A model generated the notes under the pieces. The model had not been told where the DNA came from, searched no databases, and worked only from the letters and a program-made list of their open reading frames with translations. Source: Alphaproteobacteria bacterium (GTDB lineage: Bacteria > Pseudomonadota > Alphaproteobacteria > Rs-D84). Taken from it: a stretch of 64,000 nucleotides of DNA. Shown piece by piece: positions 1 through 64,000 of the stretch; the first letter of the stretch is position 1, and every line of letters begins with the position of its first letter. Position numbers and translations under genes: made by a program. The stretch spans positions 113,506 through 177,505 of the forward strand of contig WRCC01000001.1 of NCBI GenBank assembly GCA_009784235.1, given 5' to 3'.

Positions 1-4
1 TTCG

Positions 5-547
5 ATGTTTTTCAAAAGCCAATTGAAGTTATTTCGTCGCTCATTCTTGGACGGTATTAACTTTACGCCCGGATTGTATTGGGAAGATTTTATACATACA
101 TCGACTTTTTTAAAGAAAAATCCGCGAACGGTTTTTACGAATGAAAACCTCTATTATTATTCCGAATGTCCGGGCAGCATTACGCACAAGCCAATTTATG
201 CCGGCCATATTCGCAGCTATCATTCCGCATTTAACATAATATACGATATGTATGATGCCGAATCACCGGAAATAAAACAAATATTTATGCAGCATTTATT
301 CGATGATGCGCGCGATATGCATCGCAGAATTACACATGCACCGGTGGATGTTCAAAAAGAATTATCGCCTGTTTTGACTGAGTGGTTGTGCGATATGGAA
401 TCCAAGGGATGGCTGCGTCCAGGGCGAATATCAATTTCCCGCGCAGCATGGTTTGTAAAGTTTAAAAACATGGCAAACGGTGGATTTTATTTTTCGAATT
501 TTGATTTGTTTGGAAACGCGTCTTCTAGAAATTCTGTGACCATTTGA
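5..547 (+). CDS. Glycosyltransferase family 2, C-terminal part (5' end may lie outside window)
   Basis: ORF with 'KLFRRSFLDGINFTPGLYWEDF' typical of the distal part of GT2 proteins; located at window edge. Confidence 0.6.
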   Translation: MFFKSQLKLFRRSFLDGINFTPGLYWEDFIHTSTFLKKNPRTVFTNENLYYYSECPGSITHKPIYAGHIRSYHSAFNIIYDMYDAESPEIKQIFMQHLFDDARDMHRRITHAPVDVQKELSPVLTEWLCDMESKGWLRPGRISISRAAWFVKFKNMANGGFYFSNFDLFGNASSRNSVTI

Positions 548-1488
548 ATCTTGTTTTTCGGAACATTATGAATACAAAATAATTTTGGACGATATTGTTT
601 TATACGACTGATGATACTTGCTTGTTTATCAAATTGGTCATATTTTATATATCCGAAAATTGTAGCAACCAACCATCGTGCACGATGCATCGTGCGACGA
701 AAAAATGAATCACGACGTACGTCATATTTAATTCGCGCCGGCCCATCGCGCCAATTTAATACAATTGTATTGCGCTTTTTTGCATTGTCCAGCATTGGAA
801 AAACAATACGCTGGATATTCATATTTTCACGAAAGGGTGTTGCTGTTGTGCGCAGAAATTCACCACTAAATTGATTATAATTGTCGGTCAGATAAGATTT
901 GCGCATTGGTTCAATCGCGTGCTTCATACTGATATTATAATGCAAACCAAATGCACTGCGGACCAATCGTGCCGCGTTGCGAATTGTTTGAAACCATAAA
1001 TGTCGGCCGCTTTCGTTCCGGTCCAGATTCCAGAAACGTTCTTTGGCGATTACAATGGGATTACCGGATTTATCAAAAAAGAATTCGGATGTCACATCTG
1101 CGCCAAAGAAAAAATCATCATTTGCGAACAGAAAATGTTCTGATAGTCCCGGAATATTTTGCAGAAACAATTCAATCATACTGGAATTAAATGTCGGCAG
1201 ATATTCGGTCGGAATTATATCACGGTGGTCAATAATTGTGATATCTGGTCCGGGTTTCAGCCATTTTGGATGTTGGCCATCCGTTATAATATAAATATGA
1301 TTTATCCATGGTGCAAATTTTGCCGCGGACCGCAATGAATACTTCAATTCATCATTATCATCCCATCGTTCATTTCGGGTTGCAAAATTGGAAAGCGGGC
1401 GACCACATGCGGCCAACGTGGCGTTCTTTTTCGATTGCCATTTTTTATCACTGCCATCCACCCAAAGATATACTATATCTATTTTCAT
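487..1488 (-). CDS. Stealth-family capsular/exopolysaccharide sugar phosphotransferase
   Basis: N-terminal 'IDIVYLWVDGSDKKW' (Stealth CR1) and 'FLFANDDFFFG' (CR2-like) motifs. Confidence 0.85.
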   Translation of the reverse strand: MKIDIVYLWVDGSDKKWQSKKNATLAACGRPLSNFATRNERWDDNDELKYSLRSAAKFAPWINHIYIITDGQHPKWLKPGPDITIIDHRDIIPTEYLPTFNSSMIELFLQNIPGLSEHFLFANDDFFFGADVTSEFFFDKSGNPIVIAKERFWNLDRNESGRHLWFQTIRNAARLVRSAFGLHYNISMKHAIEPMRKSYLTDNYNQFSGEFLRTTATPFRENMNIQRIVFPMLDNAKKRNTIVLNWRDGPARIKYDVRRDSFFRRTMHRARWLVATIFGYIKYDQFDKQASIISRIKQYRPKLFCIHNVPKNKIQMVTEFLEDAFPNKSKFEK

Positions 1489-2360
1489 TTGCGCCGCACG
1501 ATTGGTAATGGTATTCCGAATAAATAATATTTAATTTTTTTGCCACCGTCGATTATTCGAATTTTTGCAATTGTTATGCCGGGTACAATGAAATTAAATT
1601 TAACATCTTCAAATTTTTTATCCAGCATAGACCCAAGATTATTTTCATCCATAAATTTTTTGCGCGATGCATGCGCGTATTTTTTATCGGATTCGCGTTT
1701 TGCAATCGCAGCCGGATTTTTATTTTCAGTAATACTGGAAGCGGGGCGATTCTTGTAATAATAATTCGCACTCGGCACGGTCACAACGCGGTTGGCCAAT
1801 TTCATCATTCGTGGCACCAGAATCATATCTTCGAAAATTCGACCAGGTTCAAAGAATAAATTATTATCAATTATAAATGATTTTCTGAACAGATACCGCC
1901 ATACATGCGCGTTTTCCAAAAATCGCGTCACCAATGCTTTTTCACCAATATCAGACAATATGATGTGCGAATCAAAAATTACGGATGGATTTGCATGCTC
2001 TGAAATCATTCCGCCCACGGCAATATCAGCATTGGTTGCGGTTGCTGCATCCAGCATCTTTTCATAATAATCCAGATTGATATAATCATCTGCATCCATG
2101 AAATGAACATATTCGCCATGGCATACACGCAGCGCATTATTTCGCGCTGCAGATTGACCGGAATTTTTTTGCTTTATGATTTTTATGCGTTTGTCCGCGG
2201 CGGCATATCGGTTATAAATTTCCGCAGAATTATCCGGCGACCCATCGTCAACAATTATAATTTCCAGATTTTTATATGTTTGATAAATGATGTTATCCAA
2301 ACATTGTGGTAGGTATTCAGCCGCATTCCATACCGGAATAATAACGGATATAAGTTTCAT
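1485..2360 (-). CDS. Glycosyltransferase family 2
   Basis: 'ISVIIPVWNAAEYLPQCLDNIIYQTYKNLEIIIVDDGSPDNS...MDADDYI' GT-A GT2 signature. Confidence 0.9.
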   Translation of the reverse strand: MKLISVIIPVWNAAEYLPQCLDNIIYQTYKNLEIIIVDDGSPDNSAEIYNRYAAADKRIKIIKQKNSGQSAARNNALRVCHGEYVHFMDADDYINLDYYEKMLDAATATNADIAVGGMISEHANPSVIFDSHIILSDIGEKALVTRFLENAHVWRYLFRKSFIIDNNLFFEPGRIFEDMILVPRMMKLANRVVTVPSANYYYKNRPASSITENKNPAAIAKRESDKKYAHASRKKFMDENNLGSMLDKKFEDVKFNFIVPGITIAKIRIIDGGKKIKYYLFGIPLPIVRRK

Positions 2361-2369
2361 TTTAATTCC

Positions 2370-3647
2370 TTAGACCGGCAATGTGATGCGCACACGCAGA
2401 CCACCCAGCGGTGAATCTTCCAACGAAATCGTTCCACCATGATTTTCAATCGCGGTCTGTGCAATGGACAGGCCCAGGCCAGTGCCACCGGTTGCGGCAT
2501 CACGCGATTCATCCAGGCGTACAAATGGACGCATTGCATCCGCGCGTCGGTCCGTCGATATGCCGACACCATCGTCATCGATAAAGATTTCAATCTGTTC
2601 ATCAGAATCAATTTCTGTAATTTCGACGGTAGTTTTGGCATGACGTGCAGCATTTTCAATTATATTTTGGAATGCAGATGCCAGCGCGCTGGGTCGTGCG
2701 TAAAACCGCATCGGCGCATCCGGGAATTTCGTTACGATTTCTTTACCAACAACCGTATCACGTGCAATCCGGGTCAGCATAGGCGGCATGGTTATTTCTT
2801 GTTCGATTTCTGGAATTTCACCGCGTGCGAATGCCAAATATCCACCAATCATTTCGGACAGTCGGTCGATATCGGATATCAAAGATTCTTTTTTAATATC
2901 GCCAGTTTCAATGCCCAAACGCATGCGTGCCAATGGCGACTTTAAATCATGCGATACTGCGTTCAACATGTCTGTACGCGTACGATTATACCGGTTCAGA
3001 CGTTCTTTCATTGTAATCAATGCGGTGGCGGCTTCACGGATTTCAAAGCTGCCCGATGGATGGAAATCCGGTGCGTCTAATCCGCGGCCAAACCTGGATG
3101 CAGCGCGTGCCATACGGCGAATGGACCGTGCGTGACCAATAATAAACGGCGTCATCATCAGCGTTACAATAATAATTGATGCGGCCAGCCATATTAAAAA
3201 CACTTCGGTTGACGTTGAATATATTCGGTATAACGACGTTGCAAAAGTCGTGATTTTTCCATTTTGCGAAACATCAACGTAAAGCAATCGATTGCTGCGG
3301 TCGATATAAATTGTCGCAGGTTGTTTAATTCTGGATTCTAATTCGGCGGCCAGACGGCCCGCTTCGCGTGAATTATTATCATTTTGCGCCGGGCGATTCA
3401 AACGGTCATGTGTTGATACGTTAATCCGCGTGTTTTGCGCCATCATTGTCACGGCTGCATCGTTACCCGCATGCATTAAATTCAACATCGTTGCAATTTC
3501 ACCGGAAAAAGACCGCGCCATATTCGTATGCACGCGTTCCCAATGATTTCCAAAAAAGACATTCGCCATAATAATCTGTGCAACAACCAACGGCACCAAC
3601 ATCATCAATATAGTGCGCCACAGGAAAGACCGGGGAAATATTTTCAT
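2370..3647 (-). CDS. Sensor histidine kinase (HAMP, HisKA, HATPase; EnvZ-like)
   Basis: 'DMLNAVSHDLKSPLARMRLGIE' H-box, 'NIIENAARHA' N-box, 'GTGLGLSIA' G-box; next to response regulator. Confidence 0.9.
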   Translation of the reverse strand: MKIFPRSFLWRTILMMLVPLVVAQIIMANVFFGNHWERVHTNMARSFSGEIATMLNLMHAGNDAAVTMMAQNTRINVSTHDRLNRPAQNDNNSREAGRLAAELESRIKQPATIYIDRSNRLLYVDVSQNGKITTFATSLYRIYSTSTEVFLIWLAASIIIVTLMMTPFIIGHARSIRRMARAASRFGRGLDAPDFHPSGSFEIREAATALITMKERLNRYNRTRTDMLNAVSHDLKSPLARMRLGIETGDIKKESLISDIDRLSEMIGGYLAFARGEIPEIEQEITMPPMLTRIARDTVVGKEIVTKFPDAPMRFYARPSALASAFQNIIENAARHAKTTVEITEIDSDEQIEIFIDDDGVGISTDRRADAMRPFVRLDESRDAATGGTGLGLSIAQTAIENHGGTISLEDSPLGGLRVRITLPV

Positions 3648-3658
3648 GTCCGCCTCAC

Positions 3659-4273
3659 TTATTTATTAATTAATTTATATCCGCGCCCGCGTACGGTTAT
3701 GATATCAATATTTTTCAGGTTTGCACTAATTTTTTCGCGCAGCCGTTTTGCGGTCATAGGCGCCGCCGCGGCAACATTTCCAACGGGTGATGTCAATGCG
3801 ACCAACAGTTCTTTTTCAAACAAAGATAATGCCAATAATTTATTATTTATATAAAATTCGTCGTCAACGATATGTAATCCATCGGGCAAGCGTGCATCGG
3901 GCAGGGCGCCATTTCGCATAATATTATTTAGTCGCAAGACTAATTCTTTTAGTTGAAATGGTTTGGCTAAATAATCATCTGCGCCGCATTCCAATCCATG
4001 AATTGTGTTTTCTGGGCCAACCATGGCGGTCAGCATTATGACCGGTGTTTTTACACCGCGCGCGCGCCATTTTTGCAGTGCAGCTGCACCATCCAAACCC
4101 GGCATCATACGGTCCAGAACAATCGCATCCGGTTTGATGCGTGTTAAAATTTCATCCGCAGATTCGGATGAATTGGCCAGAACGCATTCAAATCCATTCG
4201 TGCGCAATCCACGTGCCAGCATATCGCGCAATGCATCGTCATCGTCAATTATAAGGATAGTTTTTTTTTGCAT
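3659..4273 (-). CDS. OmpR-family response regulator
   Basis: Receiver domain 'ILIIDDDDALRDML...DAIVLDRMMPGLDG...VIMLTA...GADDYLAKPF' plus winged-helix C-terminus. Confidence 0.9.
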   Translation of the reverse strand: MQKKTILIIDDDDALRDMLARGLRTNGFECVLANSSESADEILTRIKPDAIVLDRMMPGLDGAAALQKWRARGVKTPVIMLTAMVGPENTIHGLECGADDYLAKPFQLKELVLRLNNIMRNGALPDARLPDGLHIVDDEFYINNKLLALSLFEKELLVALTSPVGNVAAAAPMTAKRLREKISANLKNIDIITVRGRGYKLINK

Positions 4274-5248
4274 TTATCTTTGCAACGGTTCAACGGCGTA
4301 TTCGCCCGGCTGTATCGTTCTTTGGCCATTGCCATTGTTCCGTGCGCCGTTGCTGGTACCATTTCCATTATTCACGGGCATTGGTTGTGCGCGCCCAGAA
4401 TTGGAAAATTCAGTCTTGAATAATACATATCCAGTTCCACCGCCCAACGCAGGTCCTTGCAATCCCAGTGAATAATATCCGCCCAGTATTCCATAATCCA
4501 AATCAATATAATCAATATTGAACATCATGGAAACATTGGTATTGCCATCTTGGGTCATTGTGCACGAAAATTCGCGCGCGACCAATGTGGCTTGGCTATT
4601 TTGTGGCACGACTATGTCCATGGTTGTTGGGCTGCACCGTGCGGCAACACCGTTCAGCAAGAATTCAAATGTCACGCCAATTGTTGCCCGCGACATGCCG
4701 GTGGAAATTGATACTTGGTCAACGGTCGCGTGCGGAATTTTCGCCATTGCGTTCGCGATTCCAACCTGGGCCGGAAAAGATATGCCGGATGTCAGACAGC
4801 CGCGCGTGAATGGGTCTGCTTCGCATATAAATATACGCGAATGTTGATTCATCATGAACATATTGGCCAAAGAATTAAACAAGAAAGTCCGCGTAATCCG
4901 GTCGTTCATTCGCGTACATCCGAAATCGCGACATACGACGGTCGGCCGGTCTGCGAAAGCAATACGCGCGTTTGGATTCGCAGCGCTTTCGGCCATGCGT
5001 GCGGCTTCTATATTATTATCCCAGTTTGGCGATTCTGCGCGTTGCATAAACATATCAACCGGTATGAAATTCGGGTCGTTCGGGAACGCGAAATAAGAAT
5101 CCACCGGCGTTTCAGTGTATATCACGCGGTGAAAACTGTCCATCTGTGCGCGCAAGTTCATTGGCATAATCATTGCGCACAATATGGTCGTCATCCGCCA
5201 AAATCCGAAAGATTTCGACCGTTGTTTTTTTGCGAATTTATACTTCAT
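4274..5248 (-). CDS. Secreted Cys-containing protein of unknown function
   Basis: Intact ORF with N-terminal hydrophobic segment; no family recognised. Confidence 0.65.
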   Translation of the reverse strand: MKYKFAKKQRSKSFGFWRMTTILCAMIMPMNLRAQMDSFHRVIYTETPVDSYFAFPNDPNFIPVDMFMQRAESPNWDNNIEAARMAESAANPNARIAFADRPTVVCRDFGCTRMNDRITRTFLFNSLANMFMMNQHSRIFICEADPFTRGCLTSGISFPAQVGIANAMAKIPHATVDQVSISTGMSRATIGVTFEFLLNGVAARCSPTTMDIVVPQNSQATLVAREFSCTMTQDGNTNVSMMFNIDYIDLDYGILGGYYSLGLQGPALGGGTGYVLFKTEFSNSGRAQPMPVNNGNGTSNGARNNGNGQRTIQPGEYAVEPLQR

Positions 5249-5317
5249 TTTCGCGCCTTTTTGTTATTATCGGTCAAATCATAGAACAATCATCCGGGCC
5301 AGTGCAAGCGATAATTT

Positions 5318-6640
5318 TTGCTGGACAGGTGGGGTCCAGCAGTGTACAGTACCCCCGATATGTTCAGTTTTATAACGCGAAATTTTTCTTCCCTGGCATC
5401 TTTGCTGACCGCACCATTTCGGGCGTTTTGGCGGCTGGTCCGGCATATATTCCCAGCCCAAGACATAACCGCGATATCGGATGGCGGAAATTTATCCTAT
5501 TATCGAATGGAAACTTGGTACCGGTTTGGTAAATTTTGTGCCAAGGTTGGCCTGGTCATCTGGGCCGCATGGTCCAGCTATGTATTCGTATATCACCGCC
5601 CAATGTTGGACCGCCGTACGCGCCAGCTGAACGAATGTCGGATTCAACATGCCCAGCAGATGAGTGATTTAACCGTATTCTTCAAAGCATATTCCGATTT
5701 GCACAAAGAAATGAACACCATTGATGACCAATTGGCAAATTCAACACGCCTGTCCAAGGCAGACCGTGATAAATTATTGACGCGCCGCGTGACCACATGG
5801 GCCCAGATTGAAATGTTGGCAACCAGATTAAATACTATGTTCAATGATGCCGATTATGCGCCAGAATTTGTACGGTATTCTGATTTGGCGGTTGATTATG
5901 AAATAACACGTGAAGAAAATAATTTGTTGCGCACACAAAACAAAGCGCTAGAAGATGGCATGATTGCCATCGGTGACGCAAATACGCAAATTATTGAACG
6001 CGTATCAAAATTGACCAAGGAAAATACTGACGTACTGTCACGTGAATTGCGGAAAATTAATAATACGCTGACGTCGCTGGGGTTGTCTGAAAAATTGCTT
6101 GCCGCGCGGGCATTACAGACCAGTAACATAGTGGTCGGCGCAGCGGTCCAGCCGATGGCTTTCAATCCAAATACAGACCCGAAATATCTGGAATTGGCGG
6201 AAAAAATTGAATTGTGGCACGGATTGTCGCGTGCGCATTCAATGTTACCATTGGGTGCGCCGGTAACAAATCCGCGTATCACCAGTCCGTTTGGAAAACG
6301 CGAAGACCCGATTGACGGTGGTCCGGGTGTTCATCGCGGTATTGATTTTGCGGGTTCGGTCGGTACGCCACTGTTGGCTGTGGCACCGGGTCGTGTGACG
6401 TTTGTTGGCGAACGTTCTGGTTATGGAAAAACGGTTGAAATTGACCATGGCCTGGGCTTTACGACTTTGTATGCGCATTTGTCCAAGATATCAGTAGATA
6501 GGGGCGATATAGTCAAATCGCGCCAGATTATCGGCCTGGGCGGTAATTCGGGACGTTCGACTGGTCCGCATTTGCACTATGAAATCAGATATAATGATAA
6601 TCCGTTTAATCCATATGGATTTGTTAAGGGAGGGCAATAA
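5318..6640 (+). CDS. M23-family peptidoglycan endopeptidase with membrane anchor and coiled coil (true start may be downstream, e.g. ATG 5360)
   Basis: 'GVHRGIDFAGSVGTPLLAVAPGRVTFVGERSGYGKTVEIDHGLGFTTLYAHLS...STGPHLHYEIR' M23 motifs. Confidence 0.9.
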   Translation: MLDRWGPAVYSTPDMFSFITRNFSSLASLLTAPFRAFWRLVRHIFPAQDITAISDGGNLSYYRMETWYRFGKFCAKVGLVIWAAWSSYVFVYHRPMLDRRTRQLNECRIQHAQQMSDLTVFFKAYSDLHKEMNTIDDQLANSTRLSKADRDKLLTRRVTTWAQIEMLATRLNTMFNDADYAPEFVRYSDLAVDYEITREENNLLRTQNKALEDGMIAIGDANTQIIERVSKLTKENTDVLSRELRKINNTLTSLGLSEKLLAARALQTSNIVVGAAVQPMAFNPNTDPKYLELAEKIELWHGLSRAHSMLPLGAPVTNPRITSPFGKREDPIDGGPGVHRGIDFAGSVGTPLLAVAPGRVTFVGERSGYGKTVEIDHGLGFTTLYAHLSKISVDRGDIVKSRQIIGLGGNSGRSTGPHLHYEIRYNDNPFNPYGFVKGGQ

Positions 6641-6999
6641 TGTTTGCATTTACTAATTCAAAAGAGAAAATCAGTCCAACAATTGTTGGCGCTGGGTCAA
6701 AGGTTAACGGCGACATTATTACGACCGACGGCACAATTCAGATTCACGGAACGGTGAACGGAAATATTCGCGGCGACACGATTATTATCGCGCGCGGCGG
6801 CAAAGTTGTGGGTAAAATTACCACAAAGAATTTCTTTCTGCATGGCGCTATGGAAGGGCCAGCGACGGTAAATATCGCAAATGTTTTCGCAGATGCACAG
6901 ATGACCGGGACGCTGTCTTATATAAAATTGAACATCACGAATAATGATGGCTTGGAATGCAAATTGGTTGCAAGAAAAGGGGCCGCTTCCGATGAATAA
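6640..6999 (+). CDS. Bactofilin (polymer-forming cytoskeletal protein)
   Basis: 'TIVGAGSKVNGDIITTDGTIQIHGTVNGNIRGDTIIIARGGKVVGKI' bactofilin beta-helix; directly after M23 peptidase. Confidence 0.9.
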   Translation: MFAFTNSKEKISPTIVGAGSKVNGDIITTDGTIQIHGTVNGNIRGDTIIIARGGKVVGKITTKNFFLHGAMEGPATVNIANVFADAQMTGTLSYIKLNITNNDGLECKLVARKGAASDE

Positions 7000-7438
7000 A
7001 TCAATTACAAAGGTTTATATTGCGTCCGATCACCGTGGGGTAGGGCTGAAATTATATCTGATTGAAATGTTGTCTGCGGCGGGTTATGCGGTTGTAAATT
7101 TGGGTACGGATGACCCGACGGTAAAGGTTGATTTTCCCGAAATCACCCGGCGTGCAACGGATGCAATGTCGACGGACCCAGCATCACGCGGCATTGTAAT
7201 CTGCGGATTCGGGGGCGGGGTGGTTATTGCAGCAAACCGGTTTCGACATATTCGCGCAACAAGATGTTTCCAGCCGGACCACGCGCGCCACGACCGGATT
7301 CATGATGATACGAACGTGCTGGCACTTGCCGCCGAAGATATAGAACTAGAAATCGCAATGATGACGGCCCAAGCGTTCTTGGAAACACCATTTGATGCAA
7401 TTGAACGCCGGATTCGCCGGATACAAGAAATTTCTTAA
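6992..7438 (+). CDS. rpiB: Ribose-5-phosphate isomerase B
   Basis: 'VYIASDHRGVGLKLYLIEMLSAAGYAVVNLGT...GIVICGFGGGV'; ATG 6992 overlaps bactofilin stop. Confidence 0.85.
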   Translation: MNKSITKVYIASDHRGVGLKLYLIEMLSAAGYAVVNLGTDDPTVKVDFPEITRRATDAMSTDPASRGIVICGFGGGVVIAANRFRHIRATRCFQPDHARHDRIHDDTNVLALAAEDIELEIAMMTAQAFLETPFDAIERRIRRIQEIS

Positions 7439-7457
7439 AAAAAGATTATATTATGTT

Positions 7458-7490
7458 CAAAACTGTCCAATATATTGGACAGTTTTTTAT
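7458..7490. terminator. Rho-independent terminator (possibly bidirectional)
   Basis: Inverted repeat aactgtccaatatattggacagttttttat. Confidence 0.75.
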
Positions 7491-7560
7491 TGTGAAAACA
7501 TTCCGCTTTTTTGTCGAGCCCAAACCTGATAAAATAAATCCAAACATAAAGGAGGGCAAT

Positions 7561-7887
7561 ATGCCATTTTTTTCCGGCCTTTGGGTCGCTGCATTATTTA
7601 TTCTGGTATTAATAGTTCTGGTCTTGTTGGTCCAGATTCCAATCGCAATTGCGCGAAATCGTGGAATTACCGGCGGCGCATTTATATTCATTGTTGTTTT
7701 ATCATGGCTGGGGATTCTTTGCGGGGTGACGTGGGTTATTGCGTTGCTGTTGTCGCTTGTCCTGGGCGGTACACCGGGCCAAACATTGGCCGATGTTGAC
7801 CGTTTGGATAAATTACATAAATTAAAGAAAGCAGGCGTAATCACCCAAAAAGAATTCGACCGCGAAAAGCAGCGTATTTTGGGGTAA
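7561..7887 (+). CDS. Small membrane protein with C-terminal SHOCT-like domain
   Basis: SD aaggagg before ATG 7561; TM segments then 'LDKLHKLKKAGVITQKEFDREKQRIL' SHOCT motif. Confidence 0.8.
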   Translation: MPFFSGLWVAALFILVLIVLVLLVQIPIAIARNRGITGGAFIFIVVLSWLGILCGVTWVIALLLSLVLGGTPGQTLADVDRLDKLHKLKKAGVITQKEFDREKQRILG

Positions 7888-7914
7888 ATTCACGTAAAAT
7901 CAATGATTTGTTAT

Positions 7915-7944
7915 AACTTTACGGCCCGTTATCGGGCCGTAAGT
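7915..7944. terminator. Hairpin terminator-like element
   Basis: tttacggcccgttatcgggccgtaa inverted repeat downstream of the SHOCT ORF. Confidence 0.55.
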
Positions 7945-8076
7945 CATTGATAATGCAGTGGTTTCAATAAAAGTCGGGCATAAAAAGCGGAAAAATATAA
8001 ATAATTTTATTAGATTGATTTTGCAGTTTATTTTTACGGTGATCGGGCTGGACTTGCAAATTGCAATAACCATGTT

Positions 8077-8111
8077 GTTATTGCGAGGAGTGTAACGACG
8101 AAGCAATCCAG
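8077..8111 (+). repeat. Dispersed intergenic repeat (ATTGCGAGGAG..GACGAAGCAATCCAG family)
   Basis: ttattgcgaggagtgtaacgacgaagcaatccag; related copies elsewhere in window. Confidence 0.8.
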
Positions 8112-8135
8112 ATACGCGGCAGAATAGCATTAATC

Positions 8136-8158
8136 AAAGGCGCATAATATATATTATG
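8136..8158 (+). repeat. Left att: dif-like XerC/XerD site (direct repeat copy 1)
   Basis: aaaggcgcataatatatattatg, identical to 12477-12499; arms AAGGCGCATAA / TATATA / TTATGCATTAA resemble E. coli dif. Confidence 0.85.
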
Positions 8159-8213
8159 CATTAAAAAAGAATAGCAAGTAAAACCATCATCAAGATAATA
8201 AACTGCCAATTCT

Positions 8214-9011
8214 TCATAAATGTCCTTTTTTCTTAGACTGTTTATAATTTAACATAAAGTTATCACGAACGTCAAGCGCTTTTTTTGGATTAGCTCCACG
8301 CAGACCTTTTATATCAGAATTATCTAATCTCCACAATTTATGCAAGAGAGATGGTTCATCTGGAATTTCAGATTCAATACCGAGCTTAACTTTATAAAAT
8401 CTGGGTAAACCAACTTTGCAACCCTTTCGCCATACAAATGGAACGTCTTCAGAGCCTGGTACGCTCTTATAACGGACTCTGGATACGTCGCCAATACCAG
8501 GACGCCTGGACATGATAGCAAATGGAGACGAGGGCAAATTTGATGTGTCTTTACCAATAAACTTTTTAAGATGGTAACCAGCAACATATTGTGCACTATC
8601 AGGTGTAAGCGCTCCAAAATGAACCTGACCATAAGGCCATTGCGGTAAATCAACATAGCCCGGTTTACCAACAGGAGAATAACCAAGAAATGCAACATGA
8701 TAATGTGGGCGCATCGATTTTTCACCATACTCACCACAGGCATAATATTTAAATACATGGCCGGATTTACGCATACGTTTAAAGAAAAGTTGTAATTCTC
8801 TAACGAAAACAACATTAGGCATATCCTCATCTCGATAAGTTAAAGTCATAAAACAATTATCTTTATATTTTGAGGCCTCATGCATAATACGAATAGACCA
8901 TGAACGAGCATGATTTATACGACAAGGTATACACTGACCACAAGATACTACAACACGCTTATCAACACCATCATTCCATTTCGATGGTTTTAAAGGAAAT
9001 AAACAAATCAT
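8214..9011 (-). CDS. Microvirus replication initiation protein (VP4)
   Basis: 'CGQCIPCRINHARSWSIRIMHEA...CFMTLTYRDEDMP...KSMRPHYHVAFLG...YVAGYHLKKFIGKD', typical microvirus Rep motifs. Confidence 0.92.
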   Translation of the reverse strand: MICLFPLKPSKWNDGVDKRVVVSCGQCIPCRINHARSWSIRIMHEASKYKDNCFMTLTYRDEDMPNVVFVRELQLFFKRMRKSGHVFKYYACGEYGEKSMRPHYHVAFLGYSPVGKPGYVDLPQWPYGQVHFGALTPDSAQYVAGYHLKKFIGKDTSNLPSSPFAIMSRRPGIGDVSRVRYKSVPGSEDVPFVWRKGCKVGLPRFYKVKLGIESEIPDEPSLLHKLWRLDNSDIKGLRGANPKKALDVRDNFMLNYKQSKKKGHL

Positions 9012-9039
9012 AGCTTAACCTCTATTTAGAGGTTAAGCT
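9012..9039 (-). promoter_or_regulatory. Hairpin overlapping J-like stop codon and VP4 ribosome-binding site
   Basis: Perfect 12-bp stem agcttaacctct/agaggttaagct with 4-nt loop, immediately before VP4 ATG (9011). Confidence 0.7.
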
Positions 9040-9158
9040 CTACGACCACGATATGTAGACACACGAGCTCGCTTAGGACGACGAAAGAATTTTTTAAAGC
9101 CACCAAAGACTTTACGAGCACGATTAAATGTACGTTTATATTTACGACGAAATGCCAT
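9033..9158 (-). CDS. Small basic DNA-packaging/J (VP8)-like protein, 41 aa
   Basis: Manual translation MAFRRKYKRTFNRARKVFGGFKKFFRRPKRARVSTYRGRRA*; below the ORF-track length cutoff; Arg/Lys-rich like microvirus J proteins. Confidence 0.8.
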   Translation of the reverse strand: MAFRRKYKRTFNRARKVFGGFKKFFRRPKRARVSTYRGRRA

Positions 9159-9172
9159 AACAGACTCCTTTT

Positions 9173-9808
9173 TTAACGGTTATTTATCCACCTAACTATT
9201 CTGTTAGGATGATTCTTATCATCAATAGATTGACGCCAAGAATTAGCTCTTTCACCAGCACGATTAATAGCACCACGAACACTAGAAACAGCACCACGAG
9301 CAATAGACTCATAAGCAGACTCATGAGACTGAGCACCAGGACGGCTTTCTACAACTCCGGCATTGTGAGTAGCAATACGAGCAGCCGCAGAAGCTTCACG
9401 AGTTTGCTCAGCAAGTAACTTATTCTGAGCACCTAAATTACGAGTACTGGCCATAGTATGAGACAATGTAGCCAAATTCATAGCATGATCAAGGGGGTTA
9501 GAACCTTGAACTCCCGGAGCTTCAACTCCAGAACTTCCAGAACTTATTCCACCAAACAGGGGATTAATACCAGCATCTTCAAGACGACCACGTTGATTAA
9601 TCGGATCCGAATACTCTTGCTCACGACGCTCAGCATCTAATTGCTCAGCACGACGAGCTTTATTACCAGTAATAGTCTCATGTATAACACCACCAGGCAT
9701 AACTGACTTAACGGCACTATAACCACCACCAGTGGACATATTAAAGGTCAAATCTTTTGCCCATCTATTCCAAGGATTTTTAAAAACTTTTTTTAAGAAC
9801 TTCACCAA
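9173..9808 (-). CDS. Microvirus DNA pilot protein (VP2)
   Basis: 'EYSDPINQRGRLEDAGINPLFGG' conserved VP2 motif; Gly/Ala/Ser-rich. Confidence 0.85.
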   Translation of the reverse strand: MVKFLKKVFKNPWNRWAKDLTFNMSTGGGYSAVKSVMPGGVIHETITGNKARRAEQLDAERREQEYSDPINQRGRLEDAGINPLFGGISSGSSGVEAPGVQGSNPLDHAMNLATLSHTMASTRNLGAQNKLLAEQTREASAAARIATHNAGVVESRPGAQSHESAYESIARGAVSSVRGAINRAGERANSWRQSIDDKNHPNRIVRWINNR

Positions 9809-9829
9809 TAACTCCGTTTTTTGGTGTCA

Positions 9830-9867
9830 GTCCGCACTGTTACATCAAGAAGAGATACAGTGCGGAC
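9830..9867. promoter_or_regulatory. Intergenic hairpin between VP3-like and VP2 genes
   Basis: Perfect 11-bp stem gtccgcactgt / acagtgcggac, 16-nt loop. Confidence 0.6.
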
Positions 9868-9875
9868 ATTTTTGG

Positions 9876-10430
9876 TCACTCAACTTTGTTATCGTTCGCC
9901 GAAGGTTCATCCATCGGCTTTTTGTCGGCCTTAGCCTTTTGAATTGGCTGGCCGACCTCCGCCTCGGATTCACCATCGGCTTCTTCTACGAAGGAGTGAC
10001 CTCTAGACTCGAGATAGTTTTCAATCATATTCATTCGAATATCATATTGCTCGAGTATATCTTCGGCTTGTTCAATGGACAATCCGGATAGCTCTTCAGG
10101 GGTATATTCTTTGGCATCTTTATCTTCCAAAGAAGTTTGCACCCATTCGGGCAAAGCTACACCATTGTTTATAAGACCATTTACGTCCTTTTTAGACATA
10201 TTATGGATACGAACGCACCTATCTACCATCTGTTGTATTGATTCGCCTGTATCAGGCTCTGTTTCATCAGGAAGAGCATTGTACTCATAACCCAAACTAC
10301 GCATAGTACAACAAGTATTTAAAACTTTAGTATCGTATTGCAGTTTTTCATCCTTGGTGAAACTTTCACCAAGGGGGTCTACACACTGAAATTCAACACA
10401 ATCATAATTAGCTTTATATCTAGAAAACAT
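9876..10430 (-). CDS. Putative microvirus internal scaffolding protein (VP3-like)
   Basis: Position next to the capsid gene, size and acidic C-terminus; sequence similarity not verified. Confidence 0.65.
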   Translation of the reverse strand: MFSRYKANYDCVEFQCVDPLGESFTKDEKLQYDTKVLNTCCTMRSLGYEYNALPDETEPDTGESIQQMVDRCVRIHNMSKKDVNGLINNGVALPEWVQTSLEDKDAKEYTPEELSGLSIEQAEDILEQYDIRMNMIENYLESRGHSFVEEADGESEAEVGQPIQKAKADKKPMDEPSANDNKVE

Positions 10431-10441
10431 AACAAACTCCT

Positions 10442-12031
10442 TTAAGCATGATCTATACGACCAGACGTTCCACGTTTAGGCATTGGACGCAAAGCTTTAA
10501 TGTGATGCATCATTTCAACTACCCAAGGTGACTGATCAGTTATCTTAAATGGACGACCACCGGGACGACACTGAATAAAATCAGAATTAAGTGATTGCTC
10601 ATTAGAAAAAACACGCTGCCATGCAAAAAAATCAAGATTAGTCTTAACAAGTCCATGAACAGAAGGGAGAATATGACGATACTCATCCCAAACGTCTTGA
10701 TAACCAAACACAGCATTAGGGTTACGACCTTGAGTTGCATCTACTTCATATTTATAAACAGGCTGTTGAGATAAATGAGCAAAGACAGGAATATAATGGT
10801 CAAATCGAGTCAACTTTGTAAAATGACGAGATAATGACTGTTGATACTGTCCTTTCGGGCGAATATATATAAATCCTAAGACCCATCCGTCTTCAACAAA
10901 AGACTTAGTAAATTCATGGGTCTCTTGAGCAGTAAATCCATGACCACCAAGTTGTCCAAGGGGTTGGTCACCAGAAGTTTCAGAAGTCTGCAGTACTTCA
11001 CGGAAAATAACAGGAGATTGACCACCACCAAGAAATTCAGCACGCTGTAAACGACTATCAGGGGGAATAACATTAAACAAATTACGCAAATGCTCTGTAT
11101 AACGGTTACCACCGTCCATATTTATTTCAAACAATAACTGAGTCTGAAAACCTTGACGAACATCCGGCACAGGAATACCGGCCGCAAGAGAAGTCTTAGC
11201 AACCAAATTCAAAGGTTTAACACCTGTAGGAGCCGCAGTAGCATTAGCAGTAGTACCAACAATACCAGTAGTACTCACACCAAGAACTTGATTCTGAGCA
11301 GGAAATGAACCATTAAAATAAGCCATACGCAAAACTTCATTAGCAGTAATAGAGTTATCTGTAGGACTAGTCACAACTGGAGAATCGCCAATAAGGGGAA
11401 TAGTAACAACTGGACCTTTTTGACGCTGTTGAACAGAAGAAGTTAAATAATCTCTGCCCCAATTTACACGGGGCATACCACCTCTAGAAGTGGGCAAATC
11501 ACCAAAGTAATCTCTCCACCAATTTAAATTAACTTGATTACCAGACGTACGCGGATAATCGACTTCAGGTTGTATATTTTGATCACGTATCCAATCAGAC
11601 CAAACTTTAGCAATAGCACGCAAAGGCTCTTCAGTAACAGCAATACCACGAAAATCTAAAGGAAAGCCAATATAATCCAAAATAGATTCAGCCTGAGCAG
11701 TGCCGGCATAAACATGACTCGGGGCAGTAGGGGGAGTAATATTATCAACAGACAAATCACGACCATCTTTAGCTCCTGTAATCATGGTTTCCCAATCATC
11801 AAACAATAAACGATTAGGTACAAAGAAATAACGAGTATAAGCTTTTACTTGATGCATAAGCGGAAATAAGGGAACATTATAAGCACGAACAACCATACGA
11901 GTCTTAACATTCCAAACATCACCGGGTAAAACACGTTGTACAAGCATAGGATTAAAAGTACCTGTATCCATAGTAAAAACACGGGGATGACTTAAATTAA
12001 ATAAATTACGACGGTTATTTTTTACTCTCAT
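10442..12031 (-). CDS. Microvirus major capsid protein (VP1)
   Basis: 'NLSHPRVFTMDTGTFNPMLVQRVLPGDVWNVKTRMVVRAYNVPLFPLMHQVKAYTRYFFVPNRLLFDDWETMITG' typical of Microviridae MCP (F/VP1). Confidence 0.95.
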   Translation of the reverse strand: MRVKNNRRNLFNLSHPRVFTMDTGTFNPMLVQRVLPGDVWNVKTRMVVRAYNVPLFPLMHQVKAYTRYFFVPNRLLFDDWETMITGAKDGRDLSVDNITPPTAPSHVYAGTAQAESILDYIGFPLDFRGIAVTEEPLRAIAKVWSDWIRDQNIQPEVDYPRTSGNQVNLNWWRDYFGDLPTSRGGMPRVNWGRDYLTSSVQQRQKGPVVTIPLIGDSPVVTSPTDNSITANEVLRMAYFNGSFPAQNQVLGVSTTGIVGTTANATAAPTGVKPLNLVAKTSLAAGIPVPDVRQGFQTQLLFEINMDGGNRYTEHLRNLFNVIPPDSRLQRAEFLGGGQSPVIFREVLQTSETSGDQPLGQLGGHGFTAQETHEFTKSFVEDGWVLGFIYIRPKGQYQQSLSRHFTKLTRFDHYIPVFAHLSQQPVYKYEVDATQGRNPNAVFGYQDVWDEYRHILPSVHGLVKTNLDFFAWQRVFSNEQSLNSDFIQCRPGGRPFKITDQSPWVVEMMHHIKALRPMPKRGTSGRIDHA

Positions 12032-12075
12032 ATCAAGCTCCTATATCAAACTCAATGCAGTACCTAAGCCTGCAA

Positions 12076-12104
12076 GAAAAGCAGTCCCATATTTCAGGAC
12101 TGCT
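12076..12104 (-). terminator. Rho-independent terminator inside the prophage, between the 106-aa ORF and VP1
   Basis: Minus strand gcagtcctgaaatatgggactgcttttctt. Confidence 0.65.
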
Positions 12105-12113
12105 GTAAATATT

Positions 12114-12434
12114 TTAATCATCTTCATTCTCCGGCATATCATCTGTAGTCGAAACACAGAAATTTTCACAAATACGCATATCAAACTCAAACAATTTATC
12201 TTCATCTAATTTATAATCATCAACTTTAACAGCTAACAATTCCTTAAACTTTTTAATAACTTCATCATAATTAAATTCTTCACAATCTTGGATATAAGAA
12301 TACAGCATCCGAGAAACAGAATTCATAAAAGCAGTAGATATAAATTCAGCAGTAAAAGTAGCAGAGAGAGAACCCAACTTTTTTTGATTCATACCGGCAC
12401 GAAGTTTCAAAAGAGAAGATTTTTTCATATTCAT
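12114..12434 (-). CDS. Uncharacterised prophage protein (106 aa), possible VP5-position gene
   Basis: Within dif-bounded element, SD aaggag upstream of ATG; acidic C-terminus; no family recognised. Confidence 0.65.
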   Translation of the reverse strand: MNMKKSSLLKLRAGMNQKKLGSLSATFTAEFISTAFMNSVSRMLYSYIQDCEEFNYDEVIKKFKELLAVKVDDYKLDEDKLFEFDMRICENFCVSTTDDMPENEDD

Positions 12435-12476
12435 TATAACACTCCTTGTGTTTTGACAATTATTAATATTAAGAAT

Positions 12477-12499
12477 AAAGGCGCATAATATATATTATG
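12477..12499 (+). repeat. Right att: dif-like XerC/XerD site (direct repeat copy 2)
   Basis: aaaggcgcataatatatattatg; arms AAGGCGCATAA / TATATA / TTATGTATAGT. Confidence 0.85.
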
Positions 12500-12510
12500 T
12501 ATAGTTCAAG

Positions 12511-12561
12511 ATGTATAGTGGCACATATTGGCAAAATTTGCCAATATGTGCCACTATACAT
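12511..12561. repeat. Perfect palindrome, 25-bp arms around a single central A
   Basis: atgtatagtggcacatattggcaaa-a-tttgccaatatgtgccactatacat. Confidence 0.95.
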
Positions 12562-12815
12562 CGCGTGCCGCAAACATATACATAATATATAAATAATTTA
12601 CTTCAAATTATGTTCGGAATAGATTGAATATTCATAATAATTTTAATTTATTAAATCAGTCTGAGAAATAAAAACTACGGTTTTGGGATTTGTGGAAGGC
12701 AAGCTTTGAGACGACAATCACCCCGCTTTCATCATTCTTATAACCTCACGGCTTATTTTGCGGTTTCTTGCAGGATTGCTATTGACGGCTTTGGTTTTAT
12801 TGGTATTATAAAAGA

Positions 12816-13319
12816 ATGAAAAATTTAGAATTAGAAAAAGACCCCATTGCAATTGCTCTACAAACCTTGTCTTCTGAGGACATTGTAGCCAATTTCAATG
12901 AAATACTAAAAACAGCTTTTTATCCCAATATTCATGTCGGAAAAGTTTGCCGAATTTATCATGCAATACTAATTATTGAGCAAGCAAAAGGGTATCTGGA
13001 AGCACCGCAAATTTTACGGTTATGTAAAGAAATTGGGTGGGATTGGCGTGTATGTAAAATACTTTTACAATCTGCTAATCTAAATGCAAAATTAAATACA
13101 AGGCAGCGTATATTTTTGATTAAAAAAGCGCATTGTACTTTTAATTCATCGTTATCATTTAATAAAATGTTTGCACACGGCATTTATAATTATCAAGAAC
13201 AAATTATCAAAAAATTTAATTATCATAATCAGCCCGCAGATATTAAAATGCAGGTTTTGAATTCAGCGCAGAGATTAGTTTCGTTTAAAATTAATTGCCA
13301 TAAACAAGGTTCTTTATGA
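12816..13319 (+). CDS. Hypothetical protein, AT-rich, of unknown function
   Basis: 167-aa intact ORF in visibly AT-rich sequence; no recognised domain. Confidence 0.55.
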   Translation: MKNLELEKDPIAIALQTLSSEDIVANFNEILKTAFYPNIHVGKVCRIYHAILIIEQAKGYLEAPQILRLCKEIGWDWRVCKILLQSANLNAKLNTRQRIFLIKKAHCTFNSSLSFNKMFAHGIYNYQEQIIKKFNYHNQPADIKMQVLNSAQRLVSFKINCHKQGSL

Positions 13320-13320
13320 C

Positions 13321-13845
13321 CTATTCTGGCTTGTCCATTGGTGTTGGCGTTGTGGCGGCCAAGCTTTTCATTAAATCAAGTATCATCCGGCGTTTGTCAT
13401 CAGTTGGCAATTTCCAGTACAAATTCACAAGTTGAAGCGATTCATTGTTGCCCAGGGGGTCGTTTGGTGATGGTTCGGCGACTTTGTGAATCTTGGTTTT
13501 GCCACCAGTGTCGGTTTGGGATATATTTGGATGTCGCGCATGTTGATGTGGCAGTCCGCTGAAAAAGAATGCAACCGGCGCGTCCAGCGCGATACCAATT
13601 TGAAACAAGCGCGATGCAGACACCCGATTACCGGCTTTTTCATATTTTTGCATCTGTTGGAATGTTATGCCGCATTTATCGGCCAAGACTTTCTGAGTAA
13701 TGCCAAGCATATTGCGGCGTAATTGAATACGCTGGCCGATATAGGAATCAACCGCAGTCGGAATAGAATTGTTAACAGAATTGTTAACGATAGCGGCGGA
13801 ATTCTTGTTGCTGGGCAAGATTCTGTCTTTGGTCATCGTTGGCAT
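13321..13845 (-). CDS. XRE-family helix-turn-helix transcriptional regulator
   Basis: 'IGQRIQLRRNMLGITQKVLADKCGITFQQMQKYEKAGNRVSASRLFQIGIAL' HTH_3. Confidence 0.9.
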   Translation of the reverse strand: MPTMTKDRILPSNKNSAAIVNNSVNNSIPTAVDSYIGQRIQLRRNMLGITQKVLADKCGITFQQMQKYEKAGNRVSASRLFQIGIALDAPVAFFFSGLPHQHARHPNISQTDTGGKTKIHKVAEPSPNDPLGNNESLQLVNLYWKLPTDDKRRMILDLMKSLAATTPTPMDKPE

Positions 13846-13913
13846 GATACGCCTTTTTAATAATTTTGCAAGAGAAAAAGGATAAATATCCCATTATCCA
13901 ATAGATTTTCTTG

Positions 13914-13996
13914 AAAAAAACAGGACGACCCGGATGTCTGATGCTGGATTGCTGGTTTCCCCCTGGCCCGCTGGCACTGAATGCCGTCCGTCCTGT
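13914..13996 (-). ncRNA. ffs: 4.5S / bacterial signal recognition particle RNA
   Basis: Minus strand caggacggac...GGCCAGGGGGAAACCAGCAATCC...gtcgtcctg + T7: terminal stem, SRP domain IV symmetric loop CAGG/AGCA with GAAA tetraloop, U-tract; upstream ttgact...tatatt promoter-like. Confidence 0.85.
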
Positions 13997-14043
13997 GACA
14001 ATAATATATATTTATTTAATGGAAAGTCAAGATGTGAAAATTC

Positions 14044-15075
14044 TCAGAGCTCTGTTAATGGCCAACGCGGCCGTGGCGCAACCGGTTCGCGGACAATATT
14101 TCCAGCAATATAATTTTCAATTCCGGCCCACGCAATCATTGCACCATTATCAGTGCATAAATTCAATGGTGGCGCAGCGTATTGCATGCCATTGTCGGTC
14201 GCCATTTGTTCCAGGCATGTGCGAATCGCCAAATTTTTTGCAACACCGCCCGCAACAACCAATGTCTTTGGCGCGGCCGCAATAACACGTTCGTCACGCA
14301 ATGCATTTTTCATACGATTTATTACAACATCCACAACCGCAGATTGGAACGATGCACAGAAATCATTTATAAATGATTTTTCACATATATTTTTTTCTTT
14401 ATCCAACATCGTTCGCGCCGCGGTTTTTATACCGCTGAACGAAAAGTTACACCCCGGCTTATCGCATAATGGTCGCGGGAATTTGAATCTTGTACCATCG
14501 CCCTGCTCTGCATGTTTATCAATAATCGGTCCGCCGGGGTATCCCAGTCCCAGCATCTTTGCAACTTTGTCGAATGCTTCGCCCGCGCTGTCGTCCAATG
14601 TTTGTCCGATTAATTCATATTTTCCGACGCCGTCCACCAATAAAATTTGTGTATGTCCACCAGATACCAGCAATAGTAAAAATGGAAATGGGACATCGTT
14701 TGCCAATCGTGGCACCAATGCATGTCCTTCCAGATGATTTACCGCGACCAATGGTTTTCCGGTTGATTGAGCAATTCCGACCGCGCCCATCCATCCGACC
14801 AATACACCACCAATCAGACCGGGACCGGCGGTCGCTGCAATTACATCAATGTCATCAATTGTTTTTTTCGCGTCCGATAATGCGCGACGAACAACATCTT
14901 CGAATGCCAATATATGTGCGCGTGCGGCCAGTTCTGGCACAACGCCACCGAATTTTTGATGTTGTGGGATTTGCGAATAAATTATATGCGATAAAATATT
15001 GCGGTCGCTGTCCACGACAGCCGTGGACGTTTCATCGCATGAAGATTCAATACCAAGACATAAAATTTTTTGCAT
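14044..15075 (-). CDS. tsaD: tRNA N6-adenosine threonylcarbamoyltransferase
   Basis: 'ILCLGIESSCDETSTAVVDSDRNILSHIIYSQ...GGVVPELAARAHI...VSGGHTQILL' Kae1/TsaD motifs; start trimmed to MQKIL. Confidence 0.95.
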   Translation of the reverse strand: MQKILCLGIESSCDETSTAVVDSDRNILSHIIYSQIPQHQKFGGVVPELAARAHILAFEDVVRRALSDAKKTIDDIDVIAATAGPGLIGGVLVGWMGAVGIAQSTGKPLVAVNHLEGHALVPRLANDVPFPFLLLLVSGGHTQILLVDGVGKYELIGQTLDDSAGEAFDKVAKMLGLGYPGGPIIDKHAEQGDGTRFKFPRPLCDKPGCNFSFSGIKTAARTMLDKEKNICEKSFINDFCASFQSAVVDVVINRMKNALRDERVIAAAPKTLVVAGGVAKNLAIRTCLEQMATDNGMQYAAPPLNLCTDNGAMIAWAGIENYIAGNIVREPVAPRPRWPLTEL

Positions 15076-15076
15076 A

Positions 15077-15385
15077 TTATTGTGCGTCACGCAGTGCGAT
15101 TCCAACGGCGCAAAGCGATGCGGCGTCGCGAATTTTAAAGCGCCCAGAATCTGGCAAGGATGCCATTTTTGTTATGCATCCGGACATCAATTCAGCGGTT
15201 TCAGCCGACCCGCCCATGATTTCAGCAGTCGCCAACCGACGCGATTCGGATGCGGTTGTCCAATTGCGCAAATCGCCATCTTCCAGATTTTGTTGCGCGC
15301 GCAGCGTTACAAAAAATATCATCACAACCAAACAGATTGCGCAAATTCCGATGATTAATTTCAAGTTTGATTTTATAAAATTCAT
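15077..15385 (-). CDS. Hypothetical single-TM protein
   Basis: N-terminal TM segment; abuts tsaD. Confidence 0.55.
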   Translation of the reverse strand: MNFIKSNLKLIIGICAICLVVMIFFVTLRAQQNLEDGDLRNWTTASESRRLATAEIMGGSAETAELMSGCITKMASLPDSGRFKIRDAASLCAVGIALRDAQ

Positions 15386-15406
15386 TAGCGCGCCTTTTTC
15401 TTGATT

Positions 15407-15631
15407 TTATCTTATTCCCTGCATGTTCAGGCGGGAATAAAAATTGTTCACAGCCATGGTTGCAGAGATTTTGAACTTTGGTGAATCTGGATTAAGACTT
15501 TCTATATTGGCCATATCAAGTTCAAATTTTGTAATGATATCCTGTGCAACTGCTATCTTTCTAAGTTGTTCAACTGTGTTTTTTGCAGCGGCAATTTTAT
15601 CTTTCACGCTGTTAATATTTACATTTTCCAT
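15407..15631 (-). CDS. Small hypothetical (coiled-coil) protein
   Basis: 74-aa ORF overlapping start/stop with the DUF2155 gene. Confidence 0.5.
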   Translation of the reverse strand: MENVNINSVKDKIAAAKNTVEQLRKIAVAQDIITKFELDMANIESLNPDSPKFKISATMAVNNFYSRLNMQGIR

Positions 15632-15981
15632 TATTCACACCTCAGCAGCCATAAATCAAAATCCGCATCTTGCATCGGGTTTTCGCCGGGTTCGGATGCA
15701 GTCATCCAACCGCTGAAAATTCGTGCGTTTTGCGGCGATTTCCATATTTGAACAAAGGCAAAATAATCCAGCGCGGCGTATGGTTCTGATTGCTTGCAAT
15801 CACGTACCAATATTTTTAATTTATCAAATTCAGTATCAATGCCAACTGGAATATTCACCATTTGCGCGCGTCCAGCGGCTTTGTTCATAATCCGCACAAC
15901 GGCGGTTTCGCGATTGATATATTCGTTTGCGTTCGCAGCCGAAAAAATAAATATTGAAAAGATTAAAAGTAATTTTTTCAT
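15631..15981 (-). CDS. DUF2155 domain periplasmic protein
   Basis: 'AVVRIMNKAAGRAQMVNIPVGIDTEFDKLKILVRDCK...RIFSGWMTASEPGENPMQDADFDLWLLRC'. Confidence 0.85.
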   Translation of the reverse strand: MKKLLLIFSIFIFSAANANEYINRETAVVRIMNKAAGRAQMVNIPVGIDTEFDKLKILVRDCKQSEPYAALDYFAFVQIWKSPQNARIFSGWMTASEPGENPMQDADFDLWLLRCE

Positions 15982-15989
15982 CTAATAAT

Positions 15990-16013
15990 TTGGGGCGTAT
16001 TGCATACGCCCCC
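15990..16013. terminator. Hairpin terminator-like element
   Basis: ggggcgtattgcatacgcccc between rplS and the DUF2155 gene. Confidence 0.5.
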
Positions 16014-16020
16014 CATGATA

Positions 16021-16416
16021 TTACTGTGCTTTTGCTGCTTTTTCTGCAGCTGTTGCGCCCAGGTCTTCAACGATACGTGCTTTCTTGCCAGACAATCCAC
16101 GCAAGAAGAATAATTTCGCGCGGCGAACTTTACCGATGCGGACTTTTTCGATTTTTTCAATTGCTGGTGAATACAGCGGGAATTTGCGTTCTACGCCGAC
16201 ACCATGTGATTCTTTGCGTACAGTAAATGATGCGTTTGCGCCGGCACCACCGCGTTCGATTACAACACCCTCGAACAATTGGGTGCGGAATTTATCGCCG
16301 TCTTTAATTTTAACGCCGATGCGAATGGTATCACCTGCTTTGAAATTCGGAATGGTTTTTCCGTTGGCCAATTTTTCAATCTGTGCTTTTTCTATTTTTT
16401 TAATCAAGTTTGTCAT
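16021..16416 (-). CDS. rplS: 50S ribosomal protein L19
   Basis: '[71 protein letters not shown]'. Confidence 0.97.
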
Positions 16417-17110
16417 TTTTTTTTGCCTTTATTATGTCGGGTCGGCGTTCTTTTGTTATCGCCTCCGACTGTTCTTTCCGCCACCGTTCGATATTGCCGT
16501 GGTGACCAGACAACAGGACTTCTGGGACATTGCGTCCACGCCATGTTGACGGGCGGGTGTATAACGGCCATTCCAACCCCCCGATTTCAAAACTTTCATT
16601 CGCGATTGATTCTGGCGAATGGACCACATTATCCACCAGACGGACCATGCTGTCAACAAAAACCTGAGCCGCCAATTCCCCACCAGACAAAATATAATCG
16701 CCGATAGAAATTTCCACCATATCGTATTCTTCGATAACGCGTTGATCAATGCCTTCGTATCGACCGCATAAGAGCGTGAAGCGTGAGGCGTGAGGCGTAA
16801 GGTTATTTGTAAATTCCCGCACCAACTTCTGGTCCAGCACCCTGCCCCGTGGGGAAAAATAGATTATTTGCCCGCGTTTGTCGATTGGAATTGAATCGAT
16901 TGCAGCAGCGATTACGTCTGGTTTCATAACCATCCCAGCGCCACCACCGAATTGTGTATCATCCACCGAACCATAATTATCCGTCGCAAAATCCCGAATA
17001 TTTATCACGTCAAACGACCATGCACCTGATTCCAGCCCGCGACCAATAACCCCACCGCCCAGCGTCCCAGGAAACATTTCCGGAAAAATAGTCAGGATAT
17101 TAAAGTGCAT
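16400..17110 (-). CDS. trmD: tRNA (guanine-N1)-methyltransferase
   Basis: '[13 protein letters not shown]...[12 protein letters not shown]...[13 protein letters not shown]...[13 protein letters not shown]'. Confidence 0.97.
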
Positions 17111-17541
17111 CAGAATGTAATTTTGTTATTTACCAAATCAACTTTTGCGCCGGCAAATGATACCATTTCGCCGTTGGATAATTCCAAAATATCGCCTGCA
17201 CCGTAATTCTGTACGGCTACAACAGTGTTCGCGCCAACGCGCATTCCAATCAAATCCGTGGCGTAATATTCATCGTTTGCCAATTGCGGCAAATCGTCAC
17301 GATTTATAAATAATTCCGTGTTGCGCAGGGATTCCGCTGCATTACGGTCATTGATACCGTCGATTTTTGCAATAATTACACTGGAACTGGGCAATGCGCG
17401 AATAAATTTCAAATTTTGATTTTCGATTTTTAAATTTTGGAAATCAGTTGGGTTTTGTGTGTACGTTTGCACACGAACTTCGCCGTGCAGTCCCTGCGCA
17501 CCGACGATTTTTCCAACCAAGATTTTGTTGTTTTCGGACAT
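17110..17541 (-). CDS. rimM: Ribosome maturation factor RimM
   Basis: 'ILVGKIVGAQGLHGEVRVQTYT...LINRDDLPQLANDEYYATDLIGMRV'. Confidence 0.9.
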   Translation of the reverse strand: MSENNKILVGKIVGAQGLHGEVRVQTYTQNPTDFQNLKIENQNLKFIRALPSSSVIIAKIDGINDRNAAESLRNTELFINRDDLPQLANDEYYATDLIGMRVGANTVVAVQNYGAGDILELSNGEMVSFAGAKVDLVNNKITF

Positions 17542-17598
17542 AGAGGAAAATTTATCATAAAATACGGAAAAGTCAATAAATTGTGGGGGCATTAATTA

Positions 17599-17675
17599 CT
17601 GGATTGCTTCGCGTTCGCTCGCAATGACAAGAACAGTGTTGTCATTGCGAGGAGTGAAACGACGAAGCAATCCAG
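17599..17675. repeat. Inverted pair of the dispersed CAATCCAG-family repeat
   Basis: ctggattgcttcgcgttcgctcgcaatgacaa + gtcattgcgaggagtgaaacgacgaagcaatccag. Confidence 0.85.
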
Positions 17676-17683
17676 TTGATTAA

Positions 17684-17720
17684 TAAAGGGCGCGTATTCG
17701 CGCCCCTGCATTTTTATTTT
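17684..17720 (-). terminator. Rho-independent terminator after dnaK
   Basis: gggcgcgtattcgcgcccc hairpin immediately downstream of dnaK stop. Confidence 0.6.
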
Positions 17721-19612
17721 TTTTCTTCGAAATCGGCGTCAGTGGTTTTATCGTCGGCGCCCTGCTCTGGTGCCGCTTCGGTCGCCGCTGGTTGGGCGGT
17801 TTGTTGCGATTTATAAATCGCTTCGCCCAGTTTCATTGCGGCGGCGGACAGTGCTTCGGTTTTGGATTTCAAAGATTTTGCGGTCGCATCGATTTTTGAC
17901 AGCTCTTGTTCCAGTTCCGATTTTGCCATATCAATTGCGGTGCGCGTTGCATCGTCGATTTTATCGCCATGTTCTTTGAGCGATTTTTCGGTCGCGTGCA
18001 CCGCGGTTTCGGCGCCATTTTTGGCTTCGGCCATTTCGCGTTTTGCTTTATCCGCTTCGGCATTTGCGGCGGCCTCTTCGACCATTTTTTTGATGTCTGC
18101 TTCGGATAATCCGCCGTCGGATTTAATCGAAATTGCTTGTTCTTTGCCGGTCGCTTTGTCCTTGGCAGATACATGCACAATGCCGTTTGCGTCAATGTCA
18201 AAAGACACTTCGATTTGCGGCATGCCACGTGGCGCGGGCGCGATGCCTTCCAGATTAAATTGGCCCAACATTTTGTTGTCGGCCGCCATGTCGCGTTCGC
18301 CTTGGAATACGCGGATTGTCACAGCACTTTGATTATCATCCGCCGTTGAAAAGATTTGTGATTTTTTCGTCGGAATCGTTGTATTGCGGTCGATAAGGCG
18401 CGTGAACACACCACCCAATGTTTCAATGCCCAATGACAAAGGCGTCACGTCCAACAGCAGAACGTCTTTGACGTCGCCCTTTAACACGCCACCTTGGACT
18501 GCCGCGCCCAGGGCCACAACTTCGTCCGGATTCACGCCTTTGTGCGGTTCTTTGCCAAAGAATTCTTTGACGGCCGATTGCACTTTGGGCATACGGGTTT
18601 GTCCGCCGACCAATATTACTTCGGAAATTTGTGATTTATCCAAACCGGCGTCCAGCAATGCTTTGCGGCATGGTTCAATTGAACGCGCGATTAAATCTTC
18701 GACCAAAGATTCCAATCGCGCGCGTGACAGTGTTGTCGTAAAATGTTTTGGACCGGATGCGTCCGCTGTGATAAACGGCAGATTGATGTCCGTTGTTTGA
18801 ACGCTGGATAATTCAATTTTTGCTTTTTCTGCGGCTTCTTTCAAACGTTGCAGCGCCAATTTATCCGCGGACAAATCGATACCCGATTGTCGTTTGAATT
18901 CTTCGACCAAATAATTTAATACGCGCGCGTCGAAATCCGCACCGCCCAGTGTAGTATCGCCGTTTGTCGACTTGACTTCGAACACGCCATCAACGATTTC
19001 CAGAATCGATACGTCAAATGTTCCACCACCAAGGTCATACACAGCAACAATGCCATTTTTGGATTTATCCAGACCATATGCCAAAGCGGCGGCGGTTGGT
19101 TCGTTAACGATACGCAAAACGTTCAGTCCGGCAATGCGACCGGCGTCTTTGGTTGCCTGGCGCTGGGAATCATTAAAATAAGCTGGCACGGTAATAACCG
19201 CATCGGTCACGGTTTCGCCAAGGTAAGATTCAGCATCTTTTTTCAATTTGCCCAAAATAATCGCAGAAATTTGTGACGGAGCATATTTTTTGCCATCGAT
19301 TTCAACCCAAGCATCACCATTTTCGCCTGCGATAACCTTGAACGGTACGCGTGCGGCTATTTCTTTTGCTTCCGCACTGTCGAAACGCACGCCCATCAAG
19401 CGCTTGATTTCATAAATAGTATTCGCGTGGTTGGTCACCATTTGGTTTTTTGCAGTCGTGCCGACCAATTGTTCCCCGCCGGCGGTAAACGCGACCACGG
19501 ACGGCGTCGTCCGCTGGCCTTCGGCATTTTCGATGATTTTCGGGTCCGCGCCGTCCATAAACGCCATCGCGCTGTTTGTTGTACCCAAATCTATTCCCAA
19601 AACTTTCGCCAT
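17714..19612 (-). CDS. dnaK: Chaperone protein DnaK (Hsp70)
   Basis: '[21 protein letters not shown]...[15 protein letters not shown]...[13 protein letters not shown]'. Confidence 0.98.
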
Positions 19613-19684
19613 AATTTAATCTCCTTATTATGATTTACCCGGTGAATATAGTTAAAAAAATCCCCCCGTCAAGGGGGACAAAAT

Positions 19685-20350
19685 TCATAATTTCTTCAAA
19701 TCGCGCAGCAATGTTTTTCGGCTGATTTTATGCCATCTGAAAAATGCCGCGATATCGTTATAGATATATACGAACATAGTGGCCAGGACCAGATAAGAAC
19801 CCGACATCCAGAATAATGCAAGTCCGGCGATATCGCTGGCCGTGAATGAAACCCATGCGTCAGTTTTTTTACGGACCAATAACATCATGCCAATTATGCC
19901 TGTTGCCATTACGAAATAGTCCAATGCCCCGACCGTGCCGCGCATTGTTGCGCCGATAACGGCGGCAATTGTTACGGTCAACATTATTCCAACCTGCCAA
20001 AATCGCGGCAAAAATGTCGGTCGGATTATTTTACCAGTGTCCGCACTTGGGCGCAGCCATGAATAAATGCTGGCCCCGTTCAGAATTACATATACTGCGG
20101 CCAAGACTAATTGGCCGAATAATTGGACCTGCAAGAAATACAGCATGAAAATAATGCTGGCCACCACGCCAAAAAAGAGGCCGACAGGATTTTCACGTTT
20201 CAACAACATACGCCCGGTTATCGCGCACATTACAGCGCCGAATTCCAAGTATGATAATTTTGCAATGCCGCTGAAATGCAGTGCGGCGGTCAATATAATC
20301 ATTGCCGTTGGAAAAAATATCAGGTCCCAATATTTGCGGATGAAATTCAT
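19685..20350 (-). CDS. PnuC-like nicotinamide mononucleotide transporter family membrane protein
   Basis: Multi-TM protein with PnuC-like 'GLFFGVVASIIFMLYFLQVQLFGQLVLAAVYVILNGASIYSWL'; paralogue at 51233-51874. Confidence 0.55.
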   Translation of the reverse strand: MNFIRKYWDLIFFPTAMIILTAALHFSGIAKLSYLEFGAVMCAITGRMLLKRENPVGLFFGVVASIIFMLYFLQVQLFGQLVLAAVYVILNGASIYSWLRPSADTGKIIRPTFLPRFWQVGIMLTVTIAAVIGATMRGTVGALDYFVMATGIIGMMLLVRKKTDAWVSFTASDIAGLALFWMSGSYLVLATMFVYIYNDIAAFFRWHKISRKTLLRDLKKL

Positions 20351-21444
20351 TTAATTTCACCCATATAAACGCCCATATTTACCGCAGTGGTCAATAAGGG
20401 GTGGTCATCGGGGACAAAATAATCCGAAACCCACATATCCGGAATATTCGGGTCGGGCGTTTTCACCCCTGCTTCAAACATATCTGCAATTGGAACGGTT
20501 TTACAGTCGCCATTTGTCGCAGACACCATTACGTAAGTTTCGCCGCCATCGATCGCGGCCAGCGCCGTATCTGCCATCTGCGCGGCCAGCAATCGGTCCG
20601 CAGCAGTCGTGTCCCCCGCCCTTTGCGTATGTTCTGGGAAAATTGCGCGATGTGGAATATTTGCACGTTTCAGTTCGCGTGCAATCATATCGCCCGGCGC
20701 ACCTGAATGTCCGCGCAGCTTTATCCCTTCGCCGACCAAGACCAATCCATAATCACGCCCGGTTTTTTTCGTTATATTTTGCAGATGCTTGATTAAATTT
20801 TCGGGCTCGAATTTAATTTCCGGAATTAAAATTGCATCCGCAGATGCCGCGACACCGGCGTGCAGTGCCAGATGCCCAGTATTACGGCCCATTGTTTGCA
20901 CCACAAACCATCTGTGATGCGACCGCGCGGTTAAAATCAATTGGTCGCAATAAGCCGTTAATTCCTGGACCGCCGTTGCAAAGCCCAATGTAGTATCAGT
21001 CAGCGGAATATCCATATCAATCGTCTTTGGAATACCAATTAATTGTATATTTCCATAAATATCCCGCGCATGATTGGCCAATGATAATGACCCATTTCCG
21101 CCAATTATGACCAATGCATCCAATTTCAGCGTTCGCAAAGATTTTCGCATACGGTTTCCGAATTCCGCGTGATTTCCAGTCTTTTTCGCAGATTCGAAAT
21201 TCATCGAATGCGAATTTCCATTACGCAAATATGACCCGGCAAGGCGCGAATATTCAATTGGCAAAGTATCCAGGTTCAGCGGAATCGCATGCGGCGCACC
21301 GGTCAAAGTAAGCCCGTCCGTACCGTCGATAATGCCGACCATTTCCCATCCACGGCGTGTGCCACCAACGACCAAGCGCCGTATGGCTGCGTTCAACCCG
21401 GAACAATCCCCGCCGGTTGTCATAATTGCAATTTTTTTGGTCAT
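20347..21444 (-). CDS. pfkA: 6-phosphofructokinase
   Basis: 'IAIMTTGGDCSGLNAAIRRLV...LVIIGGNGSL...IPKTIDMDIPLTDTTLGFATAV'. Confidence 0.92.
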   Translation of the reverse strand: MTKKIAIMTTGGDCSGLNAAIRRLVVGGTRRGWEMVGIIDGTDGLTLTGAPHAIPLNLDTLPIEYSRLAGSYLRNGNSHSMNFESAKKTGNHAEFGNRMRKSLRTLKLDALVIIGGNGSLSLANHARDIYGNIQLIGIPKTIDMDIPLTDTTLGFATAVQELTAYCDQLILTARSHHRWFVVQTMGRNTGHLALHAGVAASADAILIPEIKFEPENLIKHLQNITKKTGRDYGLVLVGEGIKLRGHSGAPGDMIARELKRANIPHRAIFPEHTQRAGDTTAADRLLAAQMADTALAAIDGGETYVMVSATNGDCKTVPIADMFEAGVKTPDPNIPDMWVSDYFVPDDHPLLTTAVNMGVYMGEIK

Positions 21445-21510
21445 AATATTCCTTTTTACACTGTTTCGCTATAATACCACTTTTTAACCTGTTTTACAAC
21501 GATAAACCCC

Positions 21511-21540
21511 TTGACAAAGAGAATTTATAAATAGTATTAT
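21511..21540 (+). promoter_or_regulatory. Sigma-70-type promoter upstream of the LysM gene
   Basis: TTGACA - 18 nt - TATTAT. Confidence 0.6.
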
Positions 21541-21580
21541 CCATACGGGCGGAGAGAGACCGATAGAAAGGTTCGCCTGT

Positions 21581-22717
21581 ATGTTCAGAAAAAAAGAACG
21601 CTTTGCCGATATGGGCAAATTAAAAAAATCAACAAACACTTTGGTGGATAATGCGGTCGCGGCCCAGAACAGATGGCTGGCCGGATTGCATCGCCGTGGC
21701 AAAAGGTTGGTAGGGTTCTTGCGCACGACGGATGCAAAGCCCACGAAGAAATCAAAAGGCAAAGATATGAAATCCAATAAAACATGTAAAGTTTTGCGCG
21801 CGTACTGGTTCCCTATTCTGTGTGCGCTTGCTGTTATCATCATGGCGCTGTGGGTCGTATTGATTCCGCGCTGCATCGGCACATCGACGCCAGCCGCCGA
21901 CCCAATTCCAGAACCGACAACGCGCATTGTGGCGGAAGCAAACGTGCCGACATTCGATGCCGTACGCATTGGCAAAGACGGTCGCATTGTTATCGCTGGA
22001 CGATTCGCGCCGCGCAAAGGCGTGTCGATAATCGTGAATAAAAAAATCGTCGCAACTGAACAGACAAATGCACGCGGCGAATTTACATACGCGCCGAAAA
22101 AAGAATTCGCACCGGGCAATTATACAATTCGACTGATTTCAGCATGCGGCGTGCGTTCTGAAAATGATGTGTTTGTTTATATTCCAGAAAGCAAAGATTA
22201 TTCCAAAGCTTTGTCATTATTGATGACCGATGGGGGCAGCAAATTGTTGCAAGCGCCAGTGGTTCGTGATGGTGATTTGGTAGTGTCGAAAATCGATTAT
22301 TTGGAAAATGGCCGTATTGTCGTAATGGGCACCGCATCGCCGCGCCTGCGCGTGACATTATCATTGGATGGCGAACAGATTGGCATGACACGCGTTTCCG
22401 ATCATCGTAATTTCGGCCTGGGTGCGGACGTTGAACGCCTTCGTCCGGGTGCCAAATATGAAATCACAATTCGCATGCATGACACCAGCGGAACAACAGC
22501 CGCCATTATAAATCATGAATTCGTAATGCCGGAAATGACACCGGGCGACGAAACATTTTACACCGTTCGCCGCGATGATTCTTTGTGGGTGATATCGCGC
22601 AATTTCTTGGGCCGTGGCGCGCTTTATACGCTGATATTTGACGCGAACAAAGACAAGATAAAAGATGCGAATCTTATTCACCCGAAACAGGAATTAAAAA
22701 TTCCAATCAGGAAATAA
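21581..22717 (+). CDS. LysM-domain membrane protein
   Basis: TM segment and C-terminal LysM 'YTVRRDDSLWVISRNFLGRGALYTLIFDANKDKIKDANLIHPKQELKIP'. Confidence 0.85.
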   Translation: MFRKKERFADMGKLKKSTNTLVDNAVAAQNRWLAGLHRRGKRLVGFLRTTDAKPTKKSKGKDMKSNKTCKVLRAYWFPILCALAVIIMALWVVLIPRCIGTSTPAADPIPEPTTRIVAEANVPTFDAVRIGKDGRIVIAGRFAPRKGVSIIVNKKIVATEQTNARGEFTYAPKKEFAPGNYTIRLISACGVRSENDVFVYIPESKDYSKALSLLMTDGGSKLLQAPVVRDGDLVVSKIDYLENGRIVVMGTASPRLRVTLSLDGEQIGMTRVSDHRNFGLGADVERLRPGAKYEITIRMHDTSGTTAAIINHEFVMPEMTPGDETFYTVRRDDSLWVISRNFLGRGALYTLIFDANKDKIKDANLIHPKQELKIPIRK

Positions 22718-22980
22718 TGGCCAACGAAAAGCTTAAAAAACTCAGAGAATGGCAAAGAGAAAATAAACGGTCATCGCCTGGCCGTGACTGGAAACAGCCG
22801 TACTTTGAACAAATTGATGGACTGGAAAGAAAATTAAAAACAATTGCGGCATATAATACACAGCGGCAGGTCGAGCAAGCAATAAAGAAAGCAAGAAATG
22901 CGCTGCATTGCGGCGAATCAGCCGATAAAATAAAACAAAGAATCGCCATGATTCTTAAAAATATGGAACAATCTAAATAG
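22717..22980 (+). CDS. Hypothetical small charged protein
   Basis: 87-aa ORF overlapping the LysM gene stop. Confidence 0.5.
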   Translation: MANEKLKKLREWQRENKRSSPGRDWKQPYFEQIDGLERKLKTIAAYNTQRQVEQAIKKARNALHCGESADKIKQRIAMILKNMEQSK

Positions 22981-22990
22981 AGAGACCGAG

Positions 22991-23398
22991 ATGTTCAAAA
23001 AAGAAGTAAAGCGACTTTATTCGATATCCATTAAGTATGGCGAATATCCACCATGTGCTTTGTGTGGCGAACCAATTACCGATATACGCGATTTTTCGTT
23101 CGACCACAAAATTCCAGCATCCAAGGGCGGCAAGGGAACGCTTGAAAATTTGCAGCCGTCGCACAAATGGTGCAATCGCGACCGCGGTAATAAATATATA
23201 AAGATTGAAGAATATTCCATAGATAACAACTATATAGTCGAAATTACCCGCAGAGAATTCGGCCGGGAGTACACAGTGAAAATTACGTACTTTGGTAATG
23301 AAATTAAATTCGAAGGCGACCATGAAATACTTGGGCAATATGAATCCCAACGAAAGCGTAAAAATCGTCATAAAACCCGAAATCCCAGGGGGCGTTAG
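22991..23398 (+). CDS. HNH endonuclease family protein
   Basis: 'CALCGEPITDIRDFSFDHKIPASKGGKGTLENLQPSHKWCNRDRGNK'. Confidence 0.85.
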   Translation: MFKKEVKRLYSISIKYGEYPPCALCGEPITDIRDFSFDHKIPASKGGKGTLENLQPSHKWCNRDRGNKYIKIEEYSIDNNYIVEITRREFGREYTVKITYFGNEIKFEGDHEILGQYESQRKRKNRHKTRNPRGR

Positions 23399-23407
23399 AA
23401 GTCGATA

Positions 23408-23440
23408 AAAAATCGGCGCATTCGCGCCGGTTTTTTGTTA
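23408..23440 (+). terminator. Rho-independent terminator
   Basis: aaatcggcgcattcgcgccggttttttg. Confidence 0.8.
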
Positions 23441-23455
23441 AATTTATTTAATTAA

Positions 23456-23487
23456 CTGGATTGCTTCGCGTACGCTCGCAATGACAA
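23456..23487 (-). repeat. Dispersed intergenic repeat (CAATCCAG family)
   Basis: ctggattgcttcgcgtacgctcgcaatgacaa. Confidence 0.85.
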
Positions 23488-23508
23488 CTGTGCTTTAATA
23501 TCGTGTTC

Positions 23509-23964
23509 CTACTTCTCTAACTCATCCAGCACTTTGTCCAATCGGCGCATGGAACTGTTCGCACAACCTTTACCGGACCAAGATAATATTTCTTCGCTGG
23601 TCTTTTGGTCTGCAATAGATATATTAAAATTCCACCACCAGAATCCATTAAAAACACACCATACGGGAGTAAATCTTTCGCGACGTTCTCTTACAATGAC
23701 TGCATATTTTACATTAGCGGGAAGTCTTGAAGAGCTCATGCTAATATCTTCATCGCCATCACCGCTTACAGAACTTGACGAGCGCAGCGTTCCGACCGTA
23801 ACCTGAAATCCGCGTTCTTCCAAATTTTCTTTTAATGCGCGCTTCATGGAATATCCGCCACGGTCAGCGTAAATCAATGTACCCTTTTCAAGTGTATCCG
23901 GCTTTACATGCATATAATTACAAGCGCCAAGCAGCACAACAGGAATCAGAAGATATATTTTCAT
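23509..23964 (-). CDS. Putative lipoprotein of unknown function
   Basis: N-terminal 'LLIPVVLLGAC' lipobox-like. Confidence 0.65.
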   Translation of the reverse strand: MKIYLLIPVVLLGACNYMHVKPDTLEKGTLIYADRGGYSMKRALKENLEERGFQVTVGTLRSSSSVSGDGDEDISMSSSRLPANVKYAVIVRERRERFTPVWCVFNGFWWWNFNISIADQKTSEEILSWSGKGCANSSMRRLDKVLDELEK

Positions 23965-24080
23965 TGGAAATTTCCTTTGTTATGAAAATAATCATAATAC
24001 GGATTTGGGAATACGGGCAAGGGATTTTTGTTTGGGCTTGATTTCCCACCGCTTGATGCTATAATGCGCTGCGGTTGAAT

Positions 24081-24155
24081 GCTCCCGTAGTTCAATGGAT
24101 AGAATAAGCCCCTCCGAAGGGCTCGATACACGTTCGAATCGTGTCGGGAGCGCCA
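24081..24155 (+). tRNA. tRNA-Arg (anticodon CCG), CCA encoded
   Basis: gctcccg...agccc ctCCGaa gggct...acgttcgaatcgtgtcgggagcgCCA. Confidence 0.93.
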
Positions 24156-24170
24156 TTTTCAAGGTTATAC

Positions 24171-25655
24171 ATGTCAGATTCCCAAAACAAAATAATAAAA
24201 ACTTTGCTCTGGATTGCTGTTATTATGTTTTTTGTTCGCCTTGTGTCGTTGGGCTTTACGCCAATGTTCGATACCACCGAAGCGCGATATGCCGAAATCG
24301 GTCGCATTATGTATGAAACAGGCAATTGGTTGATTCCGCAATTTGATTATGGAATTCCATTTTGGGGTAAACCACCGTTATCTTTCTGGGCAACGGCCGC
24401 ATCGTTCCACGTTTTTGGTGTTAATGACTTTGCTACTCGCCTGCCCCATTTCTTGTTTATGTTGGGTATTGCTGTTATGATGTATTTCTTTGTAAAGAAA
24501 TATCTTGGTCAGATGATGGCCGCGACAACCATTGCCGTATTATCAACAACAACCGTATTTATTTATCTGGCGGGTGGGGTTATGACCGACCCAGCATTCG
24601 CATTCTGTACAACATTGGCGATGATTGCATTTTATAACGCGCTGTTTGGTGGGGACAGAAAGCGACTTTGGGGATATACATTCTTTATTGGCATGGGGAT
24701 TGGTCTGCTCGCCAAGGGGCCACTGATATTCGCCATCGTCGGCATACCTATTTTCTTGTTCGTACTGATTAAGAACAAATGGAGCGAAGTATTTCGCGAA
24801 TTGCCGATTGTTACGGGTACATTATTGATGCTGGCCATCGCATTGCCGTGGTATATTTTGGCCGAACGCGCGTCACCAGGATTTTTGGAATACTTTATAA
24901 TCGGTGAACATTACTTGCGATATATAACGCCGGAATGGGCGGGCGATATGTACGGTGCGGGTCGCGGCGGATACATCGGTCAAATGGTAGTATTTTGGTT
25001 GGAATCACTATTGCCGTGGTTGATATGGTTGGCCGTTATGTCATTCAGTCGGCGGTTTCGCGGCACCCTGTTTTCACGCGAATTTATAAAAAACGATTTT
25101 CTATTTTATATGATATTAAACGTTGCCGTGACGCTTTTGTTCTTTTCGTTGTCCAAGAATCTTGTCATGAATTATGTTGCGACGATCTTTGCGCCGACCG
25201 CGGCCATTATAGGATGGCTGGTTTATAAGAACGATGACGATATGCCAAAATTGCCCAAATTCAAATTATTCACAGGATTGAATGTCGCCATATTCGTCGT
25301 GATTATTGCGGTCGGTGCATTGTATCCGAAATACAGCGCGGACATGGGGCGCAGCGACAGATTCTTGGTAAAAACATATATTGCACAGCGCAGCGGTGAC
25401 GATGTGCCGTTGATATATTTCATGCGTGGTCGAAATTATTCGGGTCGATTTTATTCTGGTGGCAAAGTAATAATGATTTCCGATTTTGATAAAATTCGGT
25501 CTGCGGCGTTTGAACATGGCGAAGTATTTATAATAATCCGACGCAATTTAAATATCGAAGATTATGATTTCAAAGATATGAAAAAAACGGTCGTAACCGT
25601 CGGCAAAAAGACATCATTGATAAAAATTACTGCCGTGACAAATTCGCCAACATAA
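24171..25655 (+). CDS. ArnT-like / PMT-family glycosyltransferase
   Basis: Multi-TM; 'FTPMFDTTEARYAEIGRIMYETGNWLIPQFDYGIPFWGKPPLSFWATAASFHVFGVNDFATRLP'. Confidence 0.88.
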   Translation: MSDSQNKIIKTLLWIAVIMFFVRLVSLGFTPMFDTTEARYAEIGRIMYETGNWLIPQFDYGIPFWGKPPLSFWATAASFHVFGVNDFATRLPHFLFMLGIAVMMYFFVKKYLGQMMAATTIAVLSTTTVFIYLAGGVMTDPAFAFCTTLAMIAFYNALFGGDRKRLWGYTFFIGMGIGLLAKGPLIFAIVGIPIFLFVLIKNKWSEVFRELPIVTGTLLMLAIALPWYILAERASPGFLEYFIIGEHYLRYITPEWAGDMYGAGRGGYIGQMVVFWLESLLPWLIWLAVMSFSRRFRGTLFSREFIKNDFLFYMILNVAVTLLFFSLSKNLVMNYVATIFAPTAAIIGWLVYKNDDDMPKLPKFKLFTGLNVAIFVVIIAVGALYPKYSADMGRSDRFLVKTYIAQRSGDDVPLIYFMRGRNYSGRFYSGGKVIMISDFDKIRSAAFEHGEVFIIIRRNLNIEDYDFKDMKKTVVTVGKKTSLIKITAVTNSPT

Positions 25656-26698
25656 ATTCGTCCAAATCGCCGTCAAGTACGGCAGCGGAATCTGTGGTTT
25701 CTGTTCCGGTGCGGGTATCCTTGACCAATTGATATGGGTACAATACGTAATTTCGTATCTGGCTGCCCCATTCTATTTTTTTCTGGGCGGCTTTGGCGGC
25801 ATCTTGCTGGGCTGCACGCTTTTGCATTTCCAATTCGTATAATTTCGAACGCAACATCTTCATCGCCATTTCGCGATTTTGCAATTGGCTGCGGTCATTC
25901 TGGCATGTTATGACCGTATTTGTTGGCAAGTGTGTTATTCGCACCGCGCTGTCCGTTTTATTGACATGTTGTCCACCCGCACCTTGGGCGCGATATGTAT
26001 CAATCCGCAAATCTTTCTGTTCGATTTCAATTTCAATTGAATCGTCGATATCCGGCCATACATCAACGGATGCGAACGAAGTCTGGCGTTTTCCATTCGC
26101 ATTGAACGGCGAAATGCGAACCAAGCGATGCACGCCAATTTCATTTTTCAGCCAACCGTAAGCACGCAAACCATTAATACGATAAGTAATATTTTTTATT
26201 CCGGCGGTATCGCCCAAGTGTTCTTCAATAACTTCGACATCGAATCCATGTCGGTCGCCCCATCGTTCATACATGCGGGCCAACATGGATGCCCAATCTT
26301 GTGCTTCGGTTCCGCCGGCGCCCGCTTGGATAAACAAGAACGCGCCGGATTCATCCGCGGGTTCATTGAACAGTGTTATAAATTTTGCAGCATGTGCGTC
26401 GGCGGCCAATTTTTGTATCGCCGCCCCTATTTCCATATCATCTGGTGCGATTTCAAACAGTTCGGTTAAATTTTTATAATCGGATTCCAGTGCGGCAAAA
26501 TCGGAAAGTGTTTTTTCCAGCGCGGCTTTTTTCTGCATGATAACACGCGCGGCATCCGCATCATTCCAAAGTTCGGGATTGTTTGATTGTTCGGTTATAG
26601 CGGCCAGTTCGGCGCCCAGTTTATCCAGGTCAAAGAAACCCCCTGACGGCTGTGACGTCGTCGCGGATTTGTATCAAGAGCTCGTTATTCGTTTGCAT
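25627..26698 (-). CDS. prfB: Peptide chain release factor 2, with programmed +1 frameshift (TGA 26630-26632)
   Basis: 'GGQHVNKTDSAVRITHLPTNTVITCQNDRSQ'; upstream zero frame MQTNNELLIQIRDDVTAVRGFL then CTT TGA C preceded by AGGGGG, then +1 frame DLDKLGAELAAI... Confidence 0.95.
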
Positions 26699-26790
26699 AC
26701 GGGAAATTTTATCATCGCGCGGTTCAGATGTCAAATAATGTGAATAAGTTCAAATAGGAACCAAGGTATGCTTTCAGATATCATAAGGGG

Positions 26791-29700
26791 GTGGAGAGAA
26801 AAATTTTGCCCCAAATATCCTTGTTTTTTCGCAAAATTGCGTTGGCTGTGGCGGTGTTTGTGTTTGCTGGCACAATTGCCGCCACCGCCGACACCATTAT
26901 CACGCTGAATAAAATGGGTGGTTCTGGTGCGGTCGCAATCGCTGCCGGTAACGTTGGTCGTATAACCGACCCCGGTGACGATGGCGACGCCACGTTGGTT
27001 TGCACGGGTACAAGTTGTCTTCTACCGAATATTGGAACCGTGCGACGCGAGAATTTCAATATATCTGCAAACAATTCTTTGTGGAGTCTGGAACCGAACG
27101 GTAACTCGATTGTTCCTGGCGGATTTGCCCGTACATTTGATTCTGATACAACGTTATATATGCGATGGGTAACATGTGCCACTGGGTTTTACATGAATAA
27201 TAATAACTGTTTGCCGTGTACTAATAAGCCAGTCAGTCCAGATAGCAGTTATACAGGTGGTGGCACAGGCCCGACCAGTAATTGCGCATGGGAATATGAT
27301 ACTATGATTATTCTGGACAAAGCGGGCGGCAGTGGAACTGCATCAACCATGGCGGCGCGTGGTCGTATTATTGACCCTGGTGGAACAGATGATGCGATAT
27401 GGATGTGTTGGGGGAGAGATTGTAATTTTGCCCCTAATGTGAGTATGACCCGTGCTAATTCTAACTGGAGCCCCAATGCGACCAATGCACCATGGTGTAC
27501 AGAGCCGAACGGCGGGGGTACATGTTTTGCTCAAAATACTATACATAGACTGACACCAGGTACCAGGGTGTATGTGAATTGGAATTGTTCAACGACTTTT
27601 CTTGTTCAGAATGAAAGAAGTTGCGATTTTCGTACGGTTACCTTGAATAAATCCGGTGGTTCTGGGACGATTACCGGGACTATGGTCGGTGCTAATAGTG
27701 GTACGGACGATGCGCTGGTAACTTGCAGTGCGACCCACTGTACTTTGCCACTGGTCAGCGCAGCCGCCGTTACAAGAAGCAATTCTGCAATTAATCCTCA
27801 GCCATATTGGTGCACAGAGCCAAATGGTGGTGGCACATGTTTTACGGCTAATGCTAACCTGACCACAATTCCGTTGGATGCTACACTGTACCTGCGCTGG
27901 AATTGTGTAACTGGCTATTATCGTGATGGTGATACGTGCGTTCCGTGTAATAATGCCCCGGTGAATTCCACATATACAACACGTGGCGATGGCCCGACCA
28001 GTAATTGCGCATGGGAATGTAATACGAATCATACTTTGCAAGATGGCGAATGTGTGCCGAATACTGGTGTTACTTTTAATATGTCAGGGGGTTCGGGTGT
28101 AGCCATTCCGCCATTGGTTTGCGAAGGAACGACTTGCATGTTGCCCATAGTATCAGGTATAACGCGTGCGAATTCTGAATTGGCCAAAGACCCCTGGTGT
28201 ACTGAACCCATGGGTGGTGGTACTTGTTATGCCGATGGCTCTGGACAAATATTGTCGGTTGATACTGAATTACATCTGCATTGGATATGCGATACCGGAT
28301 TCATCGCGGGCGAAGATTCATGTAATTGGCGGTTACGATTAAATAAATCTGGTGGCAGTGGTGAAATCACAGATGCTGGCGCTGCGGCTAATCCAGGTAC
28401 ATCAGAGGTAATATTTGCTTGCGCTGGTGCAAGTTGTGCTTTGCCCGACGCGTCGCATCTGACGCGGGCAAATTCCGTATTGGCGGACAATCCATATTGG
28501 TGTACCGGACAGACTGGCGGCGGCACATGTTACGCGGGCGGTTCGACATATGATTTTTTTTCAGCACCCATGTTGTATCTCAGCTGGACGTGTAATTCTG
28601 GATGGGATAATTTCAGCTATGATGCTTGTGGCCGACAAACTATACTGAGCAAAGAAGGTGGAAGCGGAACAATTACAGGCACGCGTGTCACCGACCCAGG
28701 CGGTACAGATGATGCAATAGTGCTTTGCTCTGCGACAAACTTTTGTCAGATTCCGGTTGTTAATGCATCAGACGTTACCCGTGAATATTCTTTTATTGGC
28801 GCATCACCGTATTGGTGTACCGGAAACCAGGGCCAAGGTACATGTTATGCTGGTGGGACATCGGCCACTCTTGCGACAACCAGACTGCGTCTTAAATGGG
28901 CGTGTGACCCTGGACTATTTTTGACTGGTTATGCGTGCGTTTTTGGTCGAGTGACATTGAGCAAGACGGGCGGTTCCGGCACGATAAGCGGCGGCGGTGT
29001 TGAGGATAATACGGGCACAACCAATGCAATATTGACTTGTACAAACCTGGGTTGTACTTTGCCGGTGGTGGATGCTTTGACGCGCGCAAATTCTACCGTG
29101 GCAGCGAACCCTTATTGGTGCACGGCACGCAATGGTGGTGGAACATGTTACGAAAGCGGTTCGACCCAAGAATTTACATCACAGAATACCAATTTGTTCC
29201 TTCGTTGGACTTGCGACAATGGATATCGTTTTACTACTGCGACTGCTGATACGTGCAGCGCGTGCACGAATGCCCCAGCCGGGGCCCAATACACTGGGCC
29301 CAGCGCCGGCCTTACAAACGATTGTCCATGGGAATGTAATACTGGCTATACCCAAGTCGGCAATACTTGTGTTCGGAATACAGTAATAAGCTTCGATTTG
29401 TACGGCGGCACCGGCGACATTCCGGATTTGGTTTGCGCGGGGACAAGCTGTACATTGCCCGGTGTTTCGGGTTTTACACGCCCGTATTCCGTATTGCCGA
29501 CACAGCTTCATTGGTGTCGCGATGCAGCCTGCTCTGGCGGTACTTATGAAGCTGGGTCAACGCACACAATTACCGAAGACACACGGCTATATTTAAGATG
29601 GGACTGCGAGACAGGTTTTGCGAGCAACCTATCTTCGTGCGATTTGTTGGTGCATTTGGATAAAACCGGTGGGTCTGGTGTATTAAGTGGAAATGGCATC

Positions 29701-30891
29701 CCAGCCAACAGTGCTGCGGACCTAATTGTTTGGATGACATGCGATGGGACAACCTGTACTTTGCCGGATGCGTCACATATAACGCGGGCTAATTCCAGCT
29801 TGGTCGCAAATCCATATTGGTGTACTGAACTGATGGGTGGCGGCACGTGTTATAACGGCGGTTCGGTGCAAACATTGTCAGCGGGCGCCACATTGTATTT
29901 GCATTGGACATGTAATACTAATTTTGCCTTGGCAGGCAGAGCGTGTAATCGTCAGTTGAGATTGAACAAAGTGGGCGGCACTGGCACCATTCTTGGCAGT
30001 CAAATAACGGATTCCGGCGGTACAGATGAAGCTATATTGCTGTGCAGCGGAAACCAGTGCAGTCTGCCCCCCGTTAATGCATCGAATATGACGCGTGAAA
30101 ATTCTGTCATCGCCCCCGCCCCATATTGGTGTTCCAACGTCCAAGGTGGTGGTACTTGCTATAGCGGAACGGTTGCGAATATGCCATTTTCAACTTTGCA
30201 TCTAAGTTGGCGATGTGCACCTGGTTTTTTTGTATCAGGAAATACCTGTGTTTCCGGAGAGATGATGTTGAACAAGCGCGGCGGAATCGGGATTTTGGTT
30301 GGTCCAGGCATTGATGACACTGGTGATACAAGTGCAGTAATGATATGCGACGGCAGCCAGTGCACATTGCCTTCGGCAGATACCTTGACGCGCCCGAATT
30401 CCGTTTTGCCGCTGTTTCCATATTGGTGTGTTTCTGTTACTGATACTTCACAGGATTGTTGGGCGCCTGGGGAAATTCGGACAATTACATCACCTTCTCG
30501 TTTCAGTAATGCTGTGGAATTAGTTTGGGCGTGTAACAGCGGATTCCGAATGCAGAGTGTGGCTAACCAGGCATGCGTGGCGTGCACAAATGCTCCGGCG
30601 AATTCAACTTATATTGGTCCCAGTCCTAATAATACCAACACCTGCCCATGGGAATGTAATACCGGGTTCAGTTTGACCGCGACAAATCAATGTGGCCAGA
30701 TGTGTACGGCTGGATTTACAACTTTGCGTGTTGGTGATTTGGAAATTCCATTGTATAATACCAAAATGACCACGCATGCACTGGGCGTCAGCGATGGTAC
30801 GAATATATGCTATGCCAGTTTGGCCACAGGTGCTGGCCCGAATGCATTGAATGTTCACATTAATGGGACGACGTATCGTTCAACTTATTAA
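26791..30891 (+). CDS. Large secreted Cys-rich repeat protein (11 repeats; start codon uncertain)
   Basis: Signal-like N-terminus; repeated '(L/F)-x-K-x-GGSG...C-x(4,5)-C-x-LP...TRANS...PYWCT...GGGTCY...LYLRW-x-C' units. Confidence 0.85.
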   Translation: MERKILPQISLFFRKIALAVAVFVFAGTIAATADTIITLNKMGGSGAVAIAAGNVGRITDPGDDGDATLVCTGTSCLLPNIGTVRRENFNISANNSLWSLEPNGNSIVPGGFARTFDSDTTLYMRWVTCATGFYMNNNNCLPCTNKPVSPDSSYTGGGTGPTSNCAWEYDTMIILDKAGGSGTASTMAARGRIIDPGGTDDAIWMCWGRDCNFAPNVSMTRANSNWSPNATNAPWCTEPNGGGTCFAQNTIHRLTPGTRVYVNWNCSTTFLVQNERSCDFRTVTLNKSGGSGTITGTMVGANSGTDDALVTCSATHCTLPLVSAAAVTRSNSAINPQPYWCTEPNGGGTCFTANANLTTIPLDATLYLRWNCVTGYYRDGDTCVPCNNAPVNSTYTTRGDGPTSNCAWECNTNHTLQDGECVPNTGVTFNMSGGSGVAIPPLVCEGTTCMLPIVSGITRANSELAKDPWCTEPMGGGTCYADGSGQILSVDTELHLHWICDTGFIAGEDSCNWRLRLNKSGGSGEITDAGAAANPGTSEVIFACAGASCALPDASHLTRANSVLADNPYWCTGQTGGGTCYAGGSTYDFFSAPMLYLSWTCNSGWDNFSYDACGRQTILSKEGGSGTITGTRVTDPGGTDDAIVLCSATNFCQIPVVNASDVTREYSFIGASPYWCTGNQGQGTCYAGGTSATLATTRLRLKWACDPGLFLTGYACVFGRVTLSKTGGSGTISGGGVEDNTGTTNAILTCTNLGCTLPVVDALTRANSTVAANPYWCTARNGGGTCYESGSTQEFTSQNTNLFLRWTCDNGYRFTTATADTCSACTNAPAGAQYTGPSAGLTNDCPWECNTGYTQVGNTCVRNTVISFDLYGGTGDIPDLVCAGTSCTLPGVSGFTRPYSVLPTQLHWCRDAACSGGTYEAGSTHTITEDTRLYLRWDCETGFASNLSSCDLLVHLDKTGGSGVLSGNGIPANSAADLIVWMTCDGTTCTLPDASHITRANSSLVANPYWCTELMGGGTCYNGGSVQTLSAGATLYLHWTCNTNFALAGRACNRQLRLNKVGGTGTILGSQITDSGGTDEAILLCSGNQCSLPPVNASNMTRENSVIAPAPYWCSNVQGGGTCYSGTVANMPFSTLHLSWRCAPGFFVSGNTCVSGEMMLNKRGGIGILVGPGIDDTGDTSAVMICDGSQCTLPSADTLTRPNSVLPLFPYWCVSVTDTSQDCWAPGEIRTITSPSRFSNAVELVWACNSGFRMQSVANQACVACTNAPANSTYIGPSPNNTNTCPWECNTGFSLTATNQCGQMCTAGFTTLRVGDLEIPLYNTKMTTHALGVSDGTNICYASLATGAGPNALNVHINGTTYRSTY

Positions 30892-30950
30892 ATTATTTGT
30901 TTTTATCCGCAATTTCTGATAAAATAAACTGGATGAGAGAGGATTCTATA

Positions 30951-32111
30951 ATGAAGAAAGCATTTATTGCCGGTTTTTGTTTATTGTTTGTGGTGTCCGC
31001 AGATGCAGCGACGCGCGGTAATGCGTCGTTGACCGCCGCGTACCAGCAAAACCAGCGTAATACTTATTACATCGTGAATGCACCGGACGTTGATACCGCG
31101 TGCCGCAATCGTATATTCGCATGTTTGGCCGAATATTGCGGCGATGTGACTGTCGTTCCGGGCCAGCGGTCCAGCCGGTGTGTCAGTGCGACCGAATCCG
31201 AACTTTATAATTTCGCTTTGCTGTGTTTGCAAAAAGATAATACACCACTGTTGCCAACATTTTCGGTCAGCCATCAGAACGTTGCACGCGGAATGAATAC
31301 TGCGGCACGCCTGTGTCCATCATTTGTTCAACAAGAATTAATGGCGTATCTGTCCATGGCGAACATGGCGGAACAACTGACGAAACAGCGTTCCGACCAA
31401 TGTGTCCAGCGTAGATATGAATTAGAGGCCGCAATTGCATGTCATTCCGTCGCGCTGGCGTACGGTAACGAAACCGCGAATATGTTGCGTTCTCAGTTAA
31501 CTGATTTTTGTGGCGCAGGCGTACCAGGCGGTTCGGCCGATATGGTGCAACGATTTGCAAATGCTGGAAATGTTGGCGCGAATATCTGGGGCTGGGCGGA
31601 AAAAATCGTATCACTGGATTTATCTAAAAAAGGCGCGGAATGGCAATCAGCGGTTGATTCAGTCTTGGCCGGATATGTTAATCGTATGAATTTGGCATGC
31701 GGCGAAAACATGCAGATGCAGGCAGTTGCGCGCGAACGCGATACCAGTCCGACAAATCTGCAAATCATGGCGACAATGGCCGTCGGTGCAGCGTTCCCGA
31801 TTGACACGCGTGAACCAGAAAATCCACATGCATCGAATCTGTGGATGGAAATAAATTCAATGTCTGTTTTGCCAGACTTTGCAACTGCACGTCAAGTTGT
31901 CCAAGCCGGATTGACCAATGCGGCAACGACCCAGAACGCGTTCTTGTCCACTGCGACAATGCAACAGATGCAGCGCGCATATACGCATAATCAAACCAAA
32001 GCATTTATTATCCGTGATTCCGCACGATGCTATATTATTCCGGTGCAAACGCTGTCGGTCCAGGAAAACGCCGTCATCGCACAAACATTTGCATCATGCC
32101 GGTATAATTGA
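30951..32111 (+). CDS. Secreted Cys-containing protein of unknown function
   Basis: Signal peptide 'MKKAFIAGFCLLFVVSADAA'; intact 386-aa ORF. Confidence 0.7.
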   Translation: MKKAFIAGFCLLFVVSADAATRGNASLTAAYQQNQRNTYYIVNAPDVDTACRNRIFACLAEYCGDVTVVPGQRSSRCVSATESELYNFALLCLQKDNTPLLPTFSVSHQNVARGMNTAARLCPSFVQQELMAYLSMANMAEQLTKQRSDQCVQRRYELEAAIACHSVALAYGNETANMLRSQLTDFCGAGVPGGSADMVQRFANAGNVGANIWGWAEKIVSLDLSKKGAEWQSAVDSVLAGYVNRMNLACGENMQMQAVARERDTSPTNLQIMATMAVGAAFPIDTREPENPHASNLWMEINSMSVLPDFATARQVVQAGLTNAATTQNAFLSTATMQQMQRAYTHNQTKAFIIRDSARCYIIPVQTLSVQENAVIAQTFASCRYN

Positions 32112-32118
32112 CACGAAG

Positions 32119-32149
32119 TGTCATTGCGAGCATACGCGAAGCAATCCAG
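32119..32149 (+). repeat. Dispersed intergenic repeat (CAATCCAG family)
   Basis: tgtcattgcgagcatacgcgaagcaatccag. Confidence 0.85.
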
Positions 32150-32159
32150 TAAATAAATA

Positions 32160-32195
32160 AAAAGGTTGTCTAATATATTAGACAACCTTTTTAAC
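32160..32195. terminator. Bidirectional rho-independent terminator
   Basis: aaaaaggttgtctaatatattagacaacctttttaa between convergent genes. Confidence 0.85.
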
Positions 32196-32217
32196 GCAAT
32201 ATTTTTCAAATTTGTTT

Positions 32218-34693
<2,476 letters not shown>

Positions 34694-34802
34694 TTATCGT
34701 AAATCCAGCGAATTGCAAGCAGGTAATCTTTGTGATGGGCGGGAATTTACCCGCCCACACACAGGAGAGCCCGTACTCAGGCATAAATTCCCATGTAAAA
34801 TC

Positions 34803-34834
34803 GAAAAATAGACCGCCAAGAAGGTTTGGCGGTC
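34803..34834 (-). terminator. Rho-independent terminator of the candidate RNA
   Basis: Minus: gaccgccaa-accttc-ttggcggtc-TATTTTT. Confidence 0.75.
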
Positions 34835-35018
34835 GGGAAGTTAGAAAATCAGCAAAGTAGTGACTCCCCGGTTTTTGGGCGAACCCTATTTTATAACCGG
34901 TGGCTTCCCGACCAAGGTCAGGACAACGGTGCGAGAAGCACGCGTCTGTTGTAACGGTGCTCTCGCACCGACTTTGCTGGGACTTCTATATCCCGAATTC
35001 CGATTTTACCTGGAATTC
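34803..35018 (-). ncRNA. Candidate structured RNA of unknown family
   Basis: Promoter TTTACA-16-TACAAT (minus, 35052-35025), nested long-range pairings and 9-bp GC-rich terminator hairpin with TATTTTT; no ORF. Confidence 0.55.
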
Positions 35019-35059
35019 CGGTGCATTGTATAAGATTTATAATTTTTGTAAAGAGAAAA

Positions 35060-35088
35060 AAATTCCCCAATCCGGGGAATTTTTTTAG
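35060..35088. terminator. Rho-independent terminator
   Basis: aaattccccaatccggggaattttttt. Confidence 0.85.
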
Positions 35089-35474
35089 TTCAATTTTTCA
35101 AATACTATTTCCTTGCCATCAGTCGCGCGCAGCAATAATTCATTGCCGGACAATTTGAATGTTTCCACCGCATTCAAGAATTGAAAATATTCGAATTCGA
35201 CGCGCATGGCATTTTCGTCCAAGCCCATCATCATCGTTGCCGCAGCCGGACCGAATCTGATGTTGCGACCGTTGATTTCATACGGCGCATTGTAAGTATT
35301 GACCACGCGACCGAACGCACGGTCTGCATCGTCTGCAAAATTCAATGTGATTTCTGTACCATCAACGGTCGTAATAAATTCACCGCCGCGCAAGACAACC
35401 GGTTCTTCGGATGTGCATGCCGCGATTGGCAGCAACAGTGCCATTGCCAGTATAGATGTTGAAAGTTTTTTCAT
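35085..35474 (-). CDS. META/lipocalin-like lipoprotein
   Basis: Lipobox 'LLLPIAACT'; short beta-rich protein. Confidence 0.6.
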   Translation of the reverse strand: MKKLSTSILAMALLLPIAACTSEEPVVLRGGEFITTVDGTEITLNFADDADRAFGRVVNTYNAPYEINGRNIRFGPAAATMMMGLDENAMRVEFEYFQFLNAVETFKLSGNELLLRATDGKEIVFEKLN

Positions 35475-35493
35475 TTTTGCTCCTTTTTATTTA

Positions 35494-36171
35494 TTAAAAA
35501 TATTTATGCAATGATTGTCCATTTTTAGACAGCCACAGTTTCGCGCGTTCAACGCCCGGACCATACAGTTCCGATACAAGGCGCCAAAAATCCGGCGAAT
35601 GGTCCATATGTTTTCGGTGTGCCAATTCATGCAATATTACATATCGCATTACGGCTGGCGGCGCGAATGCCAGACGATATGAAAATGAAATTGTTCCGCT
35701 GGCGGAACAGCTGCCCCACCGGGAAGTTGTATCGCGTACTGCAATTCGTGCCGGGCGGAATTCACGTGGCGCGGCGGCGATTTCACACTTTACACGCGCC
35801 AAGAATTGTTTTTTAATTTCATCGCGTACGCGCCGTTCGAAAAATTCAGGCGAACCGCCAACGATAATTGCATGTTGCGTTTCGGATTTATTATTTGTTA
35901 ACAGTGTTTCTTTGCCGAATACTGTAATAATATCACCTGATTTTAATTTAATTTTTTCTGGTGCGCGGGCAAATATTTTTTCCAGCCATCGTTGCTTTTC
36001 TGCAACGAATTTCATTGCGCGTGCATGCGACACCAATCGCGGCAATGTTATATGCAGTTCGCGCGTTGGTGATACTTTTGGTCGCAAGACAATGTTCCGA
36101 ACACCGGATTTGGTATTAAAAATAATTGGAATTTCTTCGCCGCTGGCAAGTACGAATGTTTCGGTTTTCAT
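35494..36171 (-). CDS. YgjP-like (DUF45/SprT-type) metallopeptidase
   Basis: 'RWGSCSASGTISFSYRLAFAPPAVMRYVILHELAHRKHMDHSPDFW'. Confidence 0.9.
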   Translation of the reverse strand: MKTETFVLASGEEIPIIFNTKSGVRNIVLRPKVSPTRELHITLPRLVSHARAMKFVAEKQRWLEKIFARAPEKIKLKSGDIITVFGKETLLTNNKSETQHAIIVGGSPEFFERRVRDEIKKQFLARVKCEIAAAPREFRPARIAVRDTTSRWGSCSASGTISFSYRLAFAPPAVMRYVILHELAHRKHMDHSPDFWRLVSELYGPGVERAKLWLSKNGQSLHKYF

Positions 36172-38090
36172 TTTGTTGGTTTCAGTTTTGCTTCAATTTT
36201 TTTGGCAATTATGGTCGCATCAAATCCAAAATACTTATATACATCTGCGCCTTTGCCGCCTGCGCCGAATGTGTCAACTCCGATGACTTCATCTGCGAAT
36301 TCATGCCATGCGCGCGTCGTTCCCGCTTCGATAACAATCACACGTCCACGCAATATCTTGCGCCGATATTCATCGCTTTGCAAGCGGAAAATTTCAGGTG
36401 CGGGCATGCTGACAACCGCGGCGGAAACACCGCGCGAATACAGTGTTTTTTGCACGGCCAATGCAAGTGCAACTTCGGACCCCGTGGCCATCAGCGTAAT
36501 GGTTGGCTTTTTTGAAACAGCATCGCGCAATATATATCCGCCCTTTTCCATCTCGTCTGGCGCGGCGCCATCCGGCACAATTGGAAAATCTTGCCGTGAC
36601 AGTACAATCGCCGTCGGGCCATCTTTGCGACGCAGTGCCAATTCCATAGACATCGCAACTTCGATTGCATTTGCCGGTCGCATAACATGCAAGTTCGGAA
36701 TCAGGCGCAACGACGCCAATTGTTCAATCGGTTGATGCGTTACACCATCTTCGCCCAGTGCGATGGAATCATGTGTGAATACGTAAATCACTGGCTGATT
36801 CATCAGCGCAGATAACCGAATTGCCGGACGCATATAATCGCTGAAAATTAAAAAAGTCGAACCGCATGGACGCAATCCGGACAAAGACAATCCGTTCATA
36901 ATCGCCGACATAGCATGTTCGCGCACACCATAATGAATATAGTTTCCGTGATAATTTTCTGGCGTGATATCGGTCGCAATATCTGGTCGTGCATGCGTGC
37001 TGGCGGCCAAGTCTGCACTGCCCCCAATCAATATACCCGGCATTTGTTCCATTGCGATTTTTATCGCACGACCAAACATTGTTCGTGTGGATTCGGGCTT
37101 TTTCGATTTTGCAATGTTTGTTAAAATTTCGGTTGATAAAGTATCGAAATTTATTTCAATTGGTGACACAGGTTCTGATATTGTCGGCGTGCTGATTTTT
37201 ATATTTCGCAATCTTGCCCATAATGTTGTCGCGGATTTTGCAACTGTGAACGGTTTGCCGCCCGGACGTAATTTGTTCAATACTTCGGTTGCATCCGCAT
37301 CCGACAAAGGCGACCCATGAACCGCCGCAGTCCCGGCATGTTCGGACAGATATCCGATTGTGGTTTTGCATGCGATAAATACAGGCTTTCGCATTTTTTT
37401 CGCGATATTTATCGCGCGGTTTATTTCATCTGGGTTCATGCCGTTGATTTCAATCGTTGCCCATCCAGCAGACAAAAATCGTGCCGGAATATCATCTGAC
37501 ATCGCGACATTGCCATCAATTGAAATTCCATTGTTATCCCAAAAAACAATCAAATTATTTAATTTATAATATCCGGCGAATGATGCTGCTTCGGATGAAA
37601 CGCCTTCCATCAAGTCACCATCAGAACAAAGGCAATAAACCCGCGAATTTGTTTTTTTTATTTTCGCCGCCATTGCCATTCCGATCGCGTTCGCGAATCC
37701 TTGGCCCAGTGGCCCAGTGGATGTTTCAATTCCGGGCATTGCGCCGTATTCTGGATGACCTTGGGTACGTGCGCCCAGTTGTCGGAACTTTTTCAAATCG
37801 TTCATCAAAACATCATATCCGGCCAGATGCAAAGTTGCATATAGCATTGCGCTTGCGTGCCCTGCACTCAATACAAATCGGTCGCGTACCGGCCATTCGG
37901 GATTATTTGGATTAAATCGCAAATGATTCGCAAAGATGGTTGTTATAATATCCGCCATGCCCAGCGGTGCGCCCGGGTGCCCACTTTGTGCGGCTTGGAC
38001 TTGGTCAATGGACAGTGCGCGCACGGCATCCGCCATGATGCGGATTTCCGCCGAATTAAAATCGCTTTTTTGCGCCCGCCAGAAAAACAT
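36168..38090 (-). CDS. tkt: Transketolase
   Basis: 'VQAAQSGHPGAPLGMADI...DGDLMEGVSSEAASFAGYYKLNNLIVFWDNN...THDSIALGEDGVTHQPIEQLASLR'. Confidence 0.96.
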   Translation of the reverse strand: MFFWRAQKSDFNSAEIRIMADAVRALSIDQVQAAQSGHPGAPLGMADIITTIFANHLRFNPNNPEWPVRDRFVLSAGHASAMLYATLHLAGYDVLMNDLKKFRQLGARTQGHPEYGAMPGIETSTGPLGQGFANAIGMAMAAKIKKTNSRVYCLCSDGDLMEGVSSEAASFAGYYKLNNLIVFWDNNGISIDGNVAMSDDIPARFLSAGWATIEINGMNPDEINRAINIAKKMRKPVFIACKTTIGYLSEHAGTAAVHGSPLSDADATEVLNKLRPGGKPFTVAKSATTLWARLRNIKISTPTISEPVSPIEINFDTLSTEILTNIAKSKKPESTRTMFGRAIKIAMEQMPGILIGGSADLAASTHARPDIATDITPENYHGNYIHYGVREHAMSAIMNGLSLSGLRPCGSTFLIFSDYMRPAIRLSALMNQPVIYVFTHDSIALGEDGVTHQPIEQLASLRLIPNLHVMRPANAIEVAMSMELALRRKDGPTAIVLSRQDFPIVPDGAAPDEMEKGGYILRDAVSKKPTITLMATGSEVALALAVQKTLYSRGVSAAVVSMPAPEIFRLQSDEYRRKILRGRVIVIEAGTTRAWHEFADEVIGVDTFGAGGKGADVYKYFGFDATIIAKKIEAKLKPTK

Positions 38091-38147
38091 GTCATTCCCC
38101 CTGAATTTATGGTAAAATTATAGAACAAAAATAAAAGGTAATGCAAC

Positions 38148-38573
38148 ATGATTAAAGTCTGGACTGATGGTTCTTGTTTGGGCAATCCGGGCCCCGGTGG
38201 GTGGGCGTTTGTGGCGACCGATGGCACCAAAATCGCCGAAAAATCGGGTGGCGAACCAAATACGACCAACAATCGCATGGAACTGATGGCTGTGATTCGC
38301 GCTTTGTCGTCCATAAAAAATCCGGCGGTTGAAATTAATACGGACAGTCAATATGTAAAAAATGGTATGCAATCGTGGATGACGAATTGGAAACGCAACA
38401 ATTGGCGTACGGCCGATAAAAAGCCCGTTAAAAATCAAGATTTATGGATGTTATTGGATGCGGCCGCATCGGAAAAAAATATTAAATGGGTTTGGGTTCG
38501 CGGACATAATGGCGATGAAATGAACGAACGTGCGGATACCCTGGCGCGTACGGCGGCCGAATCTATTTCTTGA
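38148..38573 (+). CDS. rnhA: Ribonuclease HI
   Basis: 'KVWTDGSCLGNPGPGGWAFV...NNRMELMAVIRAL...TDSQYVKNGMQSW'. Confidence 0.96.
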   Translation: MIKVWTDGSCLGNPGPGGWAFVATDGTKIAEKSGGEPNTTNNRMELMAVIRALSSIKNPAVEINTDSQYVKNGMQSWMTNWKRNNWRTADKKPVKNQDLWMLLDAAASEKNIKWVWVRGHNGDEMNERADTLARTAAESIS

Positions 38574-39201
38574 ATCCCAACCCAACGATAAACATTTCCA
38601 CTGAATCTTTGCGGGATGCAGCGGGTTTGATATGCGCGACTTTATCAAAATGTTTTTTGACGTCGGCCATGATTTCATTGGTCGTGCCGCCAGTAAAAGA
38701 TTTAGCAACAAATGTTCCGCCGGGTTTCAAAGTATCTTTTGCAAAATCCCACGCGTATTCCAATAATGTCATCTGGCGCAGATGGTCAGTCTTTTGATGC
38801 CCGGTCGTATTCGGCGCCATATCGGAAAGAACGACATTAACACCCGCCCCACCTACTTTTTCGTTCAACCAATCCAACGCTTCGTCAGTTGTAAAATCAC
38901 CTTCGTAAAATTCAACACCAGTAATCGGTTTTATAGGCAGCAAGTCCATTGCGATAATGCGCGATTTTGGAAATTCGCGCGCGATATATTGCGACCAGGA
39001 ACCCGGTGCCGCGCCCAAATCCACAACGACCATACCGTCACGCAGGAACTTATATTTTTCATTTATTTCGATTAATTTATATGCGGCGCGCGCGCGATAG
39101 CCTTCTTTGCGTGCGCGTTCAACATAAGGGTCATTCGCCTGGCGCTGAATCCACGCAACACTTGATTTTGATTTTGCAATTTTTTTGTTTATTATTTTCA
39201 T
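38563..39201 (-). CDS. rlmE: 23S rRNA 2'-O-ribose methyltransferase RlmE (FtsJ/RrmJ)
   Basis: '[36 protein letters not shown]...[18 protein letters not shown]' (ORF reads YRARAAYKL). Confidence 0.94.
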
Positions 39202-39839
39202 CTGTCATCACGTTCTTTGCTATAAGAGTATTGTCCGCGCTGCATCAGGTCTTTCAATACAACCAAGGCACGGATATCGCCGAACGCAGGCTGCAGAAGG
39301 ATTCCATGCTCCTTGGAATGTAAAATCGATAAACGAACGTTGTGTGCGCTGAAAACCTTTTGCGCTTCCATGGCATTTTGCTCGTTCTTTGGTTTGAAAT
39401 AATACGTCGGTCTGTTTGTCGTGTCGTCAATGGCGTTTATAACGATTCCGAACTGTCGCAGTGAATTGGACAAGGTATCGATAATTTCGTCATATGATTT
39501 GAAGTCAAAGCCTTTTATCCGGCTGGATGCATCTGCAAAAGATTGCTGTTTCACTCGATTGCTTGGGTAAAATTTCGGCATAACCTCTGAATCATAGCGT
39601 TTGCGTTTTTCGGGGTTGCTCAGTATTTCCCATGCTTCTGCGGCTTTTCTGAATTGTTCCGCGGCTTCTTTGTCCCCTGGATTCTTATCGGGGTGATATT
39701 TGTGTGCGATTGACCTGTATGCTTTTTTTATATCCTGATTTGTTGCCGCCGTAATTTCTTCGCGCGTGGCATCCCATCTGATATTGAACGGCAGATATAA
39801 ATTTGCATCTCTAACTTTATCCAGCCAATCTCTCATCAC
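39198..39839 (-). CDS. DnaJ-domain protein
   Basis: '[48 protein letters not shown]'. Confidence 0.85.
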
Positions 39840-41170
39840 GATTCTCCGCCGGGTATGTTTTTCATCATTTCCATCAGTTTATCGGGCGAACCGAATTGTG
39901 ATAATTGCTTCATCTGGGTGCGCATTTTGTCGAAGTTTTTCAGCAATTGTTCAACGTCGCGTACGGCTGTTCCGCTGCCCGCTGCGATGCGTGTTTTGCG
40001 GCTGGCTAAAATTATTTCCGGCCGCATGCGTTCGGCCGCGGTCATTGATTGAATAATTGCCATCTGTTTATTAACGGCGTCATCGGTCGCGCGGTCTTTC
40101 AGCGCACCCGCCATTTGCGACATGCCCGGAATCATTTTAAGCAATCCGCCGATGGAACCCATTTTTTTAATTTGCTTCATTTGTTTCAGCATATCGTCAA
40201 GGGTAAATTCGCCGCTGAACATTTTCATCATTGCATTTTCGGCGTCTTTTTCGTTGATGTGTTCTTGGGCGCGTTCAACCAAAGATACAACGTCGCCCAT
40301 GCCCAAAATTCGCGACGCGACGCGGTCGGGATAGAACTGTTCAAAATCTGTAATTTTTTCGCCCGTTCCGGTGAACAGCACAGGCGCACCGGTTTCCATG
40401 CGCGCGGACAACACCGCCCCGCCCCGCGCATCACCATCGGCACGCGTCATAATCAATCCAGTGACGCCCAGCTGATTATTAAATTCCCGCGCAACATTTA
40501 ATGAATCTTGCCCGGCCATCGCGTCGATGGTCAACATGATATCGGTCGGCGATAAAATCTTTTTCAAATCGCGCAATTCAAGCATCAGCTTTTCATCAAT
40601 TTGCAAACGACCGGCAGTATCGATAATTAAAATATCAGATTTATTTTCACGCAGTGCGCGTTTTGCAATTTCAATTGGTTTTTCATCCGCAATAATCGGC
40701 AAAGAATTCACGCCGGCCTGGGTCGCCAGCATTTCCAATTGTTCACGCGCGGATGGGCGATATATATCAGTCGATACCAATAAAACCGATTTGCCCAGCT
40801 TTTTATAATGAACGGCCAGTTTTCCTGCGGTGGTGGTTTTGCCGGTGCCTTGCAATCCAATCAGCATGATGATTTCTGATTTATGATTTATGATTTCTGA
40901 TTTAGTGCCACCAAGTAAATTGACCAATTCATCATAAACAATCTTGGCAACCTGTTCCGCTGGACGGACATTTTCGGTGATTTTTTGTCCGACTGCTTTT
41001 TCACGAATATCAGACATTAATTTTTTTACAACGGGCAGCGCAACATCTGCTTCCAGTAACGCAATCCGAATTTCGGACAAAGCATCGTCCAGCATTGATT
41101 CAGTCAGATGTGTCCGGCCAGTTAATTTTGCAAAAGTGGTACCCAATCGGCGGGTTAAATTATCAAACAT
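39836..41170 (-). CDS. ffh: Signal recognition particle protein Ffh
   Basis: '[18 protein letters not shown]...[19 protein letters not shown]...[13 protein letters not shown]' and Met-rich M domain. Confidence 0.96.
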
Positions 41171-41211
41171 AGCGAATATTTTACCGCGAAAAACGCGAAA
41201 TTGCAAACGAA

Positions 41212-41778
41212 TTAAAAAGTAGTATGAAAGCGCAACATCGCGCCCCCATCTGTCGGTTCAACCGATAAATTAACGTTGTCCGGAATGTATCTGGTGGTGA
41301 ATAAATAATTAAATCCTATGCCAATTGCGGCCGCGGTACCGATATCCAACCAATTGTGCATTCGCGCATAATTCCGCGAATATCCAACGTACGCCGCGGC
41401 CGCATACATTGGCGCACCAATGTACCAACCGTAACGCATCTGCCAATATGCAGCGCCAGAAAAAGCAAAACTGGTATGCCCAGATGGAAATGTTCGACCA
41501 TCCACGCCCGAATCTTGATATGGGCGTTCTTCGTTCGTTACGAATTTAAGTACCTCGGTTGTCACCGCGGTGGAACCAATGGCCAGACTCCATTGCCGTG
41601 CCCCTTGCCAATCTTGGATGGCAACCGTATATAGAATCGCGGATATTGGAATGGCCAGCATGGTATAATCGCCAATGCGTGTTACGGTGGCATCATTACG
41701 CGCTGTATGCCTGTCTGCGTGCGCGGTATGCGTTACCAATAGTGTCACAACAGCTAAACATAATAGGACTTTTTTCAT
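41212..41778 (-). CDS. PAP2-family phosphatase
   Basis: 'FPSGHTSFAFSGAAYW...YSRNYARMHNWLDIGTAAAIG'. Confidence 0.88.
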   Translation of the reverse strand: MKKVLLCLAVVTLLVTHTAHADRHTARNDATVTRIGDYTMLAIPISAILYTVAIQDWQGARQWSLAIGSTAVTTEVLKFVTNEERPYQDSGVDGRTFPSGHTSFAFSGAAYWQMRYGWYIGAPMYAAAAYVGYSRNYARMHNWLDIGTAAAIGIGFNYLFTTRYIPDNVNLSVEPTDGGAMLRFHTTF

Positions 41779-41818
41779 GCACGAAAGTGTTACACAGATG
41801 AAATTGCCGCGCAACTAT

Positions 41819-44635
41819 TTATTTCAAATATCTTTGAAGGTATTTTCCGGTTGGACTGGTCGGGATTTTTGCAACCGATTCCGGTGTGCCGGCCGCGACA
41901 ATATTTCCGCCCGCATCGCCGCCGCCGGGACCCAAATCAATGACCCAGTCTGCGGTTTTGATGACTTCCAGATTGTGTTCAATTACGATAACTGTATTGC
42001 CCTGGTCGGCCAATTCATGCAGAACAGACAATAACATTTTAATATCTTCGAAATGCAATCCAGTCGTTGGTTCGTCCAATATATACAATGTCCGGCCGGT
42101 CGAACGCGCGGCCAATTCTTTAGAAAGCTTTACGCGTTGTGCTTCACCACCCGATAATTCCAGCGACGATTGGCCCAATTTTATATAATCCAGTCCGACG
42201 CGGCGCAGCAATTCTAATTTATTTTTAATCAGTGGAACATTGATGAAGAATCTGTACGCTTCATCGACCGTCATATTTAAAACGTCCGCAATCGATTTGC
42301 CTTTGTACGTTACTTTCAACGTTTCATCATTATATCGTGACCCATGGCATTTTTCGCATTCTACATAAATATCGGGCAAGAAATTCATTTCGATTCTGAT
42401 TACGCCATCGCCCTGGCATGCTTCGCATCGGCCGCCTTTGACATTAAAAGAAAATCGTCCGGCCGCATATCCGCGTGCTTTCGATTCCGGCAACGCGGCA
42501 TAAAAATCACGAATATGGGTAAACAATCCGGTATAAGTCGCCGGGTTCGAACGTGGACTGCGCCCAATCGGACTTTGATCTATATCGACAACTTTATCGA
42601 TGTTTTCGATACCGGTAATTTTATCATGCGCACCAGATTCCAGCTTTGAATTATGCAGCACGCGCATTATTGATGGATATAAAGTATTTAACAACAGCGT
42701 TGATTTTCCAGAGCCCGAAACACCGGTCAGCGCAACCAGTTTACCCAGTGGAATTTCTACATCAACATTTTTCAAATTATTCTGACGCGCGCCTTTGATA
42801 TTTATAACCGCGCCCGTGCCATCGCGTCGCGTTTTCGGCACATCGATTTTTTTTGCACCGGATAAATATTGTCCGGTTAATGAATCTTTGTTTTTCAAGA
42901 TGTCTGCAGGTTTTCCAGCCGCAACAATCGAACCACCGTGAACACCGGCGTTGCGGCCAATGTCGATTAAATAATCGGCCGACATCATTGCGTCTTCATC
43001 ATGTTCAACTACGATTACCGTATTATCTTTATCGCGCAAAGCTTTCAAAGTTTCCAGTAATTTATCGTTATCAGATTGGTGCAATCCGATTGACGGTTCA
43101 TCCAAAACATACAAAACGCCGGTCAGTCCGGAACCAATTTGCGATGCCAATCGAATACGTTGTGCTTCACCGCCGGACAGTGTTCCAGCGTTACGCGACA
43201 ATGTTAGATATCCGAGTCCAACATTAGCCAAAAATTCCAAACGCGATGTAATTTCGCGCAATATTACGCGGGCGATTTCATTCTGTTTTTTCGTCATGCG
43301 TTCTGGCAAATCGCGAAACCATGCAAGTGCTTTCGTCACTGACATTTCTGAAATATCCATGATGTCCGCGCTATTGACTTTCACACATAATGCTTGGACG
43401 TTCAGGCGTTTTCCGTGGCACGCTGGGCATGGCGTTTGCGATTGGAATTTTTCCAAAAATTCTTTCATTAAATTGGATTCGGATTCGCGGAATCTTCGTT
43501 CCAGGTTTCCAATTACGCCTTCGAACGGTTTTTCATATTTGTATCCGTTCCAATTTATATGGATTGGTGTGTCGCCGCTGCCATACAATATAATGTCTTG
43601 CTGGGCCGCGGTCAAAGAATTCCAAGGTTTTGACATTGGAATTTTATAATGCTTTGTGACGCCTTCCAAAACATGTTCATACTGCGTTAACATTCCGCCG
43701 CGCGACCACGGTGCAATCGCGCCATCGCGCAACGATAATGAAGTATCCGGAATAACCAGTGCGACTGACATATTCAATTGGACGCCCAGACCGTCGCATT
43801 CGCTGCACGCGCCCAATGGCGCATTAAACGAAAACAATCGCGGTTCGATTTTCGGCACGGTAAATCCAGAAACCGGGCATGCGAATTCGGTGGAATATAA
43901 AATGTCTTCGTTGGTGTCCAATCGGCGCACCAAAACAGAACCCGGTACCAGACGCAAAGATGATTCAAATGACGCGGACAAGCGTGAAATAAAATCTTCA
44001 TCATTTTTTACGACCAGCCGGTCAACAACAACAAAAATATTATGTTTCTTATTTTTATCCAATGTCGGTGGCCGCGATAAATCAACCAATTCACCATCGA
44101 TAATTGCGCGCTGATATCCTTGTTTTACCAGGAACGCTAATTCTTTTTTATATTCGCCTTTGCGTTCACGGACCAATGGCGCCATAACGTAAATTTTTGT
44201 ATCGGCTGGCAGTTTAAGAGTCCATTCGACCATTTCCGGAATTGTCTGAGATGAAATCGGTTTGCCCGTCATCGGTGAATGCGGCACGCCGACACGCGCC
44301 CACAACAGACGGAAATAATCGTAGATTTCAGTAACCGTACCGACAGTGGAACGTGGATTTTTCGATGTTGTTTTTTGTTCAATCGAAATCGCAGGCGATA
44401 ATCCTTCAATTAAATCGACATCCGGCTTGCGCTGCATATCCAAAAATTGACGCGCGTATGACGATAATGATTCGACGTATCGACGTTGGCCCTCGGCATA
44501 AATTGTATTAAACGCCAACGATGATTTCCCCGAACCGGACACGCCAGTAATGACCACCAATTTATTTTTTGGTATGTCCAGGTCGATATTCTTTAAATTG
44601 TTTTCCCGCGCACCGCGGATTTTAATTGTATTCAT
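41819..44635 (-). CDS. uvrA: Excinuclease ABC subunit A
   Basis: '[62 protein letters not shown]'. Confidence 0.98.
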
Positions 44636-44697
44636 GTCCGACTATATAGTGATAAATTTGTCGGGTTCAAGTATAACCGACCGATATTAAAAAGCAA

Positions 44698-44732
44698 CAA
44701 AAGAAAACGCCCCAGGGGGCGTTTTTATCTGG
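44698..44732. terminator. Rho-independent terminator
   Basis: aaaagaaaacgccccagggggcgtttttatc. Confidence 0.8.
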
Positions 44733-45543
44733 GTTTTGACCTGAAATATTTATACCCGTCTGCGGCGGCATTATTGATATCGTTTTTCCATTTTTCTGCG
44801 GCCTTGGCCGGCTTCATTTTTCCCAAATATTCCGGATTGGTCAGTCCACTGGAAATTGGATATATGGCATTCGGCCCGGCATATTTTATAAAATCCAAAT
44901 CGCCGCCCTGGCGGCCGAATCCGGGTGCCAAAACGAACGCCAGGTCTTTCGTATCATGCCCATTATCCAGTTCCGCGGTGCGGATATTTTTCATGGATTC
45001 CGGTTTTGTTGCGCCGACCACGAAACCAACGCGTTCTTTGTCCACATTGCGAATTTCCAATGCCATGTGTTGATACACATAAAGCCCGTCTTCGGCCCGC
45101 AAATTTTGTATTTTGGCATTTTCGTTTGATGTAGCCGCCAACGCGAACACGCACATATTCGGATCGGCGTCCAGATAAGGCATTATTGTATCGATTTCCC
45201 CTATGTACGGGCTGACCGTGACTATGTCCGGGACAAAATTGTAAATATCCGCAGTACTGTATTCTTTCTGGGTACTGCCGATATCGCCGCGTTTGTCATC
45301 CAAAATGCGCAGCAAATTCGGATGAGCAATCGCGGTATAGTTCATAATTTCGGCCAATATATGCCGCGAATGTTTTTCATAAAACGCCAAATTTAGCTTT
45401 ATTCCGACAATATGCGGCGCGCATTTATCGATAATTTTACGCAATTTTTTGTAATCCATTTGTTCTGGCGATGGGTCCAGTCCCAGTACAAGACGGGAAT
45501 TTTTGGTTTTTATCTGCTGGGCCAATTTTTGAAAAGCGTGCAT
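44725..45543 (-). CDS. pyrF: Orotidine 5'-phosphate decarboxylase (type 2)
   Basis: 'SRLVLGLDPSPEQMDY...VGIKLNLAFYEKH...ILDDKRGDIGSTQKEYS'. Confidence 0.92.
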   Translation of the reverse strand: MHAFQKLAQQIKTKNSRLVLGLDPSPEQMDYKKLRKIIDKCAPHIVGIKLNLAFYEKHSRHILAEIMNYTAIAHPNLLRILDDKRGDIGSTQKEYSTADIYNFVPDIVTVSPYIGEIDTIMPYLDADPNMCVFALAATSNENAKIQNLRAEDGLYVYQHMALEIRNVDKERVGFVVGATKPESMKNIRTAELDNGHDTKDLAFVLAPGFGRQGGDLDFIKYAGPNAIYPISSGLTNPEYLGKMKPAKAAEKWKNDINNAAADGYKYFRSKPR

Positions 45544-45571
45544 ATTCTATCCTTTATGTGCCAAGATAGTA

Positions 45572-46027
45572 TCAATCGGGGCTGTTTTCAACAATTTTTT
45601 CCAATTCCCAATCGGACAGCCACAAAATATATCCCCGTACGGCGCGGCCAGGAAATGCAGCGCGCAAAAGTGCGGCGTATTCCGCCATCTGCGCGGCGTA
45701 CAGGTCGCGTCGTGCAGATTTATCAGTGTCTGTTTTATAATCCAAGAATTCGATTTCTGTGTCGCTTATTATCATTCGGTCTATGCGGCGGCTGATGAAT
45801 TTTTCGCGAATTTTCCCGGCGATTGGAACTTCGGTGCGTGCGCCGGATGCAAAAAATCGCGCAATTTTCGGCTGTGCGGTGATTTTTTTGGCCAGCATAG
45901 CATCGCCTTGCGCACCCTGCCCGTCAATTATAACATGTTGTAATCGCTTGTGCATCACGGTGCCTGCATCTGTTGCATGTTTCTGCGATTCATGTGATTT
46001 TAAAAAATCGGACAGTGTTCCATTCAT
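45572..46027 (-). CDS. PD-(D/E)XK nuclease domain protein, likely detached AddA C-terminal nuclease
   Basis: 'RRIDRMIISDTEIEFLDYKTDTD' nuclease motif; ATGA overlap with the addA helicase ORF. Confidence 0.75.
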   Translation of the reverse strand: MNGTLSDFLKSHESQKHATDAGTVMHKRLQHVIIDGQGAQGDAMLAKKITAQPKIARFFASGARTEVPIAGKIREKFISRRIDRMIISDTEIEFLDYKTDTDKSARRDLYAAQMAEYAALLRAAFPGRAVRGYILWLSDWELEKIVENSPD

Positions 46028-48618
46028 TTTGTAATCCGTATTATTCCATTTTCATCAACCGCAGCGTACGGATGTGTTGCCAGAACGGCGGCAAGGCGAG
46101 TATGCCAGCTGTCGGCCGGTGGTTCCAGCGTATTATTAAATCCGTAAATATACAGCCGGTCGCGTGCGCGTGTCATTGCGACATACAGTAATCGATAATA
46201 TTCTTCCAGCTGTGTCTGATATTTTGCATCTGCGACCATCGTGAAGTTTTCCGATTTATCCGCACGTCCGCGCCATAAAAATGTATCGCCTGTTGGGATT
46301 GGTTCCGCAATTCGCACTGTGTTCGCGTTGCGCGGATTACGGATGGTGTCAATCAGAAACACACATGGTGCCTCCAATCCTTTGGCGCCGTGGGTCGTTA
46401 CAATTCGCACGCCGGCGGATGCATCGATGTCGCGTGTGATTTCGCTGTCGCCCTTGATAAACCATTCCAGAAAATCGATTAATTCGCCCGGTTGGGTTCG
46501 TTCATAAGACAGACATATGGTCAGAAACTCTTCCAGTGGGTCGATAATTTGCCCGCCCAACGCGGCAATCATTTTCTGGCGTCGGTCATCTGTATTCAAA
46601 ATTTTCATGAAAAACGAATAAGGTGCAAGGTTTTTCCATTCCAAAATTTGTTGAAATTTAGTATAAAGTTCTGGATTTAATTCATTGATACGACTTAATA
46701 ATAATTCTTTGTTGCGATTATGGCATAGTGCATATAATTCATGCTCTGATGATCGGAATAATGGCGACCGCAATATGCATGCCAATGCATAATCATCCGA
46801 TTGGTCAATGCAAAATCGAACCAGGTTCAAAAGGTCGCGAATGGCTGGGAATTCAGGTAGTTTAATACGGTCGCTGCCCGCAACTGGGATGCCACGTTTT
46901 TGTAGTTCTGATATCAAAGGCGCGGCAAATGGATGGCGTCGTTGGACCAGAATCATGATGTCGCTGGGTTTTAGAGTCGGTTCGGTCAACAGATTTTCGA
47001 TTTTACCGGCCAAATCGCATATAAATTGCTTTCGTGCTGTGCCAGAATCCACATCTTCCGCGGGTTTCGTCAATGGATGCAATTCAACCAATCCAAAATC
47101 ATCATTCCGAAAGCATTTGTGAATATTGTTCTTGAACTTTGTCAAAGAACCAATTGATACATCGCTGAAAAAATGGTCAACCGTGGAAAGTACAGCGGAT
47201 GTCGACCGAAAGGATTGTTCCAGTGGTACATTAACTATGCGACGCGCATCATGTCTGATTTGCGCATCAATTGCATCTTTGGATTTTGCGAATGCGGTTG
47301 GGTCGGCGCCCTGGAATGAATAAATAGATTGCTTTGTGTCACCAACGACAAACAAAGACCGCGGGTTTTCTGATTCGCCGTCAGTCGTAAAATCCATTGT
47401 CAGTGCGTTCATTATTTCCCATTGTTCTGGCGATGTATCTTGGGCTTCATCAACCAAAATATGATGCAAATTTGTATCCAGTTGCGATAAAATCCACCCC
47501 ATTTGTGCCGGGTCGGAAAACAATTTATTCGTATATAGAATTAAATCGTCGAAATCCAGTGATCCGCGGTCCAGCTTGGTTTTACGATATTTTTGCGCAA
47601 ATACAGCGGTCAAATCATACAGCGCAATTGTGTTTTCAAATATTTCACGGTTTATATTTTCTTGATTCAGCGTATAAACCAAATCTTGTTCGGCAACCAG
47701 ATAGTCTTTTTTCGAAACGTTAACGTTTTTTGTGCCGGTCGCAGTCAAAAAAGCAGCCTTGTATTCATTAAAATCGCACTTACTATTCCATTGTCCATTG
47801 TTGCAGAGATTCTTTTTTATCTGTTCGGAAATCTTTAATAAATATCCAGCGGGTTTTGGTTCGGTGGCAATAGAATCCAAAATTAATTTACGGTTTTGAA
47901 TGGCCGCGGACGAGCAAAAATCGGCCCCGGTCAAATTATTAGTTTTTAATAATTGTTTCGTTGTATCAATAAATTGTTGTCGAATATTAAAGTTATTTTC
48001 AGTCTTGAAAAATTGCTTGTATTGTCCTGTCAAAATATTTAACAGGTCATCCAGCGAATATTCCGACACCTGTGAAATGATACGGTCAAATGCAGATGAT
48101 AACCCCGAGCCCGCTTGTTCGTTCATCAAATCTTGAAATACATCTTTTTGCAATCTGGTTTGTTCGGCGCCGAAAACCAATTTCCATGCAGGCCCTATTC
48201 CGGCTTCGATTGGAAACCGGCGCAGAATTTCTTCGCAAAATCCATGGATAGTTCGAATTTTCAGCATTTGTGGATTATCGATATATTCATAGAAAATCGC
48301 ACGCGTGCGTGCCAAATCTGCATCTGATGGTGCGCGTTCATGTGCCACGCCCACCAATAAATCGCGCAAATTGTCGTCATCTGCAAATGCCCATTCGCGA
48401 AGCGCGGCCAGAATTCGGTTTCGCATCTCGCTGGCGCCGGCATTGGTATAGGTCAGGCATAATATACCGTTTTTATCGTCAGAGCGGAATAAAATACGCA
48501 ACAGCCGCAACACCAAGACCGAAGTCTTGCCCGTGCCGGCGTTTGCCTGGACCCAGATATTCTGGGTTGGGTCGGCGGCCAAAGTTTGTTCCAAAGATAA
48601 TTTGCGCTTGTGTGACAT
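46024..48618 (-). CDS. addA: Double-strand break repair helicase AddA (UvrD-like helicase part)
   Basis: 'NIWVQANAGTGKTSVLVLRLLRI...ILVDEAQDTSPEQWEI...VVGDTKQSIYSFQGADP...RIVTTHGAKGLEAPCVFL'. Confidence 0.92.
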   Translation of the reverse strand: MSHKRKLSLEQTLAADPTQNIWVQANAGTGKTSVLVLRLLRILFRSDDKNGILCLTYTNAGASEMRNRILAALREWAFADDDNLRDLLVGVAHERAPSDADLARTRAIFYEYIDNPQMLKIRTIHGFCEEILRRFPIEAGIGPAWKLVFGAEQTRLQKDVFQDLMNEQAGSGLSSAFDRIISQVSEYSLDDLLNILTGQYKQFFKTENNFNIRQQFIDTTKQLLKTNNLTGADFCSSAAIQNRKLILDSIATEPKPAGYLLKISEQIKKNLCNNGQWNSKCDFNEYKAAFLTATGTKNVNVSKKDYLVAEQDLVYTLNQENINREIFENTIALYDLTAVFAQKYRKTKLDRGSLDFDDLILYTNKLFSDPAQMGWILSQLDTNLHHILVDEAQDTSPEQWEIMNALTMDFTTDGESENPRSLFVVGDTKQSIYSFQGADPTAFAKSKDAIDAQIRHDARRIVNVPLEQSFRSTSAVLSTVDHFFSDVSIGSLTKFKNNIHKCFRNDDFGLVELHPLTKPAEDVDSGTARKQFICDLAGKIENLLTEPTLKPSDIMILVQRRHPFAAPLISELQKRGIPVAGSDRIKLPEFPAIRDLLNLVRFCIDQSDDYALACILRSPLFRSSEHELYALCHNRNKELLLSRINELNPELYTKFQQILEWKNLAPYSFFMKILNTDDRRQKMIAALGGQIIDPLEEFLTICLSYERTQPGELIDFLEWFIKGDSEITRDIDASAGVRIVTTHGAKGLEAPCVFLIDTIRNPRNANTVRIAEPIPTGDTFLWRGRADKSENFTMVADAKYQTQLEEYYRLLYVAMTRARDRLYIYGFNNTLEPPADSWHTRLAAVLATHPYAAVDENGIIRITK

Positions 48619-48767
48619 TTCATATTGCTTTGTATGCCCGAATTGTAGTATAAAAATCCCATGATTTCAACAGAAAGGATGCAAAGTTCAATCTGGTCGG
48701 CATTTAGAAAGGAGAGCCAAATGTCAGCAAAATCACGCGTTACCCGCGCAACAAAAAGGGATTTACG

Positions 48768-49355
48768 ATGCAAAAACTGAAACGCAATGATTCTGGGGTG
48801 TGGGTTCTGGTCGCGACATCGTGCGATTTTTCGCACCCGGATGCAAATATATGTTGTACTGGTGTTGGAAAAATCAATGCTGCCATTGCTGCGCGGCATA
48901 TTATCGATACTGAAAATCCACGTTTGATTTTATCGCTGGGCAGTGTCAGTTCCGGTGCATTTGAATTCGGTCAAATAATAAATCCAACTGGCTGGGTTCA
49001 GCGAGATATGAATTTGTGCGAATTCCTTGGACCCAAATACGTCACACCGATGAGTGGCGATGAACAAATAATAAAATACGGTATGCGTGATGATAAATAT
49101 CCGAACGCGGTTTGCGGCAGTGGTGACACTTGGATAAAAGATATGTCCGAGGAAATTTGGAATTGCGTCGATATAGACGGATTTGCAATTGCGGTTGTTT
49201 GTCGCGCGGCTGATGTGCCGTTTATTTCATACAAATTCGTCACCGATGGCAAATCATGCAAGGTGAGTCCAGATGAATGGTCGGAATTGGCCGACCAGTC
49301 GCGGGAATCATTACATTGGATTTATGACGAAATTATGGATGATGAAGATGAATAA
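48768..49355 (+). CDS. Nucleoside phosphorylase-superfamily protein (MTA/SAH nucleosidase-like)
   Basis: 'CCTGVGKINAAIAARHIIDTENPRLILSLGSVSSGAF...GFAIAVVCRAADVPFISYKFVTD'. Confidence 0.75.
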   Translation: MQKLKRNDSGVWVLVATSCDFSHPDANICCTGVGKINAAIAARHIIDTENPRLILSLGSVSSGAFEFGQIINPTGWVQRDMNLCEFLGPKYVTPMSGDEQIIKYGMRDDKYPNAVCGSGDTWIKDMSEEIWNCVDIDGFAIAVVCRAADVPFISYKFVTDGKSCKVSPDEWSELADQSRESLHWIYDEIMDDEDE

Positions 49356-50514
49356 TAAATATATTTTGATTTTCTTAACTTTGTTATTGGCTGTGGGCGT
49401 ATGGCTTGGCATACGCGAATATCGACGTGCGCAATTGAATAAAATGGTCGGCCAGATGATTCTGGTTGGATTTCGCGGCACATCGCCGGATGATGAATCT
49501 GTTCGTGAATTGGCAAACGATATTCGTGCGGGTCGCATTGGCGGCGTGATATTGTTCAGCTTTGATGTCGCATCCGGAGTTGCAGACGGCATACCGCGAA
49601 ATGAAATACGATGGCAGACAAAATCACGGAATATTATCGATATAGACCAGGTTCGCGAACTGAACGATTATCTGCAAAACGCCGCGTCTGCTCGTCCGCC
49701 GCTGTTCGTTTCAATCGATTTCGAAGGCGGCCGCATTTCGCGAATCCTGCCCGAACACAGATTTGATTTCGTGCTTGATTCCGCAAAAGAATTGGCGGCG
49801 AATTATCCGCCGGAAACAGTTGGCGAAATGTATTACGAACTGGGCATACGTTTGCGCGATTTGGGATTCAATGTAAATTTTGCGCCGACGGTCGATGTGG
49901 ATATTAATCCGCACAGTCCGGCAATCGGCGCAATGGGCCGGGCTTTTTCCGACGATGCGGCGTTGGTTACGAAATACGGCCGCGCCGCGTCGGACGGATT
50001 GGCGCGCGCAAATATTATTTATTCGCTGAAACATTTTCCGGGCCACGGTTCGGCCGACGTCGATTCCCATCACGGCACGGTCGATATAACGAATACATGG
50101 GTTGAATCGGAATTGATTCCATACCGCGAATTGGCGCGGACTGATATGCCCGGCATGGTTATGGTCGCGCATGTGTTCAAGAAAACGCTGGATGCTGAAT
50201 TTCCAGCATCACTGTCGCCGAAAATAGTCGACGGAATGCTGCGCACGGATATCGGATTTGACGGCGTCGTGATTACTGATGATTTGCAAATGGGCGCGAT
50301 TTATGAACATTACGGTCTGCGCGAAACTTTGCGTCTGGCGATTCTGGCGGGCAACGACATTATGCTGCTGGGCAATTGCATGACATACACCGAAAATTTG
50401 GGTCGTATCGCGTACGGGGAAATAATCGACATGGTGCGCCGCGGCGAAATACCGCGCAGCCGAATCAAAGAATCGTATCGGCGAATCATAAAATTAAAAG
50501 GCGATATTAAATGA
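49342..50514 (+). CDS. nagZ: Glycoside hydrolase family 3, beta-N-acetylhexosaminidase (NagZ-like)
   Basis: 'MVGQMILVGFRG...FVSIDFEGGRISRI...NFAPTVDVDINPHSPAIGAMGRAFS...SLKHFPGHGSADVDSH'. Confidence 0.9.
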   Translation: MKMNNKYILIFLTLLLAVGVWLGIREYRRAQLNKMVGQMILVGFRGTSPDDESVRELANDIRAGRIGGVILFSFDVASGVADGIPRNEIRWQTKSRNIIDIDQVRELNDYLQNAASARPPLFVSIDFEGGRISRILPEHRFDFVLDSAKELAANYPPETVGEMYYELGIRLRDLGFNVNFAPTVDVDINPHSPAIGAMGRAFSDDAALVTKYGRAASDGLARANIIYSLKHFPGHGSADVDSHHGTVDITNTWVESELIPYRELARTDMPGMVMVAHVFKKTLDAEFPASLSPKIVDGMLRTDIGFDGVVITDDLQMGAIYEHYGLRETLRLAILAGNDIMLLGNCMTYTENLGRIAYGEIIDMVRRGEIPRSRIKESYRRIIKLKGDIK

Positions 50515-51236
50515 GAAAATTATTCATGACGATTGCCATAATGTCTGTTTTCGGATGTTCCGACGCCGACGAATGGGGCGAACATATCGACGGCGTAATC
50601 GACAGAATTCACGTCGAACAATCCGGTGCGAAAATCATCGCGCTGACATTGGATATATGCGGCAGTAACAAAGGCCCCGGCATCGATAAAGAACTGGCGC
50701 AATATCTGCACGACAACAAAATCAAAGCAACTTTGTTTATAAATAAAAGATTCATAGATAAAAATCCGGATGATTTTCTGGCGCTGGCCGCGTCCGAATA
50801 TTTCGATATCCAAAACCACGGGACCCAGCATCGACCTGCATCGATTACGGGCCGGTCCGCGTGGGGAATTCGCGGGTTCGATTCCAAGCAGGAATTAATC
50901 GATGAAATCCAGGACGCTGAAAACCGTATATACGAAATGACTGGTCGCCGCACGACTTTGTATCGTTCTGGAACCGCGTTTTATGAAACGGCCGCGATGA
51001 AAATCATTCACGGATTGGGATACAAAGTCATCGGATTTGCAGTCAACGGCGACCACGGCGCGTCGGATTCAGCGGACACGGTCGAACAAAACCTGGCGGG
51101 TGCGAAATCCGGCGATATTATAATCAATCATATGAATCATCCGGCCAGCGGGGTCCGCGACGGAATGATTGCCGCGATTGACAAATGGAAATCCGAAGGC
51201 GTTCAATTTGTTTTCGTAAAAGATTATTTGCAATGA
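50511..51236 (+). CDS. Polysaccharide deacetylase-family protein
   Basis: 'IIALTLDICGSNKGPG...DIQNHGTQHRPAS...GDIIINHMNHPASGVRDGMIAAID' NodB-homology motifs. Confidence 0.82.
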   Translation: MRKLFMTIAIMSVFGCSDADEWGEHIDGVIDRIHVEQSGAKIIALTLDICGSNKGPGIDKELAQYLHDNKIKATLFINKRFIDKNPDDFLALAASEYFDIQNHGTQHRPASITGRSAWGIRGFDSKQELIDEIQDAENRIYEMTGRRTTLYRSGTAFYETAAMKIIHGLGYKVIGFAVNGDHGASDSADTVEQNLAGAKSGDIIINHMNHPASGVRDGMIAAIDKWKSEGVQFVFVKDYLQ

Positions 51237-51874
51237 TATCGCTGCTTCGAAAATATTGGGATATTTTATTTCTGCCGGCGTTGCTGCTGGGCACTTTTGC
51301 GATACTGAAAATTTCCGGGTCGGCGGCGGTGTCGGGTCTGGAATTATTTGGCGTAATGCTGCCCTTTTTCGGCAAGGTTTTGATAAAGCGCGAAATCGCA
51401 TTTGGTAATTTATTGGCCGTTGCGGGCCAAGGGTTTTTAATTGCATATTTCCTGCCAATGCAGCTTTATGGAATGGTCGCGTTCTGCATCGCATGGGCGA
51501 TGATACATCTGGCGACATATTTTTCATGGAAATGGCCGGGTGCGCGAAAAAAATTAAAACCATCATACGCAGACGCCATTTATATATGGATGATATTTAT
51601 CGGATTGGCGATTCTGGTCGCATACCTTTGGAATCGTGGACTGGTCGGTGTATTGGATTATACGGCGCTGTATATGGGATTGGTCGGCCAAGCATTATTG
51701 ATAAACAAAAAAATCCAAGGCTGGATAATACTGGCAATTTGCACCGTTATGACCATGACTTTATTTTGGACAACCGCATCTTATTTATTGTTTATTCGTG
51801 CGATACTGAACGGTGTCGTTAATGTAACCGCATACGTTCGTTGGAAGAAAGAATTAAGTGGACATTTGAATTAA
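51233..51874 (+). CDS. PnuC-like membrane protein (paralogue of 19685-20350)
   Basis: 'LRKYWDILFLPALLLGTFAILKISG...' aligns with 'IRKYWDLIFFPTAMIILTAALHFSG...'; ATGA overlap with preceding gene. Confidence 0.55.
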   Translation: MISLLRKYWDILFLPALLLGTFAILKISGSAAVSGLELFGVMLPFFGKVLIKREIAFGNLLAVAGQGFLIAYFLPMQLYGMVAFCIAWAMIHLATYFSWKWPGARKKLKPSYADAIYIWMIFIGLAILVAYLWNRGLVGVLDYTALYMGLVGQALLINKKIQGWIILAICTVMTMTLFWTTASYLLFIRAILNGVVNVTAYVRWKKELSGHLN

Positions 51875-51905
51875 AATTTTGCTAAGTTTGGTCAGAGGGT
51901 AAGAC

Positions 51906-53849
51906 ATGGATATAAATCAGATTTTTTTAATTATTTTTGCAGTCGTGGCCATTGGTATGGTTTTTGGCGCAGCGGCGATGTTTATGTCTTCGCGCCGGGC
52001 ACAAAAAATCACGGAATCCATGTTGCTTTTGCTGACCAAGCCAGAGCGTGCAAAAATCCAAGATGCCGCACGTGTTTTGCAGGTCATCATGGCGGGCGAA
52101 ATTGAAAAAATTGAAAATAATTTTAAATCTATGTCGGATACATTGGCGGTCCAGGTTGTGCGCGCCGAAGAATTGCGCCGCGAACTGGGCGAACATAACG
52201 AACAATTGGTGACGACCGCGGATGATGCGGCGAAAAAAATCGCCGTGATGAACCAGCGCTTGGAAAATATGCTGGCCGGATTTACGCAAGTTGTCGAATC
52301 CCAAGAATGGATTGAAATCGACGGTGCGGCGGATAAATTCGCCGGACGTATTAATGATTTATTGAACAAAGTTGACGGCACGGCCCAAGATACAGTCGAG
52401 CGCACTCGCACGCTGCAATCGCATATTGATGGTTGGATTGATTCTGGAAAAAAGATGACTACACAACTGCAATCGGATATGGAAGACAATACTTCACTGA
52501 TGAATTCAATGGTTGTTGAATCAGATGCGATGACTGAAAAGCTGGGCATTCTGGCTAAATCAGTGGCCGATGGATTTGATGGTGTCAAGGCTGGCGCGAC
52601 TGAATATGAAAATGCGATGTCTGAAAACGACCGATTACTGGCGGCCCAGGTTGAAAAATTAGAAGAATTTACAAAGCAATCGAAACAGATGTTGGCCGCA
52701 CAATTAAACGGTTTAACAAACACTGCAAACAGTGTTGGCGCACAGATTAGATTGGTCGAATCTTCGATTGAAAAGCAAGAAAAGAAATTGCGCGATACTG
52801 TCGGAATGTTGGACGAATCTGCATCCGCCACCGAAAATTCCGTACGGAATATTGTTAACGAAGTATCTGTTTTGGTCGGTAAATTTAACGGTGATATCAA
52901 AGATTTCGCAGTTGGTGTTGTCGGCGAATTGAACAATGTTCATGGTGTTGCGAATGTCACATTGAACGATACAAAAACCGCGGCAGGCGCATTTGCAGAT
53001 TCGGTAAGAGCAATGGCCGAAGGCGTCCGTGAAACACTGATTGAAATGAACAACGCGCACGCACAATTGACTGGGCAATCGGCGGAATTAGTGCGAATAT
53101 CTGCGGAAACAACGGAACAATTGGCGCCACTGTCAGAATTGATTGAAAAATATTATGCCGCCCTGCCCGATTTGACGCGCGGTTCGGCGGAATTATCAGA
53201 ACAATTATCGGGCGACATTTCGACTTTGGATGAAAAAATTCGCGGACTGAATTCGGCGATGGAAAAATCGATTGTTGGAATTGCGGATTCGTCATTAAAG
53301 CTTGACCATTTGGCGGGTGAATCGCGCCAGCAAATGATTGATTTGCTGTCCGATTATGCCAAGGCAGTAGATACAATGAAAACGCTGACCACCCAGATGG
53401 CAGAAACCAAAGCATCCGCGCCGATGAAAGCATTATCCAAGGAATCGCCAAAATCCGTCGGTCCGGTTACCGCCATGCCAACCATGGCCGCCCAAGATTT
53501 TATTGCATCTGCGGGCAGCGTAATCGAACGCTTGCATGAATTATCGGTTGATTTAACACGCAGTGTTGGCGCCGAAATCCCAGATGCAGTTTGGGCAAAA
53601 TATCATGCAGGCGACAAGACTATATTTTCCAAATGGTTTGCGAAAATGCTGGGCGCGGCGGATAAGCGTAAAGTCAAAGATTTGTTAAAACAAGATGCTG
53701 TATTCCGGTCCCAAGCGACGCAATTTGTCCGCGGATTTACAAAAATGATGGCCGGCGCGGAACAGACGGATAACAAAGAAATGATAACCGCGACATTGCT
53801 TAAAACTGACCTGGGTCAGATGTACATGGCACTGCGCAATTTTATATAA
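51906..53849 (+). CDS. Large membrane-anchored coiled-coil protein of unknown function
   Basis: N-terminal TM, long Ala/Glu/Lys heptad-like region; 647 aa. Confidence 0.7.
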   Translation: MDINQIFLIIFAVVAIGMVFGAAAMFMSSRRAQKITESMLLLLTKPERAKIQDAARVLQVIMAGEIEKIENNFKSMSDTLAVQVVRAEELRRELGEHNEQLVTTADDAAKKIAVMNQRLENMLAGFTQVVESQEWIEIDGAADKFAGRINDLLNKVDGTAQDTVERTRTLQSHIDGWIDSGKKMTTQLQSDMEDNTSLMNSMVVESDAMTEKLGILAKSVADGFDGVKAGATEYENAMSENDRLLAAQVEKLEEFTKQSKQMLAAQLNGLTNTANSVGAQIRLVESSIEKQEKKLRDTVGMLDESASATENSVRNIVNEVSVLVGKFNGDIKDFAVGVVGELNNVHGVANVTLNDTKTAAGAFADSVRAMAEGVRETLIEMNNAHAQLTGQSAELVRISAETTEQLAPLSELIEKYYAALPDLTRGSAELSEQLSGDISTLDEKIRGLNSAMEKSIVGIADSSLKLDHLAGESRQQMIDLLSDYAKAVDTMKTLTTQMAETKASAPMKALSKESPKSVGPVTAMPTMAAQDFIASAGSVIERLHELSVDLTRSVGAEIPDAVWAKYHAGDKTIFSKWFAKMLGAADKRKVKDLLKQDAVFRSQATQFVRGFTKMMAGAEQTDNKEMITATLLKTDLGQMYMALRNFI

Positions 53850-53924
53850 AAAAATAAATAATAAATACCTTGAAAATAGGTATCTTTTGCACTATATTCC
53901 CTGGGCTTAATCAAAGGATGCCAA

Positions 53925-54449
53925 ATGAACTATCCGTATATGCCGAAATCGACTGCGTTGTGGCTGGTCGAAAATACTGCCCTTTCATTCGAACAAATCG
54001 CCAATTTCTGTGGCATGCACGAATTGGAAGTCAAAAGTATCGCCGATTCCGAAACCCACAAAGTCCAAGGTTTAGACCCTGTTTTAAATGGTCAATTGAC
54101 CCGCGAAGATATCGCAAGGTGCGAAGCTGATATTGCCGCACGCCTTGTCCTGCGCACTGAAATTGTCGAAGCACAAAAAAAACAGAACAAAAAAGGCGTC
54201 GGATACACACCGAAATTACACCGTCAAAACCGTTTGGGCGGCATATTGTGGATTGTAAAAAACTATGCTGAATTGACAGACGGCCAGATTGCACGCCTGA
54301 TGCGTTCGACCAATCCAACGGTCGCCAGCATCCGCAATAAAACGCACAAATCGTATTCGAATATCCAAATTCAAAGCCCGATTGTTTTGGGTCTGGTTTC
54401 CGAATCCGCATTGCACGAATCTGTTGCCAAAGCACGCAAAAGCAAATAA
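53925..54449 (+). CDS. DUF1013 / TrcR-like cell-cycle transcriptional regulator
   Basis: 'MPKSTALWLVENTALSFEQIANFCGMHELEVKSIADSE...GLDPVLNGQLTREDIARCEAD'. Confidence 0.88.
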   Translation: MNYPYMPKSTALWLVENTALSFEQIANFCGMHELEVKSIADSETHKVQGLDPVLNGQLTREDIARCEADIAARLVLRTEIVEAQKKQNKKGVGYTPKLHRQNRLGGILWIVKNYAELTDGQIARLMRSTNPTVASIRNKTHKSYSNIQIQSPIVLGLVSESALHESVAKARKSK

Positions 54450-54486
54450 TTAACGGACGATTATAAATCGAGCCAAGGGTTTTTTC

Positions 54487-56562
54487 ATGCCGAAACAAAT
54501 CACTGACGATACAAAATTCATCATAGATTCTTTGCCGGAACACTTGCGTAAATTGGCGCACGAAGCCGCATCTGCCGGATATCTGTCCCAGCAAGAATTT
54601 AACACTGCCGCCGAATCTGACGAAGTGCCGGCATCTGAACGCGAAGAATTATTATCGTTTTTCGTACAAGACTTGGGCGCGGAATTCATTGAATCCGCGG
54701 CTTTTTCCCGTGATATGGAAAAATATGACGATGATGACAGCAATCGTGACAAAAGCCGTGACCTGCTGCATTCTGATTCCGAACAAGTCGATGTCAACGA
54801 CGAAGATTATGAATATTATGCAAACCAGCTGATGAAATCCACAACCGGCGGCTTGACACTGGGTATCCAGGATTCTGTTCAATCGTACTTGAAGCAAATT
54901 GGCACAGTTCAACTGTTGACCGCGCCGGGCGAAGTCGCAATTGCACAGCGTATCGAAGCGGCAAACCGATTGGTCGTGTATGGTCTGTGCGAATCACCGA
55001 TGACAATTCGCGCGATACTGGATTGGTATCGTCAATTGATGGATGATGAAATTCGCTTGCGCTATATCGTGAATTTAGAAGTCATGTATTCATCCGATTC
55101 CGAAAAGAAATCATTGGCTGCATTGGCCGATGCCCTGCGTTCCAAAGGTGTCGAAGACGTCGAAGATTTGGATGACGAAGATTTGGAAGATGAACAATTG
55201 GCCGGCGAAGACGAAGAAGAGGAAGAAGAATCCGAAGACGGTGAAGACGAAGGCGTGCGCAAAGAAGATACACCGCGCAGCACGTCCGGCGTACCGATTC
55301 CAGTTATGGAAGAATCATTGTTACCCGTTGTTTTGGACTTGTTCGCGAAAATTAAAAAGATATTTGCCAGTATGGAAAAATTGCAAAAATTGCGCCTGGA
55401 AAACTTGCTAAAAACTGCAAAACCAGACGACGCACTGGAAAAGAAATACGCAAAATTACGCCTGGAATTGTTCGAGTATGTCAGTCAGATACGCCTTGCC
55501 GACGACCGTATTAATGAAATTTTATCGACGCTGACCGCACGTAACGCGTTGCTGATGGGACTGGAAGGCAAAATTTGGCGCATGGCGTTGGCGATGAAAA
55601 TCAAACGCGAAGAATTTATCGCGGAATGGACCGGTAATGAATTGAACCGTAACTGGGTGAAAAAATTGCTGAAAAGCAAATCACCAGTGTGGCAGAAATT
55701 TGCAAAAAAACATGAAAAAGATATCGTAAAAATCCAAGAAGCGATTACGAATATCGCACTGGAAACCGGTCAACCGACATCTGAATACAAGAAAGTTGTG
55801 GAATTGGTTCGTCGCGGCCAGACAGAAGCCGCGCGCGCAAAACGCGAAATGATTGAAGCAAACTTGCGACTGGTTATCAAGTTCGCAAAAAAGTCTGCGA
55901 ATCGCGGATTGGGTTTGGATTTTTCTGACTTGGTTCAAGATGGAAACATCGGCCTGATGAAAGCGGTTGATAAATTTGATTATCGTCTGGGTAATAAATT
56001 TTCAACATACGCAACCAACTGGATTCAGCAAGGTATTTCGCGCAGCATCGCCGACCAAGCGCGTACGATACGTATCCCAGTTCATATGATTGATAATATT
56101 CACAAGATTCAAAAAGCATCGCGCCAGTTTATGCATAAATACGGACGCATGCCGACAGCGGAAGAATTATCAAAAATCATATATCTGCCTGTTGAAAAAA
56201 TCCACAAAGCGATGAAAGTTAATCTGCGCCCTATTTCATTGGAACAGCCGGTTGGTACGGATGACGATGCGTCGCGCATCGAAATCATCGCGGATGAAAC
56301 CGCGCGCAATCCGTTTGTTTCCGCGGCCCAGAAAAACCTGCGCAAAATCGTCACCCAGATTTTGTCTGAACTGGACCCAAAGGAAGAAACCGTCCTGCGC
56401 CAGCGTTTCGGCATGTCTACGAACAAGACCAGCACGTTGGAAGAAGTCGGCGAATACATCGGCGTGACCCGCGAACGTATCCGCCAGATTGAACAAAAAG
56501 CATTAAATAAACTGAAACACCCAACCCGCGCCCGCAAATTGCGATCGTTCTTGGAAGAATAA
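54487..56562 (+). CDS. rpoD: RNA polymerase primary sigma factor RpoD
   Basis: '[59 protein letters not shown]...[18 protein letters not shown]'. Confidence 0.97.
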
Positions 56563-56594
56563 TTGTCATTGCGAGCGCATGCGAAGCAATCCAG
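56563..56594 (+). repeat. Dispersed intergenic repeat (CAATCCAG family)
   Basis: ttgtcattgcgagcgcatgcgaagcaatccag. Confidence 0.85.
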
Positions 56595-56605
56595 TAATTA
56601 ACTAG

Positions 56606-56634
56606 AAAAGGGGCGCAAATATGCGCCCCTACAA
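56606..56634 (+). terminator. Hairpin terminator downstream of rpoD
   Basis: aggggcgcaaatatgcgcccctacaatttt. Confidence 0.6.
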
Positions 56635-56655
56635 TTTTATAAAATTATTAATTAA

Positions 56656-56692
56656 CTAGATTGTTTCGTCGTTCCACTCATCGCAATGACAA
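56656..56692 (-). repeat. Dispersed intergenic repeat (CAATCCAG family, diverged)
   Basis: ctagattgtttcgtcgttccactcatcgcaatgacaa. Confidence 0.75.
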
Positions 56693-56694
56693 GT

Positions 56695-58119
56695 TTATTT
56701 CCTCGCGATCTTCATTCCGTCTTTGTTGTCCATGATTGTATATCCAAGTGCATCAATTTGATTGCGCAATTCGTCGGCGCGGGCCCAATCCTTGGCGGAT
56801 TTGGCGGCATTGCGTTCGTTGGCCAGTTTCTGAATTTTGGCGGGCACGGGTGCGGATTCAACGTCCAATAATTTCTTTGCGCGGTCGATAAATTGCAGGC
56901 CCAGCAATTCGTCGATAAATTCGAACAGAGCAATCTTTGTTGCTGCATCGGTCGTGTCGTCGTTCAGTAAATCTTGGATATCAGCCAATGCTACAGATGT
57001 TTTCAAATTATCATTAACCGCGGATAAAATTTTATCATGCCATTCATCAAAGGATTTATGATTTATGATTTCTGATTTATGATTTAATAATCCTGCAACC
57101 TTTTTTACAATATTTTTATATCCTGTTGCGGCGGCGTCCAATGCTTCGAATGAAAATTCCATCGGACTGCGATACGTTCCCATCAAAACCATATAGCGAA
57201 ACGCCATCGGGTCATAGCCCAGTTTTTTAATATACGGAACGGTCAGCGCGTCGCCTGCAGATTTAGACAGTTTTGCATCCTTGCCCATCAGCCAGCCGAA
57301 ATGCACCCAATAATTCACCCATGGTTTGCCTGTAATCGGTTCGCTTTGCGCGATTTCATTCGCATGATGGATATTTATGTGTTCTTGGGCGGCGGTGTGA
57401 ATATCGAAATGGTTGCCCAGTAACTTCATGCTCATCGCGCTGCATTCAATGTGCCATCCGGGAAAACCACGACCCCATGGCGAATCCCATATCATTTCGT
57501 TTTTCGCATCGTCCGACAAAAAAGCCCACAGTACAAAGTCCGCCGGATTACGTTTGCCTTCGTCTGATATACGTGCGCCGGCACGCTGCTTTGATGCATC
57601 TTGTCCGGAAAGTGCGCCATAATCTGCAAATTTCGACGTGTCGTAATAAACACCTTTGCCTGGAATCGCGTACGCATAGCCCAATGATTCCAATTTTTGA
57701 ATCAGTTCGATTTGTTCCGGAATATAATCAGTTGCGCGCGGTGTATGTGTCGGCGAAATAATGTTCAAATCGTTCATATCGTTCACGACCGAACCGATAT
57801 ACTGTTTTGCGATATCCCAGACAGATTTGTTTTCACGGCGTGCACCGGATTCCATTTTATCTTCGGCGCCTTCGTCCGCATCGCCCGCCAGATGTCCGAC
57901 ATCGGTAAAGTTCATTACATGAGTGACTTTATATCCGTTCGCCATGAACATGCGTTTTATCAAATCGTTGCTGATGAATGTGCGCATATTGCCCAAATGC
58001 TGGTCCCAATAGACAGTTGGTCCGCAGGTATAAAAACTGACCACGCCCGGCACCAGCGGTCGGAATTCTTCCAGTCCTCGCGACATCGTATTATAAAGCT
58101 TTATCGGTGCGATGGGCAT
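56695..58119 (-). CDS. cysS: Cysteinyl-tRNA synthetase
   Basis: 'VSFYTCGPTVYWDQHLGNMRTFISNDLIKRMF...GWHIECSAMS...KLSKSAGD'. Confidence 0.97.
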   Translation of the reverse strand: MPIAPIKLYNTMSRGLEEFRPLVPGVVSFYTCGPTVYWDQHLGNMRTFISNDLIKRMFMANGYKVTHVMNFTDVGHLAGDADEGAEDKMESGARRENKSVWDIAKQYIGSVVNDMNDLNIISPTHTPRATDYIPEQIELIQKLESLGYAYAIPGKGVYYDTSKFADYGALSGQDASKQRAGARISDEGKRNPADFVLWAFLSDDAKNEMIWDSPWGRGFPGWHIECSAMSMKLLGNHFDIHTAAQEHINIHHANEIAQSEPITGKPWVNYWVHFGWLMGKDAKLSKSAGDALTVPYIKKLGYDPMAFRYMVLMGTYRSPMEFSFEALDAAATGYKNIVKKVAGLLNHKSEIINHKSFDEWHDKILSAVNDNLKTSVALADIQDLLNDDTTDAATKIALFEFIDELLGLQFIDRAKKLLDVESAPVPAKIQKLANERNAAKSAKDWARADELRNQIDALGYTIMDNKDGMKIARK

Positions 58120-58120
58120 T

Positions 58121-58963
58121 TTATTCTTCTGTGGTTGCCGTCGGTTGTGGTGACAATGATGCAGGTGTCAATGCAATCCCAGTTTTACGTGCCCCACTTG
58201 CACCCAATTTTGGTGCCGGTTTGCCGTTTACAAATACATCCAGCCCACCGGCGTTTCCGACCGTTGCCTTTGCCCCCGGTGTTGTTGGCACATAATATAC
58301 ATCGCCCGGCATCATAACGCGTGAAAACAATGTTTCGCCGCGCGAATCTTCGATACGCAGCCATGTTTCAGAATTCGCCTGGAACACAATGGCCGCGTTC
58401 GTGCGATTGTCAGCACCAAAAGATTCACGCACCGGAATTTTAAATTCGATTCCGTGGGTGGTGGTTTCAGTGGTATATGCACCCGAATTATCACTGCGTT
58501 GTGCGCGCGCAATGTTCGCAACAAATATAGCACCGATAATTATTACGATAATTGCAACCGCAATCCATGCGACAGTTTTCCAATTTCGCACCAATATACT
58601 GGCGGTTTTTTCACTGGCTTTTTTTGCGGCGGCTTTGACCGATGCAGTTTTGGATTTCCGTATTGGCGCTGGTTTGATTTCAATTTCTGATTCCAATAAA
58701 CCCATTTCAGATTTGATTTTTTGGATAATCATATTCGCGTCCAGTTCCAATTCAAGCGCATAGTTGCGCGCAAAGCCCAATGTATAAACTGCTTCGGGAA
58801 TTTTGTGATATTCGCCGGATTCCAGTGCGGCCAAGAATTCTTCACGAATGCACAATTGTTTTGAAATTGTTGATAATTCACGCTTGCGTCGACCGGTGGT
58901 GCGTGCACAACGCAAAATTTCACCCGCGGTTCGATTATCAATATTGTGGTTTTTATCTGTCAT
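58121..58963 (-). CDS. RodZ-like helix-turn-helix membrane protein (HTH_25 + DUF4115)
   Basis: 'AGEILRCARTTGRRKRELSTISKQLCIREEFLAALESGEYHKIPEAVYTLGFARNYA' and TM, C-terminal 'ETWLRIEDSRGETLFSRVMMPGDVYYVP'. Confidence 0.85.
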   Translation of the reverse strand: MTDKNHNIDNRTAGEILRCARTTGRRKRELSTISKQLCIREEFLAALESGEYHKIPEAVYTLGFARNYALELELDANMIIQKIKSEMGLLESEIEIKPAPIRKSKTASVKAAAKKASEKTASILVRNWKTVAWIAVAIIVIIIGAIFVANIARAQRSDNSGAYTTETTTHGIEFKIPVRESFGADNRTNAAIVFQANSETWLRIEDSRGETLFSRVMMPGDVYYVPTTPGAKATVGNAGGLDVFVNGKPAPKLGASGARKTGIALTPASLSPQPTATTEE

Positions 58964-59011
58964 GATTATTTCCTTTTGCCCATGATAAACCGCGAATTCG
59001 CCGTGCGCAAC

Positions 59012-59980
59012 TTAAATTTTGAAAAATTCCAATATGGCGCGTTCCATTTCCGCTGGGTCGATAATCTGGTTTATCCGCGTGCGAAATTCAGCGCCGCCCG
59101 TCATACCGGCTGAATACCAAGCTGCATGTTTCCGAAACAAAGGAACACCCGCACGAACGCCGTAATATTCTAATGTCAGATGTAAATGTTCGATAATGAT
59201 TGGACCGATGGAATCAGGCTTTTTATATCCTGGTCTGGTTAATTCATCCATCAGCCAAGGATTACCTAATATAGCGCGTCCGACCATTGCACCATCAAAT
59301 CCCATTTTTTCGATTTCCGCAATGTCCACGGTCGTTTTAATATCGCCATTGTACATTACGGGTATTGGTGCGGTATGTTTTATATCCAATGATTTCATGC
59401 GGTCGGCCAATCCAGCATATCCCTGGGCCCGCGTGCGTCCATGAATTGTTGCAAATTGCGCACCGTTATCCGCGCATATTCGGACCAGTTCGGCGGAATG
59501 CAAGCTGGAATTATCCCATCCCAGTCGTGTTTTAATTGAGACTGGTATTTTGACGCTGCGTACAACTGCATCGACTATGTGGCCAGCCAATTTTGGGTCA
59601 CGCATTAAAAAAGCGCCCGCCCCTGCCTTGGTCGCGACCTTTGGAACCGGACATCCCATATTTATGTCAATCCAAGATGCGCCGTTTTGTTCCAAGATTT
59701 TTGCGCCGGTCGCCATAATGGCCGGATCTGCGCCGAAAATTTGGGCGCCAATCAGGCCCTCGTCAGACAGATTGTCGAAATTACGTTTATTGCCAGTGTT
59801 CGGTGATGGCTTGCGATTATTAATCAGCGCGTGGCACGAAATCATTTCGGTCAGCAGCGGGGCATCCGGTGCGCATTTTCGTAAAATTTGGCGATACGGA
59901 CGGTCAGTAATTCCCGCCAATGGCGCAGCAAAAACGGGCGTGTTAATAGTCATATTTTTAAGATGAAGCGATGTGAACAT
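59012..59980 (-). CDS. dus: tRNA-dihydrouridine synthase
   Basis: 'FAAPLAGITDRPYRQILRKC...WIDINMGCPVPKVATKAGAGAFLMRDP...TIHGRTRAQGY'. Confidence 0.94.
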   Translation of the reverse strand: MFTSLHLKNMTINTPVFAAPLAGITDRPYRQILRKCAPDAPLLTEMISCHALINNRKPSPNTGNKRNFDNLSDEGLIGAQIFGADPAIMATGAKILEQNGASWIDINMGCPVPKVATKAGAGAFLMRDPKLAGHIVDAVVRSVKIPVSIKTRLGWDNSSLHSAELVRICADNGAQFATIHGRTRAQGYAGLADRMKSLDIKHTAPIPVMYNGDIKTTVDIAEIEKMGFDGAMVGRAILGNPWLMDELTRPGYKKPDSIGPIIIEHLHLTLEYYGVRAGVPLFRKHAAWYSAGMTGGAEFRTRINQIIDPAEMERAILEFFKI

Positions 59981-59998
59981 TGTGTTATAATAACCGGT

Positions 59999-60322
59999 AT
60001 GAAAGAAAAAATCAAAAATTTATTTGAATTCGTTGGGCGGGCTTGGCGCGGCGGAACGCGTGGGAAAATCGGTCTTGCGCTTGCTGTATTTTCCATATTT
60101 GTAATCGCCCGGATGTTTGTCGGTACGGTCAGTGTCCAAGCACTGGTAATGAACGGATTTAAATTAAAGAAAGAACAGCAACAACTGGCCACAGAACAAG
60201 CCAAATTGGATGACATGAATATGCATATTCGTCTGGTGACGGAACATTCACCGGATTATATTGAAGAATTGGCCGCAAAGCGTTTGAACTTGGGCGACCC
60301 GAAAGTGCGGATTTTGCGATAG
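59999..60322 (+). CDS. ftsB: FtsB/DivIC-like septum formation protein
   Basis: TM followed by coiled coil 'LKKEQQQLATEQAKLDDMNMHIRLVTEHSPDYIEELAAKRLNLGDPKVRIL'. Confidence 0.75.
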   Translation: MKEKIKNLFEFVGRAWRGGTRGKIGLALAVFSIFVIARMFVGTVSVQALVMNGFKLKKEQQQLATEQAKLDDMNMHIRLVTEHSPDYIEELAAKRLNLGDPKVRILR

Positions 60323-60327
60323 CTTAA

Positions 60328-60771
60328 TCAAGATTTTTTATCGTCGGACCAGTTGTTCAAAATCCAGGACGAAGAATTCGCTTTGTTTTCACCACCGACG
60401 CCGAACGCCATATTGATGTTGTATTTTTTGCACGCTGTATGTTCCGGTACATTATCCGGCGTGCGGTCGCCGCCATTGGCGAATACCAATCTTGCATCTG
60501 GATATTTAATGCGTGCACGTGCAATACCGTCGCAGGCCGAATTATCAGCATCATTGAAATCCAAAACATCTATGACACCCTTGATATTTTCGGTAACGAT
60601 TTTACGCGAATTAAAATTCATAAAGAATTTGCCCTTTTTCCGCACCAGCCAATCATCGGAATTCAGCAAGACAATCACGCCGTCGGATGCGGCGGCCGAT
60701 GCCCGTATTATATCAATATAACCTTCGTGAATTGGGTCGAATCCACCACTGACGATGTAATATGTTTGCAT
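60328..60771 (-). CDS. Cytidylyltransferase-like nucleotidyltransferase (RfaE/HldE C-terminal-like)
   Basis: 'GGFDPIHEGYIDIIRASAAASDGVIVLLNSDDWLVRKKGKFFMNFNSRKIVTENIKGVI'. Confidence 0.8.
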   Translation of the reverse strand: MQTYYIVSGGFDPIHEGYIDIIRASAAASDGVIVLLNSDDWLVRKKGKFFMNFNSRKIVTENIKGVIDVLDFNDADNSACDGIARARIKYPDARLVFANGGDRTPDNVPEHTACKKYNINMAFGVGGENKANSSSWILNNWSDDKKS

Positions 60772-60898
60772 TTTATCTCCATTTGCTTTTATGAAATTCT
60801 AGGCAAGTCGAAAACTAAAAACAATATAATTTCTTTTTACTTTATGTTGACAAATGAGAAATCCTGGCATATAATGTATTCCAATAAAAGGCATAACT

Positions 60899-61195
60899 AT
60901 GAAAAAATGTACGTTCAGCGATATTGATTGCAAAAATAATTTTCGATGCACCATATATATCCAGGATTTCGACCTGGGCCGTGTAGAGCGAACCGTATCA
61001 AAGATGCAGCGCAAAAAGTATGTCAAGCCCGAAGGCCTGCGCATACTGCGCCACGAAGTCCAATGCTTCATACCGAAAAAAATGATTGGGTTCGGCGCGG
61101 AACAGCAGCATACCCAAATGCCCGCGTCCCAGAATATGCCATACTATTTTCAAACCATGGAATGCATGCACTGTCGGAATAATAATGGTAAATAA
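60899..61195 (+). CDS. Hypothetical protein
   Basis: 98-aa ORF with terminator downstream; no family recognised. Confidence 0.45.
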   Translation: MKKCTFSDIDCKNNFRCTIYIQDFDLGRVERTVSKMQRKKYVKPEGLRILRHEVQCFIPKKMIGFGAEQQHTQMPASQNMPYYFQTMECMHCRNNNGK

Positions 61196-61227
61196 AAAAC
61201 TGTCCGTTGTCGGACAGTTTTTTTATC
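61196..61227. terminator. Rho-independent terminator
   Basis: aaaaactgtccgttgtcggacagtttttttat. Confidence 0.85.
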
Positions 61228-62044
61228 GCAGCTGCGCCGCTGTTGCCTGGGCCTTTGGAATTGAATCGCGCAGGTTCTTAATCCGACCTTCGTGCGAGGG
61301 GTGGGTGCTGAGCCATGCGGGACCAGATGAACCGCCCAGTGCGTTCATGCGTTCCCATAATTTGGGCGCTTCATGGGGGTCATAACCGGCAATTGTCATC
61401 AGCACCAGTCCAAGATAATCCGCTTCGTCTTCATGTTTCCGGCTGAATGGCAATGTACCCAATATACTGGTCCCTGCCCCGGCGGCGGTCATCGACAATT
61501 CTTGGGTCTTTTTCGACATACCCGTGGTGCCCAATAATATTTGTGTGCCCAGTAATCCGCCTTGTTGAATCATATCTGCACTCATCCGTTGCTGGCCATG
61601 ATTTAAAATAGCATGGGCGATTTCATGTCCCATTACGACCGCAATGCCTGCTTCATTTTTCGTTACTGGTAAAATTCCAGTATAGAACGCAATCCGCCCG
61701 CCCGGCATGGCCCATGCGTTTATACTGTCATCTTGAATCAAAGCAAACGACCATTGATAATCTTTAAAGTGATTGGGCGAGCCCTGGGCCGTTACCCATT
61801 TTTCAGCCGCCGCGACCAATTTCCACCCAACCCGGTCCAGCATTATTGCGTCCGGCGTGCCCTTTACAACTTTGCTGTCTTTCAAAACCGTTGCATATTG
61901 TTCGGCTGCTGCTGAATTAATCTGGCTGTTTGGAACAAAAGCCATCGTGCTTTTCCCGGTCATAACGTCCGTTGCACACCCACTCAATAACAACGCCCCA
62001 GCCAGAAAGATATAAGAGATTTTAAATATAGATATAGTTTTCAT
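61223..62044 (-). CDS. M48-family metalloprotease lipoprotein
   Basis: Lipobox 'LLLSGCA'; 'VVMGHEIAHAILNHGQQRMS' HExxH; 'HEDEADYLGLVLMTIAGYDP'. Confidence 0.93.
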   Translation of the reverse strand: MKTISIFKISYIFLAGALLLSGCATDVMTGKSTMAFVPNSQINSAAAEQYATVLKDSKVVKGTPDAIMLDRVGWKLVAAAEKWVTAQGSPNHFKDYQWSFALIQDDSINAWAMPGGRIAFYTGILPVTKNEAGIAVVMGHEIAHAILNHGQQRMSADMIQQGGLLGTQILLGTTGMSKKTQELSMTAAGAGTSILGTLPFSRKHEDEADYLGLVLMTIAGYDPHEAPKLWERMNALGGSSGPAWLSTHPSHEGRIKNLRDSIPKAQATAAQLR

Positions 62045-62070
62045 AATGACCACCACGTTTTTGTAAATAG

Positions 62071-62190
62071 ATGGTCGGGGAAACAGGATTCCCTTGGCGC
62101 TTTGCGCCTGCGGGGCATTCGTTCATGCAAACCTGTCGGTTTGCTGCGCTCGCGTGCCCGCTCGCTGACTCATTGTCGAACCTGCAGGTT
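62071..62190. pseudogene. Partial copy of tRNA-Pro 3' end interrupted by palindrome-rich insert
   Basis: tggtcggggaaacaggattc identical to 62243-62262, then ~85 bp insert, then cgaacctgc resumes the T-arm sequence. Confidence 0.6.
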
Positions 62191-62205
62191 CTCATGAATC
62201 TATCG

Positions 62206-62248
62206 CGACCAGATTAAAAATACCGCAGGGGTATTTTAAATCTGGTCG
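62206..62248. promoter_or_regulatory. Inverted repeat overlapping the tRNA-Pro 3' end
   Basis: gaccagattaaaaatacc / ggtattttaaatctggtc, 18-bp arms with one mismatch. Confidence 0.65.
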
Positions 62249-62319
62249 GGGAAACAGGATTCGAACCTGCGACATCTTGCTCCCAAAGCAAGCACTCTAC
62301 CAGACTGAGCTATTCCCCG
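62243..62319 (-). tRNA. tRNA-Pro (anticodon TGG), CCA encoded
   Basis: Minus: cggggaatagctcagtctggtagagtgcttgctTGGgagcaagatgtcgcaggttcgaatcctgtttccccgaCCA. Confidence 0.95.
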
Positions 62320-62434
62320 AAACTGGCAGATTATAACATCTTGTTATAAAAATGCAAATGTTATTTATTGGGCCACGGCGGCCAGAAAAGTCAAAAATTT
62401 GCAATATTCGAATAATTTTGATATAAATTGCGGC

Positions 62435-63181
62435 ATGATAAAATTCTTTGGAAACCAATTACCAAAAGACCGATGTAATCGCACAGCAAATCGTGCCATT
62501 GACGTTGGCATGTCCGAAATAGAACACGTATCGGCGGCCATAAAGTCGTTGGACGCAATTGCAAAATCCGTCGGCAAGACTTTCATGGATACCGTCAATG
62601 TACGACAAGGCCACACTGCGACGGCCGTCTATGCGTATAAGTTTGACTTTCTGTCCCGGGTGGCGGACGGAATTGTCACGACTAATCCCGATTTACTGCT
62701 CTGTATCCGGACTGCAGATTGCGCGCCAGTATTATTCCAAGATAAACGAAATGGCGTAATTGGCGCGGCACATGCTGGGTGGCGCGGCGCTTTGTCTGGG
62801 ATATTGGAAAATACCGTGCGCCTTATGCTGGAATACGGTGCACGGACGGGTGATATTCGCGCATTTATCGGACCGCTATTGGTCCAAGGCAGCTTTGAAT
62901 GCAAAGATAACATGCGTACATCGTTCATCAACCAAGATAAAAATTTTGCACGATTTTTCGAAATTGGTGATGATACGACAATTCACTTTGATTTTCCAAA
63001 TTTTGTAAAATATAAATTGGAATCCAGCGGAATATCAAATATAACCTGGGGCGATATATATAAAGCGCGCAATCAAAATCCCATCGATACATATAATTCA
63101 CCAGAATATCACAGTTATCGCCGTGCCCAGCATCAGATGATATCGGACACTGGGCGAAATTGTTCTGTAATATCAATATAA
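62435..63181 (+). CDS. YlmD/YfiH/PgeF-family multicopper polyphenol oxidase-like protein
   Basis: 'VRQGHTATAVY...GIVTTNPDLLLCIRTADCAPVLFQDKRNGVIGAAHAGWRGALSGI...SYRRAQ'. Confidence 0.9.
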   Translation: MIKFFGNQLPKDRCNRTANRAIDVGMSEIEHVSAAIKSLDAIAKSVGKTFMDTVNVRQGHTATAVYAYKFDFLSRVADGIVTTNPDLLLCIRTADCAPVLFQDKRNGVIGAAHAGWRGALSGILENTVRLMLEYGARTGDIRAFIGPLLVQGSFECKDNMRTSFINQDKNFARFFEIGDDTTIHFDFPNFVKYKLESSGISNITWGDIYKARNQNPIDTYNSPEYHSYRRAQHQMISDTGRNCSVISI

Positions 63182-63195
63182 GGATGAAAAATACA

Positions 63196-63720
63196 ATGAA
63201 CACAATTAACGATATAATCAAATTCAATGAACAATTTGTTGCAGATAAAAAATATATTCCATATGCCCAGGAACGCGGATTGCCGCGGAAACAATTGGCC
63301 GTGCTGACGTGTATGGATACCCGCCTTGTCGAATTATTGCCCGCGGCACTGGATTTGCACAATGGCGATGCGAAAATTATCAAAAATGCCGGCGGATGTG
63401 TTTTGCACCCATGTGGCAGCGTAATGCGCAGCTTGCTGGTCGCGGTGCATGCATTGGGCGTGCGCGATATAATGGTTGTCGGGCATACAGATTGCGGAAT
63501 GGAAAAATTGGATGTGCCGGCACTGTCTGAAAAAATGAAATCGGTTGGCGTATGCCCGGATTCTGATGTCGGAACTTGGCTGTGCGGGTTCGAAGACGGC
63601 ACAGATTCTGTCAGCAAAAGCGTAGATATTATCAAGACCCATTCCTTGATGCCAGACTATGTATCCGTTCGCGGATTTATTATGGATATAAACACAGGTG
63701 CGTTATCCGAAATTAATTAA
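63196..63720 (+). CDS. Beta-class carbonic anhydrase-like protein
   Basis: 'LAVLTCMDTRLVELLPAALDLHNGDAKIIKNAGG...MVVGHTDCGM'. Confidence 0.9.
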   Translation: MNTINDIIKFNEQFVADKKYIPYAQERGLPRKQLAVLTCMDTRLVELLPAALDLHNGDAKIIKNAGGCVLHPCGSVMRSLLVAVHALGVRDIMVVGHTDCGMEKLDVPALSEKMKSVGVCPDSDVGTWLCGFEDGTDSVSKSVDIIKTHSLMPDYVSVRGFIMDINTGALSEIN

Positions 63721-63785
63721 ATATTTTTTGTAACCTTTTGATGTGCCCACACGTATATATGTGTGTACAACCAAAAGGAAGAAAA

Positions 63786-64000
63786 ATGAAAAAAATAATA
63801 ATCAGCTCTATGGCAATAATCTTGATGGCGGGCGCCGCGAATGCAATGCCGTGCAAGCATACTAAACATGCCCCAGCGCCACACCATAAACCCGGCGTAG
63901 TCGCCCTGCACGCCGGACCGCGCCCAGTTGCACGACCGGCGGTTGCCCCGCGCAGCACGGTTGTCGTCGTAAAAAACAATCATCAAAAACATAATAATTG
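63786..64000 (+). CDS. Small secreted His/Pro-rich protein (truncated by window end)
   Basis: Manual translation MKKIIISSMAIILMAGAANAMPCKHTKHAPAPHHKPGVVALHAGPRPVARPAVAPRSTVVVVKNNHQKHNN...; SD aaaggaag. Confidence 0.65.
   Translation, partial: MKKIIISSMAIILMAGAANAMPCKHTKHAPAPHHKPGVVALHAGPRPVARPAVAPRSTVVVVKNNHQKHNN

Follow-up and report, generated by a model that had tools for sequence, protein, structure and literature searches.

An integrase-less microvirus prophage at dif in a reduced-genome alphaproteobacterium, presumably integrated by host XerC/XerD

Positions 8137-12505 of the window, the stretch of 64,000 nucleotides analysed here, almost certainly represent a microvirus prophage that lacks an integrase, occupies the dif site of its alphaproteobacterial host and was integrated by the presumed action of the host proteins XerC and XerD. 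The chromosomal site dif is where host XerC/XerD resolve chromosome dimers. We infer the catalysis of integration by XerC/XerD, and likewise the double-stranded nature of the substrate, the order of strand exchange and the reversibility of the event. Xer hijacking by microviruses has already been published, and the element presented here is a further member from a little-studied host group.

The prophage and its two junctions

The 23-mer AAAGGCGCATAATATATATTATG flanks an intact prophage with two identical copies at 8136-8158 and 12477-12499, as stated in a preliminary description of this DNA, and the distance spanned between the copies is 4341 bp. In the whole genome, a 3-contig assembly of 874,588 bp in which the prophage lies at 121.6-126.0 kb of the window's contig, the 23-mer was found only at the two prophage ends. 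The longest direct repeat expected by chance was clearly shorter, with a maximum of 17 bp and a mean of 12.2 bp in 1000 first-order Markov resamples of positions 7800-12900. Since the assembly looks metagenomic in type and the 23-mer is common to phage and host, a free circular phage might have been joined to a host contig via this sequence. We regard such an artefact as very improbable: assembly k-mers are usually longer than an overlap of 23 bp, a contig of 377 kb contains the prophage together with both junctions, and dif prophages recur in independent genomes, in one of them as a tandem pair.

All prophage ORFs are located on the minus strand; their products are a capsid protein, a Rep protein, a pilot protein with a weak match, and small proteins. 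The major capsid protein VP1 (10442-12031, 529 aa; PF02305, 3e-78; phrog_514, 2e-128) is of the Microviridae family, and in agreement with this the element also encodes a rolling-circle replication initiation protein Rep (8214-9011, 265 aa; PF23343, 1e-17; phrog_942, 8e-68) and has a genome within 4-6 kb, which is probably circular as judged from the repeats. The 211-aa protein encoded at 9173-9808 is probably a VP2-like DNA pilot protein, as suggested by its position and a weak match to phrog_8689 (0.007). Two further products had no family match in profile searches: a very basic 41-aa protein (9033-9158), whose composition and position point to a probable DNA-binding, J/VP8-like function, and a 184-aa protein (9876-10430), which by its position is probably a VP3-like internal scaffolding protein. 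The remaining ORFs encode 54 aa (12041-12205; known as an ORF only) and 106 aa (12114-12434; no family match) and overlap each other. Profile searches of the prophage ORFs matched no integrase, and a whole-genome scan placed tyrosine recombinase matches at four loci, all of them elsewhere in the genome, in line with the earlier view that the phage carries none. With a dif-like attP, no integrase of its own and a location within the host dif, which follows from the single-copy dif of relatives and from KOPS convergence, the element has the properties of an IMEX (integrative mobile element exploiting Xer).

The left hybrid site (8137-8164, plus strand) consists of the XerC arm AAGGCGCATAA, the centre TATATA and the phage-derived XerD arm TTATGCATTAA, while the right hybrid site (12478-12505, plus strand) is the regenerated complete host dif AAGGCGCATAATATATATTATGTATAGT, identical to dif of 18 other genomes and supported by KOPS. 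Both copies agree in 11/11 positions of the XerC arm and 6/6 of the centre, but only in 7/11 of the XerD arm, and the mismatch is confined to the outer half of this arm (CATTAA left, TATAGT right). The assumption that one half-site derives from the phage and one from the host can be specified: the right site is host dif throughout, and the XerD arm of the left site comes from the phage. The proposed likeness to dif of E. coli holds as well: the XerC arm is equal in its eight inner bases and the XerD arm in its first five, and the centre differs in a single base (TATATA vs TGTATA).

On the XerD side of dif in the window (12489-12591) we also observed a perfect hairpin with arms of 26 nt (12510-12562), which is unique in the genome. 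It is nested within an inverted repeat of the dif centre and XerD arm, whose 15-nt copy lies at 12577-12591.

The host dif site and the replication terminus

Removal of the element was predicted to leave AAGGCGCATAATATATATTATGTATAGT as the host site, and this prediction is borne out by other alphaproteobacterial genomes. A scan of GTDB genomes with the 22-mer core yielded 38 stretches with a single match in each, 18 of which extend as the predicted empty site, present as a single copy. Within the host's order, GGCGCATAATNTATATTATG is present in 128 of 205 genomes and is single in each of them, with the exceptions of the window's genome and one MAG of 68% completeness. The prophage-free relatives G003, G004 and G005, checked for the core as had been suggested, each have a single dif that adjoins the host genes flanking the prophage in the window. 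By synteny, the genes of the left flank (5318-7887; among them RpiB and a SHOCT-domain gene at 7453-7887, plus strand) are next to dif in all three relatives, and in G004 and G005 a helix-turn-helix gene of the right flank (13321-13845, minus strand) is found across dif from them. Relative to the SHOCT gene, dif is oriented in G003 as in the window but the other way round in G004 and G005; the junction region has therefore been rearranged between species, and the reversal counts against the integration reading. Judged from isolate names, the relatives are probably termite-gut and rumen MAGs. Enterousia MAGs, which belong to the GTDB order Rs-D84, have reported sizes of ∼0.75-1.0 Mb (PMC12306168). 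The data provide a well-supported dif for a reduced-genome order (probably Rs-D84), with an empty site that was first predicted and then found, and identify these bacteria as hosts of microviruses.

The position of dif at the terminus was assessed by KOPS orientation and cumulative GC skew, both proposed beforehand. For KOPS we used the E. coli motif GGGNAGGG and assumed it for this host, an assumption supported by its sharp polarity in these genomes. On the window's contig the motif is forward in 7/7 cases at 5-120 kb and reverse in 16/17 cases beyond 130 kb, switching at dif (7/0 left vs 1/16 right, forward/reverse; Fisher p=2.3e-5). The single-contig relative G036 has its dif at 209,769 and exhibits the same switch (20/2 vs 1/26, forward/reverse; p=1.6e-10). 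The fused site, which was expected once per genome at the skew inflection, is indeed a single site in other genomes; however, the cumulative GC skew maximum of G036 (123.7 kb) is 86 kb away from dif, and the window's contig has no clear reversal of cumulative GC skew. GC skew did not pinpoint dif in either sequence and was dropped as a terminus marker, and KOPS was therefore taken for locating the terminus. GC skew is the exception among genomic tests that otherwise support the reading in nearly every respect.

The host encodes the machinery required for the proposed integration: an XerD-like protein (best Xer equivalog TIGR02225, 9.5e-92), an XerC-like protein (TIGR02224, 1.5e-86), both below the curated cut-offs, and an FtsK with the XerD-activating gamma domain (1.2e-21). 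The other two tyrosine recombinase matches are a 438-aa ORF on contig C1 and a weak match on C3. In view of these two, another recombinase, or else homologous recombination, might have inserted the prophage with its position at dif being incidental. This is very improbable, given that the crossover falls within the dif core and the remaining 8/8 prophages of the order are also found at dif; for RecA-type homologous recombination, 23 bp are very short. The 438-aa tyrosine integrase (1348-2664 of locus L005, at ∼245 kb of C1 in the window's genome, G000) is by score neither XerC nor XerD and suggests another integrated element on the window's contig.

Host dif centres vary (TATATA, TGTATA, TTTATA, TGTCTA), and the centre of the phage copy equals that of its own host in the window's genome as well as in G195, G189 and G042. 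In several loci of relatives, dif is followed after 21-24 nt by a XerD arm in inverted orientation, ACTATACATAA (L065, L067 (twice), L070, L073, L075, L084); it also occurs in L107 near position 6833. Exact matches to it are scarce by chance (2 in 3000 shuffles), and no prophage was detected beside dif in the relatives represented by L065, L067, L070, L073, L075 and L084. Either a host feature or a remnant of lost Xer-using elements may account for the inverted arm.

Proposed integration mechanism and known systems

We propose that the circular phage genome would bring in a dif-like attP, whose XerC arm, 6-bp centre and inner XerD arm equal those of the host and whose outer XerD arm is degenerate (CATTAA). 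Most likely, host XerC/XerD would synapse the double-stranded replicative form with dif, and strand exchange inside the shared centre would leave the right end, on the XerD side, with a full functional dif and the left end, on the XerC side, with a degraded copy. Since a complete dif is kept at the right, chromosome dimer resolution should be retained; excision is probably limited by the left site, which is the weaker one.

The site, with XerC arm and centre equal to host dif and a divergent XerD arm, is of the type described for TLCphi and the gonococcal genomic island (PMC5357621), neither of which is a microvirus. For these two elements the XerD-first mechanism was demonstrated experimentally (PMC5357621), whereas for the window's phage it would follow by analogy only. 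In VGJphi the attP centre differs from dif, and CTXphi uses two inverted sites (PMC5357621). We rejected both designs for the window's phage: the centre is identical in 6/6 positions, unlike an attP that differs on the XerD side, and its reconstructed attP contains neither an inverted partner site nor a strong hairpin of the CTXphi type that would allow folding. Since the site design agrees with TLCphi and the gonococcal island and those of VGJphi and CTXphi do not fit, integration of double-stranded DNA appears favoured. The identical centre makes XerC-first and XerD-first exchange both possible.

It is conceivable, if rather doubtful, that Xer acted at dif by a XerC half-reaction only, as in VGJphi or CTXphi, and that replication or repair resolved the junction. 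The XerC side is indeed the fully shared side, and in three other prophages of the order (those of G195 and G176 and the right-hand one of G006) it is mainly the XerC arm that is shared, and inverted attP pairs are present. However, the window's centre is identical also in its XerD-proximal half, in contrast to what is described for VGJphi, and the lack of an inverted partner or strong hairpin in the reconstructed attP also speaks against this possibility.

Among the closest known systems are the enterogokushovirus prophages of Escherichia (Kirchberger and Ochman 2020; PMC7062461). Like these, the window's phage is a microvirus of ∼4.3-4.7 kb without integrase that is located at dif; one flank bears the restored host dif and the other the dif copy of the phage (PMC7062461). 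The two differ in that the window's host belongs to a different order, and in Escherichia both the spacer and the XerD arm vary among the phage copies, whereas in the window the spacer is identical and the outer XerD arm alone differs. Integration of EC6098 requires xerC, xerD and the phage dif (PMC7062461); this was established by experiment in the Escherichia system. The microvirus-related BMV proviruses of Bacteroidetes are also situated at dif-like sites (Krupovic and Forterre 2011; PMC3091885), but in another host phylum. BMV4-6 carry an extra dif-like site that was called reminiscent of CTXphi (PMC3091885), while the window's phage has a single site.

Microviruses of the order and free relatives

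The PF02305 search revealed microvirus capsid genes in 7 of 208 genomes of the order, with nine prophages including that of the window, and the eight others (from six genomes) are all at dif-like sites. In G195, G176 and the right-hand prophage of G006, the XerC side is common with host dif; in the two tandem copies of G189, in G042 and in the left-hand prophage of G006 it is the XerD side. Read by eye, G167 resembles the latter group, with a spacer longer by one base. The reconstructed attP regions of G195, G176, G006 (both) and G167 contain dif-like sites in inverted pairs, which fold into long hairpins and are similar to the extra dif-like site of BMV4-6 (PMC3091885); those of the window, G189 and G042 lack such pairs. 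The coding strand of the right-hand G006 phage is opposite to the CTXphi-like prediction, so the idea of a folded attP does not cover every case. The capsid tree had too weak support at depth to link attachment type with phage lineage. A class-wide capsid search of 395 genomes gave one further prophage, in G502, outside the dif comparison.

Two arrangements were observed besides. In G006 (L106, 4393-13790) one dif is placed between two microvirus prophages of opposite orientation, one sharing the XerD side and the other the XerC side of dif, and in G189 (L110, 5961-15384) two near-identical microvirus prophages of 4698 bp form a tandem array at dif.

We tentatively suggest that, within this single order of gut alphaproteobacteria with reduced genomes, different ways of using the same dif have evolved repeatedly in microviruses: a single TLCphi/GGI-like site (window), an XerD-side tandem (G189), and folded inverted pairs (G176, G195, G006, G167), through which direct integration of the packaged single-stranded genome, as in CTXphi, could be possible. 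Some of this variety of attachment designs within one order was probably unreported before, and it offers natural material on how ssDNA phages switch Xer strategies. We consider these mixed designs to be of most interest, together with a possible attP-based linking of free gut microviruses to hosts.

When 50,697 phage records were compared with a 32-mer from the attP of the window, 43 matched; among the matches listed, most were circular microviruses, and rodent faeces were their main source. No good attP match was present in PQ006662, the nearest relative by capsid. Ten free phages were inspected, and as they had been picked by similarity to the query, the conservation seen is partly due to ascertainment: the XerC arm is present in all of them (in one case with two changes), the centre matches fully or nearly so, their site is antiparallel to the genes as in the window and mostly intergenic, and 3-6 of the 6 outer XerD bases equal those of the host dif. 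A similar attP motif is present in free gut microviruses, so the centre and arms of this motif could be of use in assigning hosts to uncultured gut microviruses.
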